Shown in pieces: positions 1 through 39,857 of a stretch of DNA of 39,857 bases (positions are counted from its first letter, which is position 1; every line of letters starts with the position of its first letter). Source of the DNA: Clostridiales bacterium DTU074 (GTDB lineage Bacteria; Bacillota; Clostridia; Caldicoprobacterales; Caldicoprobacteraceae). The notes under the pieces were generated by a model that worked only from the letters and a program-made list of their open reading frames with translations, did not search any database and was not told the DNA's origin. The stretch lies in the NCBI GenBank assembly GCA_001513075.1, contig LFSE01000112.1, positions 1 to 39,857 of the forward strand. Reading direction: 5' to 3'. Position numbers and translations under genes: made by a program.

Positions 1-2030
1 TAACATCTTTTAAGACAGCACAATTGGTAACAAAGTTGCCCTATATTGATAAAGTTTTGTTTGTAGTAGATCGCAAAGATTTGGATTATCAGACTATGAA
101 AGAATATGACAGATTTAAAAAGGGTGCAGCCAATGGCAACACCTCTACAAAAATTCTACAGGAACAATTGGAAGATCCCGATTGCCGTATTATAATTACC
201 ACTATTCAAAAGCTGGATGTATTCATTAAGAGAAACAAAAAACATGATGTTTACAGCAAGCATGTAGTTCTTATATTCGATGAATGCCACCGCAGCCAAT
301 TTGGAGATATGCACAAAAGAATAACACGAGCATTTAAAAAGTACTATATGTTTGGTTTTACAGGAACACCGATATTTGCAGTTAATGCTCCCAGTGGAGG
401 GGATCCTCTATTAAAGACTACGGAACAGGCTTTTGGAGATAGATTACATACTTATACAATTGTAGATGCGATAAATGACGGGAATGTATTGCCTTTCAGA
501 ATAGATTTTGTTGACACAATGAGAATAAAGGATGATATTGAAGATAAAAAAGTTAGAGCTATTGACACGAAAAAAGCTTTGGAAGCACCGGAACGTATAC
601 GGGATATAGTGAGCTATGTATTGGATCACTTTGACCAGAAAACGAAACGCAATACTTATTATTCCCACAAAGGTCGACGGGTAAGGGGGTTTAATTCTAT
701 ATTTACAACAAGTGGGATCCCAATGGCTATGAAATACTATTCAGAGTTTAAAAAGCAAACAAAAGAGAGAAATTACCCGCTTAACATTGCTCTTATATAT
801 AGCTATAATCCAAATGAAGGTGAGGCAGATATTTTAGATGATGATGTATCATTTGATACTGACAGGCTGGATCAAACGTCCCGGGATTTTTTAGAAGATG
901 CAATTAATGATTATAACAAAATGTTTAAGACTAATTATAATACTTCTTCAGCTGAGTTTGAAAATTACTACAAAGATGTGTCAATGCGAGTTAAAAATCG
1001 TGAGATAGACTTGCTTATAGTGGTCGACATGTTCTTAACAGGTTTTGATGCTACGACCCTTAATACGCTATGGGTAGATAAAAACTTAAGACACCATGGT
1101 TTAATTCAGGCTTTTTCCAGAACAAATCGAATACTAAACAGTGTAAAAACTTACGGCAATATAATCTGCTTTCGCGATTTAAAAGAAGAGGTGGATAAAG
1201 CTATTGCACTGTTTGGAGACAAAGATGCAGAGAGTATAATTCTACTAAAAACGTACGAAGAGTATTACAATGGTTATGAAGAAAAGGGCAGGCGTTATCC
1301 GGGATATAAAGAAATGATAGAGGAGCTTAAGAGTACTTATGCTCTTGGTCAACCCATAATAGGAGAAGAAGCGCAGAAAGACTTTATAAAGAAGTTTGGA
1401 GCAATTCTAAGGTTAAAAAATATACTGACTTCTTTTGATGACTTCCAAGGCAACGAAATTTTAAGTGAAAGGGATTTTCAGGATTACCAGAGTATTTACC
1501 TTGATCTGTATCAGGAGTACAGAAGGCATAAAGATGCAGATAAGGAAGATATAAACGATGATATTGTGTTTGAAATAGAATTAGTTAAGCAAATTGAGGT
1601 AAATATTGATTATATACTTATGATGGTAGAAAAATATCGCAAATCCAATTGCAAAGATAAGAGTATTCTTGTGGATGTTAACAAAGCCATAGGGGCAAGC
1701 ATGCAATTGAGAAATAAAAAAGAGCTTATTGAAGCATTTATAAACACGGTGAATGTTAATACGGATGTTGAAAGGGATTGGAGAATTTTCGTTGACGCTC
1801 AAATGGAGTCTGATCTGGAAAAAATAATTGAAACAGAAAGATTAAAGAGGGAAGAAACAAAAACGTTTATTAATAACTCGTTCAGAGACGGTGTATTGAA
1901 AACAACAGGCATGGATATAGATAATATATTACCACCAATGTCGAGATTTAGGGGAGGGCGTGCAAGTAAAAAGCGGACTGTAATTAAGAAGTTAACAGAG
2001 TTCTTTGAAAGATACTTTGATTTAGTATAA
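1..2030 (+). CDS. hsdR: Type I restriction enzyme R subunit (HsdR), 5'-truncated by window edge
   Basis: This is the motor and nuclease subunit of a type I restriction-modification system, which translocates and cuts unmodified DNA. The frame is already open at base 3 and reads TSFKTAQLVTK, which in HsdR directly follows the Walker A motif, so the N-terminal nuclease domain and Walker A lie outside the window. Visible SF2 helicase motifs are DECH (about 279-290), FTGTP (about 357-371), and the C-terminal DMFLTGFD and QAFSRTNR segments near 1030-1125. The stop is TAA at 2028-2030. The gene is AT-rich: 61-120 has 17 G+C of 60, against 34 of 60 at 4501-4560 in spoIID, which suggests horizontal acquisition. 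HsdM and HsdS would be expected upstream. The family is certain; whether the complete gene is intact is unknown. Confidence 0.95.
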   Translation, partial: TSFKTAQLVTKLPYIDKVLFVVDRKDLDYQTMKEYDRFKKGAANGNTSTKILQEQLEDPDCRIIITTIQKLDVFIKRNKKHDVYSKHVVLIFDECHRSQFGDMHKRITRAFKKYYMFGFTGTPIFAVNAPSGGDPLLKTTEQAFGDRLHTYTIVDAINDGNVLPFRIDFVDTMRIKDDIEDKKVRAIDTKKALEAPERIRDIVSYVLDHFDQKTKRNTYYSHKGRRVRGFNSIFTTSGIPMAMKYYSEFKKQTKERNYPLNIALIYSYNPNEGEADILDDDVSFDTDRLDQTSRDFLEDAINDYNKMFKTNYNTSSAEFENYYKDVSMRVKNREIDLLIVVDMFLTGFDATTLNTLWVDKNLRHHGLIQAFSRTNRILNSVKTYGNIICFRDLKEEVDKAIALFGDKDAESIILLKTYEEYYNGYEEKGRRYPGYKEMIEELKSTYALGQPIIGEEAQKDFIKKFGAILRLKNILTSFDDFQGNEILSERDFQDYQSIYLDLYQEYRRHKDADKEDINDDIVFEIELVKQIEVNIDYILMMVEKYRKSNCKDKSILVDVNKAIGASMQLRNKKELIEAFINTVNVNTDVERDWRIFVDAQMESDLEKIIETERLKREETKTFINNSFRDGVLKTTGMDIDNILPPMSRFRGGRASKKRTVIKKLTEFFERYFDLV

Positions 2031-2110
2031 TCTGGATGAAACTCTGAATTGTTGTCGTGCCCGTATTTTGACTAAAATAAAAGGTCGGAATTGGAAGGAG
2101 ATTCGGCGAT

Positions 2111-2314
2111 ATGAAACTGGGAATGAGAAAGCCAAGCTTAAATAAAAGAATATCAGCAAGAACAAGCCTCAAAAGACAGTTGGTCCACAGAGGAGGCCTT
2201 AAAATGCCAAAAGGTTATGGTTGGGTGAGAAATCCCAGGAAATATGTTTATAATAAAGTATATAACAAAACAACTTTTGATATATTCAAGGTGTTGAAGA
2301 AGCTGTTTAAATAG
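2111..2314 (+). CDS. Small basic conserved-hypothetical protein, 67 aa
   Basis: The start ATG is preceded by AAGGAG at 2095-2100. The product is very basic, rich in Lys and Arg, and contains the segments RISARTSLKR, PKGYGWVRNP and YNKVYNKTTFDI. It has no signal peptide or membrane segment. I recall similar short proteins in Clostridia and Bacilli without a known function, but I cannot name a family. The charge suggests nucleic-acid or ribosome binding, which is only inference. It lies between hsdR and the SRAP gene and ends 19 nt before the SRAP start, so it is probably co-transcribed with that gene. Confidence 0.7.
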   Translation: MKLGMRKPSLNKRISARTSLKRQLVHRGGLKMPKGYGWVRNPRKYVYNKVYNKTTFDIFKVLKKLFK

Positions 2315-2333
2315 GATGCGGGGAGGAATTTAT

Positions 2334-2984
2334 ATGTGCGGAAGGGTTCTGCTGGACAGCGGAATAATAGAGATGATCCAGAAGTTCAGAATAAAAAACA
2401 GGCAGGTTGACGATTATACAAAAGGTGAGCTGTTTCCCTCCCAGAATTTGCCCGTTGTGTTTGAGAGAGATGGAAGGACGATTACGTTGGGCAAGTGGGG
2501 TTTCGCACTTGATTTTAGAAAGAGTTTGGTTATCAATGCCCGGGCTGAGACCATCATGGAGAAAGTTATGTTTAAGGAGGCCATAGCCACTACCAGGTGC
2601 ATAATTCCCGCCAATATGTTTTATGAATGGCAGGTTCAGGGCAGTGGCAAAAAAGTTAAATACCAGATTGGGCTGCAGGACAGCTCCATTATGTCTTTGG
2701 GCGGGATTTACAGGGTTTCCCTGGATAAGGATTTAAAACCTCAGCTCAGCTTTGTAATCATAACTACCCAGGCTGACGAAAGTATAAGGGAGATACACCA
2801 GAGGATGCCCCTGATTTTAACCGATGATGCGGTGGATGTATGGCTTAAACAGGATATGTCCATGGATACGATTTCGGAATTGCTCAAATCAAATTTCGGT
2901 CATAAATTCGTTATTGAGAAATGTAATGACAAACCTGACAAACCGCCCGGTGACAAACCATATGAGCAGTTATCCATGTTTTAA
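2334..2984 (+). CDS. SRAP domain protein (YedK/HMCES-type abasic-site DNA-protein crosslinker)
   Basis: SRAP proteins cap abasic sites in single-stranded DNA by forming a thiazolidine crosslink through their N-terminal cysteine. The protein must therefore start MCGR, which fixes the start at ATG 2334, with GGGAGG at 2321-2326 as ribosome binding site; an in-frame ATG at 2316 is rejected because it would bury the cysteine. Cys2 is present, with Asn68 and Arg70 in VINARAET, Glu98 in FYEW and His155 in IHQRMPLIL. These match the active-site Cys, Asn, Glu and His known from the family. Length is 216 aa, normal for the family. The gene is 19 nt downstream of the small basic protein. The product is cytosolic and acts in replication-fork protection and the SOS response in general. 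Confidence 0.95.
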   Translation: MCGRVLLDSGIIEMIQKFRIKNRQVDDYTKGELFPSQNLPVVFERDGRTITLGKWGFALDFRKSLVINARAETIMEKVMFKEAIATTRCIIPANMFYEWQVQGSGKKVKYQIGLQDSSIMSLGGIYRVSLDKDLKPQLSFVIITTQADESIREIHQRMPLILTDDAVDVWLKQDMSMDTISELLKSNFGHKFVIEKCNDKPDKPPGDKPYEQLSMF

Positions 2985-3357
2985 ATGGCTTTTATCATTC
3001 AGGGATAATGATTTACAGCGGCTGATTCCTGGGCAAAATCGGCTTTTTTGCGTGAATGGACGGGAAACCGGCATGATTACAGCAGCTGGTCCAAGCACAG
3101 AAGTTAAGCTTTTTTGCGTGAATGGACGGAAACCAGTATTTAGGCCGGCAGGATCGATGCGGGCGTCAGAATAACCGTATATGGTACATTTTTGCCTTAA
3201 AATAGTACAATCACAAAAAAAGGAACATAAGCCGGAGAGAAATGCTGTAACTTTTGTATGTCGGCAGCGTAACAAACCAACAAGACACCCGGTATACAAA
3301 GAATGAAAAATGGAAATAATCAAAATGTACTGTGTTATACAAAGCATTGAGAGGGTT
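2985..3357 (+). other. Intergenic region with a pair of short direct repeats
   Basis: I see no credible gene here. The region holds two copies of a T-rich repeat (3042-3069 and 3108-3134, listed separately). An AT-rich stretch at about 3180-3225 could contain the promoter for the downstream ywmB-spoIID genes, but no well-spaced -35/-10 pair is convincing. Frames that remain open here on both strands are explained by the repeat (a PFTQKS reading on the minus strand) and have no ribosome binding site. Confidence 0.6.
3042..3134. repeat. Pair of 27-28 bp direct repeats, 66 bp apart
   Basis: Copies lie at 3042-3069 and 3108-3134. The first 22 bases are identical; the first copy then has one extra G before a shared AAACC. 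Each begins GCTTTTTTGCGTG. The reverse complement resembles the pair at 38504-38595, which suggests one family of short interspersed repeats. Confidence 0.7.
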
Positions 3358-4176
3358 GTGGGTGAAATGGTTTTTAGGAAAGCGCTGCTGATCACAATAA
3401 CAACATGTCTGATTATTCTTCCGATTTCTGTGCATGGGTGGGCTGTTTTTGATGGAGGAGGGCTTAAACCCTGGTACGACTTAAACCGAATATCTAATGA
3501 GGGAAAGGTCGTATCTATGGATGATATGATGGCGTTTGTCGGCTTTCAAAGGGAGTATCTGGATGTGAACGCATGGGCAAGGCTGGGAGAAGATTATGCG
3601 TCCGTTCAGGACCTGGAGCTGTTGGCTGATAGGGCGTCAAAATTTTTTGGGATTGAGGGTGATTATGATCATATTTCCAGCCAGGGAGAAGGTATAATAC
3701 AGGTAACCGTAAGAGGGGTTAACGAGAATAAGCAGGTGGTAAGCATAACATGCTATAGTGTAGATACCTCCTGCGACAATAATAGAAAACTGGAGAGCTA
3801 TATGGTCATCAATATTGTGGATAGAATCCAGAGGATAGATGTATCTGAGGCAAAACACAGTGTGGAGGTATTTTTTGATACAATTGGGCTCAACGCAAAA
3901 ATTACGACCACTCTGGTGGGAAGTTCCAAAGGAAAATTAAGTCTAAAGGAAATGGAAGGCATTTGCAATGAGCTGTTTAGCCACATTCGGGCTGACAGGA
4001 CAGAAGGCATAACGGATGGAGAGTTTATAAGCATCAGCGGTTATTCCCCTTTATTCGATGAATGCATCACATCCAATGGCAAGTCTGTTAATATTCAGGT
4101 GGCTATGCGCTATAACTCATATATGGACAGGACCTATCTATGGATTGGAGTTCCTATAATAAATATTGAATGCTAA
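3358..4176 (+). CDS. ywmB: YwmB family protein (DUF1779, TATA-box-binding-like fold), exported
   Basis: The C-terminal part, with segments SISGYSPLFDE, VNIQVAMRYNS and IGVPIINIEC, follows the pattern of B. subtilis YwmB (SISAFTDEWEE, MNLQIALRS, VGTPIVTTEY). The function of YwmB is unknown. The N-terminus after the start is a signal sequence or membrane anchor (VFRKALLITITTCLIILPISVHGWA), so the product is probably exported. The start is uncertain: GTG at 3358 or ATG at 3367 lie just after GAGAGG at 3349-3354, while the more upstream ATG at 3310 has no ribosome binding site. It lies directly before spoIID, close to the B. subtilis order (ywmB-murAA-spoIID); here murA is absent from between them. 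Confidence 0.85.
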   Translation: MGEMVFRKALLITITTCLIILPISVHGWAVFDGGGLKPWYDLNRISNEGKVVSMDDMMAFVGFQREYLDVNAWARLGEDYASVQDLELLADRASKFFGIEGDYDHISSQGEGIIQVTVRGVNENKQVVSITCYSVDTSCDNNRKLESYMVINIVDRIQRIDVSEAKHSVEVFFDTIGLNAKITTTLVGSSKGKLSLKEMEGICNELFSHIRADRTEGITDGEFISISGYSPLFDECITSNGKSVNIQVAMRYNSYMDRTYLWIGVPIINIEC

Positions 4177-4263
4177 GGTGTTGAAATATACAGGTTCTAA
4201 TTTCCTCCGTTCAATCATAGGATTATGATATTGAGGCTATTCCTGGAGAGCGGGGGAAAGAGA

Positions 4264-5283
4264 ATGAGATGGTGGGTAAACTTCATACTATCCATTGTAT
4301 TGATTGTATTGATTATCCCAACGCTGATTATAAAAGGTTTTTCGTCGGATAAAGCCGAGAGCGAGTCTGCGGCTTTCGGGGATGATGAGCGGGGGGATGA
4401 CATAAGTATTACAAGGCAGGTAAGGGTACCTGATGTGGCAATGTATGATCATACTACAAAAAAATTGGTCAGGCTGGCTCTGGAGGATTATGTTGTAGGA
4501 GCGGTAGCTGCGGAAATGCCGGCTTCCTTTGAATTGGAGGCCTTAAAGGCTCAGGCGGTTGCGGCCAGGACTTTGGCAATGAAAAAGATGAGAGCCTTCG
4601 GAGGAAGGGGATGTGATAAGCATCCCCAGGCAGATGTTTGCAGTATGTTTAATCACTGCCAGGCCTGGATTTCCGAGCAACAGATGAAAAACAACTGGAA
4701 GGACAGATATCAGGCCAATTATGAGAAAATAAAAAAGGCCGTTGAGGAAACGCAGGGTTACATAATTACATACAGGGATGAACCCATAGAGGTTTTCTAC
4801 CATTCTACCAGCAACGGCAAAACCGCGGATGTAAGCGAGGTGTTTTCCGTATCCCTTCCGTATTACGCTGTGGTAAACAGCCCCGGGGAGGAGGACAGTC
4901 CAAGATACAGACAGACCTTTACCTTTTCCAACGATGAGTTTGTGCGCATCTTCAAAAAAAGTTACCCCTCAAGCAATTTGAGCGTATCTAACCTGGCATC
5001 TCAAATAAAGATCAAAAGCTATACCGAAAGCGGCAGGGTCAGGGAAGTGGTAGTCGGCGGGATAACCGTTAAGGGAACCGAATTCAGACTTCTTTACGGC
5101 CTGAACTCCACCGATTTTAAGTTTCGCTTTGAAAAGAATAAGGTAAAGATTGATACTGTCGGTTTCGGCCATGGTGTTGGAATGAGCCAGGTAGGTGCCA
5201 ATCACATGGCCAAGCAGGGATATACGTATGTTGACATATTAAAGCATTATTATAAAGGAATAGAAGTAAAAAAATACAGGTAA
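4264..5283 (+). CDS. spoIID: Stage II sporulation protein D, SpoIID (lytic transglycosylase)
   Basis: SpoIID cleaves peptidoglycan glycan strands in the mother cell during engulfment, as part of the SpoIID-SpoIIP-SpoIIM machine. The start ATG 4264 is preceded by a GGGGGAAAG purine tract; an upstream in-frame ATG at 4225 lacks one. A membrane anchor spans residues 5-24. The catalytic Glu is Glu84 in AAEMPASFELEALKAQAVA, and the C-terminal signature GFGHGVGMSQVG follows at about residues 297-308. The 339 aa length is normal. In B. subtilis spoIID is sigma-E dependent; I could not find a convincing sigma-E promoter here. The gene ends in a hairpin terminator that overlaps its stop codon. Confidence 0.96.
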   Translation: MRWWVNFILSIVLIVLIIPTLIIKGFSSDKAESESAAFGDDERGDDISITRQVRVPDVAMYDHTTKKLVRLALEDYVVGAVAAEMPASFELEALKAQAVAARTLAMKKMRAFGGRGCDKHPQADVCSMFNHCQAWISEQQMKNNWKDRYQANYEKIKKAVEETQGYIITYRDEPIEVFYHSTSNGKTADVSEVFSVSLPYYAVVNSPGEEDSPRYRQTFTFSNDEFVRIFKKSYPSSNLSVSNLASQIKIKSYTESGRVREVVVGGITVKGTEFRLLYGLNSTDFKFRFEKNKVKIDTVGFGHGVGMSQVGANHMAKQGYTYVDILKHYYKGIEVKKYR

Positions 5284-5307
5284 TTGCATATACCTGTATT
5301 TTTTTTT
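5272..5307 (+). terminator. Rho-independent terminator of spoIID
   Basis: An 11-bp perfect stem AAATACAGGTA (5272-5282) / TACCTGTATTT (5291-5301) with an 8-nt loop is followed by a T-run to 5307. The stem contains the last codons and the first bases of the stop of spoIID. Confidence 0.75.
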
Positions 5308-5309
5308 AT

Positions 5310-5330
5310 TTTTTGGATAAAATCCAAAAA
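5310..5330 (+). promoter_or_regulatory. Hairpin immediately upstream of the spoIIQ ribosome binding site
   Basis: TTTTTGGAT (5310-5318) and ATCCAAAAA (5322-5330) are perfectly complementary around a 3-nt loop. The second arm runs directly into the GGAGG of spoIIQ (5331-5335). It could affect translation initiation or act as a second terminator-like element. Confidence 0.45.
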
Positions 5331-5344
5331 GGAGGTGAGCCGAA

Positions 5345-6253
5345 GTGAAATTTGCCAAATTAAAAGATGGGCTGAAAAGGACGTTTAACAGGGAAGCGGT
5401 TAAACGTTTTGTAAACAGACAGGGTTTTTATATAATTTTATTCATCTGTATTTGTGTTATCACGGCTACGGCATTGTGGACGTCCGGGAATATAGGCATC
5501 GGAATTCCGAGCAAGGAGGAAGAAAGGAATGCCGTCGAAAACCATGAAAGTCATGGACAGGAGGATATCGATGAAGAGGTGGCGAAGGAGACCGATGCCG
5601 GCCGGGATGCGGATAAGGTGGATATAAAGATAAGGGATGTGGTTGAAGCGCCGGCTGACCAGGAAGGAGATGATAGTAAAGAAAAGGCGCGGGAGGACAA
5701 TGTGCAGGATACGAAGGATAAGGATAGCCCGAAAACCGTTCAGACCGCTGAAAAGGATGAGAAATCGGTTCAGGCCGGCACTTCGGACAAAAGATTTGTT
5801 AAAGCAAACGTTGCCCCCGTGGCGTCATCCAATGCTGCCAAATCAAGGATAAAGATGCAAAAGCCGGTACAAGGGAAAATATACAAGGACTTTGTCATGG
5901 ACAGCCTTGTATATTCCAGGACGCTCAAAGAATGGACAACCCATGATGGAATTGATTTTGAGTGCCAATTGGGCAGCGAAGTTAAAGCCGCATTGGGCGG
6001 TACTGTGGAAAGTGTGGATGAGGATCCTTTGATGGGCATTGTAATAACCATTGATCATGGAAATGGACTGAAGACTCGGTATGCTAATCTGTCTACAAAA
6101 GATATGGTTGCCGTTAGTCAGAAGGTGGAACAGGGACAAGTGATAAGCGGAGTAGGCAGAACGGCATCCTTTGAAATATTGGATCCCCCGCATCTGCATT
6201 TCCAGGTTTTAAGGGATGGAAAAGCCGTTGATCCGAAAGAATATCTTGAGTGA
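5345..6253 (+). CDS. spoIIQ: SpoIIQ-like M23 (LytM) family protein
   Basis: SpoIIQ is the forespore membrane protein that joins mother-cell SpoIIIAH across the septum to form the engulfment ratchet and feeding channel. The start is GTG 5345 behind AAAGGAGGTGA (5328-5338). One membrane segment lies at residues 28-46, followed by a long acidic, low-complexity linker (about 55-150) and a C-terminal M23 domain. The zinc ligands His200 and Asp204 (THDGID) and the HLH motif (His283, His285) are all present, unlike in Bacillus SpoIIQ, where the metal site is degraded. The catalytic His of the YxHLS motif is replaced by Asn248 (YANLS). Identification rests on the domain order and its place right after spoIID. 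Confidence 0.9.
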   Translation: MKFAKLKDGLKRTFNREAVKRFVNRQGFYIILFICICVITATALWTSGNIGIGIPSKEEERNAVENHESHGQEDIDEEVAKETDAGRDADKVDIKIRDVVEAPADQEGDDSKEKAREDNVQDTKDKDSPKTVQTAEKDEKSVQAGTSDKRFVKANVAPVASSNAAKSRIKMQKPVQGKIYKDFVMDSLVYSRTLKEWTTHDGIDFECQLGSEVKAALGGTVESVDEDPLMGIVITIDHGNGLKTRYANLSTKDMVAVSQKVEQGQVISGVGRTASFEILDPPHLHFQVLRDGKAVDPKEYLE

Positions 6254-6366
6254 GCCGGATACCGGCGTTATGCTGTTGCTGGTTTATCTCGGCTGATTGC
6301 CAGCATGGCTTTGATGAATTTGTGTAAAGCCACCGTATTGCTTTGCCCGATATTATATACAGACTT

Positions 6367-6513
6367 ATGCAAACACTGATTCGGGACGTTTATGTAAATA
6401 CGGCTTTACCTGGTACTGGTGAACCCATTGTCAGAGCCATCGCCCCGGCGGATATTCCAGATTTATTAGAACCGCTGCTCCAGCGGGTATCCAAGAAAGG
6501 CTCCGGGAATTAG
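6367..6513 (+). CDS. Possible small ORF or gene remnant, 48 aa
   Basis: The frame is open from 6328 and reads MQTLIRDVYVN... with IVRAIAPADIPDLLEPLLQ towards its end. This composition looks more like a real protein than random sequence. There is no ribosome binding site before ATG 6367, and the stop lies inside the terminator hairpin. I do not recognise it; it may be the tail of a decayed gene. Low confidence. Confidence 0.25.
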   Translation: MQTLIRDVYVNTALPGTGEPIVRAIAPADIPDLLEPLLQRVSKKGSGN

Positions 6514-6535
6514 ACCCCCCGAAGCCTTTTCTTTT
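6496..6535 (+). terminator. Rho-independent terminator downstream of spoIIQ
   Basis: AAAGGCT (6496-6502) pairs with AGCCTTT (6523-6529). The stem continues with CGGG/CCCG after one mismatch, and TTCTTTTT follows. Confidence 0.6.
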
Positions 6536-6644
6536 TACTTTTTCCCTTTTTCCCTTCTATATAAGCCTTTTTCTGCATAATAATGTATAAACTTAACAAT
6601 GTTGAGCAGGCTATGGCTTTTAGGGGATTGTTGTAAGGGGGGTC

Positions 6645-6923
6645 TTGAATTTGAAGGATTATATAGAGGAAAGGGTCATAGAAATAGCGAATTATATGAT
6701 TGAGTCTAAGGCTACCGTCAGGGAGGTGGCCAAGGTTTTTAAAGTGAGTAAGAGTACGGTACATAAAGATGTATCCGAACGGCTTCCCAAGATTAATCCC
6801 ATCATGTGGGAGGAAGTAAAAAAAGTATTGGAAAAAAACAAGGCTGAAAGGCACATAAGAGGCGGAAGGGCTACCCGCATGAAATATAAAAAGCTTAGAG
6901 AAGAAAAAGATAATGCAGAGTAA
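6645..6923 (+). CDS. spoIIID: Sporulation transcriptional regulator SpoIIID
   Basis: SpoIIID is a small DNA-binding protein that activates and represses many mother-cell genes of the sigma-E regulon. The start is a TTG at 6645 behind a GGGGGG tract. The 92-aa sequence follows B. subtilis SpoIIID closely: YIEERVIEIANY at the start, a helix-turn-helix with FKVSKSTVHKDVSERLPKINP at about residues 32-52, and the basic tail HIRGGRATRMKYKK. It is followed after about 100 bp by mbl, as in B. subtilis. The gene lies in a separate transcription unit from spoIIQ because of the terminator upstream. Confidence 0.96.
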   Translation: MNLKDYIEERVIEIANYMIESKATVREVAKVFKVSKSTVHKDVSERLPKINPIMWEEVKKVLEKNKAERHIRGGRATRMKYKKLREEKDNAE

Positions 6924-6957
6924 AATCTCGAAAAAGGAAAAATTTATATAAAAAAAG

Positions 6958-6986
6958 GAGGATTTTTAAGAAGAAGATAGAATACT
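6958..6986 (+). promoter_or_regulatory. Putative sigma-H promoter of mbl
   Basis: GGAGGATTT (-35), an 11-nt spacer and ATAGAATAC (-10) fit the sigma-H consensus RnAGGAwWW-N11-12-RnnGAATww with a single mismatch at the last base. The AGGAGG here is not a ribosome binding site, as no start codon lies at a usable distance. The predicted start of transcription is about 40 nt before the mbl start at 7031. Confidence 0.55.
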
Positions 6987-7030
6987 CTATGAGATAGTTT
7001 ACTAAACCAATGAAAGGACAGGTTTGCAGT

Positions 7031-8062
7031 ATGTTGTTCAGGGATATTGGTATCGATTTGGGAACAGCCAGTGTATTGGTGTATGTAAAGGGAAAAGGAA
7101 TTGTTCTTAGGGAACCATCGGTCGTTGCCATTGATAAGAATACCAATAAAGTACTTGCAGTGGGTGAAGAAGCACGGAGGATGATTGGAAGGACGCCGGG
7201 GAACATTGTTGCCATCAGGCCTTTACGTGATGGGGTTATATCCGACTATGAGATCACCGAAAAGATGTTAAGGTATTTTTTGAATAAGATAGTGGGGCGT
7301 CCCGTGCTGTTCAAACTTCGCATTGTAGTATGCGTGCCCAGCGGAGCTACTGAGGTGGAGAAGCGGGCTGTATTGGATGCTGCTTACGAGGCCGGCGCCA
7401 GGCGGACATATTTGGTTGAGGAGCCAATTGCAGCTGCTATAGGGGCGGGCATTGATATCAGCAAGCCCTGCGGTAATATGGTAGTGGATATTGGGGGAGG
7501 AACTACCAATATAGCGGTTATTTCTTTAGGCGGCATAGTGGTTTCAAATTCGATAAAAGTAGCCGGCGACAAGTTTGATGAAGCTATAATCAGGTATATG
7601 CGGAAAAAGTACAACCTGTTGATTGGGGAGAGGACTGCTGAGGATTTGAAGATCAACATAGGAGTGGCTTTTCCGCGGGATGACGTTTCCTCCATGATGA
7701 TAACGGGAAGAAACCTCATTTCAGGATTGCCGAGGACAGTGTCGCTCACTTCCAATGAAGTTGCCGAAGCGTTGGCAGAACCGCTGCAGGCAATAGTTGA
7801 GGCCGTACATGCTCTGCTGGAAAGGACTCCTCCCGAACTGGCTTCCGACATAAGCGAGCGGGGGATAGTCATGGTGGGCGGAGGAGCTCTGCTTAATGGT
7901 ATGGATCAGCTGATACAGGAGCATACCAAGATACCGGTACACGTTATGGAAGATGCGGTGTCCTGCGTTGCTCTTGGGACCGGCAGGGTACTGGAGGCTC
8001 TGGATATGTATGGCTCCGTGGCGCTTAAGAGCTATTCCCGGGGTGAGGTTTTCGAAAGTTAG
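7031..8062 (+). CDS. mbl: MreB/Mbl-type bacterial actin
   Basis: An actin-like ATPase that forms membrane-bound filaments and guides lateral cell-wall synthesis. The start is taken at ATG 7031 because MLFRDIGIDLG matches the usual MreB/Mbl N-terminus; ATG 7010 would add a foreign heptapeptide. AAAGGA at 7013-7018 is the likely ribosome binding site. Phosphate-1 (GIDLGTASVLV, about 7-17), phosphate-2 (VDIGGGTTNIAV) and adenosine motifs (GIVMVGGGALLNGMD) are all visible. Length is 343 aa, normal. The location after spoIIID is that of B. subtilis mbl, but mreB and mbl cannot be told apart by sequence alone. A sigma-H-like promoter precedes it and a strong terminator follows. Confidence 0.95.
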   Translation: MLFRDIGIDLGTASVLVYVKGKGIVLREPSVVAIDKNTNKVLAVGEEARRMIGRTPGNIVAIRPLRDGVISDYEITEKMLRYFLNKIVGRPVLFKLRIVVCVPSGATEVEKRAVLDAAYEAGARRTYLVEEPIAAAIGAGIDISKPCGNMVVDIGGGTTNIAVISLGGIVVSNSIKVAGDKFDEAIIRYMRKKYNLLIGERTAEDLKINIGVAFPRDDVSSMMITGRNLISGLPRTVSLTSNEVAEALAEPLQAIVEAVHALLERTPPELASDISERGIVMVGGGALLNGMDQLIQEHTKIPVHVMEDAVSCVALGTGRVLEALDMYGSVALKSYSRGEVFES

Positions 8063-8099
8063 GATTGCCGGGAAAATATATCTTGATTCCGGTCCATTT

Positions 8100-8125
8100 G
8101 CTAAGGCATTGTCCTTAGCTTTTTT
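8100..8125 (+). terminator. Rho-independent terminator after mbl
   Basis: GCTAAGG (8100-8106), loop CATTGT, CCTTAGC (8113-8119), then six T. Confidence 0.85.
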
Positions 8126-8136
8126 AACATTTATAC

Positions 8137-8164
8137 TAAAGACCATGGGCGTTTATGACGATAA
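8137..8164 (+). promoter_or_regulatory. Putative sigma-D (sigma-28) promoter of flgF-flgG
   Basis: TAAA (8137-8140) and GACGATAA (8157-8164) fit the flagellar sigma factor consensus TAAA-N15-GCCGATAA except for one base and a spacer of 16 instead of 15. It lies between the mbl terminator and the flagellar rod genes, where such a promoter is expected. Confidence 0.45.
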
Positions 8165-8228
8165 TATTATAAGCAGATCTATTTTGGAGAAGAATATATC
8201 ATATGATGTATAGGGATGGTGGCTGATT

Positions 8229-8981
8229 GTGACACGGGGTTTGTATACCGCCGCTACAGGCATGATCCACCAGGCCAGAAGGCTGGATGTGGTGGCAAAC
8301 AATATATCCAATATCTATACTAACGGTTATAAAAGGGATCAGGTGGTAAGCCGTACATTTAATGAAGAACTGCTGCTCAGGCTGGAGAAGGGGCAGATCT
8401 CATTAGGTCGGCATATAGGGACCGTAAATCACGGAGTTAATGTTGATACGATTTTTACGTCATACCGGCAAGGCACATTGCAACAGACTGGTAAAAACAC
8501 CCATCTGGCTCTCAACGGACCGGGCTTTTTCACTGTTATCACCGATGATGATATGCGATATACACGGGACGGAGGGTTTATGCTGGATAGCTCAGGATAT
8601 CTGGTTACGGAAGACGGCTGGCCTGTAGCCGGGGAGATGGGGCCCGTGTATATAGGTACCGAGAGCTTTGTCGTAGATCCGCTTGGCTACATATTTGTTG
8701 ACGGAGAATATATTGATCGGCTGCAGATAGTTGATTTTGAGAATCCTCAGGCATTAAGAAAGGTGGGGCATAATCTGTTTATAAATTCGGATCCGGAGAA
8801 CCAGGTGCTGGAGTTTGAGGGGGAAGTCATACAGGGTTTTCTGGAAGGCTCCAATGTGGATGCGGTCAGAGAAGTGACTGAAATGATGATGGCCATCCGC
8901 AATTATGAAGCAAATGCCCAGGTTATCAGGATGATTGATGAAAGCCTTGCCAAAACGGTAAACGATATCGGACGGGTATAG
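8229..8981 (+). CDS. flgF: Flagellar basal-body rod protein (FlgF/FlhO type)
   Basis: A component of the flagellar rod, exported through the flagellar type III system without a cleaved signal. The start is GTG 8229, with a weak GGTGG ribosome binding site. The N-terminus (GLYTAATGMIHQARRLDVVANN) and C-terminus (EGSNVDAVREVTEMMMAIRNYEANAQV) carry the two coiled flagellar rod/hook signatures, and the middle has LNGPGFFTV. Length is 250 aa. Eleven nucleotides separate it from the next gene, a paralogue. The location between mbl and fabZ corresponds to flhO of B. subtilis. Confidence 0.93.
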   Translation: MTRGLYTAATGMIHQARRLDVVANNISNIYTNGYKRDQVVSRTFNEELLLRLEKGQISLGRHIGTVNHGVNVDTIFTSYRQGTLQQTGKNTHLALNGPGFFTVITDDDMRYTRDGGFMLDSSGYLVTEDGWPVAGEMGPVYIGTESFVVDPLGYIFVDGEYIDRLQIVDFENPQALRKVGHNLFINSDPENQVLEFEGEVIQGFLEGSNVDAVREVTEMMMAIRNYEANAQVIRMIDESLAKTVNDIGRV

Positions 8982-8991
8982 GGGGAGAGAC

Positions 8992-9717
8992 ATGATCCGC
9001 GCATTGTATAGTTCGGCAGCCTCGATGATGGCTCAACAGCAGAATATGGATATAATCTCAAACAATATAGCCAATATAAATACCGCGGGGTACAAAAAAG
9101 TCAGAGCTACCTTTCAGGATGCTCTGTATTCGGCTATTGAAATACGAGGCGGCGACCAGCAGGCAAATTTGCAAGTTGGAAACGGAAGCAGGCTGGCTGC
9201 CACCCAACGAGATTTTAAACAGGGGGGGCTGCAACAAACCGATCGGCTTCTGGACTTTGCTATTGACGGACCTGGGTTTTTTACTATCCTCCGTCAGGAT
9301 GGGAGCATATGCTATACCCGGGACGGAAGTTTTCGGCTATCCAGCGAGTTTGAGGGCGGTGTGGCTGTAAACCGCATTGTAACTGCGCAGGGCGAATATG
9401 TCCTGGATCGGGACGGGCTGCCTATTCAAGTGGATGATTATGATATGTTGCCCTATCTTTTTGGTATAGTTGACTTCGCAAATCCGGAAGGATTGGAAGC
9501 CATCGGGAACAACCAATTTGTCGGTACTGAAGCCAGCGGGCCTCCCGTATACCTTGATTTTTACAATGTAAAGCAGGGATTTTTGGAGACTTCTAATGTG
9601 GACATGGCTGAAGAGATGACCCAGATGATACTGGCTCAAAGGGTTTATCAACTCAGCTCAAGGGTGTTGCAGGCTGCGGATGAGATGGAACATATAGCTA
9701 ACAACTTAAGGAGGTAG
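8992..9717 (+). CDS. flgG: Flagellar basal-body rod protein (FlgG/FlhP type)
   Basis: The second rod protein, paralogous to the gene before it. GGGGGAGAG is its ribosome binding site. The N-terminus has [22 protein letters not shown], the centre [11 protein letters not shown], and the C-terminus [22 protein letters not shown], the signatures of the FlgG/FlhP family. Length is 241 aa. The location corresponds to flhP in B. subtilis. No other flagellar genes lie in the window, so the main flagellar operon must be elsewhere. Confidence 0.93.
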
Positions 9718-9719
9718 GC

Positions 9720-10154
9720 ATGGATATTCAGGAAATAATGGAACTTATTCCCCACCGCTACCCATTTTTGCTCATAGATCGGGTTATAGAGCTTATTCCG
9801 GGGGAAAAAGCCGTGGGGATAAAAAACGTAACGGCTAATGAATGGTTTTTTCAGGGACATTTTCCCGGTATGCCTGTAATGCCGGGAGTATTGATTCTGG
9901 AGGCGTTGGCGCAACTGGGAGCGGTTATTGTTCTTCAAGATCAGGATAATAGGGGGAAAATCCCCGTTTTTACCGGAGTGGACAAATTGCGGTTTCGCAG
10001 GCAGGTTGTTCCCGGGGATCAGCTGCGCCTGGAGGCCGAGCTTTATAAGGTAAAGGGCAGGATGGGAAAGGGATTCGTAAGAGCTTTGGTAGAGGATAAA
10101 GTTGCCGTTGAAGGTGAGATCATGTTTGCCCTGATTGAAAGAGAAGAATACTAA
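9720..10154 (+). CDS. fabZ: 3-hydroxyacyl-ACP dehydratase FabZ
   Basis: Dehydrates beta-hydroxyacyl-ACP to trans-2-enoyl-ACP in type II fatty-acid synthesis; a hot-dog-fold enzyme. Catalytic His47 lies in [13 protein letters not shown] and Glu61 in [10 protein letters not shown]. Length is 144 aa, typical. The start lies 2 nt after flgG; AAGGAGG in the end of flgG is the ribosome binding site, so translation may be coupled. In B. subtilis fabZ (ywpB) also lies near flhO-flhP. A terminator follows. Confidence 0.97.
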
Positions 10155-10155
10155 A

Positions 10156-10193
10156 GGAGCCTCCGTTTAGGACAGGACGGAGGCTTCTTTTTT
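10156..10193 (+). terminator. Terminator after fabZ
   Basis: A 9-bp perfect stem AGCCTCCGT (10158-10166) / ACGGAGGCT (10177-10185) is followed by TCTTTTTT. It stands between fabZ and the convergent ttcA-like gene, so it may serve both. Confidence 0.85.
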
Positions 10194-10209
10194 ACAATTG
10201 GTTTTGTAT

Positions 10210-10920
10210 CTAGTCCCACAGATTTCTGTTATGCTTGCTTTTAAGGGCTGTTAGCATCTGGTCTCTTATGTTTGGATATGATTTGGCAAGGTTGCGCAAC
10301 AGCTTTTTCATTTCTTCCCGCTCCGTTTTGCCGGCAGCCGGGCAGGGGCTGGAGATAACCGGCAGGTTATGTCGGCGGGCTGCGCCTATTATTTCAGGTT
10401 CGGGAGCATATATCAGGGGGCGGATGAGGGTTATGCCCTTTCGATCGAGGTATGTTACCGGTGAAAAGGTATTAAACCTTCCTTCATGAAAGAGGCTGAG
10501 GAAAAATGTTTCTAAAGCATCGTCCAGATTGTGTCCCAATGCTACTTTTTTGCATCCCAGTTTCAGAGCGGCATCGTGGAGGGCCCCCCGGCGCATCCGG
10601 GCACATAGGGAACAGGGATTTTTTTCCTTTCTTTCTTCGAAAATTATCTTCCCGATAAGAGTGGGCACAACCGTATATGGCACACCCAGTTGGCGGCAAA
10701 ACTCTTCGATGGGGGTAACGTCAAAATTATCAAAGCCCATGGTGAGGGTTATGGCTTCCAGATGATAGGAAACCGGCGAAAAATACTGGTACAGCTTAAG
10801 AGCTTTTAGCAGGGTCAAGCTGTCTTTTCCTCCCGAAATTCCTACTGCGATTCGATCCCCATCCTGAATCATGTTAAAGTCTTCCACCGCTTTTCGAACA
10901 TATCCAAGGACCCTTTTCAT
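10210..10920 (-). CDS. TtcA-like PP-loop ATPase (tRNA 2-thiolation type)
   Basis: An adenylating enzyme of the TtcA/TilS superfamily that probably activates a tRNA base for sulfur insertion. The PP-loop is SGGKDS at residues 29-34. The CxxC pair Cys103/Cys106 (NPCSLCARMRRG) and a later Cys193 (SSPCPAAGKTERE) agree with the [4Fe-4S]-dependent TtcA subgroup rather than with TilS. Length is 236 aa, a little shorter than E. coli TtcA. The substrate in this organism is not determined by the sequence. It is the only minus-strand gene between fabZ and bioY. Its own promoter is seen upstream at 10991-11019. Confidence 0.88.
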   Translation of the reverse strand: MKRVLGYVRKAVEDFNMIQDGDRIAVGISGGKDSLTLLKALKLYQYFSPVSYHLEAITLTMGFDNFDVTPIEEFCRQLGVPYTVVPTLIGKIIFEERKEKNPCSLCARMRRGALHDAALKLGCKKVALGHNLDDALETFFLSLFHEGRFNTFSPVTYLDRKGITLIRPLIYAPEPEIIGAARRHNLPVISSPCPAAGKTEREEMKKLLRNLAKSYPNIRDQMLTALKSKHNRNLWD

Positions 10921-10990
10921 ATCGGTTTCATCCCCCGTATAGCTGTTGTGTATTCCATAAATTCAATGCTTTTCTGTAAAAAGCTTTTTT

Positions 10991-11019
10991 ATTATACCAC
11001 AAGCTTAATATACGGTTAA
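10991..11019 (-). promoter_or_regulatory. Sigma-A promoter of the ttcA-like gene
   Basis: On the minus strand TTAACC (11014-11019), a 17-nt spacer and TATAAT (10991-10996). Confidence 0.6.
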
Positions 11020-11166
11020 GATCATTATAAACAAAAAATTCGCTCTGATGCCGATCCATGATGAAGAAGAATACAGATATTTTTTTATTTTATTGAAATA
11101 ATATTAAAAACGATCCTAAAAAATTGAACAAAATTTTAAAAAATATTCAGTTTCACTGTGAATTTG

Positions 11167-11175
11167 TGATATAAT
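11167..11175 (+). promoter_or_regulatory. Extended -10 promoter of purR
   Basis: TGATATAAT is a perfect extended -10. The -35 is weak (TTCAGT at 11146-11151, 18-nt spacer). Transcription would begin near 11182, which excludes the upstream in-frame TTG at 11179 as a start codon. Confidence 0.6.
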
Positions 11176-11189
11176 CTATTGATGAAAAG

Positions 11190-11209
11190 TTTGCCCGGCA
11201 ATGGGCAAA
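11190..11209 (+). promoter_or_regulatory. Inverted repeat in the purR leader
   Basis: TTTGCCC (11190-11196) and GGGCAAA (11203-11209) flank a 6-nt loop, between the predicted transcription start and the ribosome binding site GAGGGTGG (11217-11224). It could be an operator or an mRNA hairpin; it has no T-run and is not a terminator. Confidence 0.4.
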
Positions 11210-11229
11210 ATAATTTGAGGGTGGTAGCC

Positions 11230-12054
11230 ATGGACAGGATGAGCAGAAGCGAACGGATCGGTGTTATGACAAAAATACTGCTGGATCAGCCCAACCAGAT
11301 ATACACGCTGAATTTTTTCAGTGAACTCTTTGGAGTAGCCAAATCGACTGTTAGCGATGATATTGTACTGCTGCGCCGCGCACTTGACACCTTTGACCTG
11401 GGGACGTTGGAAACGGTTGTGGGAGCGGCAGGCGGCGTAAAATATATACCTCGGCCTGGCAGAAATCGGATTTCCGAATTTATCCTTATGCTGTGCGATA
11501 AATTATCTGACCCCCATCGGATTCTGCCAGGCGGATTTTTATATATGACCGATCTGTTGTTCATGCCCCATATAGCTGAAAGGGTAGGAGAGATCATGGC
11601 CTATAAATTTAACGATGCCCAGCCCGATTTTGTCATAACGGTGGAAACCAAAGGAATACCCATTGCCTTGATGACCGGAAAAGCCCTTAACTGTCCGGTT
11701 GTTATTGCAAGGAGGGACAGCAAGGTTACCGAGGGTTCTGTGGTTACCATAAATTACGTTTCAGCTTCCTCAAAAAGGATTCAAACCATGTCCCTGGCCA
11801 GAAGGGCAGTCAGACAGGGGCAGCGGGCCCTGATAGTGGATGATTTTATGAAGGGCGGAGGTACGGCGAAGGGAATGATAGATCTGCTGGGGGAGTTCGG
11901 GGTTGATATAGCCGGAGTTGGAGTTATGATTGCTACTCAGCAACCCGAAGAGAAAATGGTGGAAAACTATGTGTCTCTTATTGAATTGAAACAGGTGGAT
12001 GAAAGCGGCCGTAAGGTAATATTGGAACCGGCAGCCTGGATATTAAACGGGTAA
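11230..12054 (+). CDS. purR: Purine operon repressor PurR (PRPP-responsive)
   Basis: A repressor of purine synthesis genes; PRPP is the inducer. An N-terminal winged helix (about 1-75, ending AAGGVKYIPRP) precedes a phosphoribosyltransferase-like domain with the PRPP motif DDFMKGGGT at 204-212 and the conserved MSLARRAVRQGQ and TEGSVVTINYVS segments. The start ATG 11230 is chosen for its GAGGGTGG ribosome binding site. Length is 274 aa, close to the B. subtilis protein. As in B. subtilis, it stands immediately upstream of spoVG-glmU-prs, and prs makes its effector. Confidence 0.95.
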   Translation: MDRMSRSERIGVMTKILLDQPNQIYTLNFFSELFGVAKSTVSDDIVLLRRALDTFDLGTLETVVGAAGGVKYIPRPGRNRISEFILMLCDKLSDPHRILPGGFLYMTDLLFMPHIAERVGEIMAYKFNDAQPDFVITVETKGIPIALMTGKALNCPVVIARRDSKVTEGSVVTINYVSASSKRIQTMSLARRAVRQGQRALIVDDFMKGGGTAKGMIDLLGEFGVDIAGVGVMIATQQPEEKMVENYVSLIELKQVDESGRKVILEPAAWILNG

Positions 12055-12087
12055 CTTTATTTTTCTTCATATTTTTTATAAAAAAGA

Positions 12088-12116
12088 GAAGGACAAAGCA
12101 TTTTTTTAGCGAATAT
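12088..12116 (+). promoter_or_regulatory. Putative sigma-H promoter of spoVG
   Basis: GAAGGACAA, an 11-nt spacer and AGCGAATAT fit the sigma-H consensus at every position but one. In B. subtilis spoVG is the classical sigma-H-controlled gene, so the function is expected. Confidence 0.75.
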
Positions 12117-12160
12117 ATATATGCATTCTTTGTTTATGAACTGGAAGGTGGTGAACCTGA

Positions 12161-12421
12161 ATGAATGTGACCGATGTTCGAGTTCGGAAGATAAATAGCG
12201 AGGGGAAAATGAAGGCGGTTGCCTCTGTTACCTTTGATGACGAATTCGTGGTTCACGACATCAAGGTAATAGAGGGTCAGAGTGGCATGTTTATAGCCAT
12301 GCCCAGCCGGAAGACTCCCGATGGCGAATATCGGGATATTGCCCATCCTATAAATTCCGAAACGCGGACAAAGCTCCAGACGCTCATTTTGGAAAAATAT
12401 AATGAAATGAGCGAAGAATAA
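12161..12421 (+). CDS. spoVG: SpoVG regulatory protein
   Basis: A small nucleic-acid-binding protein that affects asymmetric septation and gene expression in Bacillus and relatives. It starts at ATG 12161 behind GGAAGGTGGTGA. The 86-aa sequence starts [19 protein letters not shown] and contains [11 protein letters not shown] and [18 protein letters not shown], the SpoVG signatures. It is monocistronic, between a sigma-H-like promoter and a strong palindromic terminator. Confidence 0.97.
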
Positions 12422-12457
12422 GCTTTAAAGGAGAGCCTAGGCTCTCCTTTAAAGCTT
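12420..12457 (+). terminator. Terminator of spoVG: 38-bp perfect palindrome
   Basis: AAGCTTTAAAGGAGAGCCT is followed at once by its exact reverse complement (12439-12457), without any mismatch. The first arm begins on the last base of the stop codon. The tail GTTTTAAGTTT is a poor T-run, so this could also be a stabilising hairpin. Confidence 0.75.
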
Positions 12458-12547
12458 GTTTTAAGTTTGTCGGAATGAGTCGCATATGGTTTTGTTTTAG
12501 CCCTCCACGTGAATAATGGTGGCAACGCTGGTGGGCATATGGCGATC

Positions 12548-12575
12548 TTGCTTTATTTCCTGCGTATTGTATAAT
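12548..12575 (+). promoter_or_regulatory. Sigma-A promoter of glmU-prs
   Basis: TTGCTT (12548-12553), a 16-nt spacer and TATAAT (12570-12575). It implies an mRNA leader of about 145 nt before glmU. Confidence 0.6.
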
Positions 12576-12581
12576 ATTTAT

Positions 12582-12717
12582 GGGATAAAAGCGAGTTAAA
12601 CCGACAGGACCGATATGGCCTGGATAAGGTAAGGCGCAGGCGCTTTTGGCCAATTCCACAGCTCCATGATAATGCTATTTTTTACAAATAGAAACGTGGA
12701 GATGTCACGTAAAGGAG
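12582..12717 (+). promoter_or_regulatory. Structured glmU mRNA leader
   Basis: The leader can close a domain with AAAAGCG (12587-12593) / CGCTTTT (12641-12647), with an inner CAGG/CCTG hairpin (12605-12622). A second hairpin CTATTT/AAATAG (12675-12691) and a third ACGTG/CACGT (12694-12710) follow, the last touching the ribosome binding site AAAGGAG (12711-12717). It does not match any riboswitch I can recall. Confidence 0.35.
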
Positions 12718-12725
12718 TATAGAGT

Positions 12726-14120
12726 ATGAACAAGTGCGCTGTCGTTGTTATTCTCGCCGCAGGTGAAGGCACCAGGATGAAGTCCGCAAAAGCCAAGGTA
12801 ATGCATAAGGTTTGCGGTTATCCGATAATTGAACATGTGGTAAGAACCGCTGAAGAGATATCCGAATCACTCCCTGTTGTAGTAGTGGGGCACCGGGCTG
12901 AACAGATTGAACAGTATCTTGGACAGAGGGTCAGGTATGCCTATCAGGCTCAGCGATTGGGAACCGGACACGCGGTTATGGTTGCCCGGCCTGTTCTGGA
13001 AAAAACAGACGGTTATGTGGTTGTAGTGGCGGGAGATATTCCCCTGATACGCAGCTGTACGCTTCAGAAGATGGTGAGATTTGCTTATGAAGGCCGATAC
13101 GATGCGGTTGCTCTTTCGGCCATTTTGGAAGATCCAACCGGCTATGGACGGATAATCAGGGATGATGCAGGTGATTTGGAAAGAATTGTGGAGCACAAAG
13201 ACGCCACCGATGAACAGCGGCAGGTAAAGGAAATCAATGTATCAGCTTATTGTTTTAACATACGGGCGCTTTTAGCCAGCCTTGACGGTTTGGACAATCA
13301 CAATACCCAGGGAGAATATTATTTAACTGATGTGATTCACATAATGAAGGAACGTGGCAACAGGGTAGGAGCATTTGTAACTTGGGATGCGGATGAGGTA
13401 TTGGGCATAAATACCAGAGTACAGCTGGCTGAGGTTGAGCAAAAGATGCGGCAGAGGATAAACCGCCGTCATATGGAAAATGGCGTGACATTGATTGATC
13501 CCAACAATACCTATATTGAACCCGATGTAGTCATCGGATGCGATACGATTATATACCCGGGCAATGTATTGGAAGGGAGAACTGTCATCGGAGAAGAATG
13601 TATATTGTATCCCAACAGCCGCATAGTCAACTCGCTTATTGGAAACAGAACCCAGATACAGGCCTCGGTCATATTGGACAGCAAAATAGGGGACGAAACA
13701 ACGGTAGGTCCTTATGCATACATCCGTCCGGGCAGTGATATCGGGAACGAGGTGAGAATCGGGGACTTTGTTGAGATAAAGAATTCCTCGATAGGGGATG
13801 GTTCCAAGGTTTCTCATCTGAGTTATGTTGGCGATGGAAGCATTGGCAGGGATGTCAATATAGGATGTGGTACGGTATTTGTTAATTATGACGGCCTGAA
13901 AAAACACAGGGCTGTGGTCGAGGATAATGCCTTTATAGGCTGTAATGTCAATTTGATTGCTCCGGTTACAATCAGGAAAGGAGCATACATTGCCGCCGGC
14001 TCTACCATTACGGAAGAAGTTCCTGAAAAGGCGCTGGCCATAGCAAGAGCACGGCAGGTAAATAAGGAAGGCTGGGTTGAGAGGCGGCAATTGAAGAAGA
14101 AAGGAGAAGGGGATAAATGA
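12726..14120 (+). CDS. glmU: Bifunctional GlmU: glucosamine-1-P acetyltransferase / UDP-GlcNAc pyrophosphorylase
   Basis: Makes UDP-N-acetylglucosamine for peptidoglycan. The N-terminal nucleotidyltransferase (about 1-230) starts with [18 protein letters not shown], and the C-terminal left-handed beta-helix (about 250-440) has the hexapeptide repeats and the active region [20 protein letters not shown] plus [12 protein letters not shown]. Length is 464 aa, normal. The start ATG 12726 follows AAAGGAG. It overlaps prs by 4 nt (ATGA), so the two are translationally coupled. The order glmU-prs is that of B. subtilis gcaD-prs. Confidence 0.97.
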
Positions 14121-15070
14121 TTACCCATGGTACGGGTATTAAAATCTTTACCGGTAATTCAAACCCGGAGCTGGCAAAGGAGATTGCCAAATACCTGGGT
14201 GTTCGGTTGGGGGATTCTCAGGTGGGAACTTTCAGCGATGGGGAAATCTGCGTTAACATATACGAGACGGTTAGGGGTGCGGATGTTTTTGTCATTCAAT
14301 CGGTGTGCCATCCGGTCAACGATAATCTTATGGAATTGTTGATAATGATTGATGCCTTCAAAAGGGCTTCAGCCGGTCGTATTACCGCCGTGATACCATA
14401 CTATGGCTATGCCAGGCAGGATCGGAAGGCAAAGGCACGGGAGCCTATAACGGCAAAACTTGTGGCCAATCTTATCACCAGTGCAGGTGCAGATCGGGTG
14501 CTTACCATGGATTTGCATGCCCCCCAAATTCAGGGTTTCTTTGATATTCCGTTGGATCATCTTTTGGGTCTACCCATATTGGCAAAGCATTTTGTGGAAC
14601 GGGGTTTTGAAGGGGAAGGTACTGTCGTGGTTTCTCCCGATGTTGGCAATGTTACTACGGCAAGAAGGTTTGCCAACCGGTTAAATGCATCATTGGCCAT
14701 TGTTGACAAGCGCAGGCCTAAGGCCAATGTATCTGAAGTCATGAATATAATTGGAGAATTTAAGGGAAAGCGGGCTATACTGATCGATGATATTATTGAT
14801 ACGGCAGGAACCATAACGCAGGCAGCAGCTGAGCTCAAAAAAAATGGCGCTACTGAAATATATGCTTGCTGTACCCACGGCGTGCTGTCAGGGCCTGCCA
14901 TCGAAAGGATAAAGAACTCTCCGATAAAAGAGTTGATCATCACCAATACCATTCCATTGCCTCCGGAAAAACGGATTGAAAAAATTAAAATTCTTTCGGT
15001 AGCTCCTCTTTTTGCCGAGGCTATTGATAGAATTTATGAAGACATTGCGGTTAGCCCTTTGTTTGAATAG
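14117..15070 (+). CDS. prs: Ribose-phosphate pyrophosphokinase (PRPP synthetase)
   Basis: Makes PRPP from ribose-5-phosphate and ATP, feeding purine, pyrimidine, His and Trp synthesis and acting as effector of PurR. Motifs are [29 protein letters not shown] (the flexible ATP loop), the catalytic [15 protein letters not shown], and the PRPP loop [12 protein letters not shown]. The segment usually DHGGVTRA reads DVGNVTTA here. Length is 317 aa, as usual. It begins within the glmU stop codon. Confidence 0.97.
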
Positions 15071-15094
15071 CATTTGAATCAAGGTGAGAAGCTG

Positions 15095-15655
15095 ATGTAT
15101 ATCATTGCAGGACTGGGCAATCCGGGAGCCAAATATAGCGGTACGCGGCATAATACGGGCTTTATGGCGCTTGATATGATTTCCCGGGAATTTGGCATAA
15201 AAATAAACAGGATAAAATACAAGGCTATCATTGGAGAAGGCACTATTGGCGGACAGGATGTGGTACTGGCTAAACCCCAGACATATATGAACTTAAGCGG
15301 ATTAAGCATTTTGGATTTGGTTTCAGCTTACAAGGTAGAGCCGTCAAGGCTGATTGTAATCTATGACGATATCGATTTGGGCCTGGGCGTATTACGGATA
15401 CGTCCTTCGGGAAGTGCGGGTACCCATAACGGTATGCGTTCTATAGTATATCAGCTTCGAACAGAAAACTTTCCCCGTGTTCGCCTTGGTATAGGCTCTC
15501 CGCCCGAGGGAGTGGATCTGGTCAACTACGTCCTGTCACCCTTTAGTAAGGAGGAGATGCCCGTTATTTTGGAAGCCTGTCAAAGAGCTGTAAAAGGCGT
15601 GGAACTCATTCTCACAAGGGGTATACAGGAGGCCATGAGCAGATATAATGGATAA
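15095..15655 (+). CDS. pth: Peptidyl-tRNA hydrolase
   Basis: Hydrolyses peptidyl-tRNA released from stalled ribosomes. It is known as spoVC in B. subtilis and lies at the same place, between prs and mfd. The start is ATG 15095 with AAGGTGAG upstream, since the family begins with M-x-IIAGLGNPG; the in-frame TTG at 15074 is rejected. Catalytic residues are Asn9, His19 in GTRHNTGF and Asp92 in IYDDIDL. Length is 186 aa. Confidence 0.96.
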   Translation: MYIIAGLGNPGAKYSGTRHNTGFMALDMISREFGIKINRIKYKAIIGEGTIGGQDVVLAKPQTYMNLSGLSILDLVSAYKVEPSRLIVIYDDIDLGLGVLRIRPSGSAGTHNGMRSIVYQLRTENFPRVRLGIGSPPEGVDLVNYVLSPFSKEEMPVILEACQRAVKGVELILTRGIQEAMSRYNG

Positions 15656-15697
15656 AGATACAATTGTTACAATTACAAAAGCATGGAACAATAAACG

Positions 15698-18600
15698 ATG
15701 AACAGAGTTGGTGATAGAATGACTCCGGTATGGTTGGAGCCAATGGCTAGATGGGCCGACTTCCGCAGGCTCAAAGATGCAGTGCATAAAAACACCAGGT
15801 CTGTGGAAATTATTGGCCTAAGCCAATCTCAAAAGTGTCATATGCTTGCATGCATGCTCTACCCCTTGAAGAGAAGCTGTTTGTATATAACCAGTAGCCA
15901 TGCTGAAGCCAGAAGGGTACAGGAGGATCTGCTGTTTTTTTATCCCGATAATGTCGTGCTTTTTCCTGAAAGGGAGGTTCTGTTATACAATGTAGCTGCC
16001 AGGAGCACCGAAATAACAGAACAGAGACTTCGGGTTTTGGAGAATCTGCTGCTTAAACGGAATATGATAGTAGTGGCTTCAATTGAGGCTGTATTTATGC
16101 TTCAAAGTTCTCCGCAGATATTTAGGAATAATATATTCAGCATAAGTGTAGGCGATATCGTTCCCCTTATGCAGTTGGCTGAAAAGCTGGTACAGATGGG
16201 ATACGAGCGGGTATCCTCTGTAGAGGGGAAGGGTCAGTTCAGTGTCAGGGGAGGCATATTGGATGTGTTTCCCCTCACTTCGGATAACCCGTATAGAATA
16301 GAGTTTTTTGATGATGAGGTTGATTCCATACGAGTATTTGATGTATCTTCTCAGAGATCGGTGAAGAATGAGAGGGAAGCCACAATTTCTCCGGCTCGGG
16401 AATTGATACTGACGGTTGAGGCTGTCAACCGGGCCAGAGACAGGATCAATGAAAGCTATGCTAAATATACGGAGGAGCGCGGGGGTAAAAGCCCCCGGCC
16501 TTTGCAGGAGAAAGTGGAATCAGTTCTGGAAAAGCTGGATGAAGGCATATATGATAGCTCTCTGGAGGGATTTTTTTCTTTTTTGTACCCCGAAAGAAGT
16601 ACGTTATTTGACTATTTGGATGAGTCAGCCCTGATTGTGCTTGATGAGCCGGCGAGGCTGCGGGAACGGGGTACGGGATATGGTGTTGAGCTTCAGGAAC
16701 ATTTTAAGGAACTGTTGGAAAAGGGCGAAGTACTGCCCGAGCAGCTGTACAATGCTATAGATTACCATGATTTTTTAATAAAGGTATCCGAGCATACTCA
16801 TCTGCTCATGCAGGCCTTACCCACCTCCCATCCTGACTTTAGGGTGAGCCAGTCTTTTAATATTGCTGCCAGAAGCATCCCGGCTTATCACGGGAAGCTG
16901 CAGCTGTTGGCCGAAGATGTGGGGCACTGGAGGAAGAAGGGGTACTCGGTCCTTCTCCTTACGGGAAGCAAAAGCAGGGGGGAGGGTTTGGTATCATTTC
17001 TAGGTGATCACGGCTTGGAGGCGGTGTATAAGGAACAGCCGGACAATGAATACATGGCGCCGGGGCGGGTAATGGTTATGCCCGGGCTTTTGAGCGGCGG
17101 TTTTGAATATCCGGGTGCCGGTTTTGCCCTTGTCAGCGACAGGGAGATTTACGGAAGCCAGAAACGGCGCAGCCGACCCGCTAAAAAAGGCAGAAGGTTT
17201 GAAAGCTTTGCTGATTTGCATATAGGAGACTATGTTGTTCACGAAAACCACGGAATAGGAAAATATCTTGGGATAAAAACCCTTGTGGTGGATGGGCAGA
17301 AGCGTGATTATCTGGATATAAAATACGCGGGAACCGACAGGCTTTATGTGCCGGTGGATCAACTGCATTTGATCCAGCCATATATAGGAATGGGCGAAGG
17401 AGTGCCCAAGCTTTCCAAACTGGGAGGTGCCGAATGGCAGAGGACCAAGAACAGGGTACGGCAGTCGATACAAAAGCTTGCAATCGATCTGGTAAAACTA
17501 TATGCCGTCAGGCAGGCAATAGAGGGATATCGTTTTTCTCCTGACACCGAATGGCAAAAGCAATTTGAGGATATATTCCCCTATCAGGAGACACCCGATC
17601 AACTTCAGGCCATTGAAGAGGTTAAGCGGGATATGGAGTCATCCAAGGTTATGGACCGGCTGTTGTGCGGGGATGTGGGATACGGGAAGACCGAGGTGGC
17701 CATACGCGCAGCTTTTAAAGCCGTCATGGACGGTAAGCAGGTGGCAGTACTGGCTCCCACCACCATCCTGGCTCAACAGCATTACAATACATTTGTAGAG
17801 AGGTTTGAAAACTTTCCCTTCACAATACAGGTGTTGAGCCGGTTCAAAACACCGGCTGAACAAAGGGAGATAATTAAAGCCCTTAAGACGGGCGGGATCG
17901 ATATAATAATTGGTACCCACCGCCTTCTCGGTAAGGATGTAAAGTTTAAAGACCTGGGACTTTTGGTGGTGGATGAGGAACAGAGATTTGGTGTTTCCCA
18001 TAAAGAGCTCATCAAGGATATTAAGAAAAACGTTGATGTCTTAACCCTTACGGCTACTCCCATTCCCCGTACGCTGCATATGTCCCTTATAGGAATCAGG
18101 GATATAAGCATTATCGATACGCCGCCCGAGGACAGGTATCCCGTCCAGACCTATGTGGTAGAGTATAATGAATCCCTGATACGGGACGCTATTTTACGGG
18201 AGATACAAAGGGGCGGACAGGTATATTTTGTATATAACCGGGTAAAGAGCATGGATTTTATGGTGCAGCATATAAGACGGCTTGTTCCCGAGGCAAGAAT
18301 AGCCATGGCCCACGGCCAGATGAGCGAAAATCTGCTCGAAAGCATCATGATGGATTTTTATGACCATAAATATGATGTGCTGGTGTGTTCTTCAATCATT
18401 GAAAACGGTTTGGACATACCCAATGTCAATACCCTTATAGTATATAACGCCGATCGATTTGGCCTATCCCAGCTATATCAGCTGAGAGGCCGGGTAGGAC
18501 GATCCAACCGTTTGGCCTATGCTTATTTTACCTATCAGAAGGATAAAATAATCTCGGAGCAGGCCGAAAAAAGGCTTCAGACCATAAAACAGTTTACCGA

Positions 18601-19240
18601 ATTTGGATCGGGCTTTAAAATTGCTATGAGGGATTTGGAAATCCGGGGAGCCGGAAACATACTGGGGGCTGAACAGCATGGGCATATGACGGCTGTAGGA
18701 TACGAGCTGTATTGCAAGCTGTTGGAAAATACCATCCGCACCATGAAGGGTGAAGAGCTTGTTCAGCCGGTTGAGACGGTCATCAACATAAAGGTTGATG
18801 CCCATATCGATCGGGATTATATTGCAGAAGAGAGCCATAAGATGGAGTTTTACAAAAAGATTGCTGCAATTAACGGGTTGGAGGACAGGAGCGATATTGA
18901 AGACGAGCTGGTGGACCGATTCGGAGATATGCCTGCCAGTGTGGAGAACTTAATCGATATTGCATATATCAAAGCTTTGGCAAGAAGAATCAGGATTACC
19001 GAGATTTCCCACCAGGGCAGGGAAGTGAGGATGAGGTTGGCCGATGATAAGGCTATATCATCAAAGCAGCTCATGCTTGTTTTAAATGAGAATCTTAACC
19101 GGCTTAGTTACGTTTCGTCCCCTTTCCCGACATTTATTATAAAGCTTGGAGACTTTTTACCCGACACAGCTTTGAAAGCTGTCAAAGAAATTCTGGAAAA
19201 AATAGTGCACCATTTAGAACGAAAGGATGAAAGGATATGA
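15698..19240 (+). CDS. mfd: Transcription-repair coupling factor Mfd
   Basis: Removes RNA polymerase stalled at DNA lesions and recruits UvrA. The order is an N-terminal UvrB-like region (about 1-350), the RNA-polymerase-interacting CarD-like domain near residue 507 (GDYVVHENHGIGKYLGIK), the translocase with Walker A GDVGYGKTE (about 657) and DEEQ (about 758), TATPIPRTLHMS, the RecG-like YQLRGRVGRS, and the C-terminal TRCF domain. Length is 1180 aa, almost the same as in B. subtilis. Both possible starts (15698 and ATG 15719) have weak ribosome binding sites. It overlaps the next gene by 4 nt. Confidence 0.97.
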   Translation: MNRVGDRMTPVWLEPMARWADFRRLKDAVHKNTRSVEIIGLSQSQKCHMLACMLYPLKRSCLYITSSHAEARRVQEDLLFFYPDNVVLFPEREVLLYNVAARSTEITEQRLRVLENLLLKRNMIVVASIEAVFMLQSSPQIFRNNIFSISVGDIVPLMQLAEKLVQMGYERVSSVEGKGQFSVRGGILDVFPLTSDNPYRIEFFDDEVDSIRVFDVSSQRSVKNEREATISPARELILTVEAVNRARDRINESYAKYTEERGGKSPRPLQEKVESVLEKLDEGIYDSSLEGFFSFLYPERSTLFDYLDESALIVLDEPARLRERGTGYGVELQEHFKELLEKGEVLPEQLYNAIDYHDFLIKVSEHTHLLMQALPTSHPDFRVSQSFNIAARSIPAYHGKLQLLAEDVGHWRKKGYSVLLLTGSKSRGEGLVSFLGDHGLEAVYKEQPDNEYMAPGRVMVMPGLLSGGFEYPGAGFALVSDREIYGSQKRRSRPAKKGRRFESFADLHIGDYVVHENHGIGKYLGIKTLVVDGQKRDYLDIKYAGTDRLYVPVDQLHLIQPYIGMGEGVPKLSKLGGAEWQRTKNRVRQSIQKLAIDLVKLYAVRQAIEGYRFSPDTEWQKQFEDIFPYQETPDQLQAIEEVKRDMESSKVMDRLLCGDVGYGKTEVAIRAAFKAVMDGKQVAVLAPTTILAQQHYNTFVERFENFPFTIQVLSRFKTPAEQREIIKALKTGGIDIIIGTHRLLGKDVKFKDLGLLVVDEEQRFGVSHKELIKDIKKNVDVLTLTATPIPRTLHMSLIGIRDISIIDTPPEDRYPVQTYVVEYNESLIRDAILREIQRGGQVYFVYNRVKSMDFMVQHIRRLVPEARIAMAHGQMSENLLESIMMDFYDHKYDVLVCSSIIENGLDIPNVNTLIVYNADRFGLSQLYQLRGRVGRSNRLAYAYFTYQKDKIISEQAEKRLQTIKQFTEFGSGFKIAMRDLEIRGAGNILGAEQHGHMTAVGYELYCKLLENTIRTMKGEELVQPVETVINIKVDAHIDRDYIAEESHKMEFYKKIAAINGLEDRSDIEDELVDRFGDMPASVENLIDIAYIKALARRIRITEISHQGREVRMRLADDKAISSKQLMLVLNENLNRLSYVSSPFPTFIIKLGDFLPDTALKAVKEILEKIVHHLERKDERI

Positions 19241-20448
19241 AGACAAACAGATATATTTCCTTATTGCTTATTTCGATAGTATTCCTTGTATGGCTTGCCG
19301 GGTGCGGTTTGGTACGGATAGATCCTGAGAAGGACAGGCAGCGTGTGGTTGCCGAGGTAGACGGCGAGAAGATATTGAAGGGTGAATTTCTTGATGTCTA
19401 TGAGCAGCAGAAGGCCTTCTGGGGGATAACCGAAGAGACCGAGAAAAACAAGGAGAACAGGGATTTTATAAATAGTATAAAAAAGGACATACTCGAACAT
19501 CTTGTCTTGGATAAGGTGTTGGAAATCAAGGCCAGAGAGCATGGCTTTACTGTTAATGGCGAGTATGAGCAACGGGCAAGGGAAGAGCTGGAAGAACAAA
19601 TAAAACAGTATGCCGAACTGCTGAAAGAGCAGGAGCAGGCCGGGCAGGAGGAACAGGCTGAGAAGGAAGAGGAGACCGAAGCCGACAAGGATTATTTGGA
19701 GGAAGCCCGAAAGGTATGGGAGGAACAACTGGTTGCCCTTGGTATTTCCGAGGATGAATATATCAAGATGCTGGCAAAGGATCTCATGTTTGAAGCGTTC
19801 AGTGAAAAGATGCTGGAGGATGTTACCGTCACCGACGGGGATATCGAGAAATATTACAATGAGAACCTGAGCAAGCAAAAGGAGGATCCGACGCTGGTTC
19901 AAACTGCTGCAGTCGAGCTGTACCGGCCTCCAGGCAGGGTGAGGATCAAGCATATAACCATACCTCTTCCTTATGAAGAACGAAATGAATACTACAGGAT
20001 AATGCAGGAGGAAAGCGAGGAAGAGGCTGATAAATACCTGAAGGAAAGGCTGGAAGCCATAAAGCCGAAGGCACAGGAGGCCTACGACAAAGCCATGGCC
20101 GGAGAAAATTTTGAAACGCTGATTGAAACCTACAGCGAAGATACGTCCAGCAGCAATAAGGATGAAGGGTATATTATATATGAGGGCAGCGGACTGTTTG
20201 CCGCCGAAGTTGAAAAGGTTATTTTGGAGATGAATGTTGACGAGATTTCCAGACCCCTCGAATCGCCTTATGGATACCATATTATTAAGCTGTACGAGAA
20301 ATTGCCTGAAGAGGTGTTCAGTCTGGAGGATAAAAAGGAAGAGATAAGAACGGTGGTTTTAGAGGAAAAAAGAAACGAAAAATGGAACAGTTTACTTGAA
20401 GAATGGAAAAACAAGGCCAAAATAAAGAAGTATGAGAACAGATTGTAA
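19237..20448 (+). CDS. prsA: PrsA/SurA-type foldase, parvulin peptidyl-prolyl isomerase lipoprotein
   Basis: An extracytoplasmic folding catalyst anchored to the outer face of the membrane. It has a lipoprotein signal with lipobox LAGC and lipidated Cys23. An N-terminal SurA-like chaperone part with a very acidic, Glu/Gln-rich coiled stretch (about 105-150) precedes a parvulin domain (about 225-355) with IKHITIPL, TYSEDTSSSNKDEG and SPYGYHIIKLYEK. Length is 403 aa, longer than B. subtilis PrsA because of the acidic insertion. The start overlaps mfd (ATGA), so it is in the same operon. Homologous genes of this place also exist in other Clostridia. Confidence 0.92.
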   Translation: MKTNRYISLLLISIVFLVWLAGCGLVRIDPEKDRQRVVAEVDGEKILKGEFLDVYEQQKAFWGITEETEKNKENRDFINSIKKDILEHLVLDKVLEIKAREHGFTVNGEYEQRAREELEEQIKQYAELLKEQEQAGQEEQAEKEEETEADKDYLEEARKVWEEQLVALGISEDEYIKMLAKDLMFEAFSEKMLEDVTVTDGDIEKYYNENLSKQKEDPTLVQTAAVELYRPPGRVRIKHITIPLPYEERNEYYRIMQEESEEEADKYLKERLEAIKPKAQEAYDKAMAGENFETLIETYSEDTSSSNKDEGYIIYEGSGLFAAEVEKVILEMNVDEISRPLESPYGYHIIKLYEKLPEEVFSLEDKKEEIRTVVLEEKRNEKWNSLLEEWKNKAKIKKYENRL

Positions 20449-20483
20449 TAAATATTATTTTGATCCCTCCGTGAATTTAACAT

Positions 20484-20513
20484 GCATAAAAGCATTTGAA
20501 CAGTAAAATAATA
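20484..20513 (+). promoter_or_regulatory. Putative sigma-G promoter of spoVT
   Basis: GCATA (20484-20488), exactly 18 nt, then AATAATA (20507-20513), against the forespore consensus GnATA-N18-CATAATA. spoVT is a sigma-G gene in B. subtilis, which supports the assignment. Confidence 0.6.
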
Positions 20514-20563
20514 TGAATGCAAGGATGGTTTTGTAAATAAATACAGATTAAGGAGGGATTTAT

Positions 20564-21121
20564 GTGAAAGCAACAGGGATAGTCAGACGAATCGATGATC
20601 TGGGCAGAGTAGTTATCCCAAAGGAGATTCGTCGTACCCTGAGGATAAGGGAAGGAGACCCCTTGGAGATTTTCACCGATCACGAAGGGGAAGTAATTCT
20701 GAAAAAATATTCTCCTATCGGGGAGTTAAGTGACTTTGCAAGCGAGTATGTGGAATCCCTGCATAAAATTTTGGGACATATAGCTTGTGTTACGGACAAA
20801 GATGCCGTTGTAGCCATTGCCGGTGAGGCAAAAAAACATTTGAGAGACGGGAGGATAAGCTCAGATCTGGAGCGGATTATAAATGACAAAAAGGTAGTGG
20901 TGACCAATCTCAGTCAACAGGGAAAGATTTATCATATATCGGAGAATGAATCCGACAAACCCGAATATACGGCTCAGGTTATTGCTCCCATAGTATCAGC
21001 GGGCGAGTCCATCGGAGCTGTTATTCTGTTATCAAAGGATCCGAATGTTACCATGGGTGAAACCGAAAGCAAGATAGCCGAGGCTGCGGCGGCATTTATA
21101 GGTAAGCAAATGGAGCAATAG
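20564..21121 (+). CDS. spoVT: Stage V sporulation protein T (SpoVT)
   Basis: A forespore-specific transcription factor tuning sigma-G genes and spore germination. The N-terminal AbrB-like swapped-hairpin DNA-binding domain (1-50) has MKATGIVRRIDDLGRVVIPK, nearly identical to B. subtilis, and a C-terminal GAF domain follows (about 56-180). Length is 185 aa. The start is GTG 20564 behind TTAAGGAGGG (an overlapping ATG at 20562 is out of frame). It has its own promoter (sigma-G-like) and terminator, so it is monocistronic. Confidence 0.97.
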   Translation: MKATGIVRRIDDLGRVVIPKEIRRTLRIREGDPLEIFTDHEGEVILKKYSPIGELSDFASEYVESLHKILGHIACVTDKDAVVAIAGEAKKHLRDGRISSDLERIINDKKVVVTNLSQQGKIYHISENESDKPEYTAQVIAPIVSAGESIGAVILLSKDPNVTMGETESKIAEAAAAFIGKQMEQ

Positions 21122-21155
21122 CAGAGGGGTTAAAAGTATAGGGGATAAAACAAGG

Positions 21156-21186
21156 AGGCATTGAGTTGTTCTCAGTGCCTTTTTTG
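21156..21186 (+). terminator. Terminator of spoVT
   Basis: AGGCATTGAG (21156-21165), loop TTGTT, CTCAGTGCCT (21171-21180), one G-T pair, then five T. Confidence 0.85.
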
Positions 21187-21319
21187 TATTGTGTTGATGG
21201 AATGAGCATGGCGCTAAATCCTGGTTGGCAGTCAAATTTGTTGTATTGTAAAAGCATGAGGAGTAGTATAATATCATAGAAAGAATGGATTTGTCTATAG
21301 GCACAGCAGGAGGTTTACA

Positions 21320-22954
21320 ATGGGCAAAAGATCTTTTGTCAGAGGCGCGGCTGTGCTGGCCTGCGCCGGCTTGCTTTCAAAATTTTTAGGGGCCATATTC
21401 AGGATACCCCTTACCTACGTCATCGGTTCGGAAGGCATGGGGCTTTACCAGATGGCGTATCCGATATATTCCTTTCTCCTGGTGACATCCTCGGCAGGTT
21501 TACCGGTAGCCATATCCAAAATGGTCTCCGAGAAGATTGCCCTCAATGATTATGCTGGTGCCCACAGGGTTTTCAGGGCTTCCCTGTTTTTGCTGGCCGG
21601 TATTGGCATATTGACATCGGTATTGCTGTTTTCATTCAGCGGCGCTGTTGCAAGGGCTGTTGGAAATCCAAATGCAGTGTATTCAATACTTGCCATTGCT
21701 CCCGGCTTATTTTTTGTCTCGGTGCTGTCAGCCTTCAGAGGTTATTTCCAGGGTATGCAGCATATGAACCCTACCGCTCTGTCTCAAGTGGTGGAACAGG
21801 TGGTAAAATTGGTGCTGGGCCTGTGGTTAGCTTCACGTTGGGTAAAATGGGGAGTACAATTTGGAGCTGCGGGTGCCATGCTGGGTGTCACCTTGAGTGA
21901 AGTGACTGCCCTTGCTCTTCTGCTGGGAATATACTGGCGAAAAAAGGCCGGGATTTGGGATGACATCAAAAAGAGCCGGTGGGGCAGGTACAGAGAATCG
22001 ATGGGTGATATAATGAAGAGAATGGTTAACATTGCCGTGCCGGTTACGATAGGGGCTTCCCTTATGCCCCTTGTAGCCCTGGCTGATGAAATAATCGTTG
22101 TCAACCGACTTGTCAGGGTTATCAATTATGACACGGGTTTTCCATATACCATGGAGGAAGCCACCAGGCTATACGGCCTGTTAACGGCATACGCGGGTCC
22201 GCTTATAAACTTTCCGACCATTATTACCATTGCATTGGCTATGAGCGTTGTGCCGGCCATATCTGAATCATATGCCTTAAAAGATTGGAATTCAATAAAC
22301 TCTAAGGCCGAAACGGCCATGTGTCTGGCATTACTGATAGGATTGCCTGCAGGCGTGGGGATATCGGCATTGGCCCAGCCTATCATACAGCTTTTATACG
22401 CATCCTTGGACAATACGGAGGCTGTCAGGGCAGGAAATATTCTGAGCGTGTTATCAATCGGTGTCCTATTTCTAACCGTTATCCAGACTCTAACCGGGAT
22501 TTTGCAGGGGATAGACAGGATGGTGGTACCGGTGAGGAACCTGTTGATTGGCGCTCTGGTCAAAGTTGCGGTAAGTTATATCCTGATAGGTGTACCCGGC
22601 TTGAACATCCTGGGTGCTGCCATTGGTACGGTGGTATGCTATTTGACCGCTGCACTGCTGGATTTTGCTGCTGTGGTAAAGCATATCGGCATATCCCGGC
22701 GATTTATGCTGCTGACTTCAAAGTTTGCATTTGCTGCCGCTTTTATGGGGGCTGTAGTGCTAATTTTTTATAAACAGCTTATGACAGCTGTTGGTGGGGG
22801 TCCGGGCACCATACTGGCTGTTTTTATAGGGATTATTGTATATGTGCTGCTTCTTATCATAATGGGTGCTGTTGACATAAGGGATCTGCGAGTATTGCTT
22901 GGAGACGGCAAGCTTGCTGAAAAACTTTTTGGCATGAGATTGCGCAATGAGTAG
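21320..22954 (+). CDS. spoVB: SpoVB/YabM-type lipid-linked oligosaccharide flippase (MOP superfamily)
   Basis: A membrane protein of the MurJ/SpoVB group, likely flipping lipid-linked cell-wall precursors for vegetative wall or spore cortex. Hydrophobic segments recur from residue 10 to the end (about 14 membrane helices expected). The N-terminus AGLLSKFLGAIFRIPLTYVIG is the family signature, and AFRGYFQGMQHMNPTALSQV is a second. Length is 544 aa. GGAGG precedes ATG 21320. A TATAAT at 21267-21272 may be its -10, without a clear -35. In B. subtilis the gene at this place is yabM. The end overlaps the mazG ORF. Confidence 0.92.
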   Translation: MGKRSFVRGAAVLACAGLLSKFLGAIFRIPLTYVIGSEGMGLYQMAYPIYSFLLVTSSAGLPVAISKMVSEKIALNDYAGAHRVFRASLFLLAGIGILTSVLLFSFSGAVARAVGNPNAVYSILAIAPGLFFVSVLSAFRGYFQGMQHMNPTALSQVVEQVVKLVLGLWLASRWVKWGVQFGAAGAMLGVTLSEVTALALLLGIYWRKKAGIWDDIKKSRWGRYRESMGDIMKRMVNIAVPVTIGASLMPLVALADEIIVVNRLVRVINYDTGFPYTMEEATRLYGLLTAYAGPLINFPTIITIALAMSVVPAISESYALKDWNSINSKAETAMCLALLIGLPAGVGISALAQPIIQLLYASLDNTEAVRAGNILSVLSIGVLFLTVIQTLTGILQGIDRMVVPVRNLLIGALVKVAVSYILIGVPGLNILGAAIGTVVCYLTAALLDFAAVVKHIGISRRFMLLTSKFAFAAAFMGAVVLIFYKQLMTAVGGGPGTILAVFIGIIVYVLLLIIMGAVDIRDLRVLLGDGKLAEKLFGMRLRNE

Positions 22955-22964
22955 GGGGTTGAGA

Positions 22965-24431
22965 ATGAAACGAAAAATTACACTTGTGGGCCTGGGATCG
23001 GGTAATGAGGATCAGCTGACACTGGGAGCCTTAGAAGTATTACAGAAAGGATCCAATATACTGCTTCGGACCGAGAGGCATGGGGCAGTTCCGTACCTGC
23101 GACAGCTGGGGATAAGCTTTGATTCAATGGATGATCTGTGCCGGACTTATGATAATAATGATATATATAATGCCATGGTACAGCGGGTTTTACAGCAGAT
23201 GGAAAAAGGTGACGTGATACTGGGCGTTCCCGGACATCCTCTGATGGGAGAACGCCTGGTACTGGAGCTTCTGCGGCAGCTTGACCGATCGGTATACGAT
23301 ATTCACATCGTACCGGGGGTGAGCACCGCTGAGGCAATGGTCGCCGTGGTACCGGCTTCGGGTTTGGATGGCTTAAAGATATTGACGGCCTCTGAACTGG
23401 ATGAGAACTGTATAAATGTGCGGTTGATCACGGTTATTGTCGATATTTGCGATGCTCTGCTGGCATCAAAGGTAAAACAGAAGCTGCTCCGCTTTTATCC
23501 GGCGAATTTGGAGGTGTTTTTAAGCAGCCAGGACGGAGAAGGGAAGCTGCAGTACAGTTCCATGCCTTTGCACAGGTTGGACAAGCAGGAGAGTTATAAT
23601 CCTTCCACCTGTTTGTATATTCCTCCCCTCAGGCTGGAACAGCTGGAGTCATACGATATAAATCATCTGTGCGAGATCATGGACATTCTTCGCTCGCCTG
23701 AAGGATGTCCATGGGACAGGGAGCAGACCCATGAGAGCCTGAAAAGATATCTCCTGGAAGAAACCTATGAGGTAATAGAGTGTATTGACAGAAATGATAT
23801 GGACAAGCTTGCGGAGGAACTGGGAGATGTGCTTTTGCAGGTGGTGTTCCACTGTCAGATAGCCAGGGAAGGTGGCGCCTTTGATATGCTGGATGTTATT
23901 TCCCGGGTGTGCCGGAAGATGATTAGCCGCCATACCCATATATTTGGGGATGCGGTGGCCCAAAGTTCGCAACAGGTGCTGGAAAACTGGGAGGACCTGA
24001 AGAAGCGGGAGAAGGGATTAAAAACCCATACCCAGGTGTTGAGGGATATACCTGCCGTCCTTCCTGCCCTGGTCAGGAGTTATAAGGTGCAGGAGAAAGC
24101 TGCTATGGTGGGGTTTGACTGGGATAGCATAGAAGGAGCAATGAACAAGGTAACTGAAGAATTGGAGGAATTAAAGGCAGCATCTGCCGGTACCGATATC
24201 AGGAAAATTGAAGAGGAAATGGGGGATCTGCTGTTTGCTGTGGTGAATGTGTCAAGGTTTTTGAAGGTGGATCCCGAGCTGGCTTTGGTCAAAACCGTTG
24301 AAAAATTCATAAGGCGTTTTGAATATATAGAGCAAAATGCAAAACGGCCTCTGGAGGATATGACCCTTGAGGAGATGGACGGGCTGTGGGAACAGGCAAA
24401 ATCACTGTTTTCCGGTAAAAATAATGTATAA
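22965..24431 (+). CDS. mazG: MazG/YabN: tetrapyrrole-methylase-like domain fused to MazG pyrophosphohydrolase
   Basis: A nucleoside triphosphate pyrophosphohydrolase for house-cleaning of non-canonical NTPs. Residues about 1-220 form a tetrapyrrole methylase-like domain (ITLVGLGSGNEDQLTLGAL, GVPGHPLMGERL, IVPGVSTAEAM), followed by two MazG repeats, the first with GCPWDREQTHESLKRYLLEE and EELGDVLLQVVFH, the second with EEEMGDLLFAVVNVSRF. This fusion is the B. subtilis YabN architecture. Length is 488 aa from ATG 22965, which has the GGGGG ribosome binding site; ATG 22947 is an alternative that overlaps spoVB. Confidence 0.94.
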   Translation: MKRKITLVGLGSGNEDQLTLGALEVLQKGSNILLRTERHGAVPYLRQLGISFDSMDDLCRTYDNNDIYNAMVQRVLQQMEKGDVILGVPGHPLMGERLVLELLRQLDRSVYDIHIVPGVSTAEAMVAVVPASGLDGLKILTASELDENCINVRLITVIVDICDALLASKVKQKLLRFYPANLEVFLSSQDGEGKLQYSSMPLHRLDKQESYNPSTCLYIPPLRLEQLESYDINHLCEIMDILRSPEGCPWDREQTHESLKRYLLEETYEVIECIDRNDMDKLAEELGDVLLQVVFHCQIAREGGAFDMLDVISRVCRKMISRHTHIFGDAVAQSSQQVLENWEDLKKREKGLKTHTQVLRDIPAVLPALVRSYKVQEKAAMVGFDWDSIEGAMNKVTEELEELKAASAGTDIRKIEEEMGDLLFAVVNVSRFLKVDPELALVKTVEKFIRRFEYIEQNAKRPLEDMTLEEMDGLWEQAKSLFSGKNNV

Positions 24432-24475
24432 TTAAAGAAAAATATGGAAAAGATATTATCGAGATTCCTCTGTCC

Positions 24476-24496
24476 CAAAAATTGAAAAAATTTTTG
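24476..24496 (+). terminator. Possible AT-rich hairpin after mazG
   Basis: CAAAAATT (24476-24483), loop GAAAA, AATTTTTG (24489-24496). No T-run follows beyond the stem, so the termination function is uncertain. Confidence 0.3.
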
Positions 24497-24525
24497 TAAA
24501 AAGCTAAAAAATTATTTGGAAAAAA

Positions 24526-24554
24526 GGAGGAATTTACAGAAATATAGCGAATAT
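24526..24554 (+). promoter_or_regulatory. Putative sigma-H promoter of hup
   Basis: GGAGGAATT, an 11-nt spacer and AGCGAATAT, a full match to RnAGGAwWW-N11-RnnGAATww. The -10 nonamer is identical to that of spoVG. The GGAGG here is not a ribosome binding site; the real one is AAGGAGG at 24573-24579. Confidence 0.65.
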
Positions 24555-24586
24555 GCTATAAGAATTCATTTCAAGGAGGGTTCGTT

Positions 24587-24859
24587 ATGAATAAAGCTGA
24601 ATTGATCTCTGCAGTAGCAGAAAAGTCGGAATTAACAAAAAAAGATGCTGAAAAAGCTGTAAATGCTATAGTATCGGTAATCACTGAAGCTCTTTCAAGG
24701 AATGAAAAGGTACAGCTCGTCGGTTTTGGTACCTTTGAGGTACGCGAAAGAGCTGAAAGAAAGGGCAGGAATCCTCAGACGAGGGAAGAGATCGTCATAC
24801 CTGCTTCAAAAGCTCCTGTGTTCAAAGCCGGTAAAGCTTTGAAAGACGCGGTAAAATAA
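24587..24859 (+). CDS. hup: DNA-binding protein HU
   Basis: A histone-like nucleoid protein that bends and compacts DNA. The 90-aa product is full-length and highly conserved, starting [20 protein letters not shown], with the DNA-binding arm [20 protein letters not shown] and the end [19 protein letters not shown] precedes ATG 24587. In B. subtilis hbs lies elsewhere, but many Clostridia have hup between mazG and yabO as here. A sigma-H-like promoter is present upstream. Confidence 0.97.
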
Positions 24860-25160
24860 AATTGCCGTACCTTATCTGTAAAGCATGTTTTGAAGTCAGG
24901 ATACCCTTTGGGCGGTGAAATATGGCAACGGGAGCTGCTATAAACGCCAGATCACCGCTTTTACAGGTGAAGATAATTTGAGGGTGGAATGAAAACAAGC
25001 TTTATCTGGTTGAGTCGGCTCGGCCCGGGCATAGGCTGCCGGGGAAAGCGGTTGATGCCGGTACGGCGGGAAGAGTTCACCGTATTACGTGTAAGCTTTC
25101 CTTGAGAGAAGGGAGGTTTACCTAAAACCGGAACGGGCCGAGGCCAAATAAAACAAAGGT

Positions 25161-25190
25161 AAAAACCGGGTTTTCCCGGTTTTTATATTT
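25161..25190 (+). terminator. Strong terminator in the hup-rqcP gap
   Basis: AAAAACCGGG (25161-25170), loop TTTT, CCCGGTTTTT (25175-25184), followed by ATATTTTT. It lies 300 nt after hup, which implies a transcribed 3' region or a separate RNA. Confidence 0.85.
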
Positions 25191-25288
25191 TTGATCATTG
25201 ATCGATTTTCCAGGTTCCGGTATCAAATGTGCCACTTTTCGGAAAATCCTACAGACTGTGACTGCTCGGTAAAAATAATTGGTTTGGA

Positions 25289-25317
25289 TTGAAAAGGCAT
25301 AGCAATAATTGTATACT
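25289..25317 (+). promoter_or_regulatory. Sigma-A promoter of rqcP
   Basis: TTGAAA (25289-25294), 17 nt, TATACT (25312-25317). It places the mRNA start near 25324 and rules out the in-frame start at 25309. Confidence 0.75.
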
Positions 25318-25356
25318 GGTTTTGAATATTTGGACAAATTTGGAGGGAATACAGGC

Positions 25357-25596
25357 ATGCGCTTGGATAAATACTTGAAAGTATCCAGAATCATAAAAAG
25401 AAGAACGGTGGCCAATGAGGCATGCAGCCAGGGGAGGGTGCTGGTAAACGATAAGGTGGCCAAACCGGGTACGGAGGTAAAGGAAGGGGATATTATCCAG
25501 ATCCGCTTTGGGGAACATGTTCGGCGTTACGAAGTTTTATCGGTTAAGGAGCATGTTTCAAAGAACGAAGCGGTTGATATGTACCGGGAGTTATAG
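25357..25596 (+). CDS. rqcP: RqcP (YabO), S4-domain ribosome quality control protein
   Basis: Binds the obstructed 50S subunit and helps RqcH add alanine tails to stalled chains. The 79-aa product is a nearly pure S4 RNA-binding domain: MRLDKYLKVSRIIKRRTVAN, GRVLVNDKVAKPGTEVKEGD, IQIRFG. The start is ATG 25357 with GGAGGG at 25342-25347, supported by the promoter position. It stands where yabO stands in B. subtilis, before the yabP-yabQ group. Confidence 0.94.
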   Translation: MRLDKYLKVSRIIKRRTVANEACSQGRVLVNDKVAKPGTEVKEGDIIQIRFGEHVRRYEVLSVKEHVSKNEAVDMYREL

Positions 25597-25702
25597 CAGC
25601 TATGTATTGCCTCCCGATTTAATGCAAACAATATAATCGTAGCATACGCTGAGCTTGAATAGCGGTAAACCAAAAACGCAGCATAAATTGGGAGGTATAC
25701 AA

Positions 25703-26716
25703 ATGAGCGGTATTAAATACAAGATCATTGTGCTGATCATATGTGCGACAGTGTTTTTTGCACCGGCCTGTACCCAGGCAAGAAGAACCGAACCGCCAAC
25801 TCCGGAACCCGCCCCGCAGCAACAGCAGGAGGAGCAGCAGGAAAAGCCGCCCATTCCCCGGACCCTCGGGGGTACAAGCGGACGGGAACCCAGGCTGAGG
25901 GTGTATATTAAGGAGGAGGACAGGGTGCGGGACATGGCCTTCGAAGAATATGTGGCCGGAGTTGTGGGCGGAGAGATAAAGAACGACTGGCCTATGGAAG
26001 CCTTAAAGGCCCAGGCAATAATTGCCCGAACCTTTGTGCTGAAATTTGTGGAGGAAAAGGGCAGGTCAAAGTACGGTAATGCCCACATTTCAACGGATAT
26101 AGAGGAAGCCCAGGCCTGGAACATGGAGGCGGTCAACGAGCGTATACGGCAGGCGGTCAATGAAACAAGAGGGCTTGTGATGATTTATGAGGGTGAATAT
26201 GTAAATGCATGGTTTCATTCCAACGCAGGCGGCAAAACTGCAACGGCCGAGGAAGGGCTGAATTATAAAGACGGAAATCCCCCTTATATTCAAACAGTGA
26301 ATTCTCCCGACGATTCGCCGATGATACCCGCCGACGAGAAGAACTGGACGGCGGTATTCTCAAAAGATCGGGTGCTGAAAGCTGTTGGTGAGATCGGAAA
26401 ACCCCTGGAGGATTTTTCAAAGATTTCAATAGGCGAACGAGGACCTTCGGGGCGTGCACTGGACATAAAACTGGATACGGTGTCAGTTCCGGCTCCCGAT
26501 CTTCGCATAGCTCTCGGGAGTACCGAGATGAAGTCAACCCTGTTGGACGAGGTAAGGCTTGAAGGAGATAAGGTGATATTCAAGGGAAGGGGTTACGGCC
26601 ACGGTGTGGGCATGTCCCAATGGGGAGCTTATAATATGGCTAAGCAGGGCAAAAAGGCAAGGGATATTATTCACCACTATTTTAAAGATATTGAAATCGT
26701 TAAGATGTGGCCTTAA
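25703..26716 (+). CDS. SpoIID/LytB-domain lipoprotein (second SpoIID homologue)
   Basis: A SpoIID-type lytic transglycosylase or amidase-enhancer protein, paralogous to spoIID at 4264. The start is ATG 25703 after GGGAGGTATAC. A lipoprotein-like signal ends FFAPAC (Cys23), followed by a Pro/Gln/Glu-rich linker (about 30-55) and the SpoIID domain. The catalytic-type Glu91 lies in GGEIKNDWPMEALKAQAIIART, and the C-terminus has GRGYGHGVGMSQWGAYNMAKQG, as in SpoIID. Length is 337 aa. It is inserted between rqcP and yabP, a place where B. subtilis has no such gene. Sporulation use is likely but is inferred from context. A terminator follows. Confidence 0.9.
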   Translation: MSGIKYKIIVLIICATVFFAPACTQARRTEPPTPEPAPQQQQEEQQEKPPIPRTLGGTSGREPRLRVYIKEEDRVRDMAFEEYVAGVVGGEIKNDWPMEALKAQAIIARTFVLKFVEEKGRSKYGNAHISTDIEEAQAWNMEAVNERIRQAVNETRGLVMIYEGEYVNAWFHSNAGGKTATAEEGLNYKDGNPPYIQTVNSPDDSPMIPADEKNWTAVFSKDRVLKAVGEIGKPLEDFSKISIGERGPSGRALDIKLDTVSVPAPDLRIALGSTEMKSTLLDEVRLEGDKVIFKGRGYGHGVGMSQWGAYNMAKQGKKARDIIHHYFKDIEIVKMWP

Positions 26717-26721
26717 GGGTC

Positions 26722-26751
26722 GACTCCCGGCAAACATGCCGGGTCTTTTTT
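26722..26751 (+). terminator. Terminator after the second SpoIID-like gene
   Basis: CCCGGCA (26726-26732), loop AACA, TGCCGGG (26737-26743), extended by GAC/GTC with one bulge, then TCTTTTTT. Confidence 0.85.
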
Positions 26752-26753
26752 AT

Positions 26754-26782
26754 GTATATTTGACGGGAATGAATCATATACT
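26754..26782 (+). promoter_or_regulatory. Putative sigma-E promoter of yabP-yabQ
   Basis: GTATATT (26754-26760), exactly 14 nt, CATATACT (26775-26782), against KMATATT-N14-CATACAnT. Each half differs by one base. yabP and yabQ are sigma-E genes in B. subtilis. Confidence 0.6.
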
Positions 26783-26812
26783 CAATTAGGCATTCTATAT
26801 GGAGGGGTTTGG

Positions 26813-27115
26813 ATGATCAGGGATATGGATGAGAAAAAGGGAGTCAGAAGCAGAAGCCATAGCGTGCTCATCGAAAATCGGGAAAAGGTTACCATAACCG
26901 GTGTAGTCGATGTGGATAGTTTTGACGAGGCCAGCGTCGTGCTGGTAACCGATTACGGCTTTATAACGCTGCACGGACAGGATCTTCACATTAACAAGCT
27001 GAATTTGGAAGAAGGACAGCTTATAGTGGAAGGGGAGATTATTGCCCTCCAGTACAGCGACAGCGACGGAATGAGTGGAAAAGGTTCAGGTATATTCAGC
27101 AGGCTGTTTAGGTAA
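26813..27115 (+). CDS. yabP: Sporulation protein YabP
   Basis: A small cytoplasmic sporulation protein of the YabP/YqfC family, needed for spore morphogenesis. It is 100 aa, the same as in B. subtilis. RSRSHSVLIENREKVTITGV, VDSFDEASVVLVTDYG, GQDLHINKLNLEEGQLIVEG and the end FSRLFR follow the family. GGAGGGG precedes ATG 26813. It is followed 12 nt later by yabQ. Confidence 0.94.
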   Translation: MIRDMDEKKGVRSRSHSVLIENREKVTITGVVDVDSFDEASVVLVTDYGFITLHGQDLHINKLNLEEGQLIVEGEIIALQYSDSDGMSGKGSGIFSRLFR

Positions 27116-27127
27116 GGGTGCATATCG

Positions 27128-27523
27128 ATGCTGATGTCTACCGCCAATCAGGCATATGTGTTTTTATCCACAGTATATACCGGTATGATAATAGGTCTGA
27201 TATATGATCTGAACAGGATGGTGCGTCGGATATTTAGGCCCGGGCGCTGGATTGTTGGAGTCCTTGATCTGTTATTCTGGTTAACGGCCGCCGTTATAGT
27301 TTTTGTAGTGCTTTATTTTGCAAACAACGGAGAGATAAGGCTGTACAACTTTATCGGGCTGGCGGTAGGATGGTGCCTTTATTTGCTTACCATAAGTCCG
27401 TGGGTGTTAAAATTGTTGGATTTGCTGTATAAAGGGGTATATATGCTTGTCAGCAAATTGACTGAATTTGTTACCTGCCTGTTTCGCATGATTTATAATT
27501 TTTTTCGTAAAATTAAAGCATGA
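27128..27523 (+). CDS. yabQ: Spore cortex biosynthesis protein YabQ
   Basis: A small integral membrane protein needed for cortex formation, 131 aa. Three or four hydrophobic segments are visible at about 7-27, 43-64, 72-95 and perhaps 98-110; GMIIGLIYDLNRMVRRIFRP after the first is the family signature. AAGGGTG precedes ATG 27128. It follows yabP closely, as in B. subtilis, and is probably in the same sigma-E operon. Confidence 0.92.
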   Translation: MLMSTANQAYVFLSTVYTGMIIGLIYDLNRMVRRIFRPGRWIVGVLDLLFWLTAAVIVFVVLYFANNGEIRLYNFIGLAVGWCLYLLTISPWVLKLLDLLYKGVYMLVSKLTEFVTCLFRMIYNFFRKIKA

Positions 27524-27525
27524 AA

Positions 27526-27554
27526 AGAGGAATTTAATATTATACGTCGAATGA
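27526..27554 (+). promoter_or_regulatory. Putative sigma-H promoter of divIC
   Basis: AGAGGAATT, an 11-nt spacer and GTCGAATGA match the sigma-H -35 fully and the -10 core GAAT with the last two bases off. It lies in the gap after yabQ. It would give divIC an expression independent of the sigma-E genes. Confidence 0.5.
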
Positions 27555-27608
27555 ATATAAACATAGAGATATTTTAAGCGAGTGTCTTTGCGTTTAGAAG
27601 GTGATGCC

Positions 27609-27896
27609 ATGGCAAGACGGAGGTACGTTGTAAAAACAAGGGTAAAGTTTATGATTGCAATGCTGGTCATAGGATACTTTTTGGTGACCTATGTACAGCA
27701 GGAGTTAAGGATTCGCGAACAACATGCTAAAATGGAGCATTTGAAACAGCAAATCGAGCAGGTCGAGGAGCTTAATGCCGAATTGGAAAGGCAGATAGAG
27801 TATACCAAATCCGAAGAGTATATAGAAAAGGTAGCTCGTGAGTGTTTCGGTTGGGTAAAAAAAGGTGAGATAAAATTTATTGAAAAAAAGAAATAA
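27609..27896 (+). CDS. divIC: Septum formation initiator DivIC/FtsB
   Basis: A bitopic division protein of the FtsL-DivIB-DivIC complex. It is 95 aa with a short basic N-terminus (MARRRYVVKTR), one membrane segment at about 12-31, a coiled coil (about 32-75, QEL, REQHAKMEHLKQQIEQVEELN) and the conserved end YIEKVARECFGWVKKGEIKF. The start at ATG 27609 is chosen for GAAGGTGATG upstream. An in-frame GTG at 27582 has no ribosome binding site. Confidence 0.93.
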   Translation: MARRRYVVKTRVKFMIAMLVIGYFLVTYVQQELRIREQHAKMEHLKQQIEQVEELNAELERQIEYTKSEEYIEKVARECFGWVKKGEIKFIEKKK

Positions 27897-27925
27897 AAGA
27901 GAAAAGAGGAGGAAAACATTTCTTT

Positions 27926-28282
27926 ATGTCTTTCGAAGTAGGACAAATCCTTGAAGGAACGGTGTCGGGTATTACGAAGTTTGGAGCCTTCATATCACTG
28001 CCCGGCGGGAAAACGGGTATGGTTCACATCTCCGAGATTGACGATTCCTATGTTACGGATATCCACAAGTATCTGAAACAAAATGACAGGGTAAAGGTAA
28101 AGGTCCTGGCGGTGGATGAGAGGGGGAAAATAAGCCTGTCCATCCGGCGAGCTCAGGAGCCTTCCATGAGTTTTGAAGAAAGGCTGGCCAAGTTTTTGAA
28201 GGACAGCGAGGAAAGGCTGCAGGATATAAAGAAGAACCGTGAATCAAAGCGAGGCGGTGGCTACTGGCGCGGAAGAGGATAA
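27926..28282 (+). CDS. yabR: S1 RNA-binding domain protein (YabR)
   Basis: A small protein with one S1 domain (residues 1-75: VGQILEGTVSGITKFGAFIS, GMVHISEI, VKVKVLAVDERGKISLSI) followed by a charged tail ending RGGGYWRGRG. It is 118 aa, close to B. subtilis YabR, and in the same place after divIC. It probably binds RNA or the ribosome; the exact role is unknown. The ribosome binding site GAGGAGG is about 12 nt upstream of ATG 27926. Confidence 0.92.
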   Translation: MSFEVGQILEGTVSGITKFGAFISLPGGKTGMVHISEIDDSYVTDIHKYLKQNDRVKVKVLAVDERGKISLSIRRAQEPSMSFEERLAKFLKDSEERLQDIKKNRESKRGGGYWRGRG

Positions 28283-28372
28283 GGTGAGCGCCGTATCAGC
28301 TTTATTCGTATACCGAGCTACTTAACTATTCTTCTTATTATTTTGCTGCAATGCTTTGTTTGTTAGGCAAAA

Positions 28373-28414
28373 AGTCCCGTGGGTGAAGGATGTATTTTTA
28401 CCCTGGGCTTTTTT
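28373..28414 (+). terminator. Terminator after yabR
   Basis: AGTCCC and GGGT (28373-28384) pair with ACCC and GGGCT (28400-28409) around an internal loop, then TTTTTT. It lies inside the long upstream extension of the next ORF and shows that the extension is not coding. Confidence 0.65.
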
Positions 28415-28493
28415 GTTATGGCTGGTAAATCATTTTTATAGTTCGACTCTGCTGTTGCATAATAATCAGAATAACGGAAAGGGGATGCTAAGG

Positions 28494-29801
28494 ATGTTTA
28501 TCAAAGAAATTGCTGCAAGCCTTTATCCCTGGGATTTGGCTGATGAGGGAATTGAAACCATTGCCGATAACCTGGTGAACCGGAGTAATGTTAATTCGAT
28601 ATACCTTGTCGGTGTGATGCATTTTGAAAAACGGCCACTGACCAGTTTGTTCTACACTCATAACAGCAAGAGAAAGTATTATTTGCCTGAAAACAGCAGG
28701 GTGTATTACAGACTGGATTTGAACAATTTTAAGAACACCAGGTTAAAACCGCTGTTCTCCGAACGGGATTTTTTAAAGGATACTGACTGGTTGGATGTAC
28801 TGATCTCCGAGGCAAGGAAACGAAAGCTGAAAGCCGGCGTTGAACTGTCCCACACCATTTTCGATACCAATGTGGCGTACAGGGAGTATCCCGATATATT
28901 ACAACGGAATATTAACGGGGACATCATCCAGGCACCTCAGGGGATAGTTTGTCCCAATCACCCGGATGTTCGTGAGTACCAGCGTATAATGTTCTACGAT
29001 ACCGTCAAAAACCATGACGTTGATTTTATCCAGACCTGTCTTTTGACTTTTGCCAGCGGCGGCAGCGTGAAAGCCCCTTGGTTTTTTGCCGAGTGGATGG
29101 ATGTTAACCGCACCTACCTCGGACCGTTAATGGGGATAGCCAATGGCGGCTGCTTTTGCGACAGGTGTCGTGATAAAGCGAAAGAGTTGGGGTATGACTG
29201 GGAACTGATTGTAAGGGATATGAGCAAATTGTACAGGGTTGCCAATGCCACGCCGTATCGTTTCCAGGAAGAGCTCATGGAGAATAACCTCACTTTGGGA
29301 AGCAATCTGACTGAAAGCATGCTGCTCATTGAGTATCCCGGTCTGTTACAGTTCCTTAAATTCCGTATTGACAGTGTTACCGAATTGTTTAAAGACATAT
29401 ATGAAGGTATCAAGGAAGCCAATTCTTCGGTTGAGTTCAGATATAACAATCATGTGCGTTATCCCGAATTTGAAGGGATTTCGTTTAAAGACATAGCCCC
29501 ATATGTTGATTCGGTCCGCGATTCGGATTATTCGGAACAAATTGGTGCCCCGGATAAATTCGTATATAAACGGAATACAATACTTAAAATAAGGCGCGGT
29601 ATCAGCTTTGACAAGAATATAATTGCGGCTATAGCTGTGCGTCCCAATGCGACTCCCGAATTAATAAAGGAATCCATCAAGGTTCTGTCGACATTGGGCA
29701 TAGACGGCCTTTCACTCGGGCATTACGACGGTTCTCATTTTGAGCATCTTGACGCGGTGGCCCAGGGTATGAAGGAAGCAAACATTACTATTGTTGATTG
29801 A
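28494..29801 (+). CDS. TIM-barrel putative glycoside-hydrolase-like protein
   Basis: I do not recognise a named family. The 435-aa product has the alternating strand/helix pattern of a TIM barrel, VELSHTIFD and DVDFIQTCL segments, a Cys cluster GGCFCDRC (Cys220, Cys222, Cys225) of a kind seen in several uncharacterised glycosidase-like proteins, and an end with DGLSLGHYDGSHFEHLDAV. No signal peptide. The start is taken at ATG 28494 (GGGG nine bases upstream); an upstream in-frame start at 28356 would include a terminator. It is followed 27 nt later by the LarA-like gene and likely works with it. Sugar or sugar-acid metabolism is inference. Confidence 0.6.
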   Translation: MFIKEIAASLYPWDLADEGIETIADNLVNRSNVNSIYLVGVMHFEKRPLTSLFYTHNSKRKYYLPENSRVYYRLDLNNFKNTRLKPLFSERDFLKDTDWLDVLISEARKRKLKAGVELSHTIFDTNVAYREYPDILQRNINGDIIQAPQGIVCPNHPDVREYQRIMFYDTVKNHDVDFIQTCLLTFASGGSVKAPWFFAEWMDVNRTYLGPLMGIANGGCFCDRCRDKAKELGYDWELIVRDMSKLYRVANATPYRFQEELMENNLTLGSNLTESMLLIEYPGLLQFLKFRIDSVTELFKDIYEGIKEANSSVEFRYNNHVRYPEFEGISFKDIAPYVDSVRDSDYSEQIGAPDKFVYKRNTILKIRRGISFDKNIIAAIAVRPNATPELIKESIKVLSTLGIDGLSLGHYDGSHFEHLDAVAQGMKEANITIVD

Positions 29802-29828
29802 AGTATGTTTAAACAGGCGAGGTGACAT

Positions 29829-31124
29829 ATGGTGAAGATAAAGTTAGCCGGCCAGGAGGTTAAGCTGCCCGATAATGCAATTATTGCACGTCCTCCTGCA
29901 GCTCCAGGGCCGATTACCTTCCCGGAAGCAATAAAGGAGGCCCTTGATAATCCGCTGGATACCGAACCGCTGGAAAAATGGGATTTAAGGGACAAAAAAA
30001 TTGCCGTGCTGGTGGATGACTGGGGAAGGCCCACGCCCTGCGGGGAATTTTTGCCAGATGTACTGAGGAGGTTGAATCAGGCGGGGGCAGAAGACAGGAA
30101 TATAACCGTGATAACGGCCAGCGGAATGCACGATCCCATGGGTGAGGAAGATATGCGGAGGAAGGTAGGGGATGAGGTATACAAGCGGGTACGATGCATT
30201 TCCCACGATGCTGGGAATCCGGAAATGCAGGCATTTGTTAAAATTACAGATTTGGGCACTCCTGTCTGGGTAAACAGATATGTGGCCGAAGCCGATTTTA
30301 AGATGGCGCTGGGCCGGATTTTTCCCCACGTTACCTATGGCTATGAAGGCGGGTACAAGATGATTGTGCCGGGCGTTGCATCCTTTGAAACCATTATTCG
30401 GGATCACTCTCTAAATTTTTCACCCTTGTCAGACTATGGCAATCTGCAAAACAATCCCAGCAGAAATGAAGCGGATGCAATAGGGTGTATGGTCGGATTG
30501 GATTTGTTGGTAAATTTCGTAATGAACTGGGATGGACAACCGGTTAAGGCTTTTGCGGGAACCCCCGAAAAGGTTTTTCCTGTCGGCGTTGATTTTGGTC
30601 AAAGGCATGTCTGGGGATTTGTTACAGGAGGCAGAATGGCTGATGTTGTCATTATCTGCAACGAAGATGTGGGCGATCTCTCCCTGTCCAACAACCCTAT
30701 CTACTATTTGGGTCTGGCTCTTTCGATAACTGACCCCGAGGGAGTTGTAATATCGGCAATGGATTATATCCCCCGGAAGAAATCCTTGGTATGCGGCTAT
30801 GATCTGGAAATGATTTCTTTAAGCGAACTTATCAGGCTTCATGAAAAAAGGAATTGGAATTTAGATGACAGACAGATTCAGCATGTACTAAAAGCCATAC
30901 GGGGAACATTCTATGAACGTCGCGTATTTGAATTGAGATCTCAGAAACTATATATTGTATCCGATACCTTCCCGTTTTCCCGTTTGGAAAAGTGGAGAGC
31001 GCGTCAGTTTGAAACCATACAACAGGCGCTTGATGAAGCCCTAGATGGGAGGGATGATGCGACAGTTATGGTTTTTCCCGATATCAAACATACCTTGCCC
31101 TTGCTAAGATATGATTTTGCGTAG
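29829..31124 (+). CDS. LarA-type nickel-dependent hydroxyacid racemase/epimerase homologue
   Basis: LarA enzymes racemise or epimerise 2-hydroxyacids with a nickel-pincer nucleotide bound to a lysine. Here LVDDWGRPTPCGEF lines up with the LarA DKTRPTP motif, and His101, His167, Lys177 (GYEGGYKMIVPG) and His193 line up with Lactobacillus LarA His108, His174, Lys184 and His200, all with one constant offset of seven. All cofactor and catalytic residues thus appear present. Length is 431 aa. The substrate is not determined; lactate, malate and gluconate-type LarA homologues are known. Cofactor genes larB, larC and larE are not in the window. GGCGAGGTGA precedes ATG 29829. Confidence 0.85.
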   Translation: MVKIKLAGQEVKLPDNAIIARPPAAPGPITFPEAIKEALDNPLDTEPLEKWDLRDKKIAVLVDDWGRPTPCGEFLPDVLRRLNQAGAEDRNITVITASGMHDPMGEEDMRRKVGDEVYKRVRCISHDAGNPEMQAFVKITDLGTPVWVNRYVAEADFKMALGRIFPHVTYGYEGGYKMIVPGVASFETIIRDHSLNFSPLSDYGNLQNNPSRNEADAIGCMVGLDLLVNFVMNWDGQPVKAFAGTPEKVFPVGVDFGQRHVWGFVTGGRMADVVIICNEDVGDLSLSNNPIYYLGLALSITDPEGVVISAMDYIPRKKSLVCGYDLEMISLSELIRLHEKRNWNLDDRQIQHVLKAIRGTFYERRVFELRSQKLYIVSDTFPFSRLEKWRARQFETIQQALDEALDGRDDATVMVFPDIKHTLPLLRYDFA

Positions 31125-31173
31125 GTATTGATGAGGCTATACACAAGCCGGGCAACTTAAAAGAAAAAAGGTA

Positions 31174-31202
31174 TTGACTTAAAACGAGTTTTATTATACA
31201 AT
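31174..31202 (+). promoter_or_regulatory. Sigma-A promoter of the tRNA cluster
   Basis: TTGACT (31174-31179), 17 nt, TACAAT (31197-31202). A leader hairpin CCGCC/GGCGG follows (31211-31226). Confidence 0.75.
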
Positions 31203-31231
31203 ATTAATCGCCGCCAGGGAAGGCGGTTTGT

Positions 31232-31308
<77 letters not shown>

Positions 31309-31317
31309 ATTTTTTAT

Positions 31318-31394
31318 GGCGGCGTAGCTCAGTTGGCTAGAGCATTCGGTTCATACCCGAAGTGTCAGCGGTTCGAATCCGTTCGCCGCCACCA
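31318..31394 (+). tRNA. tRNA-Met (CAT), elongator
   Basis: 77 nt, acceptor GGCGGCG paired with CGCCGCC, D-arm GCTCAGTTGGCTAGAGC, anticodon loop TTCATAC with anticodon CAT, T-loop GGTTCGAATCC, CCA encoded. The loop context is that of elongator Met rather than the lysidine Ile tRNA. Confidence 0.93.
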
Positions 31395-31450
31395 TCCCCC
31401 AGACTGGTTATTATAATTTAACTGATGCGGGGTAAACAATGAAATACTTT

Positions 31451-31526
31451 GGGCGCATAGCTCAGCTGGGAGAGCACTTGCCTTACAAGCAAGGGGTCAT
31501 AGGTTCAAGTCCTATTGCGCCCACCA
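31451..31526 (+). tRNA. tRNA-Val (TAC)
   Basis: 76 nt, acceptor GGGCGCA paired with TGCGCCC, D-arm AGCTCAGCTGGGAGAGC, anticodon loop CTTACAA with anticodon TAC, T-loop GGTTCAAGTCC, CCA encoded. Confidence 0.96.
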
Positions 31527-31548
31527 GTACAAAACCAGGTATACAAAG

Positions 31549-31577
31549 CCTTCCGATGATGTCGGAGGGTTTTTTGT
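31549..31577 (+). terminator. Terminator of the tRNA cluster
   Basis: CCTTCCGA (31549-31556), loop, TCGGAGGG (31562-31569), then six T. Confidence 0.85.
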
Positions 31578-31870
31578 TTTTCCATCCTGTCCGGTTTGAT
31601 AGCCGGATGTCCGAAATTCACTGCCATTACGCTGTCATTTTTGCTGCTTTTTGCTGTTTTAGCTGCTATAAATCAGCTGTCATTATGCTGCCTGTGTTGC
31701 TGTCAGTGTTCCCATTGAGTAGCTGCTGCTGCTGTTGTTGTTATACTGCTCATTAGGTTATTATTGGCTGCTAAAAACATATTGTCTTATATAAACCGGC
31801 AAAGGAAAGCTTTCAAATAATGCTAAAAAAGCATGGATAATAATACTGGTTCATATGATTTTATGGAGGC

Positions 31871-32002
31871 ATGTCGATGCAAGAATAGACCCGTTATGAA
31901 GCTTATGCAGCTTTGCACCAGCAAGTTTTAACATGGAATGCCAATGTAAGAATAGCCCAAGCCATGTATCACATTTATGCGCAGAATCAATATATTTATT
32001 AG
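31871..32002 (+). pseudogene. Small ORF with an in-frame TAG at codon 6, 43 codons
   Basis: ATG 31871 or 31877 lies just after GGAGG (31865-31869). The frame reads M-S-M-Q-E, TAG (31886-31888), then TRYEAYAALHQQVLTWN, ANVRIAQAMYHIYAQ, NQYIY and a stop at 32000-32002. The sequence after TAG is helix-like, Tyr- and Gln-rich and looks like a genuine small protein. Likely a pseudogene by a point mutation or a sequencing error; UAG read-through is less likely. I do not recognise the family. Confidence 0.35.
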
Positions 32003-32029
32003 GGGGAAAAAACGGAAGGCGTACTCTTT

Positions 32030-32103
32030 AGCCCGGCATATCTTATGCCTTGTGCAGTACCCTATTAGCCTGGTATATTTTATGCCTTGTACAGTTTCCT
32101 ATG
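32030..32103. repeat. Tandem repeat, two imperfect 37-bp units
   Basis: Units at 32030-32066 and 32067-32103, sharing a TATGCCTTG core and most other positions. The unit is not in a coding frame. Confidence 0.7.
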
Positions 32104-32251
32104 GGCAGGTCCCGCAGTATTAAAGATATTGCCGAGATTCGAAATATCTGGTGTACCTGTCCATGGTGTGGACCTTAAATGCCCGATTTATGCGATAATT
32201 TTGATGAATGTTACTGTAAATGATACATAGCTTGGAAAGGCAGGTGACGCT

Positions 32252-33163
32252 GTGGCCATCAGGGATTATATAAAGAATGCCGGTCTGAAATTCAACGGAC
32301 AGTTAAGAAAGAGGAATGCCACCAACGGGATCGTGCTGCACCATGCGGCAGCTCAGCATGCATCTCCCGATAAGATCCATGAGTGGCATCTGAAGAGAAG
32401 CTGGATCGGTGCCGGATACAATGTATACATAAGAAAGGATGGCTCGGTGTGGGAGCTTCGCCCCCTCTGGGCGGTTGGGGCTCATGCCCAGGGAGCTAAC
32501 TCCGACAGCGTTGGGGTGTGTGCCGAGGGGATGTACCATCCGTCGGATACGCAGACCTTTGATAAAGCAATGCCTAAAGCGCAGTATGATGCAATCGTCA
32601 GGGTTGTAAGAGATTTGTTGCAGGAATATCCTTCTATTCGCTGGATAAAAGGGCATAAAGAAGTACCGGGTTCCGCCACCGTATGTCCCGGTGATTATTT
32701 TCCTCTGGAGGAGATCATTCAGGCCGTACAAGGTCATGCTGTTGCTGAGGAGGTGGATTGTATGAAAAAAGGTGACAGGGGTTCCGATGTTCGGAGGGTC
32801 CAAAAGCTTTTGATGCAGCTGGGCTATCCTCTGCCCAAATACGGAGCAGATGGCATATTTGGCGATGAGACTCTGGAAGCGGTAAATGCACTCAAAAAAT
32901 CTATCAATCTCCCTCAGGACGGTGTGGTTGATATTGCCACAATGCTGGCCATTGTTGATGCTGTAGGGGCGGATAAAGACCGCCTGGAGAGGGAGAACGT
33001 CCAGCTAAAGGATAAACTGCAGTCAACTGAAGCGGAGCTAAAAAAGGCCCTTGGGCTTGGTGCTGACGCCGGGAAACTCGTAACGGAGCTCAGAGAGAAA
33101 AACGAGAAGTTTGCATCCTTTTTCAAATTGCTGAATCAGCTGTTGAAAGATGCCGGCCAGTAG
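32252..33163 (+). CDS. N-acetylmuramoyl-L-alanine amidase (Amidase_2/PGRP) with peptidoglycan-binding domain
   Basis: Cleaves the bond between MurNAc and L-Ala. The zinc ligands of the T7-lysozyme-like domain are His30 (IVLHHAAAQH), His135 (IKGHKEVPG) and Cys145 (SATVCPGDYF). A peptidoglycan-binding domain follows (about 175-230, GDRGSDVRRVQKLLMQLGYP, DGIFGDETLEAV), then a coiled-coil C-terminus (about 240-295). There is no signal peptide, as in phage endolysins or spore-lysis enzymes; it may be a domesticated phage enzyme or a mother-cell lysin. The start is GTG 32252 with GGCAGGTGA. The 3' end is duplicated in tandem downstream. Confidence 0.88.
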   Translation: MAIRDYIKNAGLKFNGQLRKRNATNGIVLHHAAAQHASPDKIHEWHLKRSWIGAGYNVYIRKDGSVWELRPLWAVGAHAQGANSDSVGVCAEGMYHPSDTQTFDKAMPKAQYDAIVRVVRDLLQEYPSIRWIKGHKEVPGSATVCPGDYFPLEEIIQAVQGHAVAEEVDCMKKGDRGSDVRRVQKLLMQLGYPLPKYGADGIFGDETLEAVNALKKSINLPQDGVVDIATMLAIVDAVGADKDRLERENVQLKDKLQSTEAELKKALGLGADAGKLVTELREKNEKFASFFKLLNQLLKDAGQ

Positions 33164-33201
33164 GAGGAAAGCTGTTAAAAGATGCTGACCAGTAAGAAGT
33201 A
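33138..33201. repeat. Tandem duplication of the amidase gene's 3' end
   Basis: Two 32-bp units, 33138-33169 (containing the stop codon) and 33170-33201, are nearly identical, with a further partial copy near 33216-33235. Both units carry CAGTA-type ends that include a stop in the gene's frame. Confidence 0.65.
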
Positions 33202-33465
33202 AAATGGTCAGAAAAAAACTGAACGATGCCGGCCTGATTTATCAACGGGAAATTTAGACAGCAGGGAGAAATTATTGCCCACCTTTGTCCCTGTGATCTT
33301 TTAAAACGGGATGTCAGAGCTATAACGGAACAGAAAAAACAAACTATGGGAACTTCGTCCTCTTCCCATTGGCAGACGACACCCAGTTATGACTGAACAG
33401 GTAAAACCAACTATGTATCTGTCCCCAAAGCCAAAACTCTTATTTTATCTGTCAGGCATTTATGG

Positions 33466-33481
33466 TATACTACCGGTAGTA
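33466..33481 (+). promoter_or_regulatory. Palindrome overlapping a possible -10 box
   Basis: TACTACCGGTAGTA (33468-33481) is a perfect 14-bp palindrome and overlaps TATACT (33466-33471). It could be an operator over a promoter for the downstream yhaO-yhaN. There is no clear -35. Confidence 0.35.
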
Positions 33482-33558
33482 ATTGTTATAAGGTTTGCAA
33501 ATTGTAATAAAAAGCGTTTTTTACACGTACTTCTTTTGCATGTGCTGGTGCTGTAAGT

Positions 33559-33675
33559 ATGGACGTGGATTTGATGCTATTGGTGGCAGAACATAAGTAT
33601 TTGTCATCATTGTTTATATCGATATTAGGCGTTTTGCCGTATATATTGTTTTATGTTCTGCCCGGCATATGCTGA
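33559..33675 (+). CDS. Possible small membrane peptide, 38 aa
   Basis: The frame reads MDVDLMLLVAEHKYLSSLFISILGVLPYILFYVLPGIC; residues 17-37 form a single hydrophobic helix. The ribosome binding site (TGTAAG) is weak. It ends 34 nt before yhaO. Function unknown; it may be chance. Confidence 0.25.
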   Translation: MDVDLMLLVAEHKYLSSLFISILGVLPYILFYVLPGIC

Positions 33676-33709
33676 TCATATAAAATGTTTTCTGTAAGGA
33701 GGCTGCCTG

Positions 33710-34963
33710 ATGGCTTTTAAATTCTTGCATCTGGCCGATGTTCATCTGGATACACCCTTTCAGTCCAAGGACAGGCAGCTGCGGCTTTTTCTGCGTGAGT
33801 CAATTCGAAAGGCATTTCAAAAGGCAGTGGATCTTGCATTGTCCCAGCGCGTAAACGCCGTATTAATCGCAGGAGACCTGTTTGATAACGATACTCTCAG
33901 CTTTGCCACAGAGAGATTTATCCTGGAACAGATGGAAAGGCTTAAGGATGCCAGGGTGATGGTGTTTTACGCTCCAGGGAATCATGATCCAGCCGGAGTC
34001 GCCTATCGACGAAGCACGATTCAATGGCCCGATAACGTTAAGGTGTTTAATAGTTTGAAACCCGAGGTTTGTCCGGTCCGTGATGAGCAGGGCCGGCCGC
34101 TTGCTTATGTTGTGGGAGCCGGGCATGAAAGCCAACACGAACGGGGGAATCTGGTAAAGAATTTTCCTCCTCCCGACCATGCTAATATACCGTATATAGG
34201 GCTTGCTCATGTTTGGGTTATGGGGTCCCAGGGTGAAGCCGAGCATGACAGATATGCCCCGTGTACTCTTGAGGATCTGCTGGCCAAAGGATATACATAC
34301 TGGGCGCTGGGGCATATTCATACCAGGGCTCATCTGTGGGAACAGCCGCCGGTGGTTTATCCTGGAAATTTGGTGGGCCGGAATTTCAGAGAGGATGGAC
34401 TGAAAGGGGCTTACCTGGTGGAGATTTACGGTGCGGGAGAAGCGAGGACCATATTCCACCCCTTGGCGCCGGTATGCTGGACATCCTTCCGGGTGGATAA
34501 TCTGTCGGCAGCCAAAAGCCTGGCAGATCTTCAGAAACATATTCGTGAAACCGTTATAGCCCGGCTGGAGGATGGACAACCAACAGGGGACATAATAGCC
34601 AGGATGCTTTTGGAAGGTCCCTCGCCGCTGTACAAGGAGCTTGAGAACGAGGATAATATCAGGGAACTGGAGGAATACCTGCTGGTGTCCCTTGAATTTC
34701 GGCATGCGGAGGTTATTGCTGAGGGGGTCGCCCGTCCGGTGATACCCAATGATTACAGGGGACAACCTCATATACTGGGTGTTGCTCTGGATATGCTTGA
34801 AAAAGCCAAAACCCAACCTGATCTATTGATGAGGTTGAAGCCGGAAAGATTGGCCGGATGCGCTGCCGATGCTCCCGAGGAAATTCTTTCGTATTTGTCC
34901 GATTTGCTTGATGGAATGGAGTATGATGTTGCTGCTCGCCTGCTGGAGGAGGAAGGGATATGA
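33710..34963 (+). CDS. yhaO: DNA repair exonuclease, YhaO family (SbcD/Mre11-like)
   Basis: A calcineurin-like metallophosphoesterase acting as nuclease partner of the YhaN ATPase. Metal-binding motifs are D10-x-H12 (LADVHLD), Asp56 in GDLFDND, GNHD at 90-93, and LGHIH near 203-207. Length is 417 aa. The start ATG 33710 is preceded by TAAGGAGG. It overlaps yhaN by 4 nt (ATGA), which points to a protein complex. In B. subtilis yhaO-yhaN are adjacent as well. Confidence 0.93.
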   Translation: MAFKFLHLADVHLDTPFQSKDRQLRLFLRESIRKAFQKAVDLALSQRVNAVLIAGDLFDNDTLSFATERFILEQMERLKDARVMVFYAPGNHDPAGVAYRRSTIQWPDNVKVFNSLKPEVCPVRDEQGRPLAYVVGAGHESQHERGNLVKNFPPPDHANIPYIGLAHVWVMGSQGEAEHDRYAPCTLEDLLAKGYTYWALGHIHTRAHLWEQPPVVYPGNLVGRNFREDGLKGAYLVEIYGAGEARTIFHPLAPVCWTSFRVDNLSAAKSLADLQKHIRETVIARLEDGQPTGDIIARMLLEGPSPLYKELENEDNIRELEEYLLVSLEFRHAEVIAEGVARPVIPNDYRGQPHILGVALDMLEKAKTQPDLLMRLKPERLAGCAADAPEEILSYLSDLLDGMEYDVAARLLEEEGI

Positions 34964-37650
34964 GGCTTGTGAGAATAAAGGCCAGGGCCTTCGGTTGTCT
35001 GAAAGACTGGGAAAGTCCTTTGTTGAATCCCGGGCTTGTTTTGGTATGTGGCCGCAATGAATCGGGCAAAAGTACGCTGTTTAATCTGATAACTACTCTT
35101 TTTTACGGGTGGCAGCCGGCAAACAGGGACTCTAATCCCTTTATACCCTGGGGCTTGCTTGAAGCTGACTGTGAAGGGGAGATCATGCTGAATGACGGGG
35201 AAAGGATGACGGTATACCGCAGGTTGTTAAGCAGGCCGATAGGAATGCTGCAGCAGGGGGACCGGCTCGTTGATATAAAGAACAGGGCACTGCCTTATGT
35301 GGAGGTGTTGCCCCGGGATGTGTTCGGGGAGGTTTATGCCATAGAACTGCGGGATTTGAAGTTCCCCGAAATGTCGGCATGGGAATCCATGCAGCAATTT
35401 TTGGGAGGTCAGTTTAATTCCTTTCTCAGGCCCGTTACCGATGTGATAAGGGATTTGGACGAGGAAGCCAATCGCCTTTGGCGTCCCGACAAAAGGGGAA
35501 AGCCCCGAGCAAAGGAAATTCAGGACAGATTGAAGGAACTCAGAGGTATGCTCAATGAAGCACGGGATAACGAAGACAGATTGCAACGGGCTGAATCTAT
35601 GTTGGGCGAGCTGCAACAAAAGCTTGGCCAGCATATTGCCAGAAAGGCTAAGCTTATTGCCTACATAGATCGCTGCGAGAGGTTAAATCCTGTTCGCAAA
35701 AAACTGGAGCGTATAGAACAGTTAAGGGCAGACTCGGATTATGCTGCTGATTACGATGATCTGCCGGCACAACCTCTTGAACATTTACGGCGTATTGATG
35801 AAGAGATGGATGGGTTGAGACTTCAGAGGGACAAGCTGGAAGGCAGGAAGGAACAACTGGAGGATGTGGTTTCTTCCTGTACCCCCCGGGATAGGCTGAT
35901 ACTGGATAACGCAACGGAAGTTAAGCTAGCAGTAAGATCTTATGACAGGGTAAAAGCTGACAGGGATGAGCTAAACAATATTGATACAGATTTAAAAAGC
36001 TGGGATGCTCAGCTGAGGCGTTGTGCCGCTGAATTCCTTGTGGGCGGCTGGAAGCCGGAACATGAAAATGCTGTAAAGGCTGTTGATGCTGCATCATTAA
36101 GAGCGGGTATAGATGCATTCCGTCAGGCTCGGGAGCAGTATCAGGAACAGCTGAATAGGGTTGATGCCTTGAAAATACGTTTAGAGTCAAAACCCGAGGC
36201 GAAGTACGTTCCATGGTTATCCGGAGCCCTGTCAGTAATAGGCGCGCTGGGTTTCGTTCTGGCAGGTGCATCGCCCCTGGGATGGATATCGGCACTTGTT
36301 ATGGCAATGGGAGCGGCTTTCATACTGGCCTGGTGGTTTTTCGGCGGACGGGCAACGGGATACAGGGAGCTGGCAGCAGAAGAGACGAGGCTTAAACAGG
36401 GCCGACATAAGATGGAGGAAGCCCGAAACATCGTAAAGGAGCTTCTAAAGGATTTGCCTTTTACTGAACAGAGATTGGAGTCACCCGACAGCGCTATTCT
36501 GGTGGATATAGAGAAGCTCAGGGTCTTGCTTGAACGGATTGATAGCAGCCGGCGAAAAAGGGATGCAATCCTCCGACGGTTGGAACATCATGAGACGGTT
36601 ATAGATGGATTGCTCTCCAAATGTGGACTGGACTATGGCTCTGCTGATCTGTTGGAGCGTATTGACATTCTGCAGATTGCTTTGCAGGAGGCCGAACAAC
36701 GCTTTCAGAATGCTGCAGCGGCTCGTTCCCAGTTGGAAGATGTGCAAGCTCAGCTTCAGGAGCTGAATGATAAAATTACAAAGCTTGAGAATGATAAGGC
36801 TTGCATTATCGGCCGGATTAATACCCTTCCGGGCAAGGATCTGTTTGAGCAGGTTGAAAGGCTGATAAAGGCCCGGGACCTGGCGCAACAGGCCAATAAC
36901 CTGATGGAGGAGTTGAAACGGGAATATCCGGATTTGGATGATATAAAACGCGAGCTGGCGGAACTGAGTCAGACAGACCAGCAGTGGGATATTGACGATG
37001 CAGCTTTGGCCCGGGCAAAGGCCGAGCGGGATCAGATCGAATATGAGCTGAATTCCCTCAACAATGAGATAGGCACATTGAAAAAGGAGATAGAGCTGGG
37101 AGTGGAAAAAATACGGCTGGACGAAGTCAGAGGTGAGATAGCTGCTTATGAGGACGAATTGTTACAGATAGCCCGGCAGAGGGATCGTATAATGATTATG
37201 AAAAACCTGATCTTAGAGGCTGAAAAGCAATTCAGAGAAGAACATCAGCCCGATATACTGAAAAAAGCGGGGAAATACTTGTCGGTAATAACCCAGGGAA
37301 AGTACACCCACCTGTTCGAAAAGGAAGGAGATCAACCTGGTCTGGTGGTAAAATGTGGACATAATGATGAGCTGATTGAAGTGAAGGATGGCTGTTTAAG
37401 CAGAGGCACCCTGGAGCAGATTTATCTTGCGCTGCGTTTGGCCTTTACGGAGCATCTGGACCCGGGTGGCCTGGCTTTGCCGTTATTTCTCGATGAGGTG
37501 TTTGTAAACTGGGACGGCTTCCGCCTTGAAAACGGCTTGGAGCTGTTAAGGAATATAGCTGACAAGCGTCAGGTCTTTGTATTCACCTGCCACGATTGGT
37601 TTATGGAAAAACTTGCTGGTAAAATGGACTTTCAGGTTGTAAAATTATAG
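34960..37650 (+). CDS. yhaN: YhaN-like ATPase (SbcC/Rad50-like) with central membrane hairpin
   Basis: An SMC-like ATPase partner of YhaO. Walker A is GRNESGKST at 31-39, the D-loop/Walker B region FLDEVFVNWDGFRLENG near 842-858, and the signature-like segment LSRGTLEQIYLALRLAF shortly before it. Long coiled coils flank a hydrophobic segment at about 418-455 (VIGALGFVLAGASPLG, LVMAMGAAFILAWWFF), a feature of YhaN-type proteins and absent from SbcC. Length is 896 aa, slightly shorter than B. subtilis YhaN. The complex is probably membrane-associated. Confidence 0.93.
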   Translation: MRLVRIKARAFGCLKDWESPLLNPGLVLVCGRNESGKSTLFNLITTLFYGWQPANRDSNPFIPWGLLEADCEGEIMLNDGERMTVYRRLLSRPIGMLQQGDRLVDIKNRALPYVEVLPRDVFGEVYAIELRDLKFPEMSAWESMQQFLGGQFNSFLRPVTDVIRDLDEEANRLWRPDKRGKPRAKEIQDRLKELRGMLNEARDNEDRLQRAESMLGELQQKLGQHIARKAKLIAYIDRCERLNPVRKKLERIEQLRADSDYAADYDDLPAQPLEHLRRIDEEMDGLRLQRDKLEGRKEQLEDVVSSCTPRDRLILDNATEVKLAVRSYDRVKADRDELNNIDTDLKSWDAQLRRCAAEFLVGGWKPEHENAVKAVDAASLRAGIDAFRQAREQYQEQLNRVDALKIRLESKPEAKYVPWLSGALSVIGALGFVLAGASPLGWISALVMAMGAAFILAWWFFGGRATGYRELAAEETRLKQGRHKMEEARNIVKELLKDLPFTEQRLESPDSAILVDIEKLRVLLERIDSSRRKRDAILRRLEHHETVIDGLLSKCGLDYGSADLLERIDILQIALQEAEQRFQNAAAARSQLEDVQAQLQELNDKITKLENDKACIIGRINTLPGKDLFEQVERLIKARDLAQQANNLMEELKREYPDLDDIKRELAELSQTDQQWDIDDAALARAKAERDQIEYELNSLNNEIGTLKKEIELGVEKIRLDEVRGEIAAYEDELLQIARQRDRIMIMKNLILEAEKQFREEHQPDILKKAGKYLSVITQGKYTHLFEKEGDQPGLVVKCGHNDELIEVKDGCLSRGTLEQIYLALRLAFTEHLDPGGLALPLFLDEVFVNWDGFRLENGLELLRNIADKRQVFVFTCHDWFMEKLAGKMDFQVVKL

Positions 37651-37782
37651 TATGGATCGCCCGGTTGGGTAGCTGGGCATATGAGGTGTCCAATGGAGAA
37701 GATATTTTTTATAAAGAGTGCTGGGTATTGCGGTTGAATTGTAAACAAAAGCATTAAAACATAAAAAGGGGAGGTAGGTTTT

Positions 37783-38313
37783 ATGGGTTTTCTCGAGCTT
37801 GCCAGGAACAGATATTCATGTCGTAAGTACAAAAAACAGCCGGTCGAGAAGGAGAAGCTTGAACGGGTCCTTGAAGCTGCCAGGATAGCACCATCGGCCT
37901 GTAATTTTCAACCCTTCTGCTTTGTTGTGGTTACCGATGACAAGCTAAAAAATGATGTGGCTTCATGCTATGGGGGGCCGTGGCTTAGGGAGGCGCCGGC
38001 AATTATCGTTGCCTGTGGGGATCATAGGCAGTCCTGGAAGAGGTTTGACGGTAAGGACCACTGCGACATTGATACGGCCATAGCGGTTGATCACATAACA
38101 CTGGCGGCAGCCGAATTGGGCCTGGGTACCTGCTGGATTTGTGCTTTTGACGCAGCAAGGTGCAGTAAGGTCCTCAACCTGCCCGAGCATATTGAACCCA
38201 TGGTGCTTCTGCCTATAGGCTATCCTGACGATAAGGTGGATCCCAACCGGCATGAGTCCAGACGCAAAAAACTGGATGAACTGGCCTTTTGGAATGTGTT
38301 CAAAGGTATATAG
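37783..38313 (+). CDS. Nitroreductase family protein (FMN-dependent)
   Basis: An FMN-dependent oxidoreductase of unknown substrate. RYSCRKYKKQPV (FMN phosphate contact), PSACNFQPFCFVVV and ELGLGTCWICAFD are the family segments. Length is 176 aa, of the short type. GGGGAGG precedes ATG 37783. The gene's last codons are part of a tandem repeat that continues beyond the stop. It is separated from yhaN by 130 bp without a clear terminator. Confidence 0.9.
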   Translation: MGFLELARNRYSCRKYKKQPVEKEKLERVLEAARIAPSACNFQPFCFVVVTDDKLKNDVASCYGGPWLREAPAIIVACGDHRQSWKRFDGKDHCDIDTAIAVDHITLAAAELGLGTCWICAFDAARCSKVLNLPEHIEPMVLLPIGYPDDKVDPNRHESRRKKLDELAFWNVFKGI

Positions 38314-38420
38314 CTGCAAAGATGTATAGTCAGCCCGAAGGTATATAGCCACAAAGATGTATAGCCAGCCCAAAGCTATATAGCCACAAATATAGCCGGT
38401 TTAAAGGTATATAACCTGCT
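38303..38420. repeat. 35-bp tandem repeat beginning in the nitroreductase 3' end
   Basis: Full units at 38303-38337 and 38338-38372, a third shorter unit at 38373-38402 and a fragment from 38403. Each begins AAGGTATATAGC or a variant. The first includes the last codons and TAG of the nitroreductase gene; TATAG recurs in each unit. Confidence 0.8.
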
Positions 38421-38503
38421 GACAAGCTTTTGAACCTTGTTTGGAACGTTTTTCTGTAATTTTATTTTTGAAACGTGCAAGCAACAGTAAACTTTCTGGC
38501 CTC

Positions 38504-38595
38504 TTTGGTCTGTTTATGGAGAATGTGCCTCCGGAGGGCCTGCGTGCTCTTGGAGGGCTCGGCACCGACCTTTTTGGTCTGTTTATGGAGAATGT
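38504..38595. repeat. Pair of identical 23-bp direct repeats, 69 bp apart
   Basis: Copies at 38504-38526 and 38573-38595 are identical and contain GTCTGTTTATGGAGAATGT. The minus-strand reading gives TFSINRPKR twice, similar in layout to the PFTQKS pair at 3042-3134. Confidence 0.75.
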
Positions 38596-38974
38596 ATTTC
38601 CCCATCCCGGATAAAGTTTATTTGAACCCTTGAACAACCTATGCTACTTGTAAAAGATATGCCTACATTTATGGGAAAAATATATTTTCGTTCTCCCATA
38701 TTGTAACTATAGATACCGATTTTTGTCTTTGAATACTGTATAATTGAAGCACAGAAAATGAAAAGGGGATGGGGACGTATGGTAAGGGGCTTGTAACTGG
38801 TTTTTGAGATATTTTTTACTGTGATGTTTTTTTGTACTTATTGTCTAAGCTGTCCAAGAAATGCAATAGCATACAAATAAGGCTGTTAAAGGTTTGGCTT
38901 TGATGTGAATCAATTGATTTGGAGTTCTGCAATGAGAATATACAATATTATATATTACATCACATAAAATATGT

Positions 38975-38995
38975 TTGCTGTATAAAATACAGCAA
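38975..38995 (+). promoter_or_regulatory. Inverted repeat upstream of ferredoxin, possible operator
   Basis: TTGCTGTAT (38975-38983), spacer AAA, ATACAGCAA (38987-38995), a perfect 9-bp dyad 26 nt before the ferredoxin start and overlapping a TATAAA -10-like sequence. The regulator is unknown; the dyad shape is that of a dimeric repressor site. Confidence 0.5.
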
Positions 38996-39021
38996 TATAA
39001 TAAAGAAGGGAGAGGATTTGG

Positions 39022-39210
39022 ATGAAGGCTTATATTGACAAGGATACATGCATCGGATGCGGACTGTGCGCTGATATCTGCCCGGAGGTATTTAGCCTGG
39101 ATGATGACGGACTGGCTGAGGCAATAGACGAAGATATCCCGGATGATGTACTGGACAGCGCAAGAGAAGCTGAAGAGCAGTGTCCCACCGGAGCTATTAG
39201 CATAGAATAA
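39022..39210 (+). CDS. Ferredoxin, single [4Fe-4S]
   Basis: A small electron carrier of 62 aa. Cys10, Cys13, Cys16 (CIGCGLC) and Cys54 (EEQCPTGAI) are the cluster ligands; Cys20 in ADICPEV is extra and may be free. It is acidic, as usual. GGGAGAGG precedes ATG 39022. Its electron partners are not apparent; the nitroreductase is 700 bp upstream. Confidence 0.95.
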   Translation: MKAYIDKDTCIGCGLCADICPEVFSLDDDGLAEAIDEDIPDDVLDSAREAEEQCPTGAISIE

Positions 39211-39228
39211 AGAGGCCTCGACATTTAC

Positions 39229-39807
39229 TTACTTTTTTTGAGGAGTGCCGGGGTTTATTGCCGCCCCGGTACGCCTCAAAAGAGGAAGTACTTTCCAGGC
39301 AGTCAAAGCAACTATAGCTGCCAGCATCATATCTTTTATCATGTAAGGGATCATCATGGTTATGCTTGCTATAAATGACAGCGGTTTGCCCAGATAGAAA
39401 TTATATATAATGTAGAAGTAAGGGATTCCAATTGTGTAGGCTGTTATAAAACCTACCGCGGTGGAAATCATCATGTTGATAAGAGAAATATTTTTTAATG
39501 ATTCCACAATTTTGCCCATTATATAGGCGGCAATTATAAAACCTATTAGATATCCAAAAGTTGGATTAAGCACGTATGACGGTCCGCCTCCGTTTGCGAA
39601 TACAGGAACCCCCAACAGGCCAATTAAAACATAGACCAGCTGAGATGCCATCCCTAGTTTCGCGCCCAGCAATATGCCTGCAAACAGGCAGAAAAACAGC
39701 TGAAGGGTTAAGGGAACCAGATAGACTGAAAAACTTATGCGGCCGCCTATAGCCGTTAGTGCTGCGAATAATGCTACTAAAATAATATCCTTTGTTTTTA
39801 AATTCAT
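39229..39807 (-). CDS. bioY: Biotin transporter BioY (ECF S component)
   Basis: The substrate-binding membrane subunit of an energy-coupling-factor biotin importer. The start is ATG at 39807 on the minus strand behind AGGGAGGACA; an upstream in-frame start at 39855 lacks this. Of 192 aa, six hydrophobic helices are expected. LGAKLGMASQLVYVLIGLLG and GGPSYVLNPTFGYLIGF are the BioY signatures. The ECF module (EcfA, EcfA', EcfT) is not visible. It converges with ferredoxin, 18 bp apart. Confidence 0.95.
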   Translation of the reverse strand: MNLKTKDIILVALFAALTAIGGRISFSVYLVPLTLQLFFCLFAGILLGAKLGMASQLVYVLIGLLGVPVFANGGGPSYVLNPTFGYLIGFIIAAYIMGKIVESLKNISLINMMISTAVGFITAYTIGIPYFYIIYNFYLGKPLSFIASITMMIPYMIKDMMLAAIVALTAWKVLPLLRRTGAAINPGTPQKK

Positions 39808-39857
39808 TGTTGTCCTCCCTGTATAAACTCCTGTAAGACTAATTATTTCATACAAAA

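Follow-up and report, generated by a model that had tools for sequence, protein, structure and literature searches.

A LarA homologue with a replaced substrate anchor and a recurring TIM-barrel partner in Clostridiales bacterium DTU074

The LarA homologue (LarAH) encoded downstream of yabR in Clostridiales bacterium DTU074 is, judged from its sequence, a new variant in the LarA superfamily: the site for the nickel pincer nucleotide (NPN) and the acid/base pair are intact, the substrate anchor is changed, and a TIM-barrel protein recurs as its partner. The window analyzed here is the whole 39,857-nt stretch of contig LFSE01000112.1 (GCA_001513075.1). Both genes of the pair are on the forward strand, namely the gene for a 435-aa TIM-barrel protein of GH42/GHL10-like fold (28494..29801, including the stop codon) and the gene for the 431-aa LarAH (29829..31124 including the stop codon, 29829-31121 without it), and 27 nt separate the two open reading frames. 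A strong intrinsic terminator 3' of yabR (28366..28415, forward strand; hairpin of -22.1 kcal/mol, z -3.9, then a T-run), also seen in a congener (L058), lies between yabR and the pair. Just 5' of the two genes, forward-strand hexamer pairs resembling sigma-70 promoters (28413..28463, 9/12 matches) provide weak evidence only. The right-hand edge of this slot is a promoter-like site, TTGACT-17-TACAAT (31174..31202, forward strand), located in sequence conserved among congeners and followed by genes for tRNA-Met, tRNA-Met, and tRNA-Val (31232..31526, forward strand). Because a terminator follows yabR and a promoter-like site starts the tRNA cluster, the two genes are probably co-transcribed as their own unit. 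The first-pass annotation had described the pair as inserted into the sporulation locus after yabR; the site is correct, whereas the terminator suggests a unit separate from the sporulation operon. None of the neighboring genes within the window points to a substrate.

The LarAH matches the Pfam domain Lar_N (PF09861) with an E-value of 2.2e-50 and 171 bits against a cut-off of 23.3. We aligned it in three MAFFT modes with L. plantarum LarA (L097), taken from an annotated plasmid larABCE operon. In all three modes, the NPN ligands R75, K184, and H200 of LarA correspond to R67, K177, and H193, the catalytic histidines H108 and H174 to H101 and H167, and D72 to D64; alignments with PDB entries agree with this assignment. 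The correspondence proposed earlier for His101, His167, Lys177, and His193, at a constant offset of 7 from LarA, is thereby reproduced. The genes larE, larB, and larC, whose absence would have refuted the first-pass annotation, are clustered in the same genome (contig C108, 24640-27578). In this cluster larC (L014:6216-7627) occupies two adjacent frames; the L. plantarum lar operon is annotated with the same layout, which fits the known larC1/larC2 arrangement. Since the NPN ligands and both catalytic histidines are intact and larBCE is present in the genome, the LarAH likely uses NPN, as previously supposed, and is presumably loaded with it by the products of these genes.

The C domain is where the protein departs from LarA. 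Isosphaera LarA grips lactate at its carboxylate through Arg73, Gln295, Lys298, and the two histidines, and at its 2-hydroxyl group through His107 and Tyr294 (PMC11851776). Residues Y294, Q295, and K298 of LarA are replaced by N288, N289, and Y292 in the window LarAH and by N, N, and C in its Treponema relative, a loss that went unmentioned in the first-pass annotation. The replacement extends to all clade members, of which only three were found; in contrast, Q295 and K298 are kept in 38 out of 38 other sampled LarAHs, where position 294 is Y or W. The loss is independent of the exact alignment, since the corresponding helix-11 stretch (residues 278-305) has no Lys, Gln, Arg, or His. The characterized malate racemase and D-gluconate epimerase both keep K298, which is also absent from some groups of the superfamily of unknown function (PMC7583248), and thus its loss is compatible with superfamily membership. 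These replacements predict a substrate that either is something other than a plain 2-hydroxy acid or is gripped in another way. An ordinary 2-hydroxy acid could still be bound: the equivalents of Arg67 and the two histidines also contact the carboxylate in LarA, which counts against an altered substrate. The predicted structure of the LarAH is poor (pLDDT 49).

Loss of the carboxylate-binding set would also suit an enzyme that binds NPN for a different hydride transfer, for instance to a neighboring carbon or in isomerizing a carbinol of some neutral sugar or polyol, the barrel being a further enzyme of the pathway. Other reactions have been suggested for LarAHs without the catalytic residues (PMC7583248), and single-histidine LarAHs with altered C domains, tied to carbohydrate metabolism, exist (PMC12611868). 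However, the window LarAH keeps both histidines, a better fit to inversion at one center than to one-way transfer, and we regard this alternative as unlikely.

The protein also stands apart in classification. It falls below every cut-off of the NCBIfam LarAH equivalog models (LarA, LarAH5, LarAH6, LarAH10, LarAH14-16, and LarAH18; cut-offs 460-740 bits), the best scores being 218 vs 500 bits for LarAH6 and 210 vs 462 bits for LarAH5. A 42-row tree places the LarAHs of the pair in one clade with support of 100/100 and a long stem. As controls, the two other LarAHs of the genome both pass their cut-offs. One of them, on contig C45, does so as a LarAH6 malate racemase (588 vs 500 bits); its operon (L053:1963-7232) contains iolD- and iolE-like genes, an unexpected setting for malate. 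The other, on contig C56, does so as a group-18 hexonate epimerase (664 vs 500 bits) and is encoded near a 6-phosphogluconate dehydrogenase and an FGGY kinase.

Naming the family of the barrel from its sequence returned no family above cut-off, the Pfam scores being 16.4 vs 27.9 bits for GHL10 and 16.3 vs 21 bits for GH42. Its model (pLDDT 70) is a TIM barrel, with Foldseek E-values down to 2.6e-8 and VIA-align Z scores of 15-18.6, and the closest folds are Cwp19, PgaB, and GH42. The cysteines C153 and C220-F-C222-x-x-C225 form a Cys-x-Cys-x-x-Cys motif with an upstream Cys, which we take to resemble the zinc/metal site of GH42. At the end of strand beta-4, as assigned from the pLDDT-70 model, the window barrel clade has Q180-T-C182; the aligned positions hold Glu in the distant relatives from Rhizobium, Haladaptatus, and genome G457, and Asn-Glu in that from Parabacteroides. 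Because the beta-4 Glu is replaced by Gln180/Cys182, the barrel is unlikely to be an ordinary retaining glycosidase. Thus, the "glycosidase-like" label given to it earlier is right for the fold and wrong for the catalytic residue. The distant relatives are encoded in sugar isomerase/Gfo-Idh operons in Rhizobium, with glycerate kinase in Parabacteroides, and with dipeptide epimerase in Haladaptatus.

These data bear on a conventional explanation of the pair, in which the LarAH is a canonical 2-hydroxy-acid racemase or aldonate C2-epimerase with Arg67 and the two histidines as the sole ligands of the carboxylate, and the barrel, as a glycosidase, sets the sugar acid free. The kept histidines and the equivalents of Arg75 and Asp72 agree with it, as do the nearest folds of the barrel and the occurrence of its distant relatives in sugar operons and beside glycerate kinase. 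Against it stand the replacement of all three anchor residues, including the K298 that the known D-gluconate epimerase retains, the missing beta-4 Glu of the barrel, and the presence elsewhere in the same genome of a LarAH that scores above the hexonate epimerase cut-off and is encoded near 6-phosphogluconate dehydrogenase and an FGGY kinase. We therefore consider this explanation improbable. Sugar-acid C2-epimerization by the pair, as first suggested, is not supported for the same reasons, the aldonate-type LarAH of the genome being the C56 gene; it is possible, and less favored than a reading with an altered anchor.

Close relatives of the barrel were identified in one congener, in Gallacutalibacter (75% identity), in Treponema (70%), and in two Paenibacillus genomes (52%). 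A congener carries the intact pair in the same order, at 85-90% identity and with dN/dS of 0.05 for the barrel and 0.07 for the LarAH, values indicating that both genes are under purifying selection. A pseudogene or an assembly error was rejected in view of the open frames, these dN/dS values, and the independent congener MAG. In Treponema sp. Gx481_bin92, a cluster (L060:521-7821) encodes, in order, barrel A, a glycyl radical activase, a glycyl radical enzyme, barrel B, and a LarAH; the latter is 57% identical to the window LarAH and directly follows the barrel paralog. The glycyl radical enzyme has the motifs C427-x-E429 and G791, with the activase gene adjacent. It could be assigned to no known reaction, every NCBIfam equivalog score being below cut-off, and it may have a new substrate. 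The source genome itself encodes at least six glycyl-radical-enzyme-like proteins (L089-L094, on contigs C71, C54, C61, C68, C48, and C42), none of which exceeds a named equivalog cut-off, and the one on C48 adjoins a GH38 mannosidase. The Paenibacillus barrel adjoins an Ldh_2 dehydrogenase.

The pair is rare. The barrel was found in one other genome out of 391 of the class; among 200 genomes from the Treponema family it occurred nowhere else, and the 394 genomes of the Gallacutalibacter order gave, apart from Gallacutalibacter itself, a single weak match. A close full-length LarAH was found in 0 of 291 class genomes, and the viral contigs searched gave no match. We accordingly rejected the idea of a widespread system, the pair being rare in the genomes searched. 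Literature searches for a link of LarA to either glycoside hydrolases or glycyl radical enzymes returned nothing. The barrel-LarAH pair is nonetheless real, and it is probably functional, the main evidence being adjacency in two phyla. The original description of the two genes as paired is thus strengthened by the recurrence of this adjacency in another phylum, within a glycyl radical enzyme cluster.

Comparison with the congener genome G285, which is collinear with the window at ~80% identity, shows that the slot between yabR and the tRNA genes is variable and the pair accessory, as G285 has 12.8 kb of different genes in its place. The island in this slot (contig C4, L056:3637-15001) encodes an IclR-like regulator, a glyoxylate carboligase-like TPP enzyme, a canonical lactate racemase (619 bits vs a cut-off of 460), an FAD oxidoreductase, a protein with weak similarity to alpha-galacturonidase, and sugar ABC components. 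Elsewhere in the window, part of a type I restriction enzyme HsdR (24-2030) is 99% identical to G285, in contrast to ~80% for the rest, which suggests a recent transfer; at 25193-25287, G285 has ~9.2 kb of extra DNA within otherwise collinear sequence. A variable slot that holds other genes in a congener could bring together chance neighbors that do not work together, and no LarAH lies beside the barrel relatives in Gallacutalibacter, Paenibacillus, or genome G457. However, the order conserved in a congener, the Treponema adjacency, the 27-nt spacing, and purifying selection on both genes make mere coincidence very unlikely.

The best reading, to which we give about even chances, is a LarAH variant that uses NPN on a substrate which probably derives from a carbohydrate and is anchored in an unusual way, with the barrel acting on the same compound in a small accessory catabolic operon. 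NPN made by LarB, LarC, and LarE would sit on Lys177, His193, and Arg67, and the LarAH would isomerize a carbinol center through proton-coupled hydride transfer, His101 and His167 taking turns as acid and base. In place of the usual anchor, the C domain offers two candidates, the invariant loop with Arg316-Lys317 and the residues Arg364/Arg365. The GH42-like barrel would act on this compound before or after the LarAH, presumably by a chemistry other than that of glycosidases with the usual two catalytic glutamates. In Treponema, the glycyl radical eliminase of the same cluster would probably receive the product.

A bolder version, which we consider doubtful, is an NPN enzyme for a substrate without a 2-hydroxy-carboxylate handle, such as the carbinol of a neutral sugar or polyol; its pathway partners would be a glycyl radical eliminase and a GH42-like barrel that does not hydrolyze. 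The NPN enzymes of known activity act on 2-hydroxy carboxylates gripped by a conserved anchor; if this version is true, NPN chemistry is wider than 2-hydroxy acids. Whether NPN does other chemistry has been asked explicitly (PMC7583248), and a clade that has the cofactor site and both histidines, lacks the anchor, and has defined partners offers a tractable test.

Among known systems, the Treponema glycyl radical enzyme shares C427-x-E429, Gly791, and an adjacent activase with the PFL2/diol dehydratase group, and differs from known enzymes in scoring under every NCBIfam equivalog cut-off. The window barrel has the TIM-barrel fold in common with GH42 beta-galactosidases, Cwp19, and PgaB (GHL10-like); unlike GH42, it has no beta-4 Glu and is a single 435-aa domain without the further domains of that family. 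The LarAH belongs with the LarA superfamily (COG3875/DUF2088, Lar_N PF09861), nearest to the LarAH5 and LarAH6 malate racemases, and shares with it the N-domain NPN ligands Arg, Lys, and His, the two catalytic His, the two-domain length of ~430 aa, and larBCE in the genome. It differs in an identity of ~30-38%, mostly over the N domain, in the replaced Y294/Q295/K298, in a C-domain insertion, DYxxRK, in scores under all NCBIfam subfamily cut-offs, and in its own deep clade. The single-histidine LarAHs (LarA_Bw and LarA_Sp, group 17; PMC12611868) resemble it in having C-domain active-site residues different from canonical LarA and links to carbohydrate genes; however, they are ~500 aa long and have His174 changed to Asn, whereas the window LarAH keeps both histidines and loses the C-domain anchor.
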